NCBI RefSeq assembly: GCF_000011345.1
Contig: NC_004113.1
Location: forward strand, 1,178,001 to 1,242,000
From: Thermosynechococcus vestitus BP-1
GTDB lineage: Bacteria > Cyanobacteriota > Cyanobacteriia > Thermosynechococcales > Thermosynechococcaceae
Length of the DNA stretch: 64,000 nt
Direction: 5' to 3'
Shown: positions 1-64,000 of the stretch, piece by piece
How the letters are laid out: each line of letters begins with the position of its first letter
How positions within the stretch are numbered: position 1 is the first letter of the stretch
Program-made: the position numbers and the translations under genes
Notes under the pieces: model-generated
The model's input: the letters and a program-made list of their open reading frames with translations, nothing else
Told to the model about the DNA's origin: nothing
The model's database searches: none

Positions 1-2
1 TG

Positions 3-1079
3 GATACAGCGACCACTCAAACCGCCGAACCCGAATGGGTTTTGCCGCTTCTACCCCAGCTGCGACATCACTTTTTTCTCAAGCAGCGCATTAAACTCAT
101 TCATCTCGTTCGCTATCTGCTGTTGTGGGTACAAGTGGCTCTCTGGCTGCTCGGCCTAGCAGCCATTCTGCGGCTTTTCCCCATGACCCGCTGGCTGAGT
201 TCTCAAGTCTATGGCCTGCCAATTCTCTGGATGGTGGTCTGGTTTGGCACTGGGCTGCTGAATCAATTTGCCGATTTGGCCTGCGATCGCCTTCGTGTCT
301 TCTGGGAGCAAAATAATCTGCTCAAGTTTGCCGATACCCAGCGCCAAACATTGCGGATTAGCACCACCATTGAAGTGATGCGGAGTTTGAAGACCGCAGT
401 GATTTATTTAACGCGGCTGGTGGTCATTCTAAGTTCGCTGGGAATGCCTGTCTCATCCATTTTGGCGGTGGGGGGCTTTCTTGCCCTGGCCATTTCCCTT
501 GGTTCCCAAAATTTGGTTAAGGATGTGATCAATGGCCTGTTAATTGTCTGGGAAGACCAATACGGCATTGGCGATGTGGTGCAAATTGAATCCTATTCAG
601 GAATGGTAGAAAACCTCAACTTACGAATCACGCAACTGCGCAATGCTGAGGGGCATCTCATCACGATTCCCAATAGTACAATTACAAAGGTGGCCAACCT
701 GACCCGTACTTGGTCACGGGTTAACCTAGAACTGTGGGTGGATATTGAAACTAATCCCGATCGCCTGTTGTCGTTGCTGAATGACTTAAGTAACCATTTT
801 TACGAGGAACCTGAGTGGCAACTCAAGATGCTGGAGCGGCCAGAGATCCTAGGAATCGATCAGATTACTGCCAGTGGCTTACTCGTGCGCATTTGGATTA
901 AGACACAACCGGGACAACAATGGGCAGTGGGGCGGGAGTTTCGCCGTCGTCTTCTCAACCTCATGGCGGCAGAGGGAATTGCCGTGGGTCGGCTGCATCA
1001 ACAGCTGCATTTGGTGCGCGATCGCAACGGCAAAAACGGTAACGATAAAAAGACCTATCCGTTTCCCTTGGAATCTTGA
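3..1079 (+). CDS. MscS-family mechanosensitive ion channel, 5' end outside window
   Basis: Small-conductance mechanosensitive channel family protein of the inner or thylakoid membrane, expected to release solutes on hypo-osmotic shock. Two or three hydrophobic segments come first. The Gly/Ala-rich pore helix and beta-domain junction of MscS follow (VGGFLALAISLGSQNLVKD, then NGLLIVWEDQYGIGDVV), with a C-terminal alpha/beta domain ending near GRLHQQLHLV. The frame is open to the left edge; an internal TTG at 42 is possible, but coding sequence precedes it, so the true start is probably upstream. The stop overlaps the next gene's possible TTG start, suggesting co-transcription. Family assignment is firm; gating properties cannot be judged. 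Confidence 0.85.
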   Translation, partial: DTATTQTAEPEWVLPLLPQLRHHFFLKQRIKLIHLVRYLLLWVQVALWLLGLAAILRLFPMTRWLSSQVYGLPILWMVVWFGTGLLNQFADLACDRLRVFWEQNNLLKFADTQRQTLRISTTIEVMRSLKTAVIYLTRLVVILSSLGMPVSSILAVGGFLALAISLGSQNLVKDVINGLLIVWEDQYGIGDVVQIESYSGMVENLNLRITQLRNAEGHLITIPNSTITKVANLTRTWSRVNLELWVDIETNPDRLLSLLNDLSNHFYEEPEWQLKMLERPEILGIDQITASGLLVRIWIKTQPGQQWAVGREFRRRLLNLMAAEGIAVGRLHQQLHLVRDRNGKNGNDKKTYPFPLES

Positions 1080-1081
1080 GC

Positions 1082-2356
1082 GTGACTCGGCGCATTTTGG
1101 TCATCGGCGGTGGTGCCGCTGGATTTTTTGGAGCAATCTCCTGTGCCACGGCTAATCCTCGCGATCGCGTCACTATTTTGGAAGCTGGGGCAGCAGTGCT
1201 CAGCAAAGTCCGCATCTCTGGTGGCGGTCGCTGCAATGTCACCCACCACTGTTTTGATCCGGCCCTGTTGGTGCAACACTATCCCCGTGGTGGCAAGGCC
1301 TTACGGGGTGCCTTTAGTCGCTTCCAACCCCAAGACACGATCGCTTGGTTTGAGGCGCGGGGAGTAAAGCTGAAAACTGAGGCCGATGGGCGGATCTTTC
1401 CTGTGACTGATGATTCAGAAACGATTATTGATTGCCTTGTGCAGGAAGCAACGGCCTTGGGCATTCGCATTCGTACCCATGCAGCGGTCAAGGACATTGC
1501 CAAAGTGGGCAGCCAGTTTCACGTCACGATCGCTCAGCAGGCTCAGCCCCTTGTGGGCGATCGCATCCTTTTGGCCACCGGCAGTAGTGCCCAAGGATAT
1601 CGCTTGGCGGCGCAATTGGGACACCGCATTATTCCTCCGGTTCCTTCTTTGTTTACGTTTCAAATTGAGGACCCCCTCCTGCAGGAGCGCTCAGGCCTCA
1701 GTGTGCCAGCCGTGCAAGCTACCCTCAAGCTGCCGCAGCAGCCCCCCTTGACGCAAACAGGGGCAATTCTCGTTACCCATTGGGGCTTCAGTGGCCCCGT
1801 GGTCTTAAAACTCTCGGCATGGGGAGCGCGGGCCTTGGCGGCTCACAACTATCGCGGCATCCTAGGGATCAACTGGCTCCCCCACCTCTCGCTGCCGCAG
1901 ATTCAAGGGGAGTTGGCCGCCTGTCGCAGCCATACCCCAAAGCGGGCGATCGCGAACCATTGTCCCTTTCCGCTGCCCCGTCGCCTCTGGAACTACTGGA
2001 CCACTACCCTCGGTATTCCCCCTGAGCAAACTTGGGCACACTTGAGTAAAAAGCAACTGCTGGCACTGGCGGAGGTCTTACACCGAGGCACATTCGCGAT
2101 CGCTGGCAAAGGCAGCTTCAAGGAGGAGTTTGTGACCTGCGGTGGGGTGGCACTCAAGGAAGTGGACTTCAAGACAATGGCTAGCCGCTGCTGTGAGGGG
2201 CTATTCCTGGCAGGGGAAATACTCGACATTGATGGGGTGACGGGGGGCTTTAACCTGCAAAGTGCGTGGACAACGGGCTGGATTGCCGGTCAGGGATTGG
2301 CAGGGGGGTCGACGGGCACCCTTTCGGCGGCGGCTTCCACAGCCACACTCGCTTGA
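1082..2356 (+). CDS. BaiN/HI0933-like FAD-dependent oxidoreductase
   Basis: Flavoprotein of the HI0933/YhiN (BaiN-like) family. The N-terminus shows the dinucleotide-binding signature VIGGGAAGFFGA. The characteristic SGGGRCNVTH motif follows, and the C-terminus has the second FAD contact GGVALKEVD with FLAGEILDIDGVTGGFNLQSAWTTG. The length (about 424 residues) is normal for the family. A GTG at 1082 is preferred; a TTG at 1076 is also in frame and overlaps the preceding stop. The physiological substrate of cyanobacterial members is not known. The 3' end runs 67 bp into the convergent ccmO gene, and the last ~25 residues after the conserved core look like a lineage-specific tail. Confidence 0.85.
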   Translation: MTRRILVIGGGAAGFFGAISCATANPRDRVTILEAGAAVLSKVRISGGGRCNVTHHCFDPALLVQHYPRGGKALRGAFSRFQPQDTIAWFEARGVKLKTEADGRIFPVTDDSETIIDCLVQEATALGIRIRTHAAVKDIAKVGSQFHVTIAQQAQPLVGDRILLATGSSAQGYRLAAQLGHRIIPPVPSLFTFQIEDPLLQERSGLSVPAVQATLKLPQQPPLTQTGAILVTHWGFSGPVVLKLSAWGARALAAHNYRGILGINWLPHLSLPQIQGELAACRSHTPKRAIANHCPFPLPRRLWNYWTTTLGIPPEQTWAHLSKKQLLALAEVLHRGTFAIAGKGSFKEEFVTCGGVALKEVDFKTMASRCCEGLFLAGEILDIDGVTGGFNLQSAWTTGWIAGQGLAGGSTGTLSAAASTATLA

Positions 2357-3051
2357 GCCGCCCCTTGGAGGGCAAGGGGTTCGGTTTCTTTTTGCTTGAG
2401 GGTAAGGGGGAGACGCAGGGGTTGCAGTTCCCGTTGGAGGGCAGGTGCCAAGGGCAAGGATTGATCCAAATCCTCAAGGGGACGGGGCACCAACATCACC
2501 GCATGGAGTTCACCAATGCGATCGGCTTCTGCCATTCCGGCCTCGAGGGCGATCGCGGTATTGGAGGCCGTACCGCGAATAATAGCCGTACATAACCCTG
2601 CCCCAATGGTTTCGTAGGCCGTCAGCATCACATCCGCTGCCTTGAGCATGGCATCGGCTGCCCCCACCATGGCTGGAAATCCCCGGGTTTCCAGAAGACC
2701 TACGGCATGGCTACTGAGGCGATGGCCGCGACTTTTAGAAGCAATCTGGGCAAGGAGACTGCCAATGGGGAGAATTTTCTCTAGGTTGGGATCGGGTCGG
2801 GGAATCACTAACGTACTCAGTTCCTGACCGAATTGCTGCGCCCGCTCGGCCCCCTCTTCTACCGCAAGGCGCACATCGGCAATTCGCCCGCGGACGATCG
2901 CGGTACAGTGACCACCGCCAATTTTTTCATAGCCCACTAGGAGGACATCGGAGGATTTGAGCATGTGATCGGCAATGCCAACGATCGCCGGAAAGCTCTG
3001 GACTGAGACCAGCCCTAAGGCTAAATCCGTAAAGTCATCCCGTCGCTCCAT
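2290..3051 (-). CDS. ccmO: carboxysome shell protein CcmO (tandem BMC domains)
   Basis: Two bacterial microcompartment (BMC) domains lie in tandem. The first, around residues 10-95, reads ALGLVSVQSFPAIVGIADHM; the second, around 115-200, reads AVGLLETRGFPAMVGAADAM. Each ends in a PRP-type motif (VIPRPDP, LVPRPLED). This fused arrangement is the hallmark of CcmO, a shell component of the beta-carboxysome that packages Rubisco and carbonic anhydrase. The C-terminal ~55 residues are a low-complexity Ala/Pro/Glu tail. The start ATG shares its A with the coaX stop (TAATG), so the two genes are translationally coupled. No ccmK, ccmL, ccmM or ccmN gene is visible nearby, consistent with CcmO lying outside the main ccm cluster in many cyanobacteria. 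Confidence 0.93.
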   Translation of the reverse strand: MERRDDFTDLALGLVSVQSFPAIVGIADHMLKSSDVLLVGYEKIGGGHCTAIVRGRIADVRLAVEEGAERAQQFGQELSTLVIPRPDPNLEKILPIGSLLAQIASKSRGHRLSSHAVGLLETRGFPAMVGAADAMLKAADVMLTAYETIGAGLCTAIIRGTASNTAIALEAGMAEADRIGELHAVMLVPRPLEDLDQSLPLAPALQRELQPLRLPLTLKQKETEPLALQGAAQASVAVEAAAERVPVDPPANP

Positions 3052-3815
3052 TAGTGGAATTCGTCAATCCTTTCCATGGGGTGCATTTCTATCTTAGCGG
3101 CTGGATTGCGGAGGGCGCGGATGCCCCAAAAAACCAGATGATCATCCTCACACCAGCGATCGGAATCTAAAAATGTCCGCAGCAGCTCGCTGACAAAAGG
3201 GCGATCGCCCCCGGTGACAATCACTGTACCTTGGGGAAACTCCTGCAAAAAGGCGTCTAGATAGGCTTGCAAAATGGCGGCAGTGCCATAGTAGAGGCCG
3301 CTTGCAATAGCGGTCGTGGTGGTCGTGCCCCACCGGCGGGGTGGCTCTGTTGGCAGCGGCACATAGGGTAAAGCTGCGGTGTAGTCCGCCAGGGCGCGGG
3401 CCATTAACCCAACACCAGGAAGAATCACACCGCCAGCAAATTCACGGCGATCGTTGGCTAGGGTCAGCGTTAGGGCGGTGCCGGCATCCACGACACACAC
3501 CGGTGCTCCATAGACCTGAAGTGCTCCCCAGAGGGCAAGGGCACGGTCCAACCCTAGGGTGGGGTACATCTGGGGAAGGGGAATATCTTCGAGGGTGAGG
3601 GCGATCGCCCGCGGATAGACTTGGTGCAAGGGCACAGAGCCAACACTGGCCCCCCAGCAGGGGAGGTTGGGGTAGTCTTGGGCGGGGTTGCAGGCCAATT
3701 CCTCAGGGGTTAGGTGCCAAGTGCGGCTGAGGTGTTCACCCCTAAAGAGTGCCCAGTGCTGCCGAGTATTACCAATCATCAGGGCAAACCATTGATTAGT
3801 TTCTGGGGGCACCAT
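3051..3815 (-). CDS. coaX: type III pantothenate kinase CoaX
   Basis: Catalyses the first committed step of coenzyme A synthesis, ATP-dependent phosphorylation of pantothenate. The ASKHA-fold signatures of type III kinases are visible: N-terminal ALMIGNTRQHWALFRG (phosphate-binding loop), VCVVDAGTALTLTL (catalytic Asp in DAGTALT) and GGVILPGVGLM. A C-terminal GGD motif (VIVTGGDRPFV) is also present. Length of 254 residues is usual. The 5' end overlaps the cyAbrB gene by 20 bp and the 3' end overlaps ccmO by one base, giving a tight three-gene minus-strand unit, cyAbrB-coaX-ccmO. Another CoA pathway gene, coaD, lies in the window at 25.5 kb but is not linked. Confidence 0.92.
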   Translation of the reverse strand: MVPPETNQWFALMIGNTRQHWALFRGEHLSRTWHLTPEELACNPAQDYPNLPCWGASVGSVPLHQVYPRAIALTLEDIPLPQMYPTLGLDRALALWGALQVYGAPVCVVDAGTALTLTLANDRREFAGGVILPGVGLMARALADYTAALPYVPLPTEPPRRWGTTTTTAIASGLYYGTAAILQAYLDAFLQEFPQGTVIVTGGDRPFVSELLRTFLDSDRWCEDDHLVFWGIRALRNPAAKIEMHPMERIDEFH

Positions 3816-4209
3816 TCACGTCTTCTGAATCGATTTCTGAATCGATGAGATAGAGATGAATATGCTTATACCCCTGCTGAATTTTGAAGGTATCCCCCGG
3901 CTTGAGATTCATGGCTGTGGTATAGGCAGCACCAATCACAATCTGGCCATTTTGGTGCACCTTAACGCGGTAGGAGGGCGATCGCCCCCGTCCTGATTGA
4001 CTATTGACTTCTTTTTCCGATGAGTGTACTTCTAGTCCCCCGGCAGCGAGTAGTGCTTCGTAAAATTTCCCTAAGTTGACCCGCACCTCACCAGATTTGG
4101 TGACGCGATAGTAGCCACAGAGCTTGGCTGCTTCCTTACGGGAAACACCGTCCAGTTCTTTTAACCGCTGTAGGAGCGCTTTCCCAGTCAGGGGTTTTAT
4201 CTTTCCCAT
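3796..4209 (-). CDS. cyAbrB-type (AbrB-like) transcriptional regulator
   Basis: Cyanobacterial AbrB-like protein of 137 residues. The N-terminal half (GKALLQRLKELDGVSRKEAAKLCGYY) and the C-terminal AbrB-like swapped-hairpin DNA-binding portion (YRVKVHQNGQIVIGAAYTTAMNLKPGDTFKIQ) are typical of the cyAbrB family. Family members act as global regulators of carbon/nitrogen balance and carbon-concentrating genes, which fits the downstream ccmO. The gene leads a three-gene unit with coaX and ccmO. A tandem 18-bp repeat lies about 85 bp upstream (4293-4328) and could be an operator. Whether it is the A or B paralogue cannot be decided from this sequence alone. Confidence 0.88.
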   Translation of the reverse strand: MGKIKPLTGKALLQRLKELDGVSRKEAAKLCGYYRVTKSGEVRVNLGKFYEALLAAGGLEVHSSEKEVNSQSGRGRSPSYRVKVHQNGQIVIGAAYTTAMNLKPGDTFKIQQGYKHIHLYLIDSEIDSEDVNGAPRN

Positions 4210-4637
4210 CCCACTATCATTCCCTTACCAGCAAGCGATTTGAGTGAATTAAGAGACTCAATCTTAATCAACAGGTACCCACACTCGATAGAAAGTTAAC
4301 TTCCCCTTCAAAGTTCACTTCCCCTTGAAAGGCTGTGTTTGCCAAAATTGAGAGTTGACTGATGTCTCTAAGTCAAGTTATCACATCAACTGGAATCTAA
4401 AGTACTATTGTAACAATTTGTTTATTTTATCAAAAAAATTTACTCACAAAAAAATAACTGCAATATTCAGTCACAAGGGTGATTAACAGGGTTATCAACA
4501 ATAAAGGTCATCTAGGTATTATTGATGAGTGATGAAAGCTAATCGTATAGGCTATAGGGAGCCCTCCTCACCCCTGCAAGAAGCGAAAAAGCTGTATAGT
4601 ATCCTTACTTTGCCAATTCTTGGATAGGCAGTTGGCG
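4210..4637. other. AT-rich divergent intergenic region
   Basis: This 428-bp gap separates the minus-strand cyAbrB gene from the plus-strand permease, so it should hold both promoters. It is clearly richer in A and T than its surroundings, with oligo-A/T runs near 4420-4450. It contains the tandem 18-bp repeat annotated separately. A TATAGT hexamer near 4595 is a plausible -10 for the permease gene, but no convincing -35 was found. No open reading frame of note is present. Confidence 0.5.
4293..4328. repeat. tandem 18-bp direct repeat upstream of cyAbrB
   Basis: Two abutting copies, AAGTTAACTTCCCCTTCA (4293-4310) and AAGTTCACTTCCCCTTGA (4311-4328), differ at only two positions. The length is close to two helical turns and the location is upstream of a regulator gene. 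That arrangement is what one would expect of an operator or autoregulatory site, but binding is inferred only. Confidence 0.6.
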
Positions 4638-5774
4638 ATGACTCCTTGGCAAACCCTGCGGCGTAACCCTCTTGTGATGTTCAGTTTGGGGGTGTTGCTG
4701 ACATTGTACCTGCTGGCGATCGCTGCCGATTTTGTCGCACCCTATAGTCCCTATGCGTTTCAGGTAGATGGTGCCCTGCTGCCCCCCACCCGTATTTACT
4801 GGCACACCCCCAATGGTCAGTGGCTTGGGCCCCATGTCTATCCCACTCGCCTAGGCCCTGTGAACTTGGAAACGGGGGAACGGCCTTTGATTGTGGACTG
4901 GCAGGAACCGTCGCCCATTCGCCTATTTGTCAAGGGTAGCCCCTATCGCTTCCTGGAAATTACCCTGCCCCTACCGAAGCGCTGGAGTCTCACCAATGTG
5001 CAAATTGAACCGCGTACGATCTTTGCGGGGTTCCCCAGCGATCGCCACCTGTTTGGCACGGTGGGCAAGGGCTATCTGAACCTGTTGGGAACCGATGACC
5101 AAGGACGCGATCAGCTGAGTCGGCTGCTCTTTGGTGCCCGCATTAGCCTCAGTATTGGGCTTGTGGGGGTGGCGATCGCCTTCCCGATTGGCATTTTGGT
5201 GGGTGCCATTTCCGGCTACTTTGGCGGCTGGCTCGATGCAGTGTTGATGCGGGGTGTTGAGGTGCTGATGACGCTGCCGACCATCTATCTGCTAGTGGCC
5301 TTGGCGGCCGTGCTGCCGGTGGGACTCAGTAGTGGTGAGCGATTCCTGCTGATTACAATTATCACGTCCTTTGTGAGCTGGGCAGGACTGGCGCGGGTCA
5401 TTCGTGGTCAGGTTTTAGGCATTAGGGAAATGGCCTTTGTCCAGGCGGCACAGGTCATGGGGGGGCGATCGCTCTACATTATTGTGCGGCACATTATTCC
5501 CCAAACAGCGACCTACGTAATTATTGCGGCAACGCTCTCAATTCCCAGCTTTATTGTGGCGGAATCGGTGCTCAGTCTCATTGGCTTGGGGATCCAACAG
5601 CCGGATCCCTCCTGGGGGAATATGCTGTCCTTGGCAACCAATGCCTCAATCTTGGTCCTACAGCCCTGGTTAGTCTGGGCACCGGCCACGCTGATTGTGC
5701 TTACGGTGCTGTGTTTCAACATTGTCGGCGATGGTCTGCGGGATGCCCTTGATCCTAAGGGGATACAAAAATAG
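4638..5774 (+). CDS. DppC/OppC-like ABC transporter permease with large insertion
   Basis: Inner-membrane permease of a peptide/nickel-type ABC importer. The first membrane helix is at about residues 12-35. The core of five or so helices has the typical DppC start LLGTDDQGRDQLSRLLFGARISLSIG. The EAA-like loop (VQAAQVMGGRSLYIIVRHIIPQ) contacts the ATPase, and LGIQQPDPSWGNML follows near the C-terminus. At 378 residues it exceeds the usual ~290 because about 110 residues with Tyr/Pro-rich content separate helix 1 from the core; these are probably exposed outside the membrane. ATG at 4638 is chosen; a TTG 18 bp upstream is in frame. Its likely partner permease (DppB type) is 56 kb away at 60.7 kb; no binding protein or ATPase is adjacent. 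Confidence 0.88.
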   Translation: MTPWQTLRRNPLVMFSLGVLLTLYLLAIAADFVAPYSPYAFQVDGALLPPTRIYWHTPNGQWLGPHVYPTRLGPVNLETGERPLIVDWQEPSPIRLFVKGSPYRFLEITLPLPKRWSLTNVQIEPRTIFAGFPSDRHLFGTVGKGYLNLLGTDDQGRDQLSRLLFGARISLSIGLVGVAIAFPIGILVGAISGYFGGWLDAVLMRGVEVLMTLPTIYLLVALAAVLPVGLSSGERFLLITIITSFVSWAGLARVIRGQVLGIREMAFVQAAQVMGGRSLYIIVRHIIPQTATYVIIAATLSIPSFIVAESVLSLIGLGIQQPDPSWGNMLSLATNASILVLQPWLVWAPATLIVLTVLCFNIVGDGLRDALDPKGIQK

Positions 5775-5820
5775 CCAAAACCCTTGGGATACACTAGGGA
5801 GAGATTCTCAGAAGTAGGCT

Positions 5821-7137
5821 TTGACATCCTCCTCCCGCTAAAGCAGGGGGATTCCCAAAATCACTTTTGAGACTTTCTGCTTCTTCGCAGTTGCCCTTTA
5901 GACGTATGTCTATCAGGTCTTACACCCGCTCCACAGACTGTAACCGTGTGTCCCACGGCCAAAATATTCCCAGCGGCATTTATATCCCGATCATGGTGCG
6001 CCCCACACTTAGGACAGTCCCATTCTCGGACGCTCAATGGCAACCGCTCAACAATGTGACCACACTGTCCACAGCGTTTAGAACTGGGAAACCATCGGTC
6101 AATCTTCACCAGTGTCCGACCATACCACTGGGCCTTGTATTCCAATTGCCGTACCAGTTCACCCCATCCAGCATCACTGATGGATCGAGCAAGCTGACGG
6201 TTCTTGACCATGTTTTTCACAGCCAACGACTCGATTACGATCGTTTGGTTTTCACGTATCAATCGAGTCGTCAACTGGTGCAAATGGTCTTTTCTGGAAT
6301 CAGAGATTTTCTGGTGAATCTTGGCAACTTTCAACCGCGCCTTATCCCAATTGCGAGAGCCTTTTTGTTTGCGACTCAAAGACCGCTGCGCCTTACGGAG
6401 TCGTTTGTAGTAGCGGTTAAAGTGCTTGGGGTTGGCAATCTTTTCCCCTGTACTCAGGGTAATGAGACTGCTCATCCCTACGTCCAAACCAACCGACGGG
6501 TCGACGGGCTGCAGTGTCAAATCTCTGGGGTCATCAAACCTCAGACTGATGTACCACTGTCCAGCAGGGTTAAGCCTGATGGTCACGGTGGATGGTTCAA
6601 CACCATCTGGAAGCCGTCTCGACCAGCGAATATTCAGCGGTTCGTTGCACTTTGCCAAGAATACTTTTCCGTCTTTCCACCTAAAAGCAGACTTGGTGAA
6701 TTCTGCGCTACCGCCATTACGTTTCTTTTTGAAGTTGGGATATTTCGCCCGACCTGCAAAAAAGTTAGTGAAAGCAGATTGCAGATGTCTCAATGCCTGC
6801 TGCAAGGGGACAGAGCTAACCTCATTCAAAAACTGGAGGTCATCTTGCTTCTTCCACTGAGTAAGCAAGGCAGAGGTTTGAACGTAGTCAAGTCTCTCTT
6901 TTCGTTCATACCAGGCTTCTGTTCTGGCTGCCAGTGCTCGATTATAAACCAACCGAACACAGCCCAATGTTCTCCGAAGCAGGGATTCCTGCTCGGTCGT
7001 TGGGTAGAAGCGGTAACTGAAAGCCTTTTGCATGCTTTAAATTATAGCGATTATTCTGTGAGTAACACAACTATACTTGGCAGTCATAGACTGCCGCTCC
7101 TATCCCTCCCCTCCCTAAAGGAGGGGGTCTCTCGGAG
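5821..7137 (-). mobile_element. TnpB-only IS200/IS605-family element, copy 1
   Basis: A 1317-bp element, nearly identical to the copy at 22403-23719. Boundaries come from comparing the two copies. On the minus strand the left end follows a TTTAC target and starts CTCCGAGAGACCCC; the right end finishes GGATGTCAA. A hairpin near each end (CCTCCCTAAAGGAGGG, and CCCGCTAAAGCAGGGG) is typical of subterminal IS605-type structures. No tnpA is present, so mobility must depend on a Y1 transposase in trans. By analogy with other TnpB elements, the 3' end of the gene plus the right end should encode an omega RNA; that transcript is inferred. It sits immediately upstream of the gene at 7144. Confidence 0.85.
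5861..7033 (-). CDS. tnpB: TnpB RNA-guided nuclease, element copy 1
   Basis: TnpB of an IS1341-like element, 390 residues, full length. The N-terminal helix-turn-helix region FSYRFYPTTEQE is standard. The RuvC-like residues appear intact: Asp184 in VGLDVGMSSL, Glu268 in TIVIESLAVKNM and Asp350 in HHDRDINAAGN. A zinc finger is formed by Cys321/Cys324 and Cys340/Cys343. TnpB proteins are RNA-guided DNA endonucleases that help retain IS200/IS605 elements. Only 40 bp separate the stop codon from the element end, so the guide RNA scaffold would overlap the C-terminal coding region. The copy at 22443 differs at few residues, so both copies are recent and look functional. Confidence 0.93.
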   Translation of the reverse strand: MQKAFSYRFYPTTEQESLLRRTLGCVRLVYNRALAARTEAWYERKERLDYVQTSALLTQWKKQDDLQFLNEVSSVPLQQALRHLQSAFTNFFAGRAKYPNFKKKRNGGSAEFTKSAFRWKDGKVFLAKCNEPLNIRWSRRLPDGVEPSTVTIRLNPAGQWYISLRFDDPRDLTLQPVDPSVGLDVGMSSLITLSTGEKIANPKHFNRYYKRLRKAQRSLSRKQKGSRNWDKARLKVAKIHQKISDSRKDHLHQLTTRLIRENQTIVIESLAVKNMVKNRQLARSISDAGWGELVRQLEYKAQWYGRTLVKIDRWFPSSKRCGQCGHIVERLPLSVREWDCPKCGAHHDRDINAAGNILAVGHTVTVCGAGVRPDRHTSKGQLRRSRKSQK

Positions 7138-7143
7138 GTAAAG
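7134..7143 (+). promoter_or_regulatory. Shine-Dalgarno created at a transposon junction
   Basis: GGAGG at 7134-7138 lies five bases before the ATG at 7144, ideal spacing for a ribosome binding site. Its first four bases belong to the end of TnpB element copy 1 and the last G to the GTAAA target remnant. The same CTCGGAGGTAAAGATGA string occurs at the end of copy 2, which confirms its transposon origin. Confidence 0.7.
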
Positions 7144-8319
7144 ATGAGTGGCGATCGCCAGCCCTATCAAATTTTGGTTATTGATGATGATCCCACCACC
7201 CGACTCCTGTTGCGGAAAACCCTAAGGGATTTGGGCTATTCGGTATCGGTTGCCAGTCATGGCCGCGAGGGGATTGCGATCGCCACCGCCGAGAAACCCG
7301 CCTTGATTATCTGCGACTGGATGATGCCCGAACTGGATGGGCTAGAGGTCTGCCGCCACATTAAGCAGGATGAGGAACTCTCCCGCAGTTTTTTTATTCT
7401 GCTCACAGCCAAAGGGGAACTGCAGGATCGCATTCAGGGATTGGATGCGGGTGCCGATGAATTCTTGTCAAAGCCCATTGACCCTAACGAACTGCGAGCA
7501 CGAATTCAGGCAGGTTTGCGCCTCTATCAACTGAGTCAGGACTTGCTTAAGCAAAAACAACTCCTTGAGGCTGAGCTTCACGAGGCGGCTGATTATGTGC
7601 GATCGCTCCTGCCGGCTCCCCAAGAAGACCCCTGCAAAATTAACTACTCCTTCTTGCCTTCCAGTCAGTTGGGGGGCGATTGCTTTGACTTTTTCTGGGT
7701 GGGCGATCGCTATTTAGTGCTCTACATTCTCGATGTTTCAGGCCATGGCTTGGGGGCGGCTCTGCCTTCGGTCTCCGTTTTGAATCTGTTGCGGAGCACA
7801 ACGCGGGAGCAAACGAGCGGCACGTTTGATTACCGCCACCCTGCCCAAGTTCTGGAAGCCCTCAACAATGGTTTCCAAATGACGGCTCAGCACGAAAAGT
7901 ATTTCACGATTTGGTACGGCGTGTACGATCGCCAAACGCGGCAGTTGACCTATGCCAGTGGTGGACACCCACCGGCACTCCTCCTCGCCCCTAAGGCTGC
8001 TCAATGGCAAGCTACCCTGCTCAAGACACCGGGCATTCCCATTGGTATGTTTGCTGAGATGGTCTTTACCCAAGCCACGATTGAAGTTCCCCCTTCGGCG
8101 GTTCTCTACCTCTTTAGTGACGGCGTCTATGAGTTTGAAACAACCGACCATCAGATTTGGGGTCTCGACGCCTTTAGGGACTTACTCATTACTGCCCACA
8201 CCCAAAACCCTGTGCCCCCATTGTCCCAGTTGATTTCCCAGGTGCAAAGGCATGCAGCACCCGCTGGCTTTGGTAGTGATGATGTTTCACTGGTACAAGT
8301 GGCCTTCCCACGCCCCTAA
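7144..8319 (+). CDS. response regulator with PP2C (SpoIIE/RsbU-type) phosphatase output
   Basis: Two-domain signalling protein of 391 residues. The receiver domain (about 8-125) has the acid pair Asp14/Asp15, phosphoacceptor Asp58 in IICDWMMPELDG and Lys110 in FLSKPID. After a short coiled linker comes a PP2C-like SpoIIE phosphatase domain (about 165-388). It contains the metal-binding signatures LGGDCFDFFWVGD, DVSGHGLGAAL, YASGGHPPALL, FSDGVYE and GSDDVSLV. Such proteins dephosphorylate anti-sigma-factor antagonists in partner-switching cascades. The transposon end directly upstream supplies the ribosome binding site and may have displaced the native promoter. An RsbQ-like protein, from a related type of pathway, is encoded 4.5 kb downstream. 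Confidence 0.92.
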   Translation: MSGDRQPYQILVIDDDPTTRLLLRKTLRDLGYSVSVASHGREGIAIATAEKPALIICDWMMPELDGLEVCRHIKQDEELSRSFFILLTAKGELQDRIQGLDAGADEFLSKPIDPNELRARIQAGLRLYQLSQDLLKQKQLLEAELHEAADYVRSLLPAPQEDPCKINYSFLPSSQLGGDCFDFFWVGDRYLVLYILDVSGHGLGAALPSVSVLNLLRSTTREQTSGTFDYRHPAQVLEALNNGFQMTAQHEKYFTIWYGVYDRQTRQLTYASGGHPPALLLAPKAAQWQATLLKTPGIPIGMFAEMVFTQATIEVPPSAVLYLFSDGVYEFETTDHQIWGLDAFRDLLITAHTQNPVPPLSQLISQVQRHAAPAGFGSDDVSLVQVAFPRP

Positions 8320-8391
8320 CTTGGGGCTCCAGATTGCATAATGCGGCGTCTTCTGTGCAATATCCTAAGCAGTAGCGGAGTGAAGTCAGCT

Positions 8392-9810
8392 ATGGGCGGA
8401 TGGGAGTTTTTATTGCAAAAGGAGGGCGATCGCGCTTGGTTGCCCCTAGAGCCACCCTCGGCGGAAGTTTTGGAGGGCAGTTACCGCTTGATGGCGCGCT
8501 GTCCTGTTCCTGAAACCTCTGTGGAGGTGCAAATTAGCCATCTTTACGATGATCAGGGGGTGCCCAAGCAACGCTATCAACGCCGCACCCACCGCAGCAG
8601 TTCCACCGGACTCATGGGTATTCTGCCCTTTACCTATTTGCAGCCGGGGCGTTGGGAGTTTCAATGCCGTGTGGCGCGAGAGGGGGTGCTGGATTCAGAG
8701 GTGTTTGCGATCGCCCTTGATGTCCTTGCCCAAAGCGAAGAGTGGGACTTGCCCACACCAGAAACCTTGCCTGCGGTGCCAGAGCCACCAGTTAAAGCCG
8801 CCGACCCCCCTCCGCCCCAAGAACCCGCCCCTGCACAACTGCCCACGACGCTGATTGAGCTGCCCCAAAGTGCCTATACCATCTTTGCCGATGAAACGTT
8901 AGTTTTGGAGGGCACAGTTGCTGTTCCCGGTACAGTGGTGGTTCGCTTGCGCAATCCCGTCACCCGCGATGTGGTACAGGAGCACTCAGTGCCAGCGATC
9001 GCCCGCGAGGGGAAATGGGGGTTTCAGTGTACACTCACACCCTTGGCCGATTATCCAGTTATGGTGGGGGAAGCCCGCCTCCTACCCAACAAACCCCTAG
9101 AAGACAGCGATCTTCGCCAAGTCCAAGCCTTTATGGTCACGGTGCTCCCGGCACCCGAGATCCCTGCCGTCTGTGCACCACCCCAACCCTCCCCCCCAAA
9201 GCGCAAAACGCCCCCTGGTCCGCAGTTGCCCATCTTAGGGGATACGGCCCTCCAACCGGTGCCAGTGAGCGGCTTCTCCCTGCCGCCCCAACTGAAGCCT
9301 GTGAAAGCGCCCGTTGTTGTGGATTTGCCCAGCTTTTGCCAGCCCCTCTCTGCGGTTACTGTACCACCGCCTCGCGACTTGCCCAGGGATCGCCAAAAGC
9401 GATTTTGGTCGCGATTGCAGCAGTTAGCTGAGTTAACGCCCCCCCTTGAAACCACACCCCCAGGATCGACAAATCCTGAGAGTACCTATCTATTGACCCC
9501 ACCCCAGCTCCTGCTGTCACCGGAGCCACTGGTATCGCCGCTGCACCTCAAGGTGAATTTGCCTGCAACACAACGGGGTTGCTCTGTCAAAGTGTGGATC
9601 ACCAATGGCGAAACAGGAGAGTTAATCGCTGGCCCCCGCTGGCTAGTGGAGTTTGACTTTTATCCCTATGGGGATTACTGGCAAACTGTTCTTCACATTG
9701 ACGTACCTGCTAGGGTCCGTTCCATTGCCCTGATGGCGATCGCCATTGACCCCAAAACAGGCGCGGAAAGCCCCACTGTGGTTCTGCAGCGACAGGTACA
9801 AACGCCCTAG
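8392..9810 (+). CDS. proline-rich protein of unknown function, conserved N-terminal module
   Basis: About 472 residues, not assigned to a function. The N-terminus (WEFLLQKEGDRAWLPLEPPSAEVLEG) and repeated beta-strand-like segments ending in WEFQCRV or WGFQCTL suggest two or three immunoglobulin-like or carbohydrate-binding-like beta domains. Proline-rich spacers separate them (about residues 135-170 and 275-340). A last beta-rich domain (residues ~385-470) contains a KVWITNGETGELIAGPRWLVEF segment. No signal peptide or membrane helix is visible. ATG at 8392 is preferred since the WEFLLQKEGDR block follows immediately; an upstream ATG at 8341 is in frame. The stop overlaps the convergent MBL gene by four bases. 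Confidence 0.7.
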   Translation: MGGWEFLLQKEGDRAWLPLEPPSAEVLEGSYRLMARCPVPETSVEVQISHLYDDQGVPKQRYQRRTHRSSSTGLMGILPFTYLQPGRWEFQCRVAREGVLDSEVFAIALDVLAQSEEWDLPTPETLPAVPEPPVKAADPPPPQEPAPAQLPTTLIELPQSAYTIFADETLVLEGTVAVPGTVVVRLRNPVTRDVVQEHSVPAIAREGKWGFQCTLTPLADYPVMVGEARLLPNKPLEDSDLRQVQAFMVTVLPAPEIPAVCAPPQPSPPKRKTPPGPQLPILGDTALQPVPVSGFSLPPQLKPVKAPVVVDLPSFCQPLSAVTVPPPRDLPRDRQKRFWSRLQQLAELTPPLETTPPGSTNPESTYLLTPPQLLLSPEPLVSPLHLKVNLPATQRGCSVKVWITNGETGELIAGPRWLVEFDFYPYGDYWQTVLHIDVPARVRSIALMAIAIDPKTGAESPTVVLQRQVQTP

Positions 9811-11429
9811 CTTTCGGGTTCCGGTTGCGTTTCCGCCCGCTCAAAGCCTGGACAATAGCCCTCCGGGGCCACCTTGAAGTTGTAGAGGGCGGAGGCTTCG
9901 TTCCAGCAGCGTTGACCGCGATAAAATTGACAGTTAAAACAACTGGGCTGGTCGGGGGCGATCGCAGCTGAAGTACCACCGAGCACTTCTTTGGGGGTCA
10001 TGCCGCGAATCAGTAATTGCTCCCCTTGCCAAGAGGCCAGAACAAAGCCGGTATCTGCCAGCCGTCGCCAGCGCGAATCCGTGGTAATAGAAGGCGGTAG
10101 GCGAATCATGACTTCATCATTCCACTCACTCACCTCTCCCTCATAGGCCAGTTGCACCAATGAACTGGGCGTCGAAAGTGTCAATTGGCCAATGGGAAAT
10201 TGAATCGTTGAGCCACTGGTGGGGGTGTGCAGATGGTAGCGGTTACTCAATTCATTCAGGCTAGCCAAGTCCGCAAGGTAGTTGGGATCGCCGTGGATCA
10301 GCACCACATGCTGCGGTCGGATATTGTGAATCAGTTGAGTCGTTGCAGGGCCATCGGCATGGAGGGAGAGTAAAAACGTATCCACCTCCACATTGGGTAA
10401 GTCTCCGAACTCAGGATAGCCTTCCCGGACGGGCTGACCATAGCGCAGCCGTGGATAGAGCACCAGCCACGGGCGTCCCCCTTCGGTCAGGTAGGGGCGC
10501 AGGTCTTGATCCTCCTCCACAAGGACAATCGTAGGGACTTCACCTTGAATTTGCGCCCAATTGCTCAAGGGCTGCACTTGGGGTTTGACCCGCTGATCCC
10601 AAAAGAGGGACTGGTGGTGGGCAAAGTTTTGAATGGCGGTGGGTAAATGGGACAAAACCGTGAGGTAGGCATCACAACCGCGGGCGATCGCCGGCCCCAC
10701 CCAAATCTGAATCGGCCGTCCTGTAAAGAGATGATGACTGCGCAACAGGATGAGAATTTCTTGGGCGGTACCGAGGGGCGGCAGGGGAAGTAATAGATTG
10801 TAGCCCTGGTCAATTGCTGTGCGCATGCGCTCCGCCAATTGGTTTTCCTGTTGCCGGCGGTGGGGGTGTCGCGCTGTGCCCAAGCTGCCTTCAATGATGA
10901 GCACATCCGGTTGCAATCCCCGTAGATCCGCAAGGGCCAGTCCTTCCGTAAAGCGAGTATGGGACAGGAAAAAATCCCCCGTATAAATCACGCTCAGGGG
11001 TGGTTGCTCTGGGTTTGCATCTTGATAGGTGAGGACAAAAACCGCTGCCCCCGGCAGATGCCCCGCAGGAAAGAGTTCAGCCGTTAGGCCATCGCCAAAC
11101 TCCACGGGCGATCGCCAAGGTAAGGCACGGCAAAAGGGAGGCACCGTTTCATCTGGCCAATTCAGGGGCAACAGTTGCGTTGTCACTTCACTGGCATAGA
11201 TAGGAATATGGGGAAAACGGCGATGGAGGGCCAACAGACTGCGGGCATGATCCGCGTGGGCATGGCTACAGAGCACTAGGTCAAAGGGATGCTGTTCAAT
11301 CTCATCAAGGGGCAAGACATCAAGAGACGGCACACCGCAGTCCAGCAAAATCCGATAGGTGCCAATTCCTAAGCCAATGCACACCCCCTCCTCAGCGTGA
11401 CCCACCCCATAGTTGAGGCACTCGATCAT
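9807..11429 (-). CDS. metallo-beta-lactamase fold, beta-CASP-type protein with C-terminal Cys cluster
   Basis: A 540-residue MBL-fold protein. The metal-binding HxHxDH signature is present as CSHAHADHA (residues ~54-62), followed by FPAGHLPGAAVF and YTGDFFLS. A beta-CASP-like segment and an RMMBL-like stretch (PQHVVLIHGDPNYLADL) follow, as in RNA-processing exonucleases of the CPSF/RNase J group. An additional C-terminal region carries four cysteines (CFNCQFYRGQRCW ... GYCPGFE) that could bind metal. This is not RNase J itself: length, core motifs and tail differ. RNA or DNA hydrolysis is plausible but inferred. The gene is convergent with 8392-9810 and is followed upstream by ndhP on the same strand. 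Confidence 0.8.
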   Translation of the reverse strand: MIECLNYGVGHAEEGVCIGLGIGTYRILLDCGVPSLDVLPLDEIEQHPFDLVLCSHAHADHARSLLALHRRFPHIPIYASEVTTQLLPLNWPDETVPPFCRALPWRSPVEFGDGLTAELFPAGHLPGAAVFVLTYQDANPEQPPLSVIYTGDFFLSHTRFTEGLALADLRGLQPDVLIIEGSLGTARHPHRRQQENQLAERMRTAIDQGYNLLLPLPPLGTAQEILILLRSHHLFTGRPIQIWVGPAIARGCDAYLTVLSHLPTAIQNFAHHQSLFWDQRVKPQVQPLSNWAQIQGEVPTIVLVEEDQDLRPYLTEGGRPWLVLYPRLRYGQPVREGYPEFGDLPNVEVDTFLLSLHADGPATTQLIHNIRPQHVVLIHGDPNYLADLASLNELSNRYHLHTPTSGSTIQFPIGQLTLSTPSSLVQLAYEGEVSEWNDEVMIRLPPSITTDSRWRRLADTGFVLASWQGEQLLIRGMTPKEVLGGTSAAIAPDQPSCFNCQFYRGQRCWNEASALYNFKVAPEGYCPGFERAETQPEPES

Positions 11430-11461
11430 GAATGGTGATCAGTCACCCTCCCTTGTTAGAT

Positions 11462-11596
11462 TTAGTGGGCAGAACCGTTACCGTGGTATTGATCCGTGTC
11501 GTAGAAGCCATTGCGGGTGCCAAAAAACAAACACAACAGAATAAATACAGGCGTCATAGCCAGCAAAATGGGCTTTACGCTAATCACAGCATCCAT
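11462..11596 (-). CDS. ndhP: NDH-1 small subunit NdhP
   Basis: A 44-codon gene too small for standard ORF cut-offs. The product begins MDAVISVKPILLAMTPVFIL, forms one transmembrane helix (about residues 9-25), and ends with a conserved soluble tail (GTRNGFYDTDQYHGNGSAH). I recognise this as NdhP, a single-span subunit of the photosynthetic NDH-1 complex needed for cyclic electron flow and stability of the large NDH-1L form. The recognition is from memory of the family rather than a search. A GAGG motif lies a suitable distance upstream of the ATG. It lies between thyX and the MBL gene, all on the minus strand. Confidence 0.85.
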   Translation of the reverse strand: MDAVISVKPILLAMTPVFILLCLFFGTRNGFYDTDQYHGNGSAH

Positions 11597-11652
11597 AGTT
11601 CACGCCTCGCTATAGTCAAGTCAGCCTCTTCTGGTACTCAGTGTATCGCGGA

Positions 11653-12468
11653 TCATTGGCGGGGACGTGCTGATTTTCTCTCCTCAAAGTAACGGAGTTG
11701 TCGCCAACCAACAAAATTCGCGTAGGACTGGCGATCGCCCATACATTCGGCCACGTGCTCTAGGGGAGAGAGGTGCTTCGGTTCTGCTCCCGCCAAGCGC
11801 TCATAGAGGGCAAGATCAGAGGCAGGGTCACTGCGTTGGCCATCCCGCAGATAGTAGGAGACCCGTGCACAACGGGCCACAGACATATACTTGCACTCCT
11901 CAAGACTATATTGCTGGCGCTCAATCGGATCGATGTAGGGTAAGTGCCAATCCCCCACAGCCACAGGCGTGGGTTCATGGGTCTCCAGCAAATGCTGAAT
12001 CAGCTTGGCCAAGGCCTGCATTTCTGGCTGGGCATCGGGGTGATTGCGCAAGCGCAGAAAGTTATCCCACTCGGTACTGCTGACAACCGTTTGCATCCAC
12101 ATCCACGGTTCAAGCATGCGGTTGACCACTTGCTTGTGAATTCCCAGCTCATGGAGCTGGCGTGCCCCCTCAAGAACTGCGAGGCGAGTTTTCAGCCAGA
12201 TTTCCTTTGCCGCTTCCTTTTGTTCACTTTCTTCCCGCGCCTGCATCCCTCGCTGGTTTTTTCCCCAATGGTAGGGAATAACAGGATCCGCCTCCACCTG
12301 CGCCATCATTTTTGTGACGGGTACTGCCCGCGAACTGGCGGAATTGCGAGAAAACACGCGATGGGTGAGGAGTTCACTATGGATAAAGCGGGGATACGTG
12401 AGTTGAAGCGTCACCAAGCGCACCCCTGCTGGCGAAATTGAATCGGCAATGACACGCCCCTCTTGCAT
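11653..12468 (-). CDS. thyX: flavin-dependent thymidylate synthase ThyX
   Basis: Makes dTMP from dUMP using methylene-tetrahydrofolate, FAD and NADPH. The ThyX signature region is present as THRVFSRNSASSRAVP at residues 35-50. It departs from the canonical RHRxxSxNxxSxRY in the first Arg and the last Arg-Tyr, as in the larger ThyX subgroup. Later conserved blocks include VVSSTEWDNFLRLRNHPDAQPEMQ (residues ~128-151), typical for dUMP and FAD contacts, and a histidine-rich C-terminal part (SPLEHVAE). The length of 271 residues is in range. The start ATG is followed at once by the conserved N-terminal strand. No thyA is visible in the window. Confidence 0.88.
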   Translation of the reverse strand: MQEGRVIADSISPAGVRLVTLQLTYPRFIHSELLTHRVFSRNSASSRAVPVTKMMAQVEADPVIPYHWGKNQRGMQAREESEQKEAAKEIWLKTRLAVLEGARQLHELGIHKQVVNRMLEPWMWMQTVVSSTEWDNFLRLRNHPDAQPEMQALAKLIQHLLETHEPTPVAVGDWHLPYIDPIERQQYSLEECKYMSVARCARVSYYLRDGQRSDPASDLALYERLAGAEPKHLSPLEHVAECMGDRQSYANFVGWRQLRYFEERKSARPRQ

Positions 12469-12769
12469 TTTTCTCTCTTCTGAATCTCTGCCTTTTCTAG
12501 GCTAGTGCAAGGGGAACACCGTCCGCTATTTTGCAGAACTTGACTTAGGAAGGTGAATCAGTGCTGTCCTAGCGGCAGTGGTTGGCCGGTCAATCAGCTG
12601 TTCAAGACTGCTGACTCACTTTAATGCAGTCATAAACTTTTGCTAAAGCATTTGGCGCCACTCTTTGAGATGTTATGCTTTTTCTAGGATTTTTCTTGGG
12701 GTTTCCAGCTCAATTCATTACACTAAAAGCTAAAAAACTCACTCAAGCTTTTATCAGTGCGAAACTTCT
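12469..12769. other. divergent intergenic region between thyX and rsbQ-like gene
   Basis: About 300 bp with no credible ORF. It should contain promoters for thyX (minus) and the hydrolase (plus). Within it, at 12631-12651, is one copy of a 21-bp motif centred on TGCTAAAGCA that recurs at 25281-25301. No tRNA or terminator was recognised. Confidence 0.5.
12631..12651. promoter_or_regulatory. shared palindromic motif, site 1
   Basis: AACTTTTGCTAAAGCAT at 12635-12651, with CATA before it, matches 19 of 21 bases at 25281-25301. The core approximates the palindrome TGCTATAGCA. It lies about 120 bp upstream of the RsbQ-like gene, so it may be an operator or promoter element. The regulator is unknown. 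Confidence 0.45.
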
Positions 12770-13594
12770 ATGGAAATTACGAGTCAAGATCCCTGTGTTC
12801 CCGATCCTCTGAAGCCCTACGTCCAGATTGATGGCTGGGGCGAAGTTCCTGTTGTGCTTGGACATGGCTTTGGTACTGATAAAAGCGCTTGGGACTATTT
12901 AACCCCTTTCTTGCCTAAGGGCTTTACCTATATCCGCTATGATCTTGCAGGCTGTGGGTCCGATGAGGATACGCAACACCGCTACGATGTCCAAAGACAC
13001 AGCCATTTGTATGGCTATGCTGATGATCTCATTGAATTGCTGGATCAGCTTGGCGTCCAATCTTGCATCTACGTTGGCCACTCGGTCAGCTGCATGATCG
13101 GTGCCATTGCCGCGATCGCCAGACCGGACTTATTTCGACGACACATCTGGATTGGTCCGTCCCCCTGCTATCTCAAGGATGAGAACTATCCTGGTACCCT
13201 CACCCCCGACGACCTACAGGCCATTTATGAAGCAATGGTGACGAACTATCAAGCATGGGCGGCGGGTTTTGCCCCACTCATGTTTGGGCTGAAGGAGGAG
13301 CACCGGCTCGCCGACTTTTCTCAGACCCTCTTTCGGTTGCAGCCAAGGATTGCCCTGCGCACTCTGCAAATGATTTTTGATTCTGATACTCGCTCTTTTG
13401 TCGGCAAAGTGCAGCAGCCTGTACACCTAATTTTTAACCGCAATGACTTCGTCGTTCCCCAAGGGGTAGCCCTATGGCTACATGCCACCTTGCCCCACAG
13501 TACCCTTGATTGGATCGACGCTCAAGGTCATCTTCCCCACATGACCCATCCCACAGCTGTTGGTTCTTTACTCAAAAAATACATGAGCATATAA
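12770..13594 (+). CDS. rsbQ: RsbQ-like alpha/beta hydrolase (sigma-regulatory/ligand-sensing family)
   Basis: A 274-residue alpha/beta-fold hydrolase that matches RsbQ, the partner of the PAS-phosphatase RsbP in Bacillus energy-stress signalling and a relative of plant strigolactone/karrikin receptors. The nucleophile elbow is GHSVSCMIG with Ser105. The acid is Asp226 in FNRNDFVVP and the base His254 in AQGHLPHMTHP, so the triad is complete. The N-terminal DGWGEVPVVLGHGFGTDKSAW carries the oxyanion region. It is followed, 40 bp downstream and on the same strand, by a PAS-GGDEF protein. The pair therefore resembles rsbQ-rsbP with the phosphatase output exchanged for a diguanylate cyclase. The ligand is unknown. 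Confidence 0.88.
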   Translation: MEITSQDPCVPDPLKPYVQIDGWGEVPVVLGHGFGTDKSAWDYLTPFLPKGFTYIRYDLAGCGSDEDTQHRYDVQRHSHLYGYADDLIELLDQLGVQSCIYVGHSVSCMIGAIAAIARPDLFRRHIWIGPSPCYLKDENYPGTLTPDDLQAIYEAMVTNYQAWAAGFAPLMFGLKEEHRLADFSQTLFRLQPRIALRTLQMIFDSDTRSFVGKVQQPVHLIFNRNDFVVPQGVALWLHATLPHSTLDWIDAQGHLPHMTHPTAVGSLLKKYMSI

Positions 13595-13634
13595 ATATAC
13601 AATCTATTCTGGTACAATCGATTCTGGTTAGGGC

Positions 13635-14966
13635 ATGCTAAAAAAAGTGCAGGAACACCTACCCCGCCAGCTTCTTCCCGCGCCCGATGCTATCACAGCA
13701 TTTTGTCATCTCATTGCCAATTGGTCGCGATCTGAGCTTGTCCTTGCCCTAACTGTTGATCAGCAAGGCAATCGGGCACAAATTATCACCACAACCAGCA
13801 CCAAATTTCCCAATCTGGAAATTATCGCGCCGTGGCGAGATTTAGTTCAGGGGACTGTCATTGATGTGCTGCCTTTTCTCAAACTGCCCTCTATTTTTTT
13901 CTGTCTTTTAAGTAAGGTTGAGCGAATTGTTTACATCCCCTGCGGTGAGCCAGAGAAGTGGTGCCAGGGGCTGCTGCTAGTGAATCCCGTCGAAGAGCCG
14001 CTGCAGCAACTCGCAGAACAGAAAGGCTACATTGCTGCTCTGTACCGGCAACTGTTGATTCATCATCGTCAAAGTCAAAATAGCTTCATCTTTGAAGCGC
14101 AATTCCAAGATATTTTCGACACAGTGCCGCTGGGCTTGGTTTTAATCAAGGGGGATAGCTCTACAGCAATGGTCAATTCCTACGCTGCTCAATGGCTACA
14201 ACTGCCACCGGGGAGCCATCCAGTTCAGATTGTTGCTGAGCATATGAAACAGGGGTGGGAGAGATGCGATAACTGCGATGAGTTGGTCAACCTTTTTCAA
14301 GGGCTGGCTGCTAATGCCAACTTCAGTGCTCAAGGGGAGTGTCGGAGGGGTGAGAAAACATTTCTCATTGATACCCACCCGGTGCGTGGCGACAGTCGCC
14401 TAGGGCGCGTGTGGATCTTTTCTGACATCAGTGATATGCGTCAGCGGGAGCAAGCACTTCTGGCTCTGGCTTGGTTAGATCCCCTCACTGGCGCTTTCAA
14501 TCGCCGCTTTCTATTGAGTCGAGTTGAGGCTTATGAGTCCCAAGCCGCTACGGGAGAAGCCCTGCTCACGGTCATGATTTTTGACATTGATCACTTTAAG
14601 CGCATTAATGATACCTATGGTCACGATCAGGGGGATGTGGTTCTGCGCACCTTGGCGGCAAGGGCAAAGCAGGTATTAGAGAGCTGCCAAGACGGCATTT
14701 TGGTACGCTGGGGAGGCGAGGAATTTGTCCTGTTGTTTTTTGTTGCCTACGAAGACCAGGCGAAAGCAGTTGCCGAGGAACTGTGCTCAGTGGTGAGAAG
14801 CCAGCCTGTGGAACTCACAGATCAGTATTCTTTGTCTGTGACAATTAGTTTAGGCGTCACTCTGTTTAGAGGGGGGGAACAGGTGCTCAGTGACTCCATT
14901 CCTCGTGCTGATCAAGCTTTGTATGAGGCGAAACATGGGGGGCGCGATCGCTGGGTGTGGGCATAG
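13635..14966 (+). CDS. diguanylate cyclase with PAS-like sensor domain
   Basis: A 443-residue signalling protein. Residues ~1-130 form a GAF-like or unassigned sensor region. Residues ~155-270 are PAS-like (FQDIFDTVPLGLVLIKGDSS, then HPVRGDSRLGRVWIFSDISDMRQREQ). The GGDEF domain (about 278-440) starts LAWLDPLTGAFNRRFL and carries the active site RWGGEEFV at 358-365 plus FDIDHFKRINDTYGHDQGD, all consistent with c-di-GMP synthesis from GTP. No RxxD inhibitory site precedes GGEEF; the corresponding residues are Ser-Cys-Gln-Asp. The position behind the RsbQ-like gene suggests the hydrolase delivers or senses a ligand for the PAS domain. Confidence 0.9.
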   Translation: MLKKVQEHLPRQLLPAPDAITAFCHLIANWSRSELVLALTVDQQGNRAQIITTTSTKFPNLEIIAPWRDLVQGTVIDVLPFLKLPSIFFCLLSKVERIVYIPCGEPEKWCQGLLLVNPVEEPLQQLAEQKGYIAALYRQLLIHHRQSQNSFIFEAQFQDIFDTVPLGLVLIKGDSSTAMVNSYAAQWLQLPPGSHPVQIVAEHMKQGWERCDNCDELVNLFQGLAANANFSAQGECRRGEKTFLIDTHPVRGDSRLGRVWIFSDISDMRQREQALLALAWLDPLTGAFNRRFLLSRVEAYESQAATGEALLTVMIFDIDHFKRINDTYGHDQGDVVLRTLAARAKQVLESCQDGILVRWGGEEFVLLFFVAYEDQAKAVAEELCSVVRSQPVELTDQYSLSVTISLGVTLFRGGEQVLSDSIPRADQALYEAKHGGRDRWVWA

Positions 14967-15071
14967 ACCCCATCCCTTTTGGGAACTGGTCCGACCGCTG
15001 GGAAACAATGTTAAGGTAGCCGTGTCTAAAAAGATGACTTTTAAGTAGTTGACGACGGTCATTGACCTGCC

Positions 15072-18000
15072 ATGACCTCCCCACCCTTTAGTTTTAGCCG
15101 CTTGGCGGTGACCCGCCACATCGGCACCCTGATGCTGACCCTGACAGTCATTGTTTTGGCGGTCTTTACCCTTTTGCGTTTGCAAGTGGATCTACTGCCG
15201 GGGATTACCTACCCGCGCATTGGTGTACGGCTGGATATTCCGGGGGTGGTGCCTAGTGTTGCTGTTGAGGAGGTGACCAAGCCCCTTGAGGAAGCCCTGA
15301 GTCGCACGGAGGGAGTGGTGCAGGTCTATTCCCAAACCCGTGAAGGGCAAGTCAGTATTGACCTATTTTTTGAACCCGGTGGCGATGTTGATCAAGCCCT
15401 AAATGAGGCCACCGCTGCCTTTAACCGTGCCCGCAGTACCTTGCCCGATATGATTGAGTCGCCGCGACTCTTTAAGTTTGATCCATCGCAATTGCCGGTT
15501 TATGAGTTTGCCCTGACCTCTGAAACCCTCAGTGGCCGCAAGTTACGGGTCTTTGCTGATGAGGATTTGGATCGCGAACTCAGTATCGTCCCTGGTGTGG
15601 CAGGAGTGGATGTCTCCGGGGGGACAACCGAAGAAGTGCGAATTCTTGTGGATCTGGATCGATTGCAGGCCACAGGGGTGGGGTTGAACCAAATTTTAAC
15701 GGCGCTGAGCGATCGCAACCAAGATGTCTCAGGCGGACGTATTCGCGGCCAAAGCGCAGAACCCTTAACACGAACGGTGGGGCGCTTTCACAATCTCAGT
15801 GAAATTGAGGATGTGGTACTCACGGGCACCAATGGTCAGCGGGTCTATCTGCGGGATGTGGCACAAGTTGTCGATGGTAGTGCCGAACAACGGGTATTTG
15901 TGACGCTCAATGGCCAACCCGCCGTTAAAGTCAGCATTTTCAAGCAACCGACAGCCAATACGGTGGAAGTAGCCGATGGGATCAAGCGGCGTTTAGCGGA
16001 GCTACAGGCAGCAAATCTCGTGCCCCGCGATGTGCAGATGATTCCTGTCCTGGATGAGTCGGTTTATATCCGCAACTCCTTAAACAATGTGATCACCGCA
16101 GGCTTGACGGGAACCCTCTTGGCGGCGATCGCTGTGCTGCTGTTTCTTGGTTCGGTACGGCAAACCCTGATTATTGTGCTGGCCATTCCCCTATCTACGA
16201 TGGCGGCAATGCTGCTGATGGGGCTATTTAATTTCTCCCTCAATGTTTTTAGCTTGGGTGGCCTCGCGCTCGGGGTTGGCATTGTCGTAGATAACGCCAT
16301 CGTGATGTTAGAAACTTTGGCGGATATTGACCCTCAGCAGATGAGCCAAGAACAGTACCTGGAGGAGATGAAACGGCGCAGCCAAGGTATTGAATCAGCC
16401 CTTGTAGCATCTACCCTCACCAACTTGGTTGCCATTTTGCCTTTTTTGTTGTTAGGGGGCTTGCTTGCACTGCTCTTTAATGAGTTGATTCTAACGATTA
16501 GTTTTGCCGTTGCCGCATCGCTGCTGGTGGCACTCACGGTGGTGCCGGCCTTGGCCTCTCGCCTTTTGGCGGTACGGGTGCAAAATCGCCTACGGCAGGT
16601 GGCCTTGATTCGCCTTTTTAATGAAAAGTTCCTCTGGCTGAGAGGACGCTATGAATGGGCCTTGGGGCAGGTGCTGCGGGCGCGCTGGCTAGTGGTTGGG
16701 CTGGCGATCGCTCTCCTTGGCGGCAGCAGTTGGCTTTTGGCTCAGGAAATTCCCCAAGAGTTACTACCACGCATTAATACTGGTCAAGTCAACCTAACGG
16801 CCATTTTTCCCCCTGGGACACCCCTGCCCCAAAGTCGCCGTGTCATGGCGGCAGTGGATGAGGTACTAATGGCCCAACCGGGAACTAAGGCCGTCTTTAC
16901 CACCACTGGGGGTGCCCTCTTTGGCACGAATACCATTGCCAATCCGCTGCGAGCCAATAGCACCATTATTCTGCGGCATGGTGTTAATGTGGATCGCTAC
17001 ATTACAGAGGCCACAACAGCCCTTGATCAACTGAACCTTGTGGGGGTGCGGCTGCGCCTGCGTCCCGGCCAAGTGCGGGGGATTATTCTCACCAACTCCC
17101 CCGTGCGCGGTGCCGATGTGGATGTGATCCTACGGGGCAGCGATGAAGAGACCCTGAGCCGCTTTGGTCGCCAAGTGCTGCGAGTTCTTGATGAAAAGGC
17201 CACATTAGTGCGCTTCCGTCCCGATGCCGATCCTCGTCAGCCCGAAATTCAAATTCTGCCGGATTGGGAGCGGGTGAGCGAACTCGGGCTGAACACCCTC
17301 AATCTTGGCCAGACGATTCAAACAGCTTTGACGGGGTTTGTGCCAACGCGGCTGCAACGGGGCGATCGCCTAGTCGATATTCGCGTCCAACTGAGCAGTG
17401 AGAGCATCCAAAACCCTGCCGACCTAGCCACAATTCCCCTTTTTAGCGCCAATAACCGTCCCCTCCGCCTTGGGGATGTCGCTCACATCGAACCCAGTCA
17501 AGCACCGGCGGAAATTCAGCGGATCAATCGGCAACAGGTCTTTATCCTAGCGGGTAATCTGGTCGAAGGTGCCAGTCTCAGTGCAGCTCTTGCTGAGATC
17601 AACGCCATTGTGAGGGCGCTGGAGTTCCCGCCGGGGGTGTCCCTGATGCCCAGTACAGCAGCTCAAGCCAATCAGCAATTGCAACAGGCCTTGGGGGTCC
17701 TGGGCGGTTTGGCGGCCTTTCTCGTGTTTGTGGTCATGGCGGTACAGTACAACTCCCTGCTTGACCCCCTAGTGATTATGTTTACGATTCCCTTGGCTCT
17801 CGCCGGTGGCATTTGGGGCTTGTACCTGACACGGACAGCCATTGGCGCCACGGTGATTGTCGGTGCCATTTTACTCGTGGGGATTGTCGTCAACAATGCC
17901 ATCATCATGGTCGAACTGGCCAACGAAATTTACCAGCAGGAGGGCTGTAGCCGTAGCCAAGCCATTCGCAAAGCTGCCCCTGCCCGTCTGCGCCCAATAA

Positions 18001-18263
18001 TGATGACCACGATTACAACAGTGGTGGGCATGTTCCCCTTGGCATTGGGGCTAGGCGAAGGCTCAGAATTTTTGCAGCCCCTTGGCATTGTTGTGTTTTC
18101 TGGCTTGGCTGTGGCAACACTGCTCACCCTCTTTCTCATTCCCTGTTTTTATGTAATTCTGCATGGCTTTGAGCGTACTGGCCACCGTCGTCTTCCTGCG
18201 CCCTTGCCAGCACCCGCTGTTCCCCCAACAGGTGCCTCCCCTGAGGAGCTTCAGGAACACTAA
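15072..18263 (+). CDS. RND-family efflux transporter (AcrB/HAE1-like)
   Basis: A full-length 1063-residue resistance-nodulation-division pump. Twelve membrane helices are arranged as 1+5 and 1+5, with two large periplasmic loops (about residues 35-330 and 560-860). The N-terminus (PPFSFSRLAVTRHIGTLM) and the sequence GGLALGVGIVVDNAIVMLE in TM4, where proton-relay acids reside, are typical. The second half repeats this as VGAILLVGIVVNNAIIMVE, lacking the Asp. Drug or amphiphile export driven by protons is the family role. No membrane-fusion (HlyD) or outer-membrane gene is adjacent, so those partners must lie elsewhere. The gene is followed directly by a decayed ABC ATPase gene. Confidence 0.93.
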   Translation: MTSPPFSFSRLAVTRHIGTLMLTLTVIVLAVFTLLRLQVDLLPGITYPRIGVRLDIPGVVPSVAVEEVTKPLEEALSRTEGVVQVYSQTREGQVSIDLFFEPGGDVDQALNEATAAFNRARSTLPDMIESPRLFKFDPSQLPVYEFALTSETLSGRKLRVFADEDLDRELSIVPGVAGVDVSGGTTEEVRILVDLDRLQATGVGLNQILTALSDRNQDVSGGRIRGQSAEPLTRTVGRFHNLSEIEDVVLTGTNGQRVYLRDVAQVVDGSAEQRVFVTLNGQPAVKVSIFKQPTANTVEVADGIKRRLAELQAANLVPRDVQMIPVLDESVYIRNSLNNVITAGLTGTLLAAIAVLLFLGSVRQTLIIVLAIPLSTMAAMLLMGLFNFSLNVFSLGGLALGVGIVVDNAIVMLETLADIDPQQMSQEQYLEEMKRRSQGIESALVASTLTNLVAILPFLLLGGLLALLFNELILTISFAVAASLLVALTVVPALASRLLAVRVQNRLRQVALIRLFNEKFLWLRGRYEWALGQVLRARWLVVGLAIALLGGSSWLLAQEIPQELLPRINTGQVNLTAIFPPGTPLPQSRRVMAAVDEVLMAQPGTKAVFTTTGGALFGTNTIANPLRANSTIILRHGVNVDRYITEATTALDQLNLVGVRLRLRPGQVRGIILTNSPVRGADVDVILRGSDEETLSRFGRQVLRVLDEKATLVRFRPDADPRQPEIQILPDWERVSELGLNTLNLGQTIQTALTGFVPTRLQRGDRLVDIRVQLSSESIQNPADLATIPLFSANNRPLRLGDVAHIEPSQAPAEIQRINRQQVFILAGNLVEGASLSAALAEINAIVRALEFPPGVSLMPSTAAQANQQLQQALGVLGGLAAFLVFVVMAVQYNSLLDPLVIMFTIPLALAGGIWGLYLTRTAIGATVIVGAILLVGIVVNNAIIMVELANEIYQQEGCSRSQAIRKAAPARLRPIMMTTITTVVGMFPLALGLGEGSEFLQPLGIVVFSGLAVATLLTLFLIPCFYVILHGFERTGHRRLPAPLPAPAVPPTGASPEELQEH

Positions 18264-19581
18264 TGGGGTAGGCCAACATTACTGTTTAGATTGGGTAGTG
18301 ACGCCGCTGCCCAAGTTCTGCCGATGACCGCTGTTGACCCTATTGCCGTTAGCCAGGATACTGCCGTTAGCCAGGATACCCTCCTCGAAGTACGCCAACT
18401 GGGTGTGTTCTCCCGTAATCAACCGCTGCTGGGCAATGTCAGCCTCACTATTTACCCGTGACAATTGGTGATATTGATCGATGCCTTGGGGTCTGGCAAC
18501 AGCCTACTGTTAAGGTTTTGAACCGCTTGATGAAACTTTTTCCAATATTTCCACATGACTGGAGAAATTCACTATCGGCAGTATGCCCTCAATAGGTGGA
18601 ATGTATCGCAACTGCGCCGTCGTATGCCGATGATGTTCAGTAGCCCCAGTCTTTTTCAAAGTCAATTTATGACAATGTTGCCTTTGGTGCCCGTGGGCAT
18701 GGCTATAGGGGAATCTCGCTGCCCTTGTGCCATCTTCCTTCTTGGAACAGGTGAATCTGGGGCACACTCTGAAAAATCATTGACGTGAGCCGGCACTGCA
18801 GCTGCTCCTAGAGCAGCAACAACGTCTTTGCCTAGGGCGGGCGATCGCCCTGCCACCGGGGATTCTGCTACTGGATGCCTGGATACTGCTGCCACCCGCC
18901 CCATGGAGGCGTGTCTGTGTCACCGCAAACAAACCTACACTTTAGATCATGCCGTGCGACGCGAAAGCTAGCCAGATGATTGTCCCACTAGCCCAACAAG
19001 CTAGAACGGGACCGGTTGTTCCCCCAACCGTAGCCTAGGGAGGCATGCGCGACTGGTAACGGTCAGGTATGAAGCCCTCCCGACAACGGAGCCCGAACCG
19101 AAAGGTTGAAGCCGAATCCGTGAGGAGGAAGCAACTTTGCCAGCGTCAGGCGATAGGGAGCTAGGCTTGAGGGTATGGTGAACGCAAGTGAAGTGACGCC
19201 AGAAGCCTCGTTACTATAAACAGGCCAAAGACGCCGATAGGCCTGAGCCAAAATGGCAAACGGACTGGTTTCACTGCTGTCATCTCAGTGGACGGGGACA
19301 ATAGTTCCGTCGGGGTAAAGTCACCACCTAACCCCTCGCGTCATCTGGTTGGAACGCGGTAAGCCCGTATCTTCGCCTTGAACATTCAAGGCAGGCAAAC
19401 CGTAAGGAATGCTGATGAGGGTGCGGGTATGGGATGCAGGAGAAAGCGAATGCTGGTCTGTAACGGACCGGATAGGGGTTGAGGAAACAATCCAACATCA
19501 CCCCGCCCGAAAGGGAGCAGACTTCCTGCTGGTCTCCCTTTGCGAGATAACCTGTAGAACCTCTTGAATGGAGACAAGGCA

Positions 19582-20420
19582 GTGCGACGCGAAAGCTAGC
19601 CAGATGATTGTCCCACTAGCCCAACAAGCTAGAACGGGACCGGTTGTTCCCCCAACCGTAGCCTAAGGAGGCATGCGTGACTGGTAACGGTCAGGTATGA
19701 AGCCCTCCCGACAATGAAGCCCGAACCGGAAGGTTGGAGCCGAATCCGTGAGGAGGAAGCAACTTCACCAGCGTCAGGTGATAGGGAGCTAGGCTTGAGG
19801 GTATGGTGAACGCAAGTGAAGTGACGCTAGAAGCCTCGTTACTCCAAGCAGGCCAAAGATGCTGATAGGCCTGAGCCAAAATGGCAAAGCGGATTGGATT
19901 CACTGCTTGCTTTTCAGTGAACGGGGACAGCAACTCCGCCGGGGTATAGTCACCACCTAACCCCTCGTGTCATCTGGTTGGAACGCGGTAAGCCCGTATC
20001 TTCGCCTTGAACATTCAAGGCAGGCAAACCGTAAGGAATGCTGATGGGGGTGCGGGTAGAGGAGGTGGGAAAAAGCGAATGCTAGCCTGTAATGGGCTAG
20101 ATAGGGATTGAGAATGCTGGCAGGACATTCAACATCATCCCACTCGAAAGAGGGCAGACTTCCCGCCGGTCCCCCCTTACGAGAAAGTCTATAGAACCTT
20201 CCTAATGGTGACAATGCAAATGGCGGTGATCTTGAGTCACTGGTGCGGTCACCAACCTGCTCAAAAGGTAGAGAGGCTGTAGATGAGTATCGTAAAGGTT
20301 GCATGCACAACCGGTTCCTCTTAAATGAGGGGTCCTGGGGGGCTCGAGCCGGATGCGGGGAAACTTGCACGTCCGGTTCCTAGGGGGCTAGGGGGCAGCG
20401 ATGCCCCCCTGCTACCCGAC
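19582..20420 (+). mobile_element. inner, ORF-deleted group II intron nested in the outer intron
   Basis: An 839-bp intron that starts with the same GTGCGACGCGAAAGCTAGCC as the outer copy. Domain V is at 20346-20379 and the end is CTACCCGAC at 20420. Domain IV retains only fragments of the RT gene: bases near 20211-20320 align with the start of the maturase ORF and with its last codons, so most of the ORF was deleted. Splicing it out joins GACAAGGCA (19573-19581) to AATGACGGTGG (20421 on). That matches the uninterrupted leader GACAATGCAAATGGCGGTG inside the inner copy, confirming both junctions. It should be mobile only with a maturase acting in trans, possibly that of its host intron. Confidence 0.9.
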
Positions 20421-20421
20421 A

Positions 20422-22095
20422 ATGACGGTGGACCAAACCACTGGTGCGGTCACCAACCAAACGGAAACAAGCTGGCACAGCATAAACTGGACCAAAGCCA
20501 ACCGTGAGGTAAAGAGGCTGCAAGTGCGTATCGCAAAGGCTGTGAAGGAAGGACGCTGGGGCAAAGTGAAAGCTTTGCAATGGCTCCTGACCCACTCGTT
20601 CTACGGCAAAGCCCTCGCCGTGAAACGGGTAACTGACAACTCAGGCAGTAGAACACCTGGTGTGGACGGGATAACCTGGTCCACACAAGAGCAGAAAACC
20701 CAAGCCATAAAGTCCCTCAGGAGAAGAGGCTATAAACCCCAACCCCTGAGGCGGGTATACATCCCGAAAGCAAACGGCAAACAGCGCCCGCTAGGAATCC
20801 CGACAATGAAGGACAGGGCAATGCAGGCACTATATGCACTAGCCCTAGAACCAGTCGCGGAAACCACAGCAGACCGGAACTCCTATGGGTTCCGCCGAGG
20901 GCGATGTACGGCAGATGCGGCAGGACAATGCTTCCTTGCTCTGGCAAGAGCCAAGTCGGCTGAACACGTCCTTGACGCTGACATATCCGGATGCTTTGAT
21001 AACATCAGCCATGAGTGGCTACTAGCCAACACTCCACTGGACAAAGGGATCTTACGGAAATGGCTTAAATCTGGGTTCGTCTGGAAACAGCAACTCTTCC
21101 CCACCCATGCTGGGACACCTCAGGGAGGGGTAATCTCCCCAGTTCTTGCCAATATAACCCTAGATGGGATGGAAGAACTGTTGGCCAAACACCTCAGAGG
21201 TCAAAAAGTCAACCTCATCCGATATGCTGACGATTTTGTCGTGACGGGAAAAGATGAGGAAACCCTGGAGAAAGCCAGAAACCTAATCCAGGAGTTCCTA
21301 AAAGAACGGGGCTTGACCCTGTCCCCCGAGAAGACAAAAATCGTCCATATTGAGGAAGGCTTCGACTTTCTCGGATGGAACATTCGCAAGTACAACGGGG
21401 TTCTTCTCATCAAACCCGCGAAGAAGAACGTGAAAGCGTTCCTCAAGAAAATCCGAGACACTCTAAGGGAACTTAGGACAGCAACCCAGGAAATCGTGAT
21501 AGACACACTCAACCCAATCATTAGAGGTTGGGCCAACTATCACAAAGGACAAGTCTCTAAGGAAACCTTCAACCGAGTGGACTTCGCCACCTGGCACAAA
21601 TTGTGGCGATGGGCAAGGCGCCGGCACCCAAACAAACCTGCCCAATGGGTGAAGGACAAATACTTCATCAAAAACGGAAGCAGAGACTGGGTGTTCGGTA
21701 TGGTGATGAAAGACAAGAACGGGGAACTGAGGACCAAACGCCTAATCAAAACCTCTGACACCCGAATCCAACGCCACGTCAAAATCAAGGCAGACGCCAA
21801 TCCGTTTCTCCCAGAGTGGGCAGAATACTTTGAGAAACGCAAGAAACTCAAAAAAGCCCCTGCTCAATATCGGCGCATCCGCCGAGAACTATGGAAGAAA
21901 CAGGGTGGTATCTGTCCAGTATGCGGGGGTGAAATTGAGCAAGACATGCTCACTGACATCCACCACATATTGCCCAAACACAAGGGTGGTTCTGACGACC
22001 TGGATAATCTTGTCTTAATCCACGCCAACTGCCACAAACAGGTGCACAGCCGAGATGGTCAGCACAGCCGGTCCCTCTTGAAAGAGGGGCTTTGA
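20422..22095 (+). CDS. ltrA: group II intron reverse transcriptase/maturase with HNH endonuclease
   Basis: A 557-residue multifunctional intron protein that assists splicing and retrohoming. The reverse transcriptase domain covers about residues 60-330, with the catalytic YADD in [12 protein letters not shown]. The maturase X domain contains [12 protein letters not shown]. The C-terminal HNH endonuclease has [29 protein letters not shown] and HANCHKQVH, all intact. ATG at 20422 is chosen because it is the start in the leader restored after splicing the inner intron; ATG 20401 belongs to the inner intron's 3' end. The start codon lies only two bases after the inner intron, so translation from unspliced RNA would lose its normal leader and Shine-Dalgarno (GGAG near 19571). 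Confidence 0.93.
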
Positions 22096-22402
22096 GAGGC
22101 CTGAGCCGGATGCTGGGAAACTAGCACGTCCGGTTCTTAGGGGGCTAGGGGGCAGTAATGCCCCCCGCTACCCGACTACACTTTTAGATCCTGTTAGATA
22201 GATCATGTGAGATCATGGCAACCCATCACCTGCGACAGGCAGCGCCAATTGCTGACTGGACGGCCTTTTTAGCCCTGCAAACCAATAGTCAGGGACAGAC
22301 AGTGGGGAACGGATTGAGTACGCGCCCACCTGCTTACTTTTTCAAAGGCTAGCCCATCCCTTAAGCCGCAATTCTTTCAGTGGTCGGTTCTAGATGTTCC
22401 CA

Positions 22403-23719
22403 TTGACATCCTCCCCCCGCTAAAGCAGGGAGATTCCCAAAATCACTTTTGGGACTTTCTGCTTCTTCGCAGTTGCCCTCCAGACGTATGTCTATCAGGT
22501 CTTACACCCGCTCCACAGACTGTAACCGTGTGTCCCACGGCCAAAATATTCCCAGCGGCATTTATATCCCGGTCATGGTGCGCCCCACACTTAGGACAGT
22601 CCCATTCTCGGACACTCAATGGCAACCACTCAACAATGTGACCACACTGTCCACAGCGTTTAGAACTGGGAAACCATCGGTCAATCTTCACCAGTGTCCG
22701 ACCATACCACTGGGCTTTGTATTCCAATTGCCGTACCAGTTCGCCCCATCCAGCATCACTGATGGATCGGGCAAGCTGACGGTTCTTGACCATGTTTTTC
22801 ACAGCCAACGACTCGATTACGATCGTTTGGTTTTCACGTATCAATCGAGTCGTCAACTGGTGCAAATGGTCTTTTCTGGCATCAGAGATTTTCTGGTGAA
22901 TCTTGGCAACTTTCAACCGCGCCTTATCCCAATTGCGAGAGCCTTTTTGTTTGCGACTCAAAGACCGCTGCGCCTTACGGAGTCGTTTGTAGTAGCGGTT
23001 AAAGTGCTTGGGGTTGGCAATCTTTTCCCCTGTACTCAGGGTAATGAGGCTGCTAATCCCTACGTCCAAACCAACCGACGGGTCGACGGGCTGCAGTGTC
23101 AACTCTCTGGGGTCATCAAACCTCAGACTGATGTACCACTGTCCAGCAGGGTTAAGCCTGATGGTCACCGTGGATGGTTCAACACCATCTGGAAGCCGTC
23201 TCGACCAGGGAATATTCAGCGGTTCGTTGCACTTTGCCAAGAATACTTTTCCGTCTTTCCACCTAAAAGCAGACTTGGTGAATTCTGCGCTACCGCCATT
23301 GCGTTTCTTTTTGAAGTTGGGATATTTTGCCCGACCTGCAAAGAAGTTACTGAAAGCAGATTGCAGATGTCTCAATGCCTGCTGCAAGGGAACACAGCTA
23401 ACCTCATTCAAAAACTGAAGGTCATCTTGCTTCTTCCACTGAGTAAGCAAGGCAGAGGTTTGAATGTAGTCAAGTCTCTCTTTTCGTTCATACCAGGCTT
23501 CTGTTCTCGCTGCCAGTGCTCGATTATAAACCAACCGAACACAGCCCAATGTTCTCCGAAGCAGGGATTCCTGCTCGGTCGTTGGGTAGAAGCGGTAACT
23601 GAAAGCCTTTTCCACGCCTGACATTATAGCGATTATTCTGTGAGTAACACAACTATACTTGGCAGTCACAGACTATCGCTCCTATCCCTCCCCTCCCTAA
23701 AGGAAGGGGTCTCTCGGAG
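22403..23719 (-). mobile_element. TnpB-only IS200/IS605-family element, copy 2
   Basis: A 1317-bp element, the same length as copy 1 at 5821-7137, with matching termini (TTGACATCCTCC on the plus strand at the left, CTCTCGGAG at the right). The target on the minus strand is TTTAC (GTAAA at 23720-23724). There is no target duplication, as expected for single-strand Y1 transposition. Excision at these coordinates restores a reading frame, which independently supports them. No transposase gene is included. Confidence 0.88.
22443..23624 (-). CDS. tnpB: TnpB RNA-guided nuclease, element copy 2
   Basis: A 393-residue TnpB nearly identical to the product at 5861-7033, differing in a handful of residues such as IPWSRR for IRWSRR. 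RuvC residues (GLDVGISSL, IVIESLAV, HHDRDINAAGN) and the four zinc-ligand cysteines are retained. The N-terminus differs: here the ATG lies in MSGVEKAFSYRF, whereas copy 1 starts MQKAFSYRF after a small local sequence change. A longer in-frame extension to 23669 exists but covers the conserved noncoding leader, so it is not preferred. As in copy 1, the gene fills nearly the whole element and no tnpA accompanies it. Confidence 0.93.
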   Translation of the reverse strand: MSGVEKAFSYRFYPTTEQESLLRRTLGCVRLVYNRALAARTEAWYERKERLDYIQTSALLTQWKKQDDLQFLNEVSCVPLQQALRHLQSAFSNFFAGRAKYPNFKKKRNGGSAEFTKSAFRWKDGKVFLAKCNEPLNIPWSRRLPDGVEPSTVTIRLNPAGQWYISLRFDDPRELTLQPVDPSVGLDVGISSLITLSTGEKIANPKHFNRYYKRLRKAQRSLSRKQKGSRNWDKARLKVAKIHQKISDARKDHLHQLTTRLIRENQTIVIESLAVKNMVKNRQLARSISDAGWGELVRQLEYKAQWYGRTLVKIDRWFPSSKRCGQCGHIVEWLPLSVREWDCPKCGAHHDRDINAAGNILAVGHTVTVCGAGVRPDRHTSGGQLRRSRKSQK

Positions 23720-24231
23720 GTAAAGATGAAATCTACTTCATTAAGAGCGATCGCCAGAATTACTTAGAACCGATTCTCTTTTTCAGTGCTGCGGCTAGCT
23801 CCAGTAGTGACGAGATTCGCACGGCCCTCAAAGCATTTGTGGCCAATACCCCTAGCCGCTTCCCCTTAACACTGGTTGAAAGTCCACGCTCAGCCACTGC
23901 TCCTGTGCATCTCGATAGTCCTGTGATGACCCAATTGCGTCGCTCGCTCCTGTTTATTGCCGATGGCACAGCAGTGGAGAATGGCCAGTTGCACACCATG
24001 ATTGCGCTGGAATTAGGCTACGCCCTTGCCAGCAAACGCCGCAATCAAATCCTTGTTATTCAGCAGGAGCACCCAAGCCAGCGGGCACCTCTACCGATTG
24101 AAGTTCCCAGTCGTCAGCGTTTTGTCTATGACACTCCCCAAACCCTAAATGCAAACTTAGCAACTGTGCTGCAAAGGCTTTTAGAACCCTTTGAACTCTT
24201 TCGAGGGGAATCCCTCAGATAATTGCTGCTA

Positions 24232-24924
24232 TCAATCAACCAGATCGTAGAGCAAGTAGGAAGGAATCCCCGCTTCTAAAAGAAGGCGAGGCAGAATGGG
24301 CAGCACCCGACAGCAATGCCGAATGAAATTATGGATCCACTGTTGCAGGGTTTCTGCCTCATGGTTAGTGAGCAGTTGCTCACAGGGTCTAAAGTCGCGG
24401 TTGTGGAACTGCGCCACTTGAATTTTTGCCAGCCAGCTTTCACGGGGACGGGTCAACAACCAATAGTTGGTGACAATCATCTTCCCTAGGTAGCGCACGG
24501 CCACCTCTGTAATGCGTCGAAAGAGTTCGTAGTATTCGGGGAGTGTGGTGGCTTCTTGGTTTGCGGGAGGAGCAGCAGGTTTGTTGTCTGGGTTAGCTAG
24601 CTCGCTAAAGAAGGATAACAGCTCTGTAATTGTATTGGGGGACACTGGCAAGTCAAGACCAATGAGATCAAAAATTCTTCCCTCGATGTGTTGTAGCTGA
24701 AGGGTTTGATGGGGTTCATTGGCTTTTATTTTTTGATGCAAATTAATCAGAAATTCTAATTGATTAAGCTGTGGATATGTTAGGTGCTGGAAGTTGATGT
24801 AACGGTCTAGATCCTCCTCATTGATCTTGTGTGGAGAGCGATCGCAACCCAAACAGGACTGGATCGCAGGATGCTCCGCTAGCAAGCGTCGCACATAGTG
24901 ACGAGTCAGTGGAGAAATGTTCAT
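24232..24924 (-). CDS. hypothetical protein, 230 residues
   Basis: I do not recognise a family. The product is mostly alpha-helical and rich in Leu, Gln and aromatic residues. A Pro/Ala-rich break near residues 112-125 (KPAAPPANQEATT) splits an N-terminal part from a C-terminal helical part ending RLLLEAGIPSYLLYDLVD. No signal peptide, membrane helix or metal-binding motif is obvious. An AAGGAGC Shine-Dalgarno precedes the ATG. It is convergent with the broken gene at 22387-24222 and divergent from coaD, with a long AT-rich upstream region. Confidence 0.6.
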   Translation of the reverse strand: MNISPLTRHYVRRLLAEHPAIQSCLGCDRSPHKINEEDLDRYINFQHLTYPQLNQLEFLINLHQKIKANEPHQTLQLQHIEGRIFDLIGLDLPVSPNTITELLSFFSELANPDNKPAAPPANQEATTLPEYYELFRRITEVAVRYLGKMIVTNYWLLTRPRESWLAKIQVAQFHNRDFRPCEQLLTNHEAETLQQWIHNFIRHCCRVLPILPRLLLEAGIPSYLLYDLVD

Positions 24925-25186
24925 GTTCTAGCTCCTTATAAGTAAAGAGAACACAGGGAAAATAAGAACTCCCTTTCAATAAAGTAGCCAAGTAAGAGTG
25001 AGACAATTGTTAGAATTATTAGAATAAATAATCATTAAATAAGCTATTCTTTTAGTTAGATTTACTTCCTTGCGCTTAAAGTGAGGTTAAAGATAGTTCT
25101 AGTTTTTTACATCAAATATCTTCCCTTATAAACCCTGAGTTCGAAGATCGTCAAGTATTCATCGATACAAACAGGCTGCTTGTTGC

Positions 25187-25203
25187 GATCCTGTAACAGG
25201 ATC
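25187..25203. repeat. perfect inverted repeat, operator-like
   Basis: GATCCTGTAACAGGATC consists of 7-bp arms around TAA. It has no following T-tract, and its position in a divergent promoter region fits a dimeric repressor or activator site better than a terminator. The cognate regulator is unknown. Confidence 0.5.
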
Positions 25204-25280
25204 ACGACATGATCGGCTTGTATTCTATAAATTCACTAACATTTATTTGCATTTAGGCTGGTTCTTAGTATCTAAGACTA

Positions 25281-25301
25281 CATTAACTTTTGCTATAGCA
25301 T
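25281..25301. promoter_or_regulatory. shared palindromic motif, site 2
   Basis: AACTTTTGCTATAGCAT at 25285-25301, preceded by CATT, contains a perfect 10-bp palindrome, TGCTATAGCA. It matches the site at 12631-12651 at 19 of 21 positions. It lies about 200 bp upstream of coaD. Confidence 0.45.
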
Positions 25302-25504
25302 AGAATAACAAACTTTTCTTCACATTCAAGGGAAAGTTCTTAATACTCGTTTGTCCTTTGAGCAACTGCTTCACTCCTCCCTAGAGACAAGGAGCTTCCC
25401 GGCTCTCTGCCCATGTTGGGGTGTAACATGCACCGCCTCTAGAAATCAGGGATGATTGTTTGGCATCTTCCCCCTATGCTGTTAGAGGTTGGGTTGGACT
25501 GTTT

Positions 25505-26011
25505 ATGCTGGCTGTTTATCCTGGAAGTTTTGATCCCATTACCTTGGGACACTTGGACATTATTGAGCGGGGAGCACGCCTATTTAGCGAAGTCATTGTG
25601 GCGATCGCCCACAACCCTCAGAAAAAAGCTCTCTTTAGTGTTGGCCAACGCATTAAGCAAGTGCAGGCGGCCACCAGCCACTTAAAAAATGTGCGAGTGG
25701 ATACGTTTGATGGTCTGACCGTTGAGTACGCGCGATCGCAGCGGGCAAGGGTTCTTCTGCGGGGGTTGCGGGTGTTGTCAGACTTTGAATACGAGCTTCA
25801 GATGTCCCACACCAATAAAAGCCTCTGGCCAGAGATTGAGACAGTGTTCCTCACCACGTCCAATGAGTATAGTTTCTTAAGTAGTAGCTTAGTAAAAGAA
25901 ATTGCCCGATTTGGCGGTAATGTTCGTCATCTTGTACCAGCCAATGTTGCCAAGGATTTAGAAGCATGCTTTACTCAAACACCGATCCCATCTCAACGAC
26001 CGCTGGAGTAA
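25505..26011 (+). CDS. coaD: phosphopantetheine adenylyltransferase
   Basis: Fourth-to-fifth step of coenzyme A synthesis: transfers AMP from ATP to 4'-phosphopantetheine to form dephospho-CoA. The nucleotidyltransferase signature is [16 protein letters not shown] at the very N-terminus, and the second motif is [20 protein letters not shown] central [19 protein letters not shown] is diagnostic of CoaD. ATG at 25505 is chosen because [11 protein letters not shown] is the normal N-terminus; upstream in-frame codons from 25460 would add 15 unconserved residues. The end overlaps the next gene by 46 bp, so the two are probably co-transcribed and translationally coupled. Confidence 0.95.
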
Positions 26012-26604
26012 ACGAGGCCCTTGATGCCCCTTCCGCTGTGCTGCAACTCTTGCAACAACTACAAAAGCTGGAAGAACTCCTGATTCTTGAAGGAACAAAG
26101 ATTCCGCTGACGGGACGCAAACTCATTGATGAAGAGCAGATCCTTAACCAGCTTACCCAGATTGAAGAGGCGATCCCCGAATCAGTGGAGGCCGCGCAAC
26201 AGATTCTCAAGCAGCGCGATGAGATTATCAAAAAAGCCCAGTACCGCGCCCAAGAAATTCTTCGTGCTGCAGAGCAACGTGCTGCCCAAATCACTGATGA
26301 ACTGCGGATTCGCCAGCAGGCAGAACTAGAAGCTCAGAAAATTCGCCAGCAGGTGCAACAAGAGGTGGAGCTTATGCGCCAACGGGCGATCGCGGAAATC
26401 AATCTGCTACGGCAAAACACGGAAAAAGAACTAGCCCACCTACGTCAAGTGACTCACCGTGAATGTCAGGAGCGGCAACAGGAAGCGGATGCCTATGCCG
26501 ATCGCACCCTTGCGGAAATGGAACGGCAACTCAAGGAAATGCTAGCGGTGATTCAAAACGGGCGTCAATACCTCAAGCAGCACCCAGCCCACCGTCAACC
26601 TTAG
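25966..26604 (+). CDS. coiled-coil protein, DivIVA-like character
   Basis: A 212-residue, strongly charged helical protein. Residues ~20-60 ([36 protein letters not shown]) precede a long coiled coil from ~70 to 200 rich in Gln, Glu, Arg and Ala. The arrangement resembles cyanobacterial DivIVA-like/Cdv3-type proteins implicated in cell division, but that is a resemblance rather than a firm identification. No membrane segment is present. It begins inside the 3' end of coaD, and its own ATG gives an alternative-frame overlap of 46 bp, so it is probably expressed with coaD. Confidence 0.7.
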
Positions 26605-26697
26605 GAAAGTCTCCCACTGCTGTTTGTCAGTGCTTCGATCCGGGGGGCGATCGCCCAGGAGCTCCTACGGCCACCTCGCCCCAACGGAATTGTCACA

Positions 26698-27657
26698 CTA
26701 GCGGGTTTTCACAGGCTCTAAGGTAAAGAACGTTTGAAAAATTTGCGTATCCACCTCATTCATTTGCTGCTGCAAGTAATCGAGGAACTCGTGCATGCCT
26801 TGACTAATAATTTCATCAATCGTCAAATAGTCCAGTTGCGATCGCAGGCGTCCCAGTTGGCGTTCCACAGGCTGGTGCCAACTCCCCAAGGGAGTCCCTG
26901 TAATCCTGTAGAGGGATTTTTCCACCTGCAACAGACAAAAGCGAATTGCGCGCGGAAACTCGCCATCAAGAATCAAAAACTCTGCTACCCCTGCGGGAGT
27001 AATCCGATGGGAACCCCGTTTACGGTACATCTCATAGGCACTAGCAGATTTCAGGAGCGCAATCCAGCCCAACTCATCAATGGGCGTACCCACATCTTCC
27101 ACCGAGGGCAACAGCAGATAGTATTTCACATCGAGAATCCGCGAGGTTTTATCGGCTCGCTCCAGTAACCGTCCCATTTGGCCAAAGTGCCACGCTTCAT
27201 TGTGGCTCATGGTGCTGTCCATCACGCCAGCAAAAAGATGACTGGCCTGTTTCACTTGTTCCAAAAAGCTGGCAATCTCTAAGCCCTCAGGGGCTTTGGC
27301 CGCCTCGCGCACCATTGTGTAGAAGGCATTCACCTGCTGCCACATTTCTGAGGAAATCACCTCGCGAATGGATGTGGCATTCTCCCGTGCCGCCCGCAGA
27401 CACGAGATGATGGAGTTGGGATAGGTGGTGTCAAAGATGAGGAACTGAATCACATTTTCAGCCGTAGCAGTGCCGTAGTGCTCCTGAAAAAAGGATAAAT
27501 CCCCCGTTGTTAACACGAGGGGATCCCATTGACTAGAAAGACTCGTGGGCAGATCCAGCAGCATATTCAAGTTGACATCAACAAAACGAGCAATATTCTC
27601 TGCCCGCTCAATGTAGCGATTTAACCAATAGACCGCATCGGCAACACGACTTAACAT
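26698..27657 (-). CDS. alpha-E domain (DUF403) protein
   Basis: An all-helical protein of about 319 residues in the alpha-E/DUF403 family, beginning MLSRVADAVYWLNRYIERAENIARFVDVN, the characteristic opening. SHNEAWHFGQMGRLLERADKTSRILDVKYY lies in the middle. Family members are usually found with circularly permuted ATP-grasp proteins and transglutaminase-like proteases, suggesting a peptide-ligase or peptide-modification system. Neither partner is in this window. An in-frame GTG at 27675 adds six residues; ATG 27657 is chosen because conservation begins there. It is divergent from ycf20. Confidence 0.85.
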   Translation of the reverse strand: MLSRVADAVYWLNRYIERAENIARFVDVNLNMLLDLPTSLSSQWDPLVLTTGDLSFFQEHYGTATAENVIQFLIFDTTYPNSIISCLRAARENATSIREVISSEMWQQVNAFYTMVREAAKAPEGLEIASFLEQVKQASHLFAGVMDSTMSHNEAWHFGQMGRLLERADKTSRILDVKYYLLLPSVEDVGTPIDELGWIALLKSASAYEMYRKRGSHRITPAGVAEFLILDGEFPRAIRFCLLQVEKSLYRITGTPLGSWHQPVERQLGRLRSQLDYLTIDEIISQGMHEFLDYLQQQMNEVDTQIFQTFFTLEPVKTR

Positions 27658-27714
27658 ATACTGGCAAGCATTCACTCTCTGCCCACTCTAGCAACCTTTT
27701 CCGGTCTTGAGTAT

Positions 27715-28047
27715 ATGCAGCGAACCCGTCTTAATACCCTGCTTGATCGTCTAGGCGCTGGCATTCAGGAGCAGTTAAAAAATCCATGGCGACGGCTAGC
27801 AACCCTGAGTATTGCCTTTCTCTTTGGGGTGTTCTTGGGCTTGGCAATTTCTTCTAGTGCGGGTCAACTGGGCTATTTAGATATTATCGCCTCAAGCATG
27901 GTGGCGATCGCTGCCGAAGTGATTAGTGCGCTATTTTATAGCGATCGCTGGAAACTGCGGCAAACCCTCTTTGGCGAAATGCTCAATGCTCTGAAGTTTG
28001 GTCTGCTCTATGGCTTGTTCCTCGTTGCCTTCCTTCTAGGCAGTTAG
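27715..28047 (+). CDS. ycf20: Ycf20/DUF565 membrane protein
   Basis: A 110-residue protein of the Ycf20 (DUF565) family, conserved in cyanobacteria and plastids. After an amphipathic N-terminus (LNTLLDRLGAGIQEQLKNPWRRL) come three hydrophobic segments at about residues 28-48, 55-73 and 90-108, with the conserved SDRWKLRQTLFGEMLNALKFGLLYGLFLVAF. Plant homologues have been tied to thermal dissipation of light energy, but the cyanobacterial role is not established. The ATG at 27715 is only 40 bp from the divergent alpha-E gene. Confidence 0.85.
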   Translation: MQRTRLNTLLDRLGAGIQEQLKNPWRRLATLSIAFLFGVFLGLAISSSAGQLGYLDIIASSMVAIAAEVISALFYSDRWKLRQTLFGEMLNALKFGLLYGLFLVAFLLGS

Positions 28048-28093
28048 TTGCTGATACAATTGGGCACACCTGAAGGAGCATCGCTGCAATTTT

Positions 28094-28332
28094 GACCGCG
28101 ATTCCCGACAAGGAACCGCCAGAAGACCTGGAAGCGCTCCTTGCAGCCGCAGCACCGGCAGACTGGCCAGTTGCATCCTAGAAACCCCAGGGCACGGTTT
28201 GGACGAGTGGCTGCTGCCCGTCTCTCACCTCTCTTTAGAGCCGCAGCAACCAGGAGCCTTGGCCATTTCTCTGGCACTGCGATCTACGGGACTTTTGAGC
28301 CAACCAGCAAGGGGCAGGAATACCCATTGACT
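28094..28332 (+). pseudogene. frameshifted coding remnant
   Basis: Two adjacent reading frames look protein-like. One contains TAIPDKEPPEDLEALLAAAA up to a stop near 28180. A second, shifted by one frame, contains LDEWLLPVSHLSLEPQQPG and ALAISLALRSTGLLSQP before a TGA near 28330. Their composition (helical, Leu/Ala-rich, with HIP-free GC-rich codons) fits host coding sequence rather than random DNA. No start codon or complete domain can be defined. The parent family is not identified. Confidence 0.35.
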
Positions 28333-28372
28333 TCCATGAAGAGAGGCTGGGATTCCCTTGGCACTCCCATAT

Positions 28373-28402
28373 TTAAGAAAAAGGCTGTAATTTGAGTACA
28401 AT
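28373..28402 (+). promoter_or_regulatory. candidate sigma-70-type promoter for pdhA
   Basis: TTAAGA (28373-28378) and TACAAT (28397-28402) are separated by 18 bases and lie 66 bp upstream of the pdhA ATG. The -10 is a good match to consensus and the -35 is weak. Confidence 0.4.
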
Positions 28403-28468
28403 AGTGGGATGCCAACGGCAGCTTGCCCTGTTGGTACGGCGTTTACCCCAAGTTAATCATTGCCTGCT

Positions 28469-29497
28469 ATGGTTCAAGAGCGTAGTCTGCCCTCTTTGTC
28501 CATTCCCCAAACGGCCATTACCCGTGAGCAAGGGTTAATGCTCTATGAGGATATGGTCCTGGGGCGCACCTTTGAAGATAAGTGTGCCGAAATGTATTAT
28601 CGGGGGCGGATGTTTGGCTTTGTGCACCTCTACAACGGTCAAGAGGCTGTCTCTACGGGCGTGATCAAGGCGATGCGTCCCGATGACTACGTCTGCAGTA
28701 CCTATCGCGATCACGTCCATGCCCTGAGTGCCGGTATACCTGCCCGTGAGGTGATGGCTGAACTCTTTGGCAAGGCGACAGGCTGCAGCAAAGGCCGGGG
28801 CGGCTCAATGCACCTGTTTTCCGCCAAGCATAATTTCTTGGGGGGCTTTGCCTTTGTGGCTGAGGGGATTCCTGTGGCTACGGGGGCGGCCTTTCAGACA
28901 CTGTATCGCCGTCAAGTGATGGGGGATGCCAAAGCCGATCAGGTCACCGCTTGCTTCTTTGGCGATGGTGCCAGCAATAATGGCCAGTTCTTTGAGTGCT
29001 TGAATATGGCCGCCCTCTGGAAGTTGCCTATTCTGTTTGTTGTAGAAAATAACAAGTGGGCGATCGGCATGGCCCATGAGCGTGCCAGTTCCGAAACAGA
29101 AATCTACAAGAAGGCCAAGGTCTTTGGCATGGTGGGTGAAGAAGTGGATGGTATGGATGTGCTGGCGGTGCGTACAGTGGCTGAGGCGGCAATCGCCCGT
29201 GCCCGTGCCGGTGAAGGCCCAACCCTCATTGAAGCTTTGACATATCGTTTCCGGGGTCACTCCCTTGCAGATCCCGATGAACTGCGCTCCAAGGAAGAGA
29301 AAGAATTTTGGCTAAAGCGGGATCCCATCAAGAAGCTGGGTGCCTACCTCGTGGAGCAAGAACTCGCCACTGGCGAAGACCTGCGTGCCATTGAGCAAAA
29401 AGTACAGGCGATTGTGGAGGATGCTGTGACCTTTGCCGAGCAAAGTCCGGAGCCTAAGCCTGAAGAACTCTATGACTATATCTTTGCGGATGAGTAA
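28469..29497 (+). CDS. pdhA: pyruvate dehydrogenase E1 component, alpha subunit
   Basis: Thiamine-dependent decarboxylation of pyruvate within the pyruvate dehydrogenase complex, feeding acetyl-CoA to lipid synthesis and the TCA reactions. The TPP-binding motif is [20 protein letters not shown] ... VENNKWAIG. The phosphorylation-loop region [20 protein letters not shown] is intact. [18 protein letters not shown] is diagnostic of E1-alpha. About 342 residues, normal length. ATG at 28469 (MVQERSLPS) is preferred over the in-frame TTG at 28460. The E1-beta, E2 and E3 genes are not in this window, in line with dispersed pdh genes in cyanobacteria. Confidence 0.95.
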
Positions 29498-29555
29498 TGG
29501 CGGCTCAATTCGGTTGACCACATTACAATAGAAAAAACTCTCCTAGAGCATTGGC

Positions 29556-30128
29556 ATGCTGTTGACGCCTCACCTTCTATTTGCTTGGCTCGATGGTCTT
29601 TGGGATGGGATATTTTCCACCCAAGGGATTATGATCCTGCTGCTGATGGGCTACGCAGGGGCAATGTGGCTCTTTTTGTCCAGTGCTCCCAAGGTTTACA
29701 CCGTCATGGTCTCGGATCTAGAGCACGCACGGCAGTTCTATGAGCAGGAGTTGGGTTTAGCCATTGCCGATGTGCCCCTGCACTACTACTACAACTATGA
29801 GCAAACCCTGGGTGTGGCCTCGATGGATCCCCTCTATGTCCCCTCGGCCCTGAGCTACAGCAGTCCCAAGCGCCCCAGTCCCAGTGATGGTTTGTGGTAC
29901 CAACTCAAGAAAAATACCCAACTCCATGTCATTAGTGGTGCTAGCAAGGGGGAACGCAATCGCCAGCGCCATGTCTGCTTTGACCGTGAGTGCCTCGAAC
30001 TCCTATTGTTGCGAATTCAGCGGCGGCAACTGCGCTACAAAATGCGGAGCGATCGCCCCCTGAATTTCCTTGTTAAGGACTACGACGGCACTGTGATTGA
30101 AATGGCAGAAATTTCGGCGCGGCCATGA
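29556..30128 (+). CDS. membrane-anchored VOC/glyoxalase-fold protein
   Basis: A 190-residue protein with an N-terminal hydrophobic anchor (about residues 24-44, GIMILLLMGYAGAMWLFLSS). Vicinal-oxygen-chelate-like motifs follow: VYTVMVSDLEHARQFYEQELGL near residue 48 and LNFLVKDYDGTVIEMAEIS at the end. The middle part is Tyr-rich (HYYYNYEQT) and lacks an obvious full set of metal ligands, so enzymatic activity is uncertain. It overlaps murQ by four bases (ATGA), indicating coupling with it. The family is found in cyanobacteria; no specific role is known to me. Confidence 0.7.
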   Translation: MLLTPHLLFAWLDGLWDGIFSTQGIMILLLMGYAGAMWLFLSSAPKVYTVMVSDLEHARQFYEQELGLAIADVPLHYYYNYEQTLGVASMDPLYVPSALSYSSPKRPSPSDGLWYQLKKNTQLHVISGASKGERNRQRHVCFDRECLELLLLRIQRRQLRYKMRSDRPLNFLVKDYDGTVIEMAEISARP

Positions 30129-31051
30129 CCAATCTCCAAGAGCTCCCTAGTCGTGGCCATCTCTTGACAGAGCAGATCAATCCCGCCAGTCAAAACCTCG
30201 ATCAGCTCACCCCCTTGGAACTGGTTGATCTTTTTAATCAGGAAGATGCCCATACCCTGCGGGCGATCGCCCAAGCCCGCGAGGCTTTAGCCCAAACCAT
30301 TAGTGCCACAGCAGCCCGCCTCCGCCAAGGGGGACGGCTTTTTTACATTGGTGCCGGCACTAGTGGTCGTTTGGGGGTTTTGGATGCTGCGGAATGTCCA
30401 CCCACGTTTTGTACACCGCCCCATTTGGTTCAGGGTATTCTCGCTGGCGGTGACGCAGCCCTGGTGCGCAGTTCCGAAGGGCTAGAGGATCGCTACGAAG
30501 ACGGCGCAGCGGTGGTGGGCGATCGCCAGATCACGGCCCAAGATGTGGTCATTGGCATTAGTGCTGGCGGCACGACTCCCTATGTCCATGGGGCACTGGA
30601 TGCTGCCCAAGGGGTGGGGGCCCTGACTGTGTTTATGGCCTGCGTTCCCGTGGAGCAAGTGCAGCGCAGTGCTGACATTGATATTCGCCTGTTAGTGGGG
30701 CCTGAACTTCTTGCTGGATCCACCCGCTTGAAGGCGGGTACCGCAACAAAAATGGCACTGAATATTATTTCCACAGGGGTGATGGTGCAGTTGGGCAAAG
30801 TCTATGGCAACCGTATGGTGGATGTGGCCGTCAGCAATCGTAAACTCCTGGATCGTGCCCTGCGGATTCTCACGGATGTCACAGGAATGGATCGCGCAGC
30901 GGCCGCGGCGCTTCTCGAGCGCAGTGGCTACCAAGTGAAGCGTGCCCTGCTCATGCACTGGACAGGCCTGGATGCCCCTGCTGCTCAAGCCCTACTGGAT
31001 CAACAGAATGGCCAACTGCACGCGGCCAGAAGTGCTGCCCTTGACCCCTAG
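30125..31051 (+). CDS. murQ: N-acetylmuramic acid 6-phosphate etherase MurQ
   Basis: Cleaves the lactyl ether of MurNAc-6-phosphate, giving GlcNAc-6-phosphate and lactate, in peptidoglycan recycling. The SIS-domain core is clear: FYIGAGTSGRLGVLDAAECPPTF with the catalytic Glu, GDAALVRSSEGLEDRYEDG, VIGISAGGTTPYVHGAL and GPELLAGSTRLKAGTATKMALNIIST. The length of 308 residues is typical. The ATG overlaps the preceding stop codon. No PTS transporter or anhydro-MurNAc kinase gene is adjacent. Other murein-related genes (M23 peptidase and PBP2) occur at 41.8-44.6 kb. Confidence 0.95.
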   Translation: MTNLQELPSRGHLLTEQINPASQNLDQLTPLELVDLFNQEDAHTLRAIAQAREALAQTISATAARLRQGGRLFYIGAGTSGRLGVLDAAECPPTFCTPPHLVQGILAGGDAALVRSSEGLEDRYEDGAAVVGDRQITAQDVVIGISAGGTTPYVHGALDAAQGVGALTVFMACVPVEQVQRSADIDIRLLVGPELLAGSTRLKAGTATKMALNIISTGVMVQLGKVYGNRMVDVAVSNRKLLDRALRILTDVTGMDRAAAAALLERSGYQVKRALLMHWTGLDAPAAQALLDQQNGQLHAARSAALDP

Positions 31052-31344
31052 AGGTCCACTTTGAAGCGGAAACCACGGCCACTGCGGGGTTCCTCAAACT
31101 GCCTGTAGACTCTTGGTTCTGGGCGGGCAGGCACAGGGGAAATCTCCAGGCGGTTTTCAATCTCCGCCATACTACTTACAGGCTGGTCAGCATTGGGACT
31201 TGCCCCAGGATTGGGGGCGGATTGCAGTGCTGATCGCAACTCGGGACTCACTTGAATCGGGCCAATGGCAGCAGAATCTGCAAAGGCAGGTAAAGCAGTC
31301 AGTGTGCTGGCAAAAATCGCCAAGGTGAGGGTGGAAAGACGCAT
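31048..31344 (-). CDS. small exported protein of unknown function
   Basis: About 98 residues starting MRLSTLTLAIFASTLTALPAFADS, a convincing signal peptide with an AFA cleavage motif near residue 22. The mature part is short, Pro/Ser/Ala-rich and ends in a basic, aromatic segment (YRQFEEPRSGRGFRFKVDL). An ATG five codons further upstream (31359) is also in frame. No known domain. It converges on murQ with a four-base overlap. Confidence 0.65.
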   Translation of the reverse strand: MRLSTLTLAIFASTLTALPAFADSAAIGPIQVSPELRSALQSAPNPGASPNADQPVSSMAEIENRLEISPVPARPEPRVYRQFEEPRSGRGFRFKVDL

Positions 31345-31359
31345 AGGGAGAGACCTCAA

Positions 31360-31869
31360 AGGGGGTAAAACTAGGTATTTATAACCCCTAACTGCGTTGG
31401 GAGTATTCTCTATGGGCTCTATTTTAGCTGTTAGGTGGGCAGCCCTGCGCTTTACCGTTGGCGCAGCCTCGGTGAGTGTTGGGATGCAAGCCCTGCTTGC
31501 TGCCTGGGGTACCGCTCGCTAGAGGTGCGCAGCAGTAACCAATCTCTGCTGCTGGGGCTGTTTGAGTTTTCGATGTATTTTCCTAGGGTTAATACCGTGA
31601 CACCTGCCGATGATGCAGTGAAATCCAACTCATGCCAAAGCACATTTTTCCCCCAAACCTGATTCATGAATGCGGTAGCCAATATCCAACAGAGGGCGGT
31701 GGGGGATCCCCCCTTAACGCTCAGAAAAGGCCCGATGGAGTAGCAGAGGCCATGGAGAAGCCTGCGCGCTACCCGTCAGCATCAGTATTGAAAGTGTGTC
31801 ACAAAAATTTCTGCTGATCTCTACCCCTACCCATAGGGTAACGATACAATCAGGACAGCCATTGGGGAT
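31360..31869. other. noncoding region with consecutive perfect hairpins
   Basis: About 510 bp without a credible gene. Three perfect hairpins lie close together at 31445-31552 (separate entry). Further right, CGGTGGGGGATCCCCCC (near 31700) and TACCCATAGGGTA (near 31827) are also palindromic. The last ~60 bp should hold the promoter of the gene at 31870. No tRNA was recognised. Confidence 0.45.
31445..31552 (+). ncRNA. candidate structured RNA (three hairpins)
   Basis: Stem 1: CTGCGC (31445-31450) with GCGCAG (31461-31466). Stem 2: GCAAGC (31486-31491) with GCTTGC (31495-31500). Stem 3: GCAGCAG (31529-31535) with CTGCTGC (31546-31552). All arms are perfect. The region is GC-richer than its flanks and has no ORF. 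Strand is arbitrary, and I could not match it to 6S RNA, SRP RNA, RNase P or a known riboswitch. Confidence 0.35.
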
Positions 31870-32319
31870 GTGAGACACGTGAATCATACATTTTTAGTTG
31901 ATGGGGGACGGTGGCTGCTCAAGGGCACGTGGCTAGAGGCCAATCAAGAACCCATTCCAGTGACGGGCAGGATTCTTGTCTCCTACGGCCAAGATGACTG
32001 GTTTTCAATGGCGGCCAAGATCACATTTGCCGATCAAGTGAAGCCAGAATTACTGTTGCAGTCGCGGGGAAAGGTGGAACTGGATGAGCAGGTGTTTACC
32101 TATGTGCTCCAACACAGCCTCTTGGGTCGGCTAGAAGGGGAGGGCTGGATTACCCCCCATGCGATCGTGCAGCAGTTTATTTTGCTGGGGGATGTCAACC
32201 GCTGTACCGGTTTTGAGCACTACTGGCAGTTGGATGCCAATCACTACACCCTGCTTAGCGGCATTCACAACAACCATAGGCTCAAACATTTGCTTGAGGC
32301 CACCCTTGAGCGGGTTTAG
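31870..32319 (+). CDS. conserved hypothetical protein, 149 residues
   Basis: A mainly beta-strand protein beginning with GTG (MRHVNHTFLVDGGRWLLKGTW). It has repeated short strands and ends with helical HNNHRLKHLLEATLERV. The segments GRLEGEGWITPHAIVQQFI and RCTGFEHYWQLDANHYTLLSGI look conserved-type and resemble a lipocalin-like or DUF1579-like fold, but I cannot assign it. It lacks a signal peptide. Only 12 bp separate it from menC, so the two are probably one operon. Confidence 0.65.
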   Translation: MRHVNHTFLVDGGRWLLKGTWLEANQEPIPVTGRILVSYGQDDWFSMAAKITFADQVKPELLLQSRGKVELDEQVFTYVLQHSLLGRLEGEGWITPHAIVQQFILLGDVNRCTGFEHYWQLDANHYTLLSGIHNNHRLKHLLEATLERV

Positions 32320-32331
32320 TGGGGGTGAGGG

Positions 32332-33300
32332 GTGCGCTGGCAATGGCGTATCTATGAGGAACCTCTTCAGGAACCCTTGACAACGGCACAGGGGGTCTGG
32401 CGATCGCGCTCAGGGATTTATCTGCGTCTCGAAGATGAACAGGGTCAAGTGGGCTACGGTGAAATTGCCCCCCTCCCCGGCTGGGGCAGCGAAACCCTCA
32501 ATGCTGATATTGCCCTGTGTCAGCAACTCCCTGGCCACCTGACCCCAGAGATCATGGCCACAATTCCAGAGGCGTTACCTGCTGCCCAGTTTGGTTTTGC
32601 CACCGCCTGGCAGAGTGTGGGGCGATTGCCCTATAGGGTGCGTCCTTGGCCAATCTGCGCACTTTTAGGGAGTGGTCAGGCTGCCCTTGAGCAGTGGCAG
32701 CAGTCTTGGCAACGGGGACAAACGACCTTCAAGTGGAAAGTGGGTGTGATGTCTCCAGAGGAGGAACAGGCAATCCTCAAGGCGCTACTGGCTGCGCTGC
32801 CCCCAGGGGCCAAATTACGCCTTGATGCCAATGGCAGCTGGGATAGGGCAACGGCAAACCGCTGGTTCGCTTGGCTCGATCGCCATGGGAACGGCAAAAT
32901 TGAGTATGTGGAGCAACCGCTACCCCCTGACCAATGGCAGGCTCTATTGAGCCTTGCCCAAACGGTGACAACAGCGATCGCCCTCGATGAAAGTGTGGTC
33001 AGTGCTGCGGAAGTGCAGCGTTGGGTCGATCGCGGCTGGCCAGGATTCTTTGTGATTAAGACGGCTCTCTTTGGTGATCCAGACAGCCTGAGTCTCTTGT
33101 TGCGGCGGGGTTTAGAACCGCAGCGGCTCGTCTTTTCCTCTGCCCTCGAAGGGGCGATCGCCCGCACGGCGATTTTTCATCTTTTGGAAACATGGCAACC
33201 CTGTCATGCCCTCGGCTTTGGCGTTGACCGCTGGCGATCGGCACCCCTACTGACTACCCTTACCGCCTACGAACGCCTCTGGGAACGCCTTGACCAATGA
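32332..33300 (+). CDS. menC: o-succinylbenzoate synthase MenC
   Basis: Dehydrates SHCHC to o-succinylbenzoate in the pathway to phylloquinone, the secondary acceptor of photosystem I. Enolase-superfamily features are visible: GEIAPLPGWGSETL in the capping domain, catalytic Lys in TFKWKVGV, metal ligands in LRLDANGSW, YVEQPLPPDQW and ALDESVVS, and the second Lys in FFVIKTALFGD. 322 residues, normal length. GTG start at 32332. The stop at 33298-33300 lies right at the left end of the IS200/IS605-type element, so the element has inserted just behind or within the last codons of the gene. Confidence 0.92.
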   Translation: MRWQWRIYEEPLQEPLTTAQGVWRSRSGIYLRLEDEQGQVGYGEIAPLPGWGSETLNADIALCQQLPGHLTPEIMATIPEALPAAQFGFATAWQSVGRLPYRVRPWPICALLGSGQAALEQWQQSWQRGQTTFKWKVGVMSPEEEQAILKALLAALPPGAKLRLDANGSWDRATANRWFAWLDRHGNGKIEYVEQPLPPDQWQALLSLAQTVTTAIALDESVVSAAEVQRWVDRGWPGFFVIKTALFGDPDSLSLLLRRGLEPQRLVFSSALEGAIARTAIFHLLETWQPCHALGFGVDRWRSAPLLTTLTAYERLWERLDQ

Positions 33301-33323
33301 AATGGGATACAAGCCCCGTCCTT

Positions 33324-33716
33324 TTAGGACTTTTGATTTCTCATGTATTCCTTAAGCACCTCTAACGGCGCTCCTCCAACAGATGCCGCAAAATAACTAG
33401 GGCTCCAAAGTGATTCTTCATGTGGTTTTGGTAGTGCAGCTTTTCCATATCGACGACTAGATACACCTTTAAGCGCATTTACAATCTGGGAAAGAGAAAG
33501 TTTGGGAGGATACTCGATTAGCGCATGGACATGGTCTTCTTCGCCGTTAAATTCAAGAATCTGAAAATCCATCTTCTTGGCGACTTCTCGAAACGATTTC
33601 TCGATTAGCTCTAATCCCTCAGCGCTAAGGACTGGCCGGCAATACTTAGTCACGCATACCAAATGAATCTTTAGGTCCGTAACACTGTGCCTTCGTTTAC
33701 GAAGATGACTTGACAT
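33324..33716 (-). CDS. tnpA: IS200/IS605 Y1 transposase TnpA
   Basis: A 130-residue HUH-type single-strand transposase, full length. The metal-binding HUH motif is GEEDHVHALIEY with His62 and His64. The nucleophilic tyrosine is Tyr124 in LEVLKEYMRNQ. SSHLRKRRHSVTDLKIHLVCVTKY is the usual family opening. The enzyme cuts and rejoins single strands at the element ends without duplicating the target. It is the only transposase gene of this family in the window, and could be considered as a source of transposase in trans for the TnpB-only elements. The right-end TGTCAA is shared, but left-end compatibility is not shown. Confidence 0.93.
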   Translation of the reverse strand: MSSHLRKRRHSVTDLKIHLVCVTKYCRPVLSAEGLELIEKSFREVAKKMDFQILEFNGEEDHVHALIEYPPKLSLSQIVNALKGVSSRRYGKAALPKPHEESLWSPSYFAASVGGAPLEVLKEYMRNQKS

Positions 33717-33767
33717 TGCCTGTAGACCAACCTATAATCTATCCACAGACCAATTATAGCACAACCA

Positions 33768-34946
33768 ATGAAAGCTATATATAGGTATCGTTTCTATCCC
33801 ACAGACCAACAAAGACAACGCCTAGCTCAGTTGTTTGGGTGTGTCCGTGTGGTATGGAACGATGCACTGGAAATCTGCAAGAAATCTGATAAATTGCCAA
33901 AAACTAGTGAATTGCAAAAGCTAGTAATTACCCAAGCAAAGAAAACACCAGAGCGGCAATGGTTGTCTGATGTTTCTAATGTCCCGTTACAGCAGTCTGT
34001 TGCCGATTTAGGAGTTGCCTATAAAAACTTCTTCGATTCAATTAAAGGTCGGCGAAAAGGCAAAAAGGTCAACCCTCCTAGATTTAAAAAGAAGACAGAA
34101 AGACAATCCGCCAGATTTACTACCTGTGGATTTTCAATTAAAGGCGAAGAAGTTTATCTGGCGAAGATTGGTAACATCAGACCAATTTGGTCAAGAAAGC
34201 TTCCTTCTAAACCAAGCTCAGTTACGGTGATTAAAGATGCTGCAAATCGATATTTTCTCAGTTTTGTGGTCGAGATCGATCCAGTTGATCAACCTGCAAC
34301 TAACCCTTCTATCGGCATTGATTTGGGAATTAAAGCGTTTGCTACTTTAAGTACAGGCGAAAAGATTGATGGCCCTGATTATTCGAAGCTAGACAAAAAG
34401 ATCAGGCGAAAACAACGCAAACTTGCCCGTCAAGTTAAAGGAAGCAAACGACGCGAGAAAACAAGACTGCAAATCGCTAAGCTTCATAGTCGGATTTCAG
34501 ATATTCGCAGGGATTTCTTGCATAAATTGTCTACCCGCGTGGTTATCGAGAGCCAAGTGATCACGCTGGAAGACTTGAATGTCTCTGGAATGGTGAAGAA
34601 CCGCAAACTCGCTAGAGCAATTAGCTTGCAAGGTTGGCGAGAATTCAGGGTTTTAGTTGAGGCTAAGTGCAAAAAACTAAACCGTGAGTTTATTGTTATC
34701 GACCGATGGGAGCCAACCAGTCGGACTTGCTCAACATGCGGTTTTAAATGGGGCAAAGTCGATCTATCTGTCCGCTCTGTTGTATGCATAAACTGCGGCG
34801 CAGAGCACGATAGAGACGAAAATGCCGCAAGAAACATAGAGAAAGTCGGGATAGGGCATTGCCACGACTATAAATGGACGCAGAGGGAGAGTAAGACTCC
34901 TTCGGTAGCATCACCCAGTGAAGCGTCAAGAATCATCGCACTTTAG
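33768..34946 (+). CDS. tnpB: TnpB RNA-guided nuclease of the IS605-type element
   Basis: A 392-residue TnpB, clearly divergent from the other two copies. RuvC residues are Asp185 in SIGIDLGIKAF, Glu268 in VITLEDLNVSGM and Asp350 in AEHDRDENAARN. The zinc cysteines are Cys321, Cys324, Cys340 and Cys343. The tail after residue 360 (GHCHDYKWTQRES and following) is the usual segment overlapping the 3' RNA scaffold. The gene ends only 17 bp before the element end. It sits 51 bp back-to-back with tnpA. All catalytic residues are intact, so the element is probably active or recently so. Confidence 0.93.
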   Translation: MKAIYRYRFYPTDQQRQRLAQLFGCVRVVWNDALEICKKSDKLPKTSELQKLVITQAKKTPERQWLSDVSNVPLQQSVADLGVAYKNFFDSIKGRRKGKKVNPPRFKKKTERQSARFTTCGFSIKGEEVYLAKIGNIRPIWSRKLPSKPSSVTVIKDAANRYFLSFVVEIDPVDQPATNPSIGIDLGIKAFATLSTGEKIDGPDYSKLDKKIRRKQRKLARQVKGSKRREKTRLQIAKLHSRISDIRRDFLHKLSTRVVIESQVITLEDLNVSGMVKNRKLARAISLQGWREFRVLVEAKCKKLNREFIVIDRWEPTSRTCSTCGFKWGKVDLSVRSVVCINCGAEHDRDENAARNIEKVGIGHCHDYKWTQRESKTPSVASPSEASRIIAL

Positions 34947-35013
34947 GCCGGTGAGTATGTCAAAATTATGGTGAAACTCACTATAAGTAAAACAGCCTTT
35001 ACATGCCAGAGCC

Positions 35014-36327
35014 ATGAGCGGTTTGACCTTGGCTGCCACCGATTACAGCTTGCTGACGGATCTCTACGAACTGACGATGGTGTCCACCTACGCCGGCGAA
35101 GATTTGGCTTGGACACCGGCCAGTTTTGAACTCAGTGTGCGGCGTCTGCCCCGAGGCTATACGTATCTGGTGGCAATGGGGTTGGCTCAGGTGCTGGAGT
35201 ATTTGCAACAGCTACGGTTGACACCTCAGCAAATTGATTACCTCAGAGGTCTGGCGGTTTTTGAACGGGCACCGGCAGCATTTTGGGAGCTATTGAGCCA
35301 GGGTGAGTTCCGCGGCGATGTCTGGGCGGTTCCGGAAGGAACAGTGGTCTTTGCCCAGGAACCCCTGCTGCGCATTGATGCCCCCCTTTGGCAAGGCCAG
35401 TGGATAGAAACTTGTCTGCTCAATATCGTCAACTACCAAACCCTTGTGGCCACCCGTGCTTCCCGGCTGCGACAGTTGGTGGGGGAAGAGGTGGATCTCC
35501 TGGAATTTGGCACGCGGCGCGCCTTCAGTCCCCAAGCCTCCCTGTGGGCAGCCCGCTCCGCCCTAGCGGCAGGATTTACAGCCACTTCCAATGTCCTCGC
35601 TGCACAGCAGTTGGGGGTGGTTCCCGTAGGCACCATGGCCCATTCCCTAGTCATGGCGATCGCGACCCTCAAGGGAACCGAACAGGACGCCTTTACGGTT
35701 TTCTTGCGCTCCTATCCCGAAGGGGCACTCTTGGTGGATACCTATGACAGCCTTGCCGCCATTGCCACCCTCGCCGATCGCCAAGCCGCTGGGGAGATTT
35801 TGGTCAAGGCAGTGCGCATTGATTCAGGGGATCTCTTGAGCCTCTCCCAGAAAATCCGTCAACTGTTGCCCCAAGCAAAAATCATTGCCAGTGGCGATCT
35901 CGATGAGGGGGAAATTCGCCGCCTGCAGGCAGCGGGTGCCGCAATTGATGCCTATGGCATCGGTACGAAGCTGGTTACGGGAGAACCGGTCAACGGTGTC
36001 TATAAACTGGTGGAGATCAATGGTCAGGGGGTGATGAAGATCGCCAGTGGCAAAATGACCCTACCCGGACGCAAGCAAATTTACCGCCGCCCCAGTGGGG
36101 ATTGCCTTGCCCTTGCCAGCGAGGAACAGGTTTGGGGCAAACCGCTCCTTGAACTGGTTATGAAGGAAGGGTGCCCCCTTTATCCGCCGGAGTCATTGAC
36201 AACCATTCGCGATCGCCACCGCGCCAGCCTTGCGGAATTGCCAGAGACTCTCTTGGATGTGACCCAGCCCGTGGTTTATTCCCCTGCCCTTGACGCCTTG
36301 ATCCAACAGTTACGACAGCACCCATGA
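35014..36327 (+). CDS. pncB: nicotinate phosphoribosyltransferase
   Basis: Converts nicotinate and PRPP to nicotinate mononucleotide in NAD salvage. The N-terminus LLTDLYELTMVSTY is a family signature, as are LEFGTRRAFSPQASLWAARSAL, GTMAHSLVMAI and the phosphate-binding SGDLDEGEIRRLQAAGAAIDAYGIGTKLVTG. 437 residues. First gene of an operon with nadD, nrtR and nadE, joined to nadD by an ATGA overlap. The IS200/IS605-type element ends only 50 bp upstream of the ATG, so part of the original promoter was probably displaced or now reads from next to the element. Confidence 0.94.
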   Translation: MSGLTLAATDYSLLTDLYELTMVSTYAGEDLAWTPASFELSVRRLPRGYTYLVAMGLAQVLEYLQQLRLTPQQIDYLRGLAVFERAPAAFWELLSQGEFRGDVWAVPEGTVVFAQEPLLRIDAPLWQGQWIETCLLNIVNYQTLVATRASRLRQLVGEEVDLLEFGTRRAFSPQASLWAARSALAAGFTATSNVLAAQQLGVVPVGTMAHSLVMAIATLKGTEQDAFTVFLRSYPEGALLVDTYDSLAAIATLADRQAAGEILVKAVRIDSGDLLSLSQKIRQLLPQAKIIASGDLDEGEIRRLQAAGAAIDAYGIGTKLVTGEPVNGVYKLVEINGQGVMKIASGKMTLPGRKQIYRRPSGDCLALASEEQVWGKPLLELVMKEGCPLYPPESLTTIRDRHRASLAELPETLLDVTQPVVYSPALDALIQQLRQHP

Positions 36328-36884
36328 CCATTGCCCTCTTTGGTACCAGTGCCGATCCACCAACCGCCGCCCACGGAGACATTCTCCAGTGGCTGAGCGA
36401 TCGCTACGATCGCGTTTTCGTGTGGGCAGCCGATAACCCCTTCAAAGGGCAGCAAACCCCCTTGCCCTATCGCCAAGCAATGGTCAATCTATTGGTGCGC
36501 AGCCTCAACCGCCCCAATGTCGAGCATCACCCCGAACTCAGCCACCCCTACACCCTTTATTCCGTTGAACAGGTGAAGCAGCGGTGGCCAGGGGAACTCT
36601 TCACCCTTGTGGTGGGCAGTGATGTCCTTAGGAAGCTACCCCAGTGGTATCAGGCGGAAAAACTCCTTGGCCAGGTGCAGCTATTGGTCCTGCAGCGTCC
36701 TGGCGTTGTCATTGACCCTCAGGATTGGCAAGTGGTGCAGCGGCTGTGTCCCCACGTAGAACTGGCAAACTACCGCGGGCCAGCGGTTTCCTCGACAACC
36801 TATCGGCAACAGCGGGATGCCCAACAACTCCCGCCAGCGATCGCCCAGTATATTCAGGAGCAAGGACTTTACTCGCAGCCATGA
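36324..36884 (+). CDS. nadD: nicotinate-nucleotide adenylyltransferase
   Basis: Adenylylates nicotinate mononucleotide to deamido-NAD. The nucleotidyltransferase motif reads ALFGTSADPPTAAHGDIL, a variant of GxFDPxHxGH, and the second motif is SSTTYRQQRDAQ in place of ISSTxIR. FTLVVGSDVLRKLPQWYQAEKLL is characteristic of NadD. 186 residues. Its ATG overlaps the pncB stop, and its stop overlaps the nrtR ATG, so translation of all three is coupled. Confidence 0.88.
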   Translation: MTIALFGTSADPPTAAHGDILQWLSDRYDRVFVWAADNPFKGQQTPLPYRQAMVNLLVRSLNRPNVEHHPELSHPYTLYSVEQVKQRWPGELFTLVVGSDVLRKLPQWYQAEKLLGQVQLLVLQRPGVVIDPQDWQVVQRLCPHVELANYRGPAVSSTTYRQQRDAQQLPPAIAQYIQEQGLYSQP

Positions 36885-37582
36885 CGGTCTCCCCTTTGCC
36901 CCTGGCAGAATTTGTCGTTCGTGTGGACAACGTCATTTTCTCCGTGGATACGGATCAAAATCGCCTCCTGGTGCTACTGGTGCAGCGACAACAGCCTCCC
37001 TTTATCGGTTATTGGAGCCTTCCCGGCACCCTCGTGCGGCAGGGGGAATCCCTTGAAGCCGCTGCTTACCGCACCCTAGCGGAAAAAATTCGCGTCAGTA
37101 ACCTGTATTTGGAGCAACTGTACACCTTTGGCGAATCGGACCGGAATCCCACCTATGGCAAACGCTATCTGTCTGTGAGTTACTTTGCCTTGGTGCGCTT
37201 TGCTGATGCCGAACTCATTGTTCCTGGGGAGTTGCCAGTGCAGTGGTTTGCCCTGAGTGCCTGTCCTGATCTGGCCTTTGATCACAGCAAAATTTTGGCC
37301 TATGGTCACCGCCGCCTCTGCAATAAGCTGGAGTATAGCCCTGTGGCCTTTGATGTGCTGCCGGAGTATTTCACCCTCAACGATCTCTATCAGTTCTACA
37401 GTACCGTCCTAGGGGCTAACTTTTCCGACTATTCTAACTTCCGCTCCCGGCTTCTGAAATTGGGCATCTTGCAAGATACGCACCAGAAAGTCATCCGCGG
37501 GGCGGGGCGACCGGCAACCCTCTACCGCTTCGATCGCGAGGCCTTTGCGGCCCTGAAGGATAAGCCCCTTGTTTTTGTTTAA
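36881..37582 (+). CDS. nrtR: NrtR-type Nudix-related transcriptional regulator of NAD metabolism
   Basis: A 233-residue protein with an N-terminal Nudix-like domain and a C-terminal winged-helix (from about residue 150: FTLNDLYQFYSTVLGANFSDYSNFRSRLLKLGIL, ending RPATLYRFDREAFAAL). This is the layout of NrtR, a repressor released by ADP-ribose. The Nudix box is degenerate: RTLAEKI replaces REUxEE, so catalysis is probably lost, as in other NrtR proteins. ATG 36881 is used because it overlaps the nadD stop and begins just before the conserved region. It probably controls its own operon, but I found no certain operator. Confidence 0.9.
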   Translation: MTVSPLPLAEFVVRVDNVIFSVDTDQNRLLVLLVQRQQPPFIGYWSLPGTLVRQGESLEAAAYRTLAEKIRVSNLYLEQLYTFGESDRNPTYGKRYLSVSYFALVRFADAELIVPGELPVQWFALSACPDLAFDHSKILAYGHRRLCNKLEYSPVAFDVLPEYFTLNDLYQFYSTVLGANFSDYSNFRSRLLKLGILQDTHQKVIRGAGRPATLYRFDREAFAALKDKPLVFV

Positions 37583-37587
37583 CTTTT

Positions 37588-37603
37588 GAGGAATTGAGGA
37601 ATT
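37588..37603 (+). promoter_or_regulatory. duplicated Shine-Dalgarno of nadE
   Basis: GAGGAATT occurs twice in tandem (37588-37595 and 37596-37603). Either GAGG can serve as a Shine-Dalgarno; the second is eight bases from the ATG at 37608. A tandem duplication here could alter nadE translation. Confidence 0.5.
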
Positions 37604-37607
37604 GTCT

Positions 37608-39326
37608 ATGGCTGTGCATCTGTGGATTGCCCAACTGAACTCCACCGTCGGTAGTCTCAGAACCAATGCTGAAGCGATCGCCAGCGCAGTCCAGGAGATC
37701 TGCAGCCAGCACCCTGTGGATTTGGTCATTACCCCTGAGCTGGCCCTCTGTGGCTATCCCCCCAAGGATTTGCTACTCAACCGCCATTTTGTTGAGGCGA
37801 TGCAGCAGGAACTGCACCACCTGGCCAGTGCCTTGCCCCCAGCGGTGGCTGTACTGGTGGGAACAGTTTTGCCCAACCCTGATGCTGACGTCAAAGGTCA
37901 AAAGCCACTCTACAATGGCGCTGCTCTCCTGCGCGAAGGTGAGGTGCAACAGGTCTTTGCCAAGCAGTTGTTGCCCACCTACGACGTCTTTGATGAGTGC
38001 CGTTACTTTGCCCCTGGCAGTACGGAGAATCTCTTGACACTGACGACGGCCACCGATCAGCTCAAAATTGGCGTCACGATTTGTGAAGACCTGTGGAACA
38101 ATGAGCAGTTTTGGGGGCAGCGGTACTACGAGCGCAATCCCGTTGCTGAATTGGTGGCTGAGGGAGCGGATCTGATTGTGAATCTCTCGGCCTCCCCCTA
38201 CTGTGTCGGCAAACCCAAGTTGCGGCAGGCGCTGATTGAGCACACAGCGCGGCAATATCACTGTCCCTTGATCTATGCCAATCAGGTGGGGGGCAATGAT
38301 GATTTGGTTTTTGATGGCACCAGTTTAGCGGTGAATCGGCAGGGGGAAGTGGTGAGCCGTGCCAAGGGGTTTCGTGAGGATTACCTAGCCGTGCGCTGGC
38401 AAGACGGAGATTTGCAACCCACCGCCATGATTGCTCCCTTGGCCAAAGGTGAAGCGGCGGAAATTTGGCAAGCCTTGGTTTTGGGGGTGCGGGATTATGC
38501 CCGTAAATGTGGCTTTCGGCAGGTGGTGATTGGTCTCAGTGGCGGTATTGATTCAGCCTTGGTGGCGGCGATCGCAACCGCTGCGGTTGGCAAAGAACAG
38601 GTGCTGGGGGTGCTGATGCCCTCCCCCTACAGTTCCGAGCACTCGATTACCGATGCCAAGGACTTGGCAGCAAACTTGGGCATTGCCACACAGGTTTTAC
38701 CCATTGCTCCCCTAATGCAGACCTACAGCGAGGTGCTGGCTCCCCTTTTTGCTGGCACTCCCAGTGGCGTCGCCGAGGAAAATATCCAAGCCCGCATTCG
38801 CGGTACCCTGCTGATGGCGATCGCCAACAAGTTTGGCCACTTGCTCCTTTCCACCGGCAATAAATCAGAACTAGCGGTGGGCTACTGCACCCTCTATGGC
38901 GACATGAATGGCGGGCTTGCAGCCATTGCCGATGTCCCCAAAACTCGTGTTTATGAGCTGTGCCATTGGCTCAATGGCCAGGCAGCGCAGGGTCGTCCTA
39001 TTCCCGATCTGCCAATCGCTGGCCCTGTGGTGATTCCTCCCCACATTCTCAGCAAAGCCCCCAGTGCTGAGCTTAAACCCGGGCAACGGGATCAAGATAG
39101 CCTACCACCCTACGACATTCTTGATGGCATTTTGGCACGGATGATCGATCGCCACCAGTCGGATCAAGAAATTGCCGCTGCAGGATATGACCTCGACCTT
39201 GTGCAGCACGTGCGGCGCATGGTTCAACGGGCAGAATTCAAGCGCCAGCAGGCAGCGCCAGGCTTAAAAATTACCGATCGCGCCTTCGGTTCCGGTTGGC
39301 GGATGCCGATCGCAGCCCAGTGGTAG
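37608..39326 (+). CDS. nadE: glutamine-dependent NAD+ synthetase
   Basis: Final step of NAD synthesis, converting deamido-NAD to NAD with glutamine nitrogen. The N-terminal nitrilase-type glutaminase domain has Glu in VITPELALCGYPPKDLL, Lys in FAKQLLPTYDVFDE and Cys in GVTICEDLWNNEQFW. The C-terminal ATP-pyrophosphatase synthetase domain starts near residue 295 with IGLSGGIDSALVAAIA and contains LLSTGNKSELAVGYCTLYGDMNGGLA. 572 residues, a bifunctional enzyme. ATG at 37608 is preferred over a TTG six bases upstream. Last gene of the pncB-nadD-nrtR-nadE unit. Confidence 0.95.
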   Translation: MAVHLWIAQLNSTVGSLRTNAEAIASAVQEICSQHPVDLVITPELALCGYPPKDLLLNRHFVEAMQQELHHLASALPPAVAVLVGTVLPNPDADVKGQKPLYNGAALLREGEVQQVFAKQLLPTYDVFDECRYFAPGSTENLLTLTTATDQLKIGVTICEDLWNNEQFWGQRYYERNPVAELVAEGADLIVNLSASPYCVGKPKLRQALIEHTARQYHCPLIYANQVGGNDDLVFDGTSLAVNRQGEVVSRAKGFREDYLAVRWQDGDLQPTAMIAPLAKGEAAEIWQALVLGVRDYARKCGFRQVVIGLSGGIDSALVAAIATAAVGKEQVLGVLMPSPYSSEHSITDAKDLAANLGIATQVLPIAPLMQTYSEVLAPLFAGTPSGVAEENIQARIRGTLLMAIANKFGHLLLSTGNKSELAVGYCTLYGDMNGGLAAIADVPKTRVYELCHWLNGQAAQGRPIPDLPIAGPVVIPPHILSKAPSAELKPGQRDQDSLPPYDILDGILARMIDRHQSDQEIAAAGYDLDLVQHVRRMVQRAEFKRQQAAPGLKITDRAFGSGWRMPIAAQW

Positions 39327-39360
39327 ACTGGGGATAGTACTCCCAGCAGCGGGACACATC

Positions 39361-39423
39361 ATGGTGGTGGCTCTGATGGGCATCGCTGTTGCAGTGGGCA
39401 TTTTCGTCTTTGTCCTTTTGTAG
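39361..39423 (+). CDS. possible 20-residue membrane micropeptide
   Basis: An ATG ORF encoding MVVALMGIAVAVGIFVFVLL, entirely hydrophobic and long enough for one helix, 35 bp after nadE. It resembles the very small single-span proteins of photosynthetic complexes in composition, but I do not recognise it. No strong Shine-Dalgarno (GCGGGA). Could be chance. Confidence 0.3.
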   Translation: MVVALMGIAVAVGIFVFVLL

Positions 39424-39654
39424 ATAAAATAAGGCTCTCATGCGGGTTAACCCTTGGCCGAGAATGTAGGTCAACCAGATTTTTGATGAGGAGAACATTG
39501 CCAAGACCTTGACCCCCCTGCCACTGAAGGAGCGAGGAAGGTGGCAGCTTTATTCTCACTTGGCCATTCAACATCGAGCTCAAATTTGATGTAGAAGGTG
39601 GTGTGATCCACAGCCTACATGTTTTAGAATAAGGTACAGCATTTTTTGTCTAAT

Positions 39655-41763
39655 TTAATTTTTTGATACTAAACCGCGGTGGCGGAGTAGGGCCTCGGTG
39701 CTTGGTTCGCGGCCTCGGAAGGCTTTGAAAATTTCCATAGGGGCTTGGCTGCCGCCAAGGGCAAGCACGGTTTCGCGGTAGCGTCGTCCCATTTCAGCGA
39801 TCGCTTGCTCATTGTCTAGGCCGACGTCCTCAAAGGCAGCAAAAGCGTCAGCACTGAGAACTTCTGCCCAAAGATAGCTGTAGTAACCCGCAGCATACCC
39901 CCCAGCAAAAATGTGGCTAAAGCTACAGAGAAACGCATCCTCTGGCAGGGGAGGCAAAATAGTTGTTGTCTGGGCAACGCGATCGCGCACCTGTTGCGGG
40001 GTTTCCCCCTCCCCTGGTCGATAGCGATGGTGCAGCTCCAAATCCAACAAACTAAAGTGCAACTGTCTTAATAGGGCACTGCCGGCGCGGTAGGTACGGG
40101 CGGCAACCAGTTTTTCGTAGTAGTGTTCTGGCAGGGGTTCCCCGGTTTCATAGTGGCGTGCCATGCCAAAAAGGGTTGGGCGATGGTAGCACCAATTCTC
40201 CATAAATTGACTGGGGAGTTCGACGGCATCCCACTCCACATTGTTAATGCCGGCGGCACCCGCTTCGTCCACCCGTGTCAGCAGGTGGTGCAAACCATGT
40301 CCAAATTCGTGGAAGAGGGTTTCCACTTCACTAAAGGTCATCAGGCTGGGCTTGCCATCCACAGGGGGCGTTTGATTGCAGATTAAGTAGGCAACGGGTA
40401 AACGGGTACGCCATTCCCCCTGAAGGCGATATTTAGCGCGACCAAGGCAGTCATCCATCCAGGCGCCGCCGCGTTTCTCGCCAGGACGGCTATAGGGATC
40501 AAGGTAAAAGTGGGCGATCGTTACGTTGTTTTCGTCTAGAATCGCAAAAAAGCGCACATCGGGATGCCAAACGGGGACTTGGCCATCGGCTGGCACAACC
40601 GTCACCCCAAAGAGCCGCTTCACTAAGCCAAATAGACCCTCAAGCACTTGAGGTAAAGGAAAGTAGGGGCGTAGTTCCTCATCCTTGAAGTCAAAGAGGG
40701 CTTCCCGTTGACGTTCTGCCCAATAGGGAATATCCCAGTGCTGCAGATCATTGGCTTCGGGTGCCCCTTGGGCAGCAGCAAAGGCTTTGAGTTCTTCCAG
40801 TTCCCGCGCCGCAGCACTATAGCTGACTTGACGCAGTTCCTCAAGGAGTTTTTCCACACTGGCGACACTGTCCGCCATTTTGCTGGCAAGGCTGAGTTCA
40901 GCATAGGTGTTGAATCCTAAAAGCTGGGCCTCTTCAACCCGCAGGGCAAGGATGCGCTCAAGAATTGGCTGATTATCCCACTCACCCCTGCTGGCACGGG
41001 AGATGTAGGCACGATAGAGCTGTTCCCGTAGGTCCCGCCGCTGGCTGTGCTGCATAAAGGGGCCAAAGCTGGGGAAGTCGAGGGTGATGTGCCATGGCCC
41101 TGTTTCTGGAGTTGCGGTCTCAATGCCATCTTGGCGAGCGGTTTGGGCAGCCAGCGCCAGTAGGCTGGGGGGCAGTCCAGCCACTTCATCAGGTTGGGTG
41201 AGCTTGAGGCGAAAGGCCTTGGTGGCATCTAAAAGGTTGTTGGAGAATTGGGTGGAAAGCTCCGCCAATTCCAGTTGAATGGCATTGAAGCGCTCCTTGG
41301 CGGCACCCGTGAGGCCAACCCCACTGTGTTCAGCATTGCGAATGGCTGCTTCAACAATGCGTTTGCGCGCCGGGGGATAGCTGTGAAATTCTGGACTGGC
41401 CGCCAGTGCCTTAAAGCCTTCATAGAGGGGGCGCGATTGCCCCAGACGGGTGTAGAACTCCACCACTTGGGGTTGAACCGCTTCGTAGGCTTGACGGAGC
41501 TCAGGACTGTTTTTGACCCCTGTAAGATGGCTCACAATACCCCAGGTCCAATCCAAGCGATCGCTGAGGCGTTCTAGGGGCTCCACTAACCCTTCCCATG
41601 TGGGGGTAAAGGATTGCTCAAGGGCTTCTAATTCTTGGGTGAGTTCCTGCAACAGTTGGCGCACCGCTGGCTCAACATGGCTCACCTGAATCTGATCAAA
41701 GGGGGGAAAACCATCGCCCCGCAATAGGGGATTATCGGTGTGAGGGGAAGTCGCAACAACCAT
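39655..41763 (-). CDS. prlC: M3-family oligopeptidase A
   Basis: A 702-residue zinc oligopeptidase of the M3 family (PrlC/OpdA group), which degrades short cytosolic peptides such as cleaved signal peptides. The zinc site is ETLFHEFGHGLHHLLTR, with the third ligand in the downstream NVEWDAVELPSQFMENW. The N-terminal helical half covers residues 1-330, including NPLLRGDGFPPFDQIQVSHVEPAV. The C-terminal YRAGSALLRQLHFSLLDLELH and FSHIFAGGYAAGYYSYLWAEVLSADAFAAF are standard. No signal peptide. It is separated by ten bases from the upstream M23 gene on the same strand. Confidence 0.94.
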   Translation of the reverse strand: MVVATSPHTDNPLLRGDGFPPFDQIQVSHVEPAVRQLLQELTQELEALEQSFTPTWEGLVEPLERLSDRLDWTWGIVSHLTGVKNSPELRQAYEAVQPQVVEFYTRLGQSRPLYEGFKALAASPEFHSYPPARKRIVEAAIRNAEHSGVGLTGAAKERFNAIQLELAELSTQFSNNLLDATKAFRLKLTQPDEVAGLPPSLLALAAQTARQDGIETATPETGPWHITLDFPSFGPFMQHSQRRDLREQLYRAYISRASRGEWDNQPILERILALRVEEAQLLGFNTYAELSLASKMADSVASVEKLLEELRQVSYSAAARELEELKAFAAAQGAPEANDLQHWDIPYWAERQREALFDFKDEELRPYFPLPQVLEGLFGLVKRLFGVTVVPADGQVPVWHPDVRFFAILDENNVTIAHFYLDPYSRPGEKRGGAWMDDCLGRAKYRLQGEWRTRLPVAYLICNQTPPVDGKPSLMTFSEVETLFHEFGHGLHHLLTRVDEAGAAGINNVEWDAVELPSQFMENWCYHRPTLFGMARHYETGEPLPEHYYEKLVAARTYRAGSALLRQLHFSLLDLELHHRYRPGEGETPQQVRDRVAQTTTILPPLPEDAFLCSFSHIFAGGYAAGYYSYLWAEVLSADAFAAFEDVGLDNEQAIAEMGRRYRETVLALGGSQAPMEIFKAFRGREPSTEALLRHRGLVSKN

Positions 41764-41773
41764 CGTGTCCTAC

Positions 41774-42733
41774 CTAAGTGCGATTTGACTGCTGACGGGC
41801 TCGGGCGATCGCCTGCTTTAATTGGGCTAAGGCCAATTCTAACCGCACTTCGGGAGCCACGGGAATCAACCCTTGGGCGGTCATTTCCTGAATTTCAAAG
41901 TGAAGGTGCGGTCCTGTGGAGTAGCCTGTACTTCCCACAAGGCCAATGACTTCCCCCTGGTTCACCCATTGACCCGGATTGACAAAAATCTGTGAGAGAT
42001 GGGCATAGAGGGTTTGGTGCTCCTCTGGTGGGTGTTGCAAAATGACGGTGAGGCCATAGCCCCCTAGCCAGTTGGACTCAACCACGCGGCCATCAAAAAC
42101 TGCTAGCACTGGTGTCCCTTGGGGAGCGCCCAAATCTGTTCCCGAATGGAAGCGGCGATCGCCAAAAATGGGATGGATGCGCCAGCCGAAGGTTGAGGTA
42201 ATGGGCACCGGGAACGGCAAGGGAAAGAGCATTTGGCGGCGGTTGACGGTCAGCCAACGCAAGGGATTCGCTCCTGGAAAGGGCTGACGGACATAGGCGG
42301 GTGCAGTCGTTTGGGCAGATGGCAAAACATTTTTTGGCTGGGCGGCAACCACAGGGCGACGGAAGGCTGGAGCAGAGGGTTGGCGGGGGGCAGTGGGGGT
42401 GGGGAGGTGTGGAGTACCTTGGGCTTGGCAAATGTTGTTGGGAATGCTCTCCCTAACGATCGCTTGACAGCCTGTGGAGCGTTCTTGGATGACAACGGGA
42501 ATAGAGCGGGCGGGCCTCAGGTGTTCGAGGGGTTCACTACCAGGGGGTGGATCCACGGGTTCTGTGGAGAATACAAGAGGCGCACTATCCACTGGTTGAA
42601 CAGGATTCACAGGGATCGGTGCAGCCACTTCTGGCTCGACTGGAACAGTTTCGGCAAGACTCTGGCGAGTTCCCCAACTCACTGTCAATAGACTCAGTGT
42701 CAGCCCAAGGGTAATGACGCGCTGCTCGATCAT
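41774..42733 (-). CDS. exported M23-family peptidase
   Basis: A murein-type endopeptidase or its regulator, 319 residues. The N-terminus MIEQRVITLGLTLSLLTVSWGTRQSLAE is a signal peptide. A Pro-rich spacer (about 30-150) follows. The LytM/M23 domain begins PITSTFGWRIHPIFGDRRFHSGTDL, with the metal ligands in HSGTD, and in GPHLHFEI at the end, so the active site looks intact. ATG 42733 is chosen for its GGGGGAAG leader and signal peptide; an upstream start at 42775 would add unconserved residues. It lies next to PBP2 and prlC, suggesting a cell-wall gene cluster. Confidence 0.88.
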   Translation of the reverse strand: MIEQRVITLGLTLSLLTVSWGTRQSLAETVPVEPEVAAPIPVNPVQPVDSAPLVFSTEPVDPPPGSEPLEHLRPARSIPVVIQERSTGCQAIVRESIPNNICQAQGTPHLPTPTAPRQPSAPAFRRPVVAAQPKNVLPSAQTTAPAYVRQPFPGANPLRWLTVNRRQMLFPLPFPVPITSTFGWRIHPIFGDRRFHSGTDLGAPQGTPVLAVFDGRVVESNWLGGYGLTVILQHPPEEHQTLYAHLSQIFVNPGQWVNQGEVIGLVGSTGYSTGPHLHFEIQEMTAQGLIPVAPEVRLELALAQLKQAIARARQQSNRT

Positions 42734-42795
42734 GACTTCCCCCATCACACGCATTCCTTCAAATTCTAGGCGCAAGCTTGGGGAATGACAATCTT

Positions 42796-44574
42796 CTAGC
42801 GATCGCGAATTTTCATGTAGGTTTGAATCACTTTGAGCACCATCGGCCCAGCCACAGACCCCCCACCCCCACCGGAGTTTTCAGCAAAGGCGACAACGAC
42901 AATTTCAGGGTTGTCTGCAGGGGCGTAGGCACCAAACCAGGTGTGGTGAGGACGGGGGGGATCTTCACCCGTGCCACTTTTGCCAGCGATCGCCACCTCA
43001 GAAATATTCAGAGCCGCTCCTGTACCATTGGTCACCACCTGTCGTAAGCCTTGGCGGAGCACCTGTATGGTAGAGGGCTTTAAATTCAACGACTGTCGCC
43101 AGCGATCAGAATTTTCAGAAGCAATTAGGTGCGGACGCACTTTATAGCCCCCATTCGCAGGCACGGCAAACATGACCGCCGCTTGAACCGGACTCACTTG
43201 CAATGCCCCTTGGCCAATGGCTGTGATTAATGTGTCGCCGTCGTACCACCCTTCGCCAAAGGTTTTCCGCTTCCACTGGGGATCTGGGACAAAGCCTGCT
43301 GTTTCCCCCGGTAAGTCAATGCCCGTTTTTGTGCCCATGCCAAAGCGCCGTGCCCACTCAATCAGCGTTTCAGGACCAATGGCACGTGCGACTTGACCAA
43401 AAAAGGTGTTACTGCTCCAAGCTAAGGCGCCCGCAAAGCCCAAAGGCCCGAAGCCTGCCCGATTCCAATCGTGGAAGGCAAAGCCCCCTGTATACAGAGC
43501 AGGATAGGTCATGAGAATCGTATCAGGGCTGAACTTCCCAGACTCTAGGGCCGCCACCGTTGTTACAATCTTGAAGGTACTCGCGGGGGGGAATCCTTGG
43601 AGGGCACGGTTGACAAAGGGAAATTGCCGCCGCTGTAGCTCATCCCATTGACCTTGGGTCATACGGCGAGCAAACCAATTGGGGTCAAAGGCAGGGTAAC
43701 TGGCCAGGGCAAGAATCGAACCATCGCGAGGATCCATCGCCACGATCGCCCCCGGTCGACTGCCCAGGGCTGCTTCTGCCGCTTTTTGCACGTCTAAATC
43801 CACCGAAAGGGTAATGTCATTCCCCGGTCGCGCCACCTTTTGCCCAAGAATGCGAATGACTCTGCCTTGGCCATCCACCTCCACCTGCTGACCGCCCCAA
43901 GTTCCCCGCAGTACTTTTTCATAGGTGGCTTCCACGCCCATTTTGCCTATCACATCCCCAAGGCGATAGCCCTGATCTCGCCGCGCTGCCAGTTCCTCTT
44001 CATTCAGTTCGCCAATGTAGCCAATGATGTGGGCGGCAGTTTCGCCGTGGGGATAAAAGCGCAGGGCTTCACGGTCAATTTCAACCCCCGTCAGGAAATT
44101 GCGGTGTTCTTCGAGGGCAACAATTTGCCCTTGGTTAATCCCTTGGGCAATGCGAATCAACGAAGGGGAATTCACCCCCGCTTGTTTGACCCGCGCTTCG
44201 ATCTCACTGGCGGGGATATTGAGCACCCGCGAGAGAATTCTCACCGTCTGGGGCCATTCAGGCTTTTTAGCAGCCAGGGGCCAGAGAAAGACGGAGTAGG
44301 AGAACTGATTTCCCGCCAAGATCCGCCCTTTGCGATCCAGAATCTTCCCCCGCTCTGGCGGTTTGGGAATCAAGCGAATGCGGTTTTCATCGGCCATCTG
44401 GCGGTTGCGATCGCCCTCAACAATTTGTAGGTAAGCCAGGCGAGTGCCAATGCCCCCCAGCAAAAATACCGTCATAATTGAGAGCAACACCAAGGCCCGA
44501 CCCTGTTTGCCAACCCTGCGATCGTAGGCTGGGTAGGTGAGGGAGCGAGGGGGGGGCGTTTTTAGCATTGCCAT
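42796..44574 (-). CDS. mrdA: penicillin-binding protein 2 (class B transpeptidase)
   Basis: Elongation-type peptidoglycan transpeptidase of about 592 residues. One N-terminal membrane helix (LVLLSIMTVFLLGGIGTRLAYLQIV) is followed by the dimerisation domain with RGKILDRKGRILAGN. The transpeptidase domain shows the three penicillin-binding motifs: SxxK as FPPASTFKIV, SxN as AWSSNTFF and KTG as AGKSGTGE. The GPLGFAGALAWSSN region is as in PBP2 rather than FtsI, although the call between them is by resemblance. ATG 44574 is used; a TTG at 44607 is in frame. The stop is 62 bp from the M23 gene start on the same strand, suggesting one cell-wall unit. Confidence 0.9.
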   Translation of the reverse strand: MAMLKTPPPRSLTYPAYDRRVGKQGRALVLLSIMTVFLLGGIGTRLAYLQIVEGDRNRQMADENRIRLIPKPPERGKILDRKGRILAGNQFSYSVFLWPLAAKKPEWPQTVRILSRVLNIPASEIEARVKQAGVNSPSLIRIAQGINQGQIVALEEHRNFLTGVEIDREALRFYPHGETAAHIIGYIGELNEEELAARRDQGYRLGDVIGKMGVEATYEKVLRGTWGGQQVEVDGQGRVIRILGQKVARPGNDITLSVDLDVQKAAEAALGSRPGAIVAMDPRDGSILALASYPAFDPNWFARRMTQGQWDELQRRQFPFVNRALQGFPPASTFKIVTTVAALESGKFSPDTILMTYPALYTGGFAFHDWNRAGFGPLGFAGALAWSSNTFFGQVARAIGPETLIEWARRFGMGTKTGIDLPGETAGFVPDPQWKRKTFGEGWYDGDTLITAIGQGALQVSPVQAAVMFAVPANGGYKVRPHLIASENSDRWRQSLNLKPSTIQVLRQGLRQVVTNGTGAALNISEVAIAGKSGTGEDPPRPHHTWFGAYAPADNPEIVVVAFAENSGGGGGSVAGPMVLKVIQTYMKIRDR

Positions 44575-44702
44575 AGGCAGGAGAAGTTGATCTCTGGGTC
44601 TATTCAATTGCCACTCTATCAGATGGGCGAAGACCAGCGATGGAGAATTCCGATAACCTATAACCTAGAAGAAGCCTCTGTGTTGCAGGATATTGCGGCT
44701 CC

Positions 44703-45362
44703 ATGAAGCGATCGCGCCCCCGCCCCCAGGTCCAAGCCCCCAGTCAAAATCTGGACTCGTTCCTCGATGTCCTCACCAATACTGTAGGGGTAATGATCTT
44801 TGTTTGCCTCTTTGCGAGCTTGACGGCGGCAGTGTCTCCCGCCCTTGTGCGCACCCCCATTGCCCGCGAAACCCGCAAACAGGTGTATTTCTTTGAGTGC
44901 CGCGAAAATCGTGCCCTGCCCCTTGAGGTGGATCAAGCCAGTGAGGCCATCGACCGCCATCTGCGACGGGTGACAGACAATCCCTTTGCGCATCCTCGCC
45001 AAATTCAAGAACAACTAGAGTCCTTTCGCTACCGTACCCGCCACTACGATGTACGCTTGAGTCTGGTTCCCCAAGGAGAGAAACCCATTTTGCAAACCCA
45101 CTTTGAACTCCGCGATCGCCTTGGTGGCGAGTTCTTTAATACCCTAGAAAAACCCACCTCCCAGTTTCGCCGCACCCTTGATCACCTGTCGCCAGCACAG
45201 CATTCCTTGGTCTTTTTTGTGCGTCCCGATAGCTTTGATTGTTTTCGAGCCGCCCGTGCCATTGCTTGGCGCAGTGGTTTTGATGTGGGTTGGGAACCGA
45301 TGGGGGAGGGGCGTCCGATTGTCTTTGTCAGTGGCGGTGGTCGTCGGGTCACTGTGCAGTAG
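44703..45362 (+). CDS. membrane-anchored protein of unknown function
   Basis: A 219-residue protein. After a basic, Pro/Gln-rich leader comes a single membrane segment (about residues 19-45, FLDVLTNTVGVMIFVCLFASL), similar in style to ExbD/MotB-like anchors with a buried Asp (LDSFLDVLTN). The remaining ~170 residues are soluble, with paired strand-helix elements including VFFVRPDSFDCFRAARAIAWRSGFDVGWEP. I do not recognise a named family. It lies 15 bp before the hisF start on the same strand. Confidence 0.65.
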   Translation: MKRSRPRPQVQAPSQNLDSFLDVLTNTVGVMIFVCLFASLTAAVSPALVRTPIARETRKQVYFFECRENRALPLEVDQASEAIDRHLRRVTDNPFAHPRQIQEQLESFRYRTRHYDVRLSLVPQGEKPILQTHFELRDRLGGEFFNTLEKPTSQFRRTLDHLSPAQHSLVFFVRPDSFDCFRAARAIAWRSGFDVGWEPMGEGRPIVFVSGGGRRVTVQ

Positions 45363-45377
45363 CCACAAGGAGGGATG

Positions 45378-46220
45378 ATGCTTGCAAAACGAATTTTGCC
45401 CTGTCTGGATGTGAAGGCGGGTCGAGTTGTGAAGGGGGTGAACTTTGTCAACCTACGGGATGCCGGAGATCCCGTAGAGCTGGCTCAGGCCTACAATGCA
45501 GCGGGTGCCGATGAGCTTGTATTTTTGGATATTACGGCCACCCATGAAGAGCGCAACATCCTCATTGATGTGGTCTATCGCACCGCGGATCAGGTGTTTA
45601 TTCCCCTCACGGTGGGGGGTGGCATTCAGTCCCTGACGATGATCAAGGATCTATTGCGGGCCGGGGCAGATAAAGTCAGCCTGAATTCGGCAGCCGTGCG
45701 GCAACCCGATCTCGTCAATCAGGCCAGCGATCGCTTTGGTGCCCAATGTATTGTTGTTGCCATTGATGCTCGACGCGAACCCGATTGTGCTCCTGACCAA
45801 CCCCGTTGGCAAGTCTATGTGCGCGGCGGCCGGGAAGCCACCGGTCTCGATGCCGTGGCCTGGGCAGTGGAAATGGCTAAACGGGGTGCGGGCGAACTGC
45901 TGGTGACCAGTATGGATGCCGATGGAACCCAGGCAGGCTACGACCTTGAATTGACGCGGGCGATCGCCGAGCGAGTGGAGATTCCTGTGATTGCCTCTGG
46001 GGGAGCAGGCACCTGTGAGCATATTCGCGCTGCCCTTGTGGAAGGGAAAGCAGAGGCGGCACTTTTAGCCTCGCTGCTGCACTACGGCCAACTGACGATC
46101 GCCCAGATCAAGGGCTATCTACATCAGCACCAAGTGCCCGTGCGCCAAGCAGAACCCCTCCCTCAACCCGCCAGGGAGGGGCTAGGGGATTCAGCTAGAA
46201 GGGCCATGTCCAGTGGCTAA
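45378..46220 (+). CDS. hisF: imidazole glycerol phosphate synthase subunit HisF
   Basis: Cyclase subunit of histidine synthesis, which closes the imidazole ring using ammonia from HisH. TIM-barrel landmarks are present: [15 protein letters not shown] with the catalytic Asp, [47 protein letters not shown] and [13 protein letters not shown]. Catalytic Asp residues are intact. ATG 45378 is chosen for spacing from AGGAGG (45368-45373). The protein is 280 residues, about 25 longer than usual. The normal-looking end QVPVRQ is followed by a tail encoded across a perfect GC hairpin, and it overlaps the convergent phosphoketolase by 26 bp. Confidence 0.93.
46155..46181 (-). terminator. GC-rich hairpin between hisF and phosphoketolase
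   Basis: CCCCTCCCT (46155-46163) and AGGGAGGGG (46173-46181) form a perfect nine-pair stem with a nine-base loop. It lies 14 bp past the phosphoketolase stop on the minus strand, and inside the last codons of hisF on the plus strand. No long T-tract follows on either strand (TTCTGCTT on the minus), so terminator function is uncertain. Confidence 0.45.
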
Positions 46221-48633
46221 ACTCCGGCTTGTCTACACCGTACTCGTAGGCATAGTTGCGGGCTGCAATTTGCATGTTGCGGAATTTTTCCTTGGCATGG
46301 GCACCCGCCACCTGAAGTTCAGGGAGGCGATCGATGGCATCAATGGCCAGACTAAAGCGATCAATCTCATTATTGATGGCCAATTCTAAGGGGGTGTTGA
46401 TGTTGCCCTTTTCCTTGTAGCCCCGCACGTGCAAATTACGGTGATTGTGGCGGCGGTAGGCAAGGCGGTGAATTAACCACGGGTAGCCATGGAAGTTAAA
46501 GATAATCGGGCGATCGAGGGTAAATAGGCTATCAAAGTCGCGATCGCTGAGGCCATGGGGGTGTTCGGTTTCCGGTTGCAGCTTAAAGAGATCCACCACG
46601 TTAATGTAGCGAATCTTGAGCTCTGGAAATTCCTGCCGCAGGAGGGCGATCGCCGCCAACGCCTCTTGGGTGGGAATATCCCCAGCACTGGCCATGACCA
46701 GATCCGGTTCGTAGCCTTGATCATTGCTGGCCCAATCCCAAATACCTACGCCCTTTGTGCAGTGGATAATGGCCTGATCCATCGTCAGGTACTGTAAGTG
46801 CAACTGCTTATCAGAAACAATCACATTCACATAATTTTTGCTCCGCAGGCAGTGATCCGCCACCGACAGCAGCGAATTCACATCGGGAGGTAGATAAATG
46901 CGCGTCACCTTGGCACTCTTGTTGCAGACAATATCCAGAAATCCGGGATCCTGGTGAGTGAAGCCATTGTGATCCTGCCGCCACACCGTTGAGGTAATCA
47001 GCAGGTTCAAAGAGGAAACATCTGCCCGCCACGACAGTTCATTGCAAATGCTCAACCACTTGGCATGCTGGTTGAACATCGAATCAATCACATGGACAAA
47101 CGCCTCATAGGTGGAGAAAAAGCCATGGCGACCTGTGAGCAGATAGCCCTCCAGCATCCCCTCCAGCGTGTGCTCGCTGAGCATTTCAATGACGCGCCCC
47201 TCCGGGGACAGCTCACCGCCATCGGCATCCTCATCAAAGGACTCGGCAATCCAAAACTTCTTGCTGGCCTCATAAACCGCATTGAGCTTGTTTGAGGTGG
47301 TTTCATCGGGACCAAAGATGCGAAAATTCCTGGGGTTGTTGCGCATGACATCCCGCAGAAAGACCCCCAAGGGACGGGTATTTTCCACCTCGATTTGTCC
47401 CGGTTTGTCAAATGTAATGCCGTACTCCCGGAAATTCGGCATTTTCAAATCTTTGCGCAGTAGGCCGCCATTGGCGTGGGGATTCATGCCCATGCGGTAG
47501 TTGCCTGTGGGTGCTAGGGCCTTGAGGTCAGGGCGGAAGGTGCCATTGTGATCAAAGAGCTCCTCAGGCCGGTAGCTGCGCAGCCAATTTTCCAGCAGCT
47601 GGAGATTTTCGGGGTTGGTGTGAACATCCGCCAAGGGAACTTGGTGTGCTCGCCAGGAGCCTTCCACTTTGTGGCCATTCACTTCCGCTGGGCCCGTCCA
47701 GCCTTTGGGGGTACGCAGCACAATCATCGGCCAACGGGGTAAGGTGGTGAGGCCCTCTTCACGGGCTGTCCGCTGAATTTCTTTGATTCTGGTGACACAG
47801 TAGTCCAAGGTTGCCGCCATTGCTTGGTGCATGGAGGGGCGATCGGACCCTTCCACAAAGCAGGGGTCATAGCCCAACCCTCGGAAGTAGTTCTCCAAAT
47901 CCTGATGGGGAATGCGAGCCAGAATTGTCGGGTTGTTAATCTTGTAGCCGTTCAAGTTGAGAATCGGCAAGACTGCCCCATCCCGCGCTGGGTTCAAGAA
48001 CTTGTTGATGTGCCACGAGGTAGCCAGAGGTGCTGTTTCTGCTTCGCCATCGCCGACAACCGCTGCCACAATCAAATCCGGGTTATCGAAGGCGGCGCCA
48101 CAGGCATGGGAGAGGACATAGCCCAGTTCTCCCCCTTCGTGAATTGAGCCGGGGGTTTCGGGGGTACAGTGGCTGCCAATGCCACCGGGGAAGGAAAACT
48201 GCTTAAAGAATTTTTTTAAGCCTGCTGCATCTTCACTGATGTTGGGGTAAATCTCGCTGTAGCTACCCTCAAGGTAAACCGGTGCTAATACTCCTGGGGC
48301 ACCATGGCCGGGCCCCGCTAAAAAAATAACTTCCTGTTGATATTTTTTGATAATGCGGTTGAGGTGCAAATAGCAAAAGGCCAAGCCGGGACTCGATCCC
48401 CAGTGACCCAGAAGGCGCTTTTTAATGTGTTCGGGCTTCAGGGGTTCTTTGAGCAGGGGGTTATCAAGTAAATAGATCATGCCCACTGCCAAATAATTAC
48501 AGGCACGGAAGAAGGCATCCATGGCCTCAACTTCGCTATCGCTCAGGGGCTGTCCTTGAATCGTGGCGCGAGCAGGACCAAAAGCATGAATATCGTCGGT
48601 GAGTGCGGTGGGACGGGGAGGAGAGCTTACCAT
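46195..48633 (-). CDS. xfp: xylulose-5-phosphate/fructose-6-phosphate phosphoketolase
   Basis: Thiamine-dependent enzyme that splits xylulose-5-phosphate (and often fructose-6-phosphate) with phosphate to acetyl phosphate. In cyanobacteria this can feed acetyl-CoA without loss of CO2. 812 residues, full length. Motifs include [40 protein letters not shown], the TPP site [30 protein letters not shown] and AHAKEKF at the C-terminal domain. The gene is monocistronic on the minus strand, convergent with hisF. The 320-bp upstream region contains ACCCTATGGA twice, 76 bp apart (48682-48691, 48758-48767). Confidence 0.95.
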
Positions 48634-48952
48634 ACAAAAATCCTCATCAAGTCAGCAGCGGTCTTTGGAACATTCACTTCAACCCTATGGATCAAGGTTC
48701 AGCCGCATTCAGGAGAGGCCGCGGGTCCCCGAAAGCATTTAGTAAACTGTCACCTCTACCCTATGGACCTATCTTAGGTGGTCAAAAGGGGAGGGTCGGT
48801 AAATGGGCTAAATTTTTTAATGATCAATTGAGCGATCGCCCTTTCTGGGTTCGCTGCAACAGTATGGAAGCCCTGAGTAGCCCGCTAACCCTATTAAATT
48901 AAAAAAGAGGATATTTAAGACCTTGAGCCTGGGGGTATTCAACAGCGCGCTC
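48634..48952. other. upstream region of phosphoketolase gene
   Basis: About 320 bp with no credible gene. It should carry the xfp promoter on the minus strand. The ten-base repeat ACCCTATGGA at 48682-48691 and 48758-48767 is the only structure noticed. A possible small ORF starts at 48953. Confidence 0.4.
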
Positions 48953-49081
48953 ATGAACGACGCGGTGTATAAGTTTAAACGCTACGAAGACCCCAGCCGG
49001 GTTAACGCTGCCCTCAACCGCCATGGAGAGGAAAAAGAGATAGGTCTCTACGATACGGTGTTACGCCGCTCCGAAGTGTAA
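48953..49081 (+). CDS. possible small protein, 42 residues
   Basis: An ATG ORF encoding a charged peptide that begins MNDAVYKFKRYEDPSRVNA and ends LYDTVLRRSEV. The frame is open upstream to 48881, including LSLGVFNSA, so this may also be the 3' remnant of a longer gene. Composition looks like a real soluble protein, but I do not recognise it. It is 39 bp from the convergent tatD gene. Confidence 0.4.
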   Translation: MNDAVYKFKRYEDPSRVNAALNRHGEEKEIGLYDTVLRRSEV

Positions 49082-49120
49082 CCCTGTGGGCAAATCAATC
49101 TTCAGCCCAGGAAACAAGAG

Positions 49121-49930
49121 CTAAGAAAAGGGAGCAGTAGACTGTTCCGTAGGCAGCGGTAGCCGAAAGAGGTGACAGGCATTGAGGGTTGTCTGCTGTT
49201 CTAGTTCCCCAAGGTCACACTGCCGCAAACGGGCAACCGCTTCAGCCACAAAGCGCACATAGCTCGGTTCGTTGCGTTTTTCACCCCGCTTGGGCACAGG
49301 AGCCAGAAAAGGACAATCGGTTTCAATGAGCAGGCGATCGCTGGGAACCATCTGTGCTGAAGCGTGAATTTGTTTGGCGTTCTTAAACGTGACGGTGCCG
49401 CTAAAGCTAATGTAAAAGCCCAATTCCAGGAACCATGCCGTTTCTTCGGGGGTGCCACCCCAGCAGTGCATGACCCCTCGAACCGGACCGCGATCGCGCA
49501 CAAATTGCTGCAATAAATCCCTAGCCGCCGCCGCTGCTTCGCGACAGTGGAGGATCACTGGTAAGTCCAAGGCCTGGGCGACCTCCAACTGTGCCCAAAA
49601 GGCGGCTTCCTGTTGCTCGCGGTTGGTGGCTTTGTAAAAGTCTAAACCCGTTTCACCAATGGCCACCACCTTGGGTTCACTGGTGGCAAGGCTGGCAATT
49701 TTCTCCTTGAGTTGGGGCTGCCACTGCTGGGTATCCAAAGGATGGAGACCCACTGCCATAAACAGTTCCGGAAACTGGGCACTCAGCCGCTGAATCACTG
49801 GAAATTCCCTTGGCTCAACGCAGGAGTGCACTAGGCGCACCACCCCCGCCGATCGCCAGCGCTCAGCCACTGCCTCCAGATCGGGGGCGTACTCTGGAAA
49901 ATTGAGATGGACGTGGGTATCCACCAACAT
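49121..49930 (-). CDS. tatD: TatD-family metal-dependent DNase
   Basis: A 269-residue TIM-barrel hydrolase. Metal ligands appear in order: [16 protein letters not shown] with a Glu, LHCREAA, MHCWGG and [20 protein letters not shown]. The gene is the second of a minus-strand pair with rpsT, only five bases apart. A ribosomal protein S20-tatD arrangement, leading to rpoB in some cyanobacteria, is known; here a convergent small ORF follows instead. Role: 3'-5' DNase/RNase proposed for DNA repair or turnover. Confidence 0.93.
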
Positions 49931-49935
49931 GGGGA

Positions 49936-50232
49936 TTAGGCAGCGGGTTGCAGTGTTTTGTTGAGGATACGGGTCAGCCGCGCTTTGCGACGGGCACCCG
50001 TGTTGCGATGGAGAACGCCCCGCTTAACAGCTTTGTCAATTTTGCTAAAGGCTAAGTTCAGGCGGTGGTGGACTTCCGCCAGCTTTTCTGGCGTGGGGTC
50101 GGTGCTGTACTGACTAATGGCATTCAAGTAATTTTTAATTAAGGTACGCACTGCCGAGCGATAGGCTTTGTTGCGCAGACGATTACGCTCAGCAATTTGG
50201 GCACGTTTAGCGGCAGATTTAATGTTAGCCAC
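49936..50232 (-). CDS. rpsT: 30S ribosomal protein S20
   Basis: A 98-residue basic, helical ribosomal protein. It opens [20 protein letters not shown] and closes [20 protein letters not shown], both typical of bS20. The start codon is GTG, at 50232, preceded by an AGGTGA Shine-Dalgarno. It is followed by tatD after five bases. Only 42 bp separate it from larB upstream, so it may be read from its own short promoter region or from the larB transcript. Confidence 0.97.
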
Positions 50233-50274
50233 AGCTCACCTGATGATCAATGACACGTTAAGAACAAATAATCA

Positions 50275-51036
50275 TTATAGCCTTTGACTGAGCGATCGCA
50301 AGATCTTGGCCGCCAGCATCGCTGCTCCAAAGCCATTGTCAATATTGACGACACCGATGCCGGGGGCACAGGAGTTGAGCATTGTCAGCAGTGCTGCCAA
50401 ACCAGCAAAGTTCGCGCCATAGCCGATACTGGTGGGCACCGCAATCACTGGCACGGAGACGAGCCCTGCCACCACACTGGGAAGTGCCCCCTCCATACCC
50501 GCAACAACAATCAGCACCGCCATCTCCTCAAGGCGATCGCGCACACTCAGGAGGCGATGAAGTCCCGCCACCCCTACATCCCAAAACCGCTCAACGCTAA
50601 ATCCTGAGAGCTGCAACGTCACTGCTGCCTCTTCGGCCACGGGCAGATCCGCTGTACCGGCACAGACTAAACCCACCTGCCGCGGAAACTGCGGCGGCAA
50701 AATGGGGGCTGTACTGCAAATCTGTGCCTTTTCAAAATAGTGCAGTCCCCCGAGGCGCGATCGCACTGCCTCAAAGACCTCTGGGGAAATGCGCGTGGCC
50801 ATGACACAGGGATAGTGGGGACGCATCCGCTCCAGAATTTCAGCAAGTTGCTGGGGGGTTTTGCCAGGCCCCCAAATGACCTCTGGAAAGCCTGTGCGGT
50901 GCTGCCGTTGGTGATCAATGCGCGCAAAATCGCCAATGGGTTCGTAGGAAAGGTATTGCAGTTGGCGATAGGCCGTCTCTACACTCAGTTCCCCTTGGGC
51001 GATCGCCGTCAAAATTTGCCGCAATGAATCGGGCAT
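50275..51036 (-). CDS. larB: LarB, nickel-pincer cofactor carboxylase/hydrolase
   Basis: A 253-residue protein with an AIR-carboxylase-like fold, matching LarB, which carboxylates and hydrolyses nicotinate adenine dinucleotide for the lactate racemase nickel-pincer cofactor. Diagnostic segments are YRQLQYLSYEPIGDFARIDHQRQHRTGFPEVIWG at the N-terminus, VCAGTADLPVAEEAA, and VAGMEGALPSVVAGLVSVPVIAVPTSIGYGANFAGLAALLTMLNSC. No larA, larC or larE is in the window. The NAD-related substrate gives a loose link to the NAD operon at 35-39 kb. The stop of the upstream M50 gene abuts its start. Confidence 0.9.
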   Translation of the reverse strand: MPDSLRQILTAIAQGELSVETAYRQLQYLSYEPIGDFARIDHQRQHRTGFPEVIWGPGKTPQQLAEILERMRPHYPCVMATRISPEVFEAVRSRLGGLHYFEKAQICSTAPILPPQFPRQVGLVCAGTADLPVAEEAAVTLQLSGFSVERFWDVGVAGLHRLLSVRDRLEEMAVLIVVAGMEGALPSVVAGLVSVPVIAVPTSIGYGANFAGLAALLTMLNSCAPGIGVVNIDNGFGAAMLAAKILRSLSQRL

Positions 51037-52497
51037 TTAGCCTCCAATCCCCAACCGACCTGCCAGCCCCGGTGCCATTGGAATGAGGGTCGCCGCCATC
51101 AAGAACAACAACAGCAGCCCTAAACCGGCGCGGATATCATCCGGTTCTGTTATTTCATCGAGACTAGGTTGATCCACATCCCGCTGCAACAGCAGGATCA
51201 CCAACGCCCAATAGAGGGCCAAGGGGTTGACAATTGCCACCAAGCCCAAGACGACAAGGGTAATAATCGTCAGTCGTTTGGCGGTTTTCGTACCGTAAAT
51301 GGCTTGAATCATCCGCCCGCCATCCAGTTGCCCTGCAGGCATCAAGTTCAAAGCAGTCATGATCAGCCCCAGCCAGCCCAGAATCACTAAAGGATGTACC
51401 CTCACCACTTCGCTTTGCAACTGCTGGCCCAAAAAGAGCTTGGCGATTGTCCCCACTAAAATCGAGCCCTGGAAAAAGATCGTTGGCACCTCTAGGCCCT
51501 GAGGGGTTGGCGAGAGGATAAACCCAGTGCCCAACAGCAGCAGCGCAACACTGCCGGCGGCGATCGCCCCCGCGGCACCAATATCAAACAATTGACTGCG
51601 ATTGGCCAGGAAGGATTCAAGGCGGGTCATGGCACCAAAAGTCCCCAACTGCCACGCCGGCAAAAAGATCGGCGGCCCCAAGCGTGCCTGATAGCGTTTG
51701 GCCATTAGCCAGTGGCCAACTTCCCGCACCGCCGCAATGCCAAAGAGGCCAAGGGCAAAGGGGAGCGATCGCTGGAACAGGCCAGCGGTGGGATTCCCCA
51801 CTAGGCTAAAGCCCTGCAAAATGGCACTGGTCTCGAGACAGGTGCCAAGGGTGGCCACCGCCAAGAACACCGCCGCTAGCTTTTGCAGCTTGCCGGAGCG
51901 GATTGGCTCAGTGGTCATCGGCAAAATCACCACCATGGGCTTGCCCTCACTATTGGGCACCATAAAGAGGCGATAGCGATCGGGCAAGGCGGCCTGGAGG
52001 CGCTCAGTGAGTTGCTGATGCACCGCTTTAGCCTCACCCCGCAGATTCCCCGGACAGATCACACCTCCCTTGTAGGGAAGGTAATCGGTGGCAAAGTAGG
52101 TATCAACACTAAAGATGCTTTGAATGGCTTGCAAATCCTCAGGGGGAAGGCTAGGTTTCTCGGTAGGCGGCGCAGCGGTTGTCTGTTCTGGGGTGGCTTG
52201 CTCCAGTTCAGAACGCCCAGAAGTAGCCAAGGGGAGTTCTGCGGTGACGGCCAGCGATCGCAACCACCGCCCCAGGGCAATATAGGCCACAATCGAAAAC
52301 ACCAGCCCAAAGAGGACGGCGGCAAAGTTAATCGCAATCCCAAAGCTGAGGCTGCCAAAAACCACCAGCCAAGGGAGCATGAGGACAAGGGTTTGCAACC
52401 AAGCCACTATCCCCAGCTTGCCATAGGGCAGGTTGCGGTAGAGTCCCCACGCCAATAGGGCGATCGCTCCCGCCAATAGGCCTACCGTAACTATCAT
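51037..52497 (-). CDS. M50-family membrane protein (site-2 protease-like) with altered HExxH
   Basis: A 486-residue polytopic protein of the EGY/M50B group. Two or three N-terminal helices come first, then a soluble Pro/Glu-rich segment (about 90-200), then the protease core. The zinc motif HExxH reads REVGH at residues 258-262: the first His is Arg (codon at 51724-51726 on the complement). The second motif NLMPAGQLDGG (384-394) is intact. The loss resembles plant EGY3-type pseudoproteases, so the protein may be a chaperone-like or regulatory homologue rather than an active protease. The gene abuts larB (stop 51037, start 51036). Confidence 0.88.
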   Translation of the reverse strand: MIVTVGLLAGAIALLAWGLYRNLPYGKLGIVAWLQTLVLMLPWLVVFGSLSFGIAINFAAVLFGLVFSIVAYIALGRWLRSLAVTAELPLATSGRSELEQATPEQTTAAPPTEKPSLPPEDLQAIQSIFSVDTYFATDYLPYKGGVICPGNLRGEAKAVHQQLTERLQAALPDRYRLFMVPNSEGKPMVVILPMTTEPIRSGKLQKLAAVFLAVATLGTCLETSAILQGFSLVGNPTAGLFQRSLPFALGLFGIAAVREVGHWLMAKRYQARLGPPIFLPAWQLGTFGAMTRLESFLANRSQLFDIGAAGAIAAGSVALLLLGTGFILSPTPQGLEVPTIFFQGSILVGTIAKLFLGQQLQSEVVRVHPLVILGWLGLIMTALNLMPAGQLDGGRMIQAIYGTKTAKRLTIITLVVLGLVAIVNPLALYWALVILLLQRDVDQPSLDEITEPDDIRAGLGLLLLFLMAATLIPMAPGLAGRLGIGG

Positions 52498-52522
52498 GGG
52501 TTACCTCCCGTATCTGTAAAGG

Positions 52523-54451
52523 TTAGCGCGTGGCCATCGTTGTCAGTTGGGTTAGAACTTGGCTGGCGCGCTCCGTAAACTGCTGCATACCATTGGCATC
52601 AAAGGCCCGCTGTGACATCAAGGCCAAATCGTAGATATACTGACACAGCTTTTCAACCAATGTACCCGTTTCTGAGGTACCGCTGGTTTGAATAATCGTT
52701 CCTTGGTTGAGGCTGAGGAGATTTTGCACCAAGGGATGGGCGGTGTTGACAACCAAGATATGCTCCTCCGGCAACTGTACATTGGCTTGCTGCTGCATCA
52801 TTGCCATCATCTCCTGCATCCGCCGACTGGCTTCAGGGAGGAGGATCATCGCCGGCGGCGCATCGGCCTTGAGGGCTTCGGTGCGGATCGTCAGCTTTGG
52901 CTTTTTCAGCACCGATTCAAAGAGGGCTTTGATCTGCTCACTGCGGGTTTTGTTGGTGGTGGGGTCAATGAGTTCACTCTCTTTGCTCTTGTCAATCAGG
53001 GTTTCATCCAGTTCCGCATCCACCCGCAGGAACTTGACATCGCGATAGTTCTGCTCCAGCCACGGTACAAAGTGAGTATCAATGAAACTGTCCATAAAGA
53101 GGACTTCAATTCCTTGGCTCTTGAGCAGTTGCACATAGGTGGCTTGGTTCACCTCATCGGTGCAGTAATAGACGCGATTGCCTTGGCGCTCCTTGTTGCG
53201 CTCTAGGTATTCCTTGAGGGTGGTGTAGGTTTTGCCATCCACTTGAATGCCCCCCTCCGCTGCCCAAACGTCGTCCCTTTCTTTGGAGGTCAATGCGGCA
53301 GTGGTGCGGTAGATGAGAATGTCCTCCACCTGCTTTTTGAACTTCTCATCGTTGATGGAGCCAAATTTAACGAAGGTGCCCAGGTCTTGCCATAGGCGCA
53401 CGTAGGCAGCGGGGTCTTCGCGATAGAGCTCCTTCAGGCGATCGCCCACCTTCTTGGCAATGTAGTCCGCAATTTTACGAACGGTGCGATCGTTTTGTAG
53501 GAAACTGCGGGACACATTTAGGGGAATATCGCTACTGTCAATCACCCCCCGCAGGGGCAGCAAAAAGCGGGGAATGACCTCTTCGCAATTGTCGCTGACA
53601 AAGACCTGATTGCAGTAGAGCTTAATTTGCCCCTTGGTGACATCAATGTCGGGGCGCAGCTTGGGAAAGTAGAGAATCCCATTCACCACAAAGGGGTAGT
53701 CGGTATTGAGGTGAACCCAGAGCAGGGGGTCTTCTTGGAAGGGATAGAGGTAGCGATAAAACTCCAGATAGTCCTCTTTGCTCAGGCTATTGGGAGCACT
53801 CTTCCAAGGGGCAATTTGCCTATTGATTTGCTCCCCTTCCAGTTTGATGGGAACGGGTAAAAAGTCACAGTACTTGCGCACCAGCTGCCGGATACGGGCT
53901 GGCTCTAGATACTCCAGTTCACTGTCTTGAAGGGTTAAGGTGACCGTTGTGCCCACAGTGGTACGCTGGCCATCGGCAAGGGTAAATTCTGTGGAACCAT
54001 CGCAGGTCCAATGGACGGGAACGGCGCCTTCACGGTAGGACAGGGTATCAATTTCCACGCGCTCAGCAACCATAAAGGCGGAGTAAAACCCCAGGCCAAA
54101 GTGGCCGATGATGGCGTTTTCCCCTTCCCCTTTGTACTTTTGCACAAATTCCTCGGCACTGGAAAAGGCCACTTGGGTAATGTATTTTTTGACTTCCTCG
54201 GCCGTCATGCCAATGCCATTGTCGGCGATCGCTAACTTTTTATTTTCTTTGTCAATCGTGATCGTCACTTCGGGGTGATCCACATCGCCGCTATATTCCC
54301 CAGAGCGTGCCACCATCCGCAGTTTTTGAATGGCATCGACGGCGTTAGAGACCAGTTCCCGCAGGAAAATCTCATGATCGGAGTAGAGCCACTTTTTAAT
54401 GATTGGAAAAATGTTCTCAGTGTGGATTGAAATGGTTCCCTGTTCCAACAT
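52523..54451 (-). CDS. htpG: chaperone HtpG (Hsp90)
   Basis: Full-length 642-residue Hsp90 homologue. The GHKL ATPase motifs are FLRELVSNAVDAIQKL (catalytic Glu), DNGIGMT, and GHFGLGFYSAFMVAERVE. The middle domain includes GVIDSSDIPLNVSRSFLQNDRTVRKI. Start ATG 54451 gives the normal MLEQGTISIHTENIF; upstream in-frame codons would add 37 unrelated residues. It acts as an ATP-dependent chaperone important for heat tolerance, a plausible need in a thermophile. A tail with MMAMMQQQANVQLPEEHILVVN is typical of cyanobacterial HtpG. It is 37 bp downstream of hemW on the same strand. Confidence 0.96.
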   Translation of the reverse strand: MLEQGTISIHTENIFPIIKKWLYSDHEIFLRELVSNAVDAIQKLRMVARSGEYSGDVDHPEVTITIDKENKKLAIADNGIGMTAEEVKKYITQVAFSSAEEFVQKYKGEGENAIIGHFGLGFYSAFMVAERVEIDTLSYREGAVPVHWTCDGSTEFTLADGQRTTVGTTVTLTLQDSELEYLEPARIRQLVRKYCDFLPVPIKLEGEQINRQIAPWKSAPNSLSKEDYLEFYRYLYPFQEDPLLWVHLNTDYPFVVNGILYFPKLRPDIDVTKGQIKLYCNQVFVSDNCEEVIPRFLLPLRGVIDSSDIPLNVSRSFLQNDRTVRKIADYIAKKVGDRLKELYREDPAAYVRLWQDLGTFVKFGSINDEKFKKQVEDILIYRTTAALTSKERDDVWAAEGGIQVDGKTYTTLKEYLERNKERQGNRVYYCTDEVNQATYVQLLKSQGIEVLFMDSFIDTHFVPWLEQNYRDVKFLRVDAELDETLIDKSKESELIDPTTNKTRSEQIKALFESVLKKPKLTIRTEALKADAPPAMILLPEASRRMQEMMAMMQQQANVQLPEEHILVVNTAHPLVQNLLSLNQGTIIQTSGTSETGTLVEKLCQYIYDLALMSQRAFDANGMQQFTERASQVLTQLTTMATR

Positions 54452-54488
54452 GATCCTTCCCGTGAGTGTATTCTTGGTCAGATAACCT

Positions 54489-55688
54489 CTAGTGTATCGG
54501 TAGGGGCTGCCCTTCCTGTTGGCGGAAAACCGATCCCTCCAATGCTTGCCAAAGGCTGACAATGACGTGATTAGCCACGAGAAATCCCTCTGGCTGTGTT
54601 AAGTGCAGGCGATCGCCCGCCAAAGAAAGCAACGCTGGCGATATTTTTGCCGCTGCTGCCTGTAGGGCCTCAACCCAGGACGCCGGAAATTCATCCGCCA
54701 AAGCCGGCAAAGAGAGGCCATCCCTGAGGCGCAAGCCCAACATCAGTGTTTCCAACCAGCGATCCCACAGGGAGTCTGGACTTCCTTGGTGGAGGCTCTC
54801 TGGTAAGGCTTGCAGCCATTGATAGTATTCACGGCGGGTCCGCGGACGGCTGAGACGACGATGCTGGAGATAACTGGTGGCGCCCATGCCAAAGCCATAG
54901 TAGGATTGATTGCGCCAATAGACTTGATTATGACGACAGGCAAACCCCCCTTGGGCATAGTTAGAAATTTCGTAGTGATCGTAGCCCGCTGCTGTTAACA
55001 TCTCATGGGCAAGGTGATAGGCGGCGGCAGCCTGCTCCTGGCTAGGTAGGGGGGCTGCTTCGGGTTGATAGCGTTTGCTGAAGACGGTCTTTGGCTCAAT
55101 GATTAGGTCATAGATAGACAGATGCGTTGGCTTGAAGGCGATCGCTTGCTCTAGGGAACATTGCCAGTCCGCCAAGGATTGTTGGGGCAGGCCCGAAATC
55201 AGATCCATGCTCCAGTTTGCTACCCCCGCCCTCTGAATTATCTCAACTGCCCGCTCAACATCGGCCACATCGTGACTGCGGCCACACAGCCGCAATAGCT
55301 CATCGTCAAAGGCCTGTACGCCCAAACTGACACGATTTACCCCTAGCCTGAGATAGTCCTGCAATTGTTCTAAGTCAAATGTCCCCGGATCCATTTCCAT
55401 GGAAATTTCGGCTTCGAGGGCAATACCCAGCTGGCGATCGAGGGCCTCCAGCAGCTGGCCAAGGTATGGAGGCGGGACTAGAGAAGGCGTTCCGCCACCA
55501 AAGAAGATAGTTTGCAGCGGTTGCCCCTCCGTGGGGGTGTGGGCAATTTCTTGACACAGTGCAGCCACATACTCTTGAATCAGGGACTGTGCCAGCGTTG
55601 GCGACTCTCCCACCACCGTAATTGGAAAGTCACAGTAGAAGCAGCGGCGCCGACAAAAGGGCAAATGGATGTATGCAGCGATAGTCAT
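54489..55688 (-). CDS. hemW: HemW-like radical SAM heme chaperone
   Basis: A 399-residue radical-SAM protein of the HemN/HemW family. The iron-sulfur cluster motif is CRRRCFYCDF (Cys12, Cys16, Cys19). IFFGGGTPSLVP, SMEMDPGTFDLEQL and the C-terminal HemW domain with LMLGLRLRDGLSL follow. HemW inserts or carries heme rather than oxidising coproporphyrinogen; some copies have been mis-annotated as HemN. ATG 55688 gives the normal MTIAAYIHLPFC; the frame is open upstream but unconserved. The upstream 359 bp, to 56047, contains no gene. Confidence 0.9.
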   Translation of the reverse strand: MTIAAYIHLPFCRRRCFYCDFPITVVGESPTLAQSLIQEYVAALCQEIAHTPTEGQPLQTIFFGGGTPSLVPPPYLGQLLEALDRQLGIALEAEISMEMDPGTFDLEQLQDYLRLGVNRVSLGVQAFDDELLRLCGRSHDVADVERAVEIIQRAGVANWSMDLISGLPQQSLADWQCSLEQAIAFKPTHLSIYDLIIEPKTVFSKRYQPEAAPLPSQEQAAAAYHLAHEMLTAAGYDHYEISNYAQGGFACRHNQVYWRNQSYYGFGMGATSYLQHRRLSRPRTRREYYQWLQALPESLHQGSPDSLWDRWLETLMLGLRLRDGLSLPALADEFPASWVEALQAAAAKISPALLSLAGDRLHLTQPEGFLVANHVIVSLWQALEGSVFRQQEGQPLPIH

Positions 55689-56047
55689 CGTTTTCTTAAC
55701 TGGTTGGTGCAGCAACAGGGGAGTCTTGAGTGCCAAGCATTGCTGGAGTTCCCCTTGGGGATAGGCGTGCAGCCAGGCACGGGTGGTGAACTCGTTGCGA
55801 TGACACAATCGGGAAGCGGCGGTGGACCCGTCCTTGCCTGAGCCAGTAGAGCATTGGCAAGGGCTCCTTAAGACCTATTGATTCAGCTTAACGTTACCAA
55901 GAGCGGGTATAGGGGGGGTTTTCTTCCTACTTCTTAGGAGCACTCCTGCACTTTAACTCATCTCCTGTGGGATCACGGCTAGCCTATTGAGATTGTTTCA
56001 ATACTTCAGAACATCAGCTCAATGATTGACCGCAGTCGCCTAGAACC
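55689..56047. other. intergenic region upstream of hemW
   Basis: About 359 bp between the 3' end of the UPF0182 gene and hemW, both on the minus strand. It should contain the hemW promoter and a terminator for the UPF0182 gene. No clear hairpin with T-tract and no RNA gene were recognised. Confidence 0.4.
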
Positions 56048-58915
56048 CTATTGGGGAAAGAGTTGTTTCAGAGCCTCCTCTAGGGTGGGTGCCATTACAA
56101 TCCGCTGATTATCCATGACGATGACCCGTGCCAAGGTGGGCAGTCGGTTTTGATCCGCTTCGAGGTAAATCGGTTCAACATACAGCAGCGATCGCTGGAT
56201 AGGGATAATGAGGAGATTGCCCTGCACCGATCTTGACCCTTGGCGATTCCAGAGGGAAATCTGTTGCGAAATAACGGGGTCTTGATTGATCCGCGCCTCC
56301 ATTTGTTCAGGACCAAAGACCAGTTCTTGCTTAGGAAAGACGTAGAGCAGAAGCTTGCCATAGTTCTCGCCATCGGAACGCGCCGCTAGCCAACCAATGA
56401 GGTTGGGACGATTCACGGGTGTAAAGGGGACAAGGAGAATAAACTCCTCCGTGGCGCCAATGGGTAGCTTGGTAATGAGATAGTAGGGGGCAACGGCTTG
56501 GGGTTTTTCGCGGTAGATCTCCTTGGGAATCTGCCAGAGGTCTTCGCGGTTGTAAAACACCACAGGATCACTCATGTGGTACTTCAGGAGCTGCTCGGAC
56601 TGCACTTGCAGCAGATCAATGGGATAGCGAATGTGGCGATAGAGCTGGTGGGGCATCGCACTCAAAGGATGAAAAAGGGTCGGGAAGATCCGCTGCCACG
56701 TGCGAATCATGACATCCTCGGGTTCCACCACATAAAAGGTGACATCGCCGTTATAGGCGTCCACCACGACTTTCACAGAATTGCGAATGTAGTTAAACGA
56801 GTGCTCCCCCGGATCGCTGTAGGGATAGTAGCGGCTGACGGTGTAGGCATCAATCATCCAGTAGAGATAGTTGACCCCCGCAGTGCTCGGGCGAGGAGCA
56901 ATCTCCTGTTCAGAGCGTGGATCAGCCACGACAAGGTAGGGTTCACTGTCAAAGCGCAGGAAGGGGGCGATCGCCCGCACGCGATCCTGAATCAATCGCC
57001 GAAAGAGAACCCGTGAGTCTGGCCGCAAGTTGGGGGTCAACAGGAGTTGCCAATCGCGAAAATAGACACTGTAGACCAAGCGTCGCCACCAACTGGCAAT
57101 GGGCACACCCCCCGTGCCGTCGTAGTGGTTATAGACATTTTCAGTCCCCCGCGGAAAGTCCAGTTCCGGGACCTCAGAGGGGACAAAGATATAGGTATTG
57201 GTGAGTTCACCGTAATAAATCCGTGGGTAGAAAAAGGAAATACTCTCCCGAATCTGGGGGGGATTGACCAGTAGCTGACCCGTATCGCCAATATCGCGAA
57301 CAAAGTACTTGGGCAGACCATTGGCTTCCGCCGTATTCACAGGACTCATCGTGAAGCCATAGCCGTGGGTAAACACGAGGTGCTCATTAATCCAACTGCG
57401 GGCAAACTGCTGAACGGCACTGTAGTCCACTTCACGAGCAGCAATGAGGACTTGGCGAATCTCTGATTGGTCTTGATCAGGAGCCAGTTTCAGAGAGTAG
57501 CGATCCAAAAAGGCCGCTGGAAATCGATAGTAGGAACGCAGTTGTTGCAGTTGGCGGTTGGTTTCGAGCAGGGGGCGGGTATCCCAAAGGCGAATATTGC
57601 GGGTGGTGGCCGCGTTGGCGGCAAGGATTTCGGCATTAAGGTTATTTTCCGGCTGGAAAGGTTCCACCCGCATTTTTTCGAGGTTAAAACCTTCGCGGGT
57701 GTGGGTAATGGTGCGTTGAATGTAGGGGAGTTCCCGTTGCAGTTGGTTGGGTTGAACAATGGCCGCTTCAATGGCGGTGGGCAGGAGCCAATCTACAATC
57801 AGGATGACCCCCAGGTAGCCTAAGGTAAAGCCAAAGAGGCCGGGGGCAATGGGGCCCAACCGCCGCTGCTCTCCGCCTCGTCGAATCGCTGACCAAGCCA
57901 ACAAACAGGCAACGCCAAAGGCTGAGGCCGAGAGCCAACCATAGAGGGGTAGGCGTACGGTGACATCGGTATAGCCTGCGCCAAAGGCCGCCCCCTTAGT
58001 CGAATAGAGAAGTTTATAGCGCTCTAGCCAGAAGCTGAGGGCTACTGTGGCAAAGACAAAGGCACTTAAGCCCTGTAAATGCCGCCGTTGCGATCGCACG
58101 AAACCGAGGAATTTACCATGACTGAGACTTTCATTGGCCAGCAGATAGCCCAAGGTCGTTCCCCCTAAGCCGACAACACTGAGGTTCACCAGCCATAGGC
58201 GCAACAGTTCCCACAGGGGGATTTGAAACAGGTAAAAGCTAATGGAATGGCGAAAGAGCGGCTCCGTATGGGGATCACTGGCGGCAAAAAGTCCCTTGAG
58301 GACAACTGGCCAACTGAGACTGGCGATCGCCCCCATCGCGAGGCTTAAGAGAATGCCCAATCCCTGAAAGAGGCCTACCGGCAACCACAGCCCCAGTATC
58401 ACTGCCACCAAACTCAGCCCCAGTAGCCAAGGCGTCTGCACCATTTGCAGCGATAGCTCCGCCACCCGCCAAACACTCAGTTGCGGCAGCAGAGGGCTAT
58501 TAAATGTCATTTCTGAGCGCTGTTGCCACAGTTGCAGGGCGATCGCCCCAATGTGGTAGGTTGCAACGATGAGCAGCCAATTTAAACTACCAGCACACAA
58601 CAAAAGCTGCCATAGCCCCAGCCCCCGATAGGTACTCTGTGCCCTCAGGGCTGGATCAAGGGTCACCGTACGTTGCCGCAGAAGCCACTGTTGCTGACAG
58701 CCATAGAACAGCTGCGATACCCCCGCAACCGCCAGAAACAGTAGGGCTTGGACACTCCAGCGCTGCCAAACCACCTCCAAATAGCCCAGTTGATGAAACC
58801 AAAGGCTTTCGGCAATCAGGCGGCACAGCCCCACCCCAAGGGCGATCGCCAGCACCAACCCACAGAGCCAGCGCAACCAAGGGGGCATGAGCGGTACAAC
58901 GGAGAGCGACGGCAT
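56048..58915 (-). CDS. UPF0182 family membrane protein
   Basis: A 955-residue membrane protein of the UPF0182 family. About seven hydrophobic segments lie in the first ~380 residues (LCGLVLAIALGVGLCRLI, LLILLSLAMGA and similar). A large soluble C-terminal part follows from about residue 390, with signatures such as LWDTRPLLETNRQLQQLRSYYRF, YGELTNTYIFV, TAGVNYLYWMIDAYT and TWQRIFPTLFHPLSAMP. The function of the family is not established. ATG 58915 is chosen; ATG 58888 (MPPWLRW) is an alternative. It is divergent from the exported peroxiredoxin gene, with only 84 bp between. Confidence 0.9.
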   Translation of the reverse strand: MPSLSVVPLMPPWLRWLCGLVLAIALGVGLCRLIAESLWFHQLGYLEVVWQRWSVQALLFLAVAGVSQLFYGCQQQWLLRQRTVTLDPALRAQSTYRGLGLWQLLLCAGSLNWLLIVATYHIGAIALQLWQQRSEMTFNSPLLPQLSVWRVAELSLQMVQTPWLLGLSLVAVILGLWLPVGLFQGLGILLSLAMGAIASLSWPVVLKGLFAASDPHTEPLFRHSISFYLFQIPLWELLRLWLVNLSVVGLGGTTLGYLLANESLSHGKFLGFVRSQRRHLQGLSAFVFATVALSFWLERYKLLYSTKGAAFGAGYTDVTVRLPLYGWLSASAFGVACLLAWSAIRRGGEQRRLGPIAPGLFGFTLGYLGVILIVDWLLPTAIEAAIVQPNQLQRELPYIQRTITHTREGFNLEKMRVEPFQPENNLNAEILAANAATTRNIRLWDTRPLLETNRQLQQLRSYYRFPAAFLDRYSLKLAPDQDQSEIRQVLIAAREVDYSAVQQFARSWINEHLVFTHGYGFTMSPVNTAEANGLPKYFVRDIGDTGQLLVNPPQIRESISFFYPRIYYGELTNTYIFVPSEVPELDFPRGTENVYNHYDGTGGVPIASWWRRLVYSVYFRDWQLLLTPNLRPDSRVLFRRLIQDRVRAIAPFLRFDSEPYLVVADPRSEQEIAPRPSTAGVNYLYWMIDAYTVSRYYPYSDPGEHSFNYIRNSVKVVVDAYNGDVTFYVVEPEDVMIRTWQRIFPTLFHPLSAMPHQLYRHIRYPIDLLQVQSEQLLKYHMSDPVVFYNREDLWQIPKEIYREKPQAVAPYYLITKLPIGATEEFILLVPFTPVNRPNLIGWLAARSDGENYGKLLLYVFPKQELVFGPEQMEARINQDPVISQQISLWNRQGSRSVQGNLLIIPIQRSLLYVEPIYLEADQNRLPTLARVIVMDNQRIVMAPTLEEALKQLFPQ

Positions 58916-58999
58916 CAACCTTGAAAATCTCGAAAAATTGTTAAAAGTAGGGTACAGTGCAGCTAGATGCGTTCCTAAGGCCAGTTTAGCGATTTAACT

Positions 59000-59539
59000 A
59001 TGTTCTTGCGCTCAGTATTGGTTGCCCTTTTGAGCTTGATCCTGTTTCTTAGCCCATCAGCCCCCAGTTGGGCCCTCGGGGGTGAATTACCGCCCCTCAA
59101 TGCCCCAGCACCCGACTTTTCTCTTCCCAGCAGTGTCAACGGTCAGCTCATTTCCCTCAAGGATTATCGCGGTAAGTGGGTGGTGCTGTACTTTTATCCC
59201 AAGGACTTTACCTCTGGCTGTACTCTTGAAGCCCAACGCTTTCAGCGGGATATTGAGCAATTTCATGCCCATAATGCTGAAGTCATTGGCGTCAGTGCCG
59301 ACTCCGTGGACTCCCACCAAGATTTCTGTGACAGTGAAGGCTTGACCTTTCCCCTCCTCTCTGACCCCGATGGCCAAGTCAGCAAAGCCTATGGTTCATG
59401 GTTGGGGTTTGTCTCCCTACGCCACAGTTTCATCATTGATCCTGAGGGCATCCTGCGGGAGCGCTATCGGAAAGTGAATCCTGCAATTCACAGTCAGGAG
59501 GTCCTGGCTCGCCTCGAGGAACTGCAACAGCAAGGGTAA
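59000..59539 (+). CDS. exported PrxQ/BCP-type peroxiredoxin without usual resolving Cys
   Basis: A 179-residue peroxiredoxin. The N-terminal ~26 residues (FLRSVLVALLSLILFLSPSAPSWALGG) form a signal peptide with an Ala-Leu-Gly-type cleavage site, pointing to the periplasm or thylakoid lumen. The peroxidatic cysteine is Cys74 in FYPKDFTSGCTLEAQ. The usual PrxQ resolving cysteine, five residues later, is Gln here. Another cysteine, Cys110 in DFCDSEG, could play that role or the enzyme may be 1-Cys. A second PrxQ-type gene, cytosolic and with the normal motif, lies at 61846. Both reduce hydroperoxides. Convergent with the TPR gene. Confidence 0.88.
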   Translation: MFLRSVLVALLSLILFLSPSAPSWALGGELPPLNAPAPDFSLPSSVNGQLISLKDYRGKWVVLYFYPKDFTSGCTLEAQRFQRDIEQFHAHNAEVIGVSADSVDSHQDFCDSEGLTFPLLSDPDGQVSKAYGSWLGFVSLRHSFIIDPEGILRERYRKVNPAIHSQEVLARLEELQQQG

Positions 59540-59541
59540 CG

Positions 59542-60387
59542 CTATTGCTGTGGTGAGGGTTCAGGGGTCCCTGGAGATTCCTGTTGCATCTGCTGTGCCG
59601 CCCGCTGAATGGCATCTTTATACTTGGCAGGCGCTAATTCCACCGCTTTAGCATAGAGGGCAGCCGCCTGAGTCTTTTTCCCCTGTTCTGTCAGTGCCAT
59701 CGCTTGGGCAAGCACTGGCCGAAAATCGTTGGGATTTTCTTTGCCTAGATTTTGGAAAAGGGTTAGCGCCTCATCATAGCGTTTTTGAGTCATATAAACA
59801 TCGCCAAGGAGGAGTTGGACAGCCGTGACGTCCACGCTCCCCGGTTGGACTTTATTGGCTTGCTCTGCTCCTTGGAGGGTGTCTTGAATCAAACCAATGG
59901 CAGCTTGAGGACGATTTTCCTTGAGGTAAAGATCCACCAGAGCCCGCAGGGCATTGAGGTTCCCCGGAGATTTCGCCAGAACCCCTTGAAAGGTTTGGGC
60001 AGCCCCCTCGCGATCGCCCGTTTGTTGTTGCGCTTGCCCTAGAAGAATGGCATAGTCTGTTTGTTCGGGTCGCTGAGCTGACAACCGCCGCAGGGGGTCA
60101 ATGACGCTGGCAATCTCTCCTTTGCCCAGTTGAATCAGTTGCAACCGCGCCAGCACTAAGCCTTCCAATGCGGTGGCATTGTTGGGTTCCCGCTCCAGGA
60201 CCAGTTGATAGCCCTTTTCTTGGGCCTGCAGCTCTGCAATTTTGTCCCCAGCGGCAGGCCTAGCCATCGGGCTTGGGGTAGCTTGGGGTGGCGTAAAGGC
60301 ACTAGTGAGCAGAGGCATCACAGAAATGGCAATGAAGGGAATCATCCCCAACAGCAACACGAACAGGGTGATCCATTTCTTGCGCAT
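59542..60387 (-). CDS. membrane-anchored TPR-repeat protein
   Basis: A 281-residue protein with an N-terminal membrane segment (about 5-30, WITLFVLLLGMIPFIAISVMPLL). A Pro/Thr-rich spacer follows, then four or five tetratricopeptide repeats, e.g. LEREPNNATALEGLVLARLQLI, RPEQTDYAILLGQAQQQTGDREGAAQTFQGVLAKSPGNLNALRALVDLYLKENR. A final repeat ends EQGKKTQAAALYAKAVELAP. The tail is Gln/Pro-rich. TPR proteins of this form act as scaffolds for complex assembly at the cell or thylakoid membrane. The partner is not evident. Confidence 0.8.
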   Translation of the reverse strand: MRKKWITLFVLLLGMIPFIAISVMPLLTSAFTPPQATPSPMARPAAGDKIAELQAQEKGYQLVLEREPNNATALEGLVLARLQLIQLGKGEIASVIDPLRRLSAQRPEQTDYAILLGQAQQQTGDREGAAQTFQGVLAKSPGNLNALRALVDLYLKENRPQAAIGLIQDTLQGAEQANKVQPGSVDVTAVQLLLGDVYMTQKRYDEALTLFQNLGKENPNDFRPVLAQAMALTEQGKKTQAAALYAKAVELAPAKYKDAIQRAAQQMQQESPGTPEPSPQQ

Positions 60388-60507
60388 TTTGCCTCCTAAC
60401 CAATGCTTCCCTTGCCAGTATGATTCTAGCCTAGGGGCATGGTGTCATTGCCAATTTTCATTTGGCTTCCCCTTGCTAAAATTTGAAAAATTCCTCGGAG
60501 AGCCGCC

Positions 60508-60735
60508 ATGAGTGAACTAACGCCAGAAACTATTAATTGTGCAGAGGCCTGTGTCAATGGCTGTGTCTTGGGCGATCGCTGTCCCAACCGCGAGTACATT
60601 GCCGCCGCCAGCAAGTTTATGCATGAGACCCCCCTCGATCAGATTTTGCAAATTGCAGCAGATAGCTATCCGAAACGACTCTTGGCCTCAATTGAGCGCG
60701 ATCGCCAGCGCGCAGCAAACCCACCCCAAGAATAA
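60508..60735 (+). CDS. small Cys-rich hypothetical protein
   Basis: A 75-residue protein with four closely spaced cysteines in its N-terminal half (CAEACVNGCVLGDRCPN), which could bind a metal ion or cluster. The C-terminal part is helical and basic (EYIAAASKFMHETPLDQIL, RLLASIERDRQRA). A GGAG Shine-Dalgarno lies nine bases upstream of the ATG. It precedes the DppB-like permease gene by 12 bp on the same strand. It looks like a genuine conserved cyanobacterial protein, but I cannot name it. Confidence 0.65.
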   Translation: MSELTPETINCAEACVNGCVLGDRCPNREYIAAASKFMHETPLDQILQIAADSYPKRLLASIERDRQRAANPPQE

Positions 60736-60747
60736 CTCGAGCTAGTC

Positions 60748-61773
60748 ATGTCTCGTCTGCGTGCATTGCAGGGGTACTTGCTTCTGCGGCTTTTACTGGC
60801 GCCACTGATGCTGTGGACAATTGTCACCGTCGTCTTTTTACTGCTGCGAGCCACGCCGGGGGATCCCGTGGATGCCATTTTGGGCCCCCGTGCGCCGGCG
60901 GCTGTGAAGGAGGCCCTGCGAGAACAATTGGGCTTGGCGCAACCCCTGTGGCAGCAATACTTGAATTATTTAGGGCAACTTCTGCGATTTGATCTGGGAA
61001 CCTCCCTCACCAGTCAAGGGGAAGCAGTCACTAGGATCATTGCCAAGCACTTTCCTGCAACGGCAGAATTAGGCCTCGTCAGTCTGGCGATCGCCCTTGG
61101 CTTAGGAGTGCTCATTGGCAGTCTCGCCGCGGTGAAATCCGGAACCGCTTGGGATATAGCTGGGCGTCTCTTTGGCATCATCACCTACGCCTTGCCCCTC
61201 TTTTGGTTTGGGATGCTCCTGCAACTGCTGTTTGCGGTGAATCTGCGTTGGCTTCCCTTGGGCAGCCGCTACCCCATTACCGAAACACCCCCCCAAGGCC
61301 CCACTGGGCTGTATATGCTTGATGCCCTCCTGAATGGCAATCTTCACCAACTGGGAACTGCCTTTACCTACTTGCTTCTGCCTGCGATCACGCTGGCGAT
61401 CGTCCTCAGTGGCATCTTTGAGCGTATTGTGCGCGTGAATCTCAAGCAAACCTTAGTGGCAGATTATGTAGAAGCCGCCCGTGCCCGTGGCATTCCTGAA
61501 CATCGAATTCTCATTCACCATGCCCTCAAGAACGCCTTGATTCCCGTGATCACCGTTTTGGGCTTCACCCTTGCGAGCCTCTTGGGGGGAGCAGTATTAA
61601 CAGAGGTAACCTTTTCTTGGCCGGGGCTGGGGCAACGACTCTACGAAGCCATTACTCTGCGGGATTATCCGACGGTGCAAGGGATTGTGGTTTTCTTTGC
61701 TGTGATTGTGGTTGCTGCCAGCATTCTCATTGATGTGCTCAATGCTTGGATTGACCCCCGCATCCACTACTAA
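60748..61773 (+). CDS. DppB/OppB-like ABC transporter permease
   Basis: A 341-residue inner-membrane permease of a peptide/nickel-type importer. Six membrane helices are visible, with the N-terminal signature LLRATPGDPVDAILGPRAP, EQLGLAQPLWQQYLNYLGQLLRFDLGTS and the ATPase-contacting loop DYVEAARARGIPEHRILIHHALKNALIPVIT. LLGGAVLTEVTFSWPGLGQRLYEAITLRDYPTVQGIV is standard. The partner DppC-like permease is probably the one at 4638-5774, 55 kb away; ATPases and binding protein are also absent here. Start ATG 60748. Confidence 0.92.
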   Translation: MSRLRALQGYLLLRLLLAPLMLWTIVTVVFLLLRATPGDPVDAILGPRAPAAVKEALREQLGLAQPLWQQYLNYLGQLLRFDLGTSLTSQGEAVTRIIAKHFPATAELGLVSLAIALGLGVLIGSLAAVKSGTAWDIAGRLFGIITYALPLFWFGMLLQLLFAVNLRWLPLGSRYPITETPPQGPTGLYMLDALLNGNLHQLGTAFTYLLLPAITLAIVLSGIFERIVRVNLKQTLVADYVEAARARGIPEHRILIHHALKNALIPVITVLGFTLASLLGGAVLTEVTFSWPGLGQRLYEAITLRDYPTVQGIVVFFAVIVVAASILIDVLNAWIDPRIHY

Positions 61774-61845
61774 CTTTTTGGCACCTGCCGATAAAATAAA
61801 GAACAAAACAACGTAATAAATCTTAAAGTTAGGAGGTTATGCACC

Positions 61846-62283
61846 ATGGCTCTAGCCGTTGGCACACCCGCACCCCCCTTTACTGCCAAAGACACCCAGG
61901 GCAATACCATCTCCCTCAGTGACTTTGCAGGCAAAACTGTGGTGCTGTACTTTTACCCCAAGGATGACACCCCCGGCTGCACTAAGGAGGCCTGTAGCTT
62001 TCGCGACAACTATGCCGCCTATCAAGGCAAAAATATCGTCGTTTTGGGCGTGAGTGCAGATGACGAAACCTCACACCAAAAGTTTACTGCGAAATTTAAC
62101 CTTCCCTTCCCGCTGCTGGCGGATGTTGATAGGTCGATTATCAAAGCCTACGACGTGGATGGGGGCGGCTACGCCAAGCGAGTTACCTATGTGATTGACG
62201 GCAATGGCATCATTTCCCATGTTTATACCAGCGTGAAAACCGACACCCACGCCACCGACATTTTGGCGGATCTTGGCCTGTAG
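61846..62283 (+). CDS. bcp: thioredoxin-dependent peroxiredoxin (Bcp/PrxQ)
   Basis: A 145-residue cytosolic PrxQ. The peroxidatic Cys45 and resolving Cys50 are both present in DDTPGCTKEACSFRD, five residues apart. YFYPKD and GVSADDETSHQKFTAKFNLPFPLLAD complete the fold. It reduces hydrogen and organic peroxides using thioredoxin. The exported relative at 59000 shares YFYPKD and GVSAD but has lost the resolving Cys. A perfect-looking terminator follows at 62333. Confidence 0.95.
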   Translation: MALAVGTPAPPFTAKDTQGNTISLSDFAGKTVVLYFYPKDDTPGCTKEACSFRDNYAAYQGKNIVVLGVSADDETSHQKFTAKFNLPFPLLADVDRSIIKAYDVDGGGYAKRVTYVIDGNGIISHVYTSVKTDTHATDILADLGL

Positions 62284-62332
62284 GTCACCCCAATAAAGTC
62301 ATCATTAATATCATCAATGAAAGTAATAGGGA

Positions 62333-62362
62333 GGCGGCTAGAGCAGCTCTGGCTGCCTTTTT
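62333..62362 (+). terminator. Rho-independent terminator of bcp
   Basis: GGCGGCTAGAG (62333-62343) pairs with CTCTGGCTGCC (62347-62357) over eleven positions, two of them G-U, around a three-base loop (CAG), and TTTTT follows. It lies 50 bp after the bcp stop. Confidence 0.8.
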
Positions 62363-62384
62363 GTTAATTGAATTGTTAATTGAA

Positions 62385-62471
62385 CGGAGAGAGAGGGATT
62401 CGAACCCTCGGTGGCATCACTGCCACACTCGATTTCAAGTCGAGCGCATTCGACCACTCTGCCATCTCTCC
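62385..62471 (-). tRNA. tRNA-Ser (anticodon UGA)
   Basis: Complete class II tRNA of 87 nt on the minus strand. The acceptor stem GGAGAGA pairs with TCTCTCC and the discriminator is G. The anticodon stem-loop CTCGACTTGAAATCGAG carries TGA. A long variable arm (TGGCAGTGATGCCA) and the T-arm GGTTCGAATCC are present. The CCA end is not encoded. It decodes UCA and related serine codons. Confidence 0.96.
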
Positions 62472-62550
62472 GAACATTCTTTATTTTAGCCTTAGTTCGA
62501 ATGCCAAAGGCCAAGGAGTAGAGGGCGGCAGGTGAAGGATTAGGTGTTCT

Positions 62551-64000
62551 TCAGGCAGAAGTCGCAGAAATTGAAGCCATCTCTAAGTCAGTAGCCCTAG
62601 TTTGGAAGTTACCAAACCGTTGGTTGGCTTTGACCACACCATTGACCACAATCCCAAGCATCTTTTGCCGTAAACCCAGATCGCAGGCTTTCAGCGCTTC
62701 GGCCAAGGCCGCCTCTCGTGTTTTCCTTAAGCGTACCACCAACAGTGCCCGGTCTAGTGCTGTCAACACTCGATATGTATCCGCAGCAGCCAGGATCGCA
62801 GGAACATCAACAATCACGACGTCAAAAGTTTCTTTAGTGCTGTCTAGGAAATCAAACCAGCGATAAGAACTAAACAGCGCCATGGGTTCCTGCTGCGCCT
62901 GACCTCCCGTCAATACCCAGAGTCCCTCAGTAAGATTGGCCAAAAGACTAGGCCAGTGGGGCAGAGGCATCGTTCCCTGTAACAGTTCCCCTAAACCATT
63001 GACGTTGGGAATGCCAAGAACTTGATGAAGGCTTGGTTGGTGCAAATTGGCATCCACCAGCAAGACCCGCTTTCCTATCGCCGCTGCCGCCAAAGCAAGA
63101 TAAAGGGCAATGGTAGTTTGTCCTTCTTGACCACTGGTGCCCATGACTGCTAAGGCGTGGGGTGACCCCAACACCTCTAATTGCGTCAGTAGGAAGTAAA
63201 AACTTTCTTTAAAAGCAGGACTGACCCCCGGCAAACGGTGTTGCAGCCCCCACAGCGTCAATGGTGCTTCTAAACGACTAAAGGCCAGTTGATCAAAAGT
63301 CTTGGTCACAGGAATCTGACCCAAAATAGGTAAGGGGGTCTGTTGGCGAATCTGCTCCACCTCCAGAAAGCGATCATCCAACCAATCCATGATCAAGGCA
63401 ATTAGCACGCCAGAAATTCCCCCAAGTGCCAAAGCCATCAACAATGCCGTTGATAAGCGTGTGCTCACCTGATACCGCTCCGTATCGTCGATATCAGAAA
63501 GAACCTTCCATGTAAAGTCGCGCTGGGCAATTTGGAGTTGCAGCGACTGCCGTGTTTGCAATAGCAGTCCTAGGGATTGTAGTGCAGTTGCAAAACGTTG
63601 CTCAATTTTACGGTAGGGGTTGGCAAGGCCTAACAGTCGGGATACTTCTGCTTTGGTTGCCTGAATTTGATTACTCAATTCCGCATCTGCTCTCTTGAGA
63701 GCTTCAAGCTCAGTTTTTACCTGTAGATATTTCCCAATCAGCGAATCAGAGACAGCACTGCCATAACCAATTAAGGTTTCAGGGCGAGGAACTTGGTTCT
63801 GATATCGAATTGTGATTTGCCGAGCTTGGCGCTTAGACTGATCCAGCAGTTGCCGCTTTTGTTCCTCCAGCGCTTGGACTGTGGGAGATTGATCCGTTAA
63901 GTTGCTCCGCTCTCCTGCTAGCTGTGTTTCCGTTGTGGCTAAAGCGCCTAGCAATTGTTGATAATCTCTCGAAGCAGCTAAGTTAGAAGCAGCCAGTGCT
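62551..64000 (-). CDS. Wzc-like chain-length/tyrosine autokinase-family protein, 5' end outside window
   Basis: Polysaccharide co-polymerase/BY-kinase-type protein; the frame is open to the right edge, so the N-terminal part is missing. Visible parts are a long periplasmic coiled coil (first ~150 residues seen), a membrane helix (STALLMALALGGISGVLIALIMDWLDD) and a cytoplasmic ATPase domain. Walker A reads GTSGQEGQT, with Gln in place of the catalytic Lys (codon at 63118-63120 on the complement). Walker A' is present as VLLVDANLHQP. The C-terminus lacks a tyrosine cluster (ends EMASISATSA). It probably regulates export of exopolysaccharide without normal kinase activity. Confidence 0.88.
   Translation of the reverse strand, partial: ALAASNLAASRDYQQLLGALATTETQLAGERSNLTDQSPTVQALEEQKRQLLDQSKRQARQITIRYQNQVPRPETLIGYGSAVSDSLIGKYLQVKTELEALKRADAELSNQIQATKAEVSRLLGLANPYRKIEQRFATALQSLGLLLQTRQSLQLQIAQRDFTWKVLSDIDDTERYQVSTRLSTALLMALALGGISGVLIALIMDWLDDRFLEVEQIRQQTPLPILGQIPVTKTFDQLAFSRLEAPLTLWGLQHRLPGVSPAFKESFYFLLTQLEVLGSPHALAVMGTSGQEGQTTIALYLALAAAAIGKRVLLVDANLHQPSLHQVLGIPNVNGLGELLQGTMPLPHWPSLLANLTEGLWVLTGGQAQQEPMALFSSYRWFDFLDSTKETFDVVIVDVPAILAAADTYRVLTALDRALLVVRLRKTREAALAEALKACDLGLRQKMLGIVVNGVVKANQRFGNFQTRATDLEMASISATSA

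Follow-up and report, generated by a model that had tools for sequence, protein, structure and literature searches.

In the window, which is the whole analysed stretch of 64,000 nucleotides from Thermosynechococcus vestitus BP-1, an alpha/beta hydrolase gene lies directly upstream of, and on the same strand as, a gene encoding a diguanylate cyclase with a PAS domain, with 40 bp between them (Table 1). Both ORFs, in this order, were found where the sequence-only reading of this DNA had placed them. Their Pfam matches are Abhydrolase_1 (4e-18) and GGDEF (1.2e-37), with PAS detected only at an E value of 0.0085, which fails to reach the Pfam cut-off. A consensus scan of positions 12300-15300 found no terminator-like site on the + strand of the gap. 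Nine GGDEF places above the Pfam cut-off match the tlr/tll genes of Enomoto et al. (2018) in strand and order, and a line through the other eight places predicts gene number 1153 for the cyclase place, with residuals of at most 5.3. From this shared order and strand we infer that the cyclase gene corresponds to tlr1158; by gene order, tlr1157 is then presumably the hydrolase gene.

Table 1. Features of the hydrolase-cyclase locus and its two neighbours, in window positions
Feature	Position	Strand	Evidence
Conserved upstream neighbour, which we take to be ThyX-like; borders the empty site and lies outside the system	11653..12468	-	
KAI2-side alpha/beta hydrolase gene, 274 aa	12770..13594	+	ORF list, Pfam, BLASTP, tree
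Ser105 codon, nucleophile within GHSVS	13082..13084	+	
Asp226 codon	13445..13447	+	
His254 codon	13529..13531	+	
Intergenic gap, 40 bp, hydrolase to cyclase	13595..13634	+	
PAS-diguanylate cyclase gene, 443 aa	13635..14966	+	ORF list, Pfam
Cyclase N-terminal region, ~155 aa	13635..14099	+	Pfam: no match
Type-B (KAI2-partner class) PAS domain, C-terminal end GRVWIFSDIS	14100..14441	+	
GGDEF domain	14469..14951	+	Pfam
CQDG tetrad at the I-site position, no RxxD	14685..14696	+	
GGEEF catalytic motif	14712..14726	+	
Conserved downstream neighbour, presumably an RND-type transporter; borders the empty site and lies outside the system	15072..18263	+	

Within the genus, both genes are present in 6 of 11 genomes and neither is present in the other 5, two of which are drafts with 90-92% completeness. 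At the empty site of G006 the flanking genes are 429 bp apart with no pair, and in the window they are spaced 301 and 105 bp from the pair. On the thyX tree, the pair-lacking genomes G006, G007, and G009 nest among the carriers, which indicates that the pair was lost or exchanged as a unit; the outgroup genomes G003 and G010 also lack it. The GC content of the pair is 0.51, compared with 0.55 to 0.56 for three neighbours and 0.53 for the window. Against four orthologues, dN/dS ranges from 0.08 to 0.14 for the hydrolase and from 0.12 to 0.23 for the cyclase. The all-or-none presence in the genus and the low dN/dS show that the pair is more than a chance arrangement. One metagenome-assembled genome carries a cyclase gene interrupted by a frame change inside the PAS region (L004 6829-8168, G008:C87), through either assembly error or decay. 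This frameshifted copy was left out of the PAS rows and the dN/dS comparison.

The hydrolase and its place in the RsbQ/KAI2 group

Nadezhdin, Brody and Price (2011) described, in the accessible text of their paper, 45 pairs of RsbQ and RsbP-PAS with phosphatase, histidine kinase, or diguanylate cyclase outputs, all from organo-heterotrophs (PMC3183031). The idea of the sequence-only reading, a hydrolase-PAS pair acting on c-di-GMP, was therefore already known in kind. That reading had also named a complete Ser105-Asp226-His254 triad, and residues 105, 226, and 254 are indeed Ser, Asp, and His; the corresponding columns are invariant across the 46 hydrolases aligned, of which the window's is one. 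The closest relative of the window hydrolase outside the genus is encoded on a Novosphingobium plasmid (49.6% identity by BLASTP). The same comparison gives the window hydrolase an identity of 42.6% with PpKAI2-like C, 39.1% with AtD14, and 32.3% with Bacillus subtilis RsbQ. Ten cyanobacterial hydrolases of type A, the RsbQ/RsbP-PAS type, are 56 to 63% identical to B. subtilis RsbQ. Among solved structures, the window hydrolase matches PpKAI2-like C best (E value of 1.1e-64).

A 45-row hydrolase tree, drawn from the RsbQ side and thus unrooted because no usable outgroup was available, separates an RsbQ side from a KAI2 side with support of 100/100. On the RsbQ side are RsbQ itself and the hydrolases whose partners are of the RsbP type. 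The KAI2 side holds Thermosynechococcus, two sphingomonads, plant KAI2/D14, two sets from other cyanobacteria (one whose partners are of type B and one of orphans), and the hydrolase L100 of Azospirillum. Within it, the window's genus groups with Novosphingobium (99/98), and these join plant KAI2/D14 and Sphingosinicella (94/88). The narrower sets holding the plant rows, which include 7ukb (organism not displayed, 76% identical to AtD14), have support of 98/95 and 94/88, whereas a plant clade as sister to Thermosynechococcus plus Novosphingobium has only 83/35. The branches of L100, L104, L079, and L097 are long, the truncated L080_Q is absent from both trees, and the hydrolase of L103 is in neither. 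Two paralogues tried as an outgroup were dropped, with a branch length of 10 and one of them a 118-aa fragment. Twelve alignment columns, selected by rule with the orphan clade and L100 excluded from the KAI2-side rows and L104 and L080 from the RsbQ-side rows, separate the two sides. These side-specific columns, including Gly166-Phe167 of the GFAPL stretch at 166-170, are common to the window hydrolase and the plant proteins. The label "RsbQ-like" given by the sequence-only reading needs correcting in that the hydrolase is not an RsbQ proper. The link that it drew to plant strigolactone and karrikin receptors is borne out by the tree and by the identity to PpKAI2-like C. Judged by its sequence, the window hydrolase sits on the KAI2/D14 side.

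The PAS and GGDEF domains of the cyclase

The PAS domains were scored for ten RsbP-PAS hallmarks, namely, C10, L13, L48, Q53, F55, C56, Y59, E72, and P86 from the 2011 paper plus P62, which were mapped by their spacing from Cys10, and for the absence of a DIT motif. The window PAS domain has 2 of the 10 hallmarks and ends in a DIT-like SDIS, and the Thermosynechococcus domains have 0 to 2. Twelve domains, comprising 5 from Thermosynechococcus, 6 linked to kinases or cyclases in other cyanobacteria, and 1 from Sphingosinicella, score 0 to 3 and all have the DIT-like end. In contrast, 17 type-A domains, grouped after their sequences had been read, score 8 to 10 and none has this end; the hydrolases of 15 of these 17 are in the tree, and all fall on the RsbQ side. 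The window domain begins near residue 156 and hence is not N-terminal, unlike the RsbP-PAS module.

Profile comparisons gave the Thermosynechococcus PAS domain a probability of 98.2% with six other cyanobacterial type-B domains, which upholds the earlier call of a PAS-like region, 78.9% with Sphingosinicella, and 27.9% with RsbP-PAS. Against 20 other PAS matches of its own genome the Thermosynechococcus profile reached at most 0.3%, whereas the RsbP-PAS profile reached up to 81.9%, and its 27.9% with the Thermosynechococcus domain therefore means little. These 20 controls compare a single sequence with a profile, which is weaker than comparing two profiles, although a single Sphingosinicella sequence still reached 79% and 95%. 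None of 150 column shuffles matched the remote similarity between the window PAS and RsbP-PAS. On these sequence comparisons, the window PAS is placed outside the RsbP class, in a separate second class, type B. The RsbP-PAS contact residues are not conserved in it, so the known RsbQ-PAS interface is not transferable. Omitted rows were L082 and L065 from A2, L082 from A3, and L066 and L082 from A4.

The N-terminal region of Tlr1158, about 155 aa, occupies the position of the GAF domain in histidine kinase relatives, a likeness of position, and Pfam found no GAF match there in the window or in the whole proteins L083, L084, and L097. GAF_2 was matched by 5 of 10 A4 members (best 3.4e-6), a count equal to that of the kinase-linked rows in A4, with the matching members unnamed, and L184 and L190, both kinase-linked, passed the cut-off for it. 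When the Thermosynechococcus and kinase-linked N termini were compared, 16 of 150 shuffles scored equally high, as did 43 of 200 in a second run in which the start-motif expression had dropped 11 of the 22 rows. Against Novosphingobium, equally high shuffles numbered 12 of 500 for the window and 0 of 500 for G005, and for one target an N-terminal model reached 6e-7 with Novosphingobium. The cyclase of G005 (L084) is 59% identical to the window's in the N-terminal region, which is the least conserved part, and 83% in GGDEF, and its input region has undergone either fast change or exchange. A predicted structure of Tlr1158, with a pLDDT of 34 and built on a two-row alignment, was set aside.

The GGDEF domain has an intact catalytic motif, and the tetrad in place of RxxD agrees with the earlier statement that an I-site is lacking. 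RxxD is absent from the five intact Thermosynechococcus copies, the window's included, and from the L004 fragment, and it is present in the type-B cyclases of Novosphingobium and Sphingosinicella. Since these sphingomonad relatives keep RxxD, the absent product brake is a feature of Thermosynechococcus among the type-B cyclases seen. Tlr1158 of Thermosynechococcus vulcanus corresponds to the window gene in order and strand, with the catalytic residues kept and no RxxD: according to the accessible text of Enomoto et al. (2018), every GGDEF domain except that of SesB retains the residues required for activity, and Tlr1158 is not listed among the RxxD proteins (PMC5871770). According to the same text, disruption of tlr1158 left aggregation unchanged at 31°C under blue or teal-green light, and its mRNA was 3.2 ± 1.4 and 6.1 ± 4.7 times the 45°C level, a rise common to the other nine c-di-GMP genes (PMC5871770). 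The term RsbQ is never used in the main text of that paper. In T. vulcanus, the direction of phototaxis depends on c-di-GMP (PMC9090330).

Distribution of the pairing outside Thermosynechococcus

An 11-row alignment of the N-terminal region and PAS (A3) was searched in 386 cyanobacterial genomes; in the genome searches at most 6 candidates per genome were scored. It matched at 1e-4 in 22 genomes and strongly (E value of ≤8.7e-83) in 8, with the next gene at 1.6e-7. All eight strong places lie directly downstream of a KAI2-side hydrolase gene. Because seven of them were training rows, a second sample of 388 genomes of the class was searched, giving a match at 1e-10 in 28 genomes. At 19 strong held-out places, which are neither training rows nor members of the genus, a KAI2-side hydrolase gene is directly upstream in 17 (a fragmentary one in G570 included); the exceptions are one gene without a hydrolase, a second copy in G048, and one place undecidable at a contig end. 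Fifteen of these 17 held-out pairs share one spacing, with the earliest possible start codon of the PAS gene exactly 16 nt upstream of the hydrolase gene's end, and such a fixed overlap would fit translational coupling. The pairing spans two sphingomonads and, within the class sample, eight cyanobacterial families, so that the neighbourhood survey proposed by the sequence-only reading finds the pair conserved well past this strain. The G048 copy (L185, G048:C31) is a type-B PAS histidine kinase with no hydrolase within 9 kb, and the same genome has a complete pair elsewhere.

Among ten held-out type-B proteins scanned for outputs, nine are histidine or hybrid kinases and the tenth, at a contig end, has only PAS and GAF; a kinase H-box is present in 7 of 8 further type-B proteins. 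The first six type-B cyanobacterial proteins include five hybrid kinases and one class III nucleotide cyclase (L066). GGDEF outputs among type-B units were seen only in Thermosynechococcus, Sphingosinicella, and Novosphingobium. In L066 (cyanobacterium G091, 4136-6466), a KAI2-side hydrolase is followed by a type-B PAS protein with a C-terminal adenylate/guanylate cyclase domain (8.4e-64); the 2011 paper does not have this output among its three classes.

Seventy-three plasmid records had a hydrolase match, and the neighbourhoods of 12 were inspected. On the Novosphingobium plasmid pP6W2 (L096/L114), the gene table has no gene directly downstream of the hydrolase, presumably because the partner gene crosses the record start. 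Read across that start, its frame opens with GTG and overlaps the hydrolase stop by 4 nt; the product scores 127 bits with A3, its PAS shares 39% identity with that of the window across 111 residues, and it has GGEEF. This partner was part of no alignment and thus served as a blind check. On the Sphingosinicella plasmid p1 (L097), the partner frame opens with ATG 17 nt inside the hydrolase gene, and its annotated start is probably 306 nt too late. Both sphingomonad plasmids are typed as mobilizable.

The 23 cyanobacterial hydrolase places sorted comprise 4 from Thermosynechococcus, 4 from the other type-B set, 9 of RsbQ proper, and 6 of the orphan clade. A KAI2-side hydrolase does not always imply a type-B partner, as seen in the orphan clade and in L100 on an Azospirillum plasmid, which has none. 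In the orphan clade (L064, L071, L073, L075, L078, and L079), no PAS gene was seen directly downstream, and photolyase or saccharopine dehydrogenase genes come next in some. Cyanobacterial pairs of the RsbQ/RsbP-PAS type are L061, L062, L063, L069, L070, L074, L076, L077, and L080, with GGDEF or histidine kinase outputs and hydrolases sharing 57 to 63% identity with B. subtilis RsbQ; the pair of L080 looks broken. On a Hymenobacter volaticus plasmid (L098), an RsbQ-side hydrolase stands beside a BLUF-domain gene on the opposite strand, with no PAS partner annotated directly downstream.

A candidate receptor unit and its alternatives

Plant KAI2 and D14 are ligand-perceiving receptors with slow hydrolysis, and their partners are an F-box protein and SMXL. 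The window system differs from them in being bacterial and in having a PAS signalling protein as the partner. We consider it probable that Tlr1157 and Tlr1158 form a two-gene sensory unit of type B, in which a KAI2/D14-side hydrolase is coupled one-to-one with a type-B PAS protein. Tlr1157 would bind, and perhaps hydrolyse, a small hydrophobic molecule, and the loaded hydrolase would contact the PAS domain of Tlr1158; this contact would alter the GGDEF dimer geometry and thereby tie c-di-GMP output to the ligand. Because the I-site is missing, that output would lack the product brake. We infer the physical contact, the ligand, a receptor rather than metabolic role, and the sign of the effect from analogy. 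RsbQ contacts its PAS domain directly by experiment in the sister class (PMC3183031), and this contact, together with ligand perception by KAI2/D14, makes a receptor hydrolase with the PAS domain as its docking partner the most likely arrangement. A modular receptor would be expected to leave such a trace, a hydrolase with conserved coupling to its own PAS class while the output varies from GGDEF to hybrid kinase to class III cyclase. Several observations weigh against this explanation, namely, the unchanged aggregation after tlr1158 disruption, the KAI2-side orphans, the 1 of 18 decidable held-out PAS genes that has no hydrolase, the five genus members without the pair, and the RsbP-PAS contact residues that this PAS does not conserve. 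Nothing was found that supports the energy-stress input suggested earlier, and a literature search turned up no data on contact between Tlr1157 and Tlr1158, on a ligand, or on c-di-GMP for this pair.

The pair might instead be an ordinary, merely diverged member of the RsbQ/RsbP-PAS module with a diguanylate cyclase output, which we regard as unlikely. The two share a gene order and logic, a hydrolase gene of the RsbQ/KAI2 group directly upstream of a PAS protein with a kinase or diguanylate cyclase output, and the remote PAS similarity was equalled by no shuffle. The module described in the accessible text of PMC3183031 differs, however, in the side of the split on which its hydrolase lies, in the hallmarks and ending of its PAS domain, and in the N-terminal position of that domain; the profile score that joins the two is no higher than those of RsbP-PAS with several unrelated PAS domains of the genome, and type-A pairs with GGDEF output occur alongside in other cyanobacteria. 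As far as the sequences go, this explanation is contradicted by the tree and the hallmark tests. A hydrolase acting as an enzyme that makes or destroys a small molecule sensed by the Tlr1158 PAS domain (Model 1 of the 2011 paper) is somewhat less improbable, though still well behind in our estimate. It is favoured by the invariant triad and by the need of RsbQ signalling for its catalytic triad (PMC3183031), and overlaps of 16 or 4 nt fit a one-to-one supply in which contact is not required; against it are the slow hydrolysis of the KAI2/D14 kin as receptors and the lack of any known PAS ligand. That the two genes merely travel together with no functional tie seems very improbable. The patchy presence in the genus, the lower GC content than that of the neighbours and the window, and the mobilizable plasmids point that way, but pairing across cyanobacterial families and sphingomonads with varied output domains and a fixed overlap speaks against it.

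What is new, beside the two-gene sensory unit proposed here for Tlr1157-Tlr1158, is a second class of a hydrolase-PAS module that was itself already known. A search starting from RsbP-PAS, as in 2011, would probably miss type B, and the pair is easily misfiled as RsbQ, which is corrected here. The literature search found nothing joining karrikin with a diguanylate cyclase, and bacterial KAI2-side hydrolases may have been noticed earlier. A bacterial origin of KAI2 was reportedly the subject of Wang et al. in 2022.

The pair offers a compact and presumably thermostable candidate receptor-effector unit whose output can be measured; its cyanobacterial host is genetically tractable and has few c-di-GMP genes, and natural variants with other outputs are at hand. 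More tentatively, and with the balance of our judgement against it, bacteria may own a KAI2-type receptor system, in which KAI2/D14-side hydrolases act as ligand receptors through type-B PAS proteins with swappable outputs (c-di-GMP synthesis, phosphorelay, or a class III cyclase). Plant karrikin and strigolactone receptors could then be descendants of such a receptor, or have a common ancestor with it, with only the partner exchanged, and the bacterial ligand may relate to the KAI2 ligand. Its position next to the plant receptors gives the finding real interest, as the role and signalling partners of the bacterial kin of KAI2/D14 bear on the origin of strigolactone and karrikin perception and on the KAI2 ligand.
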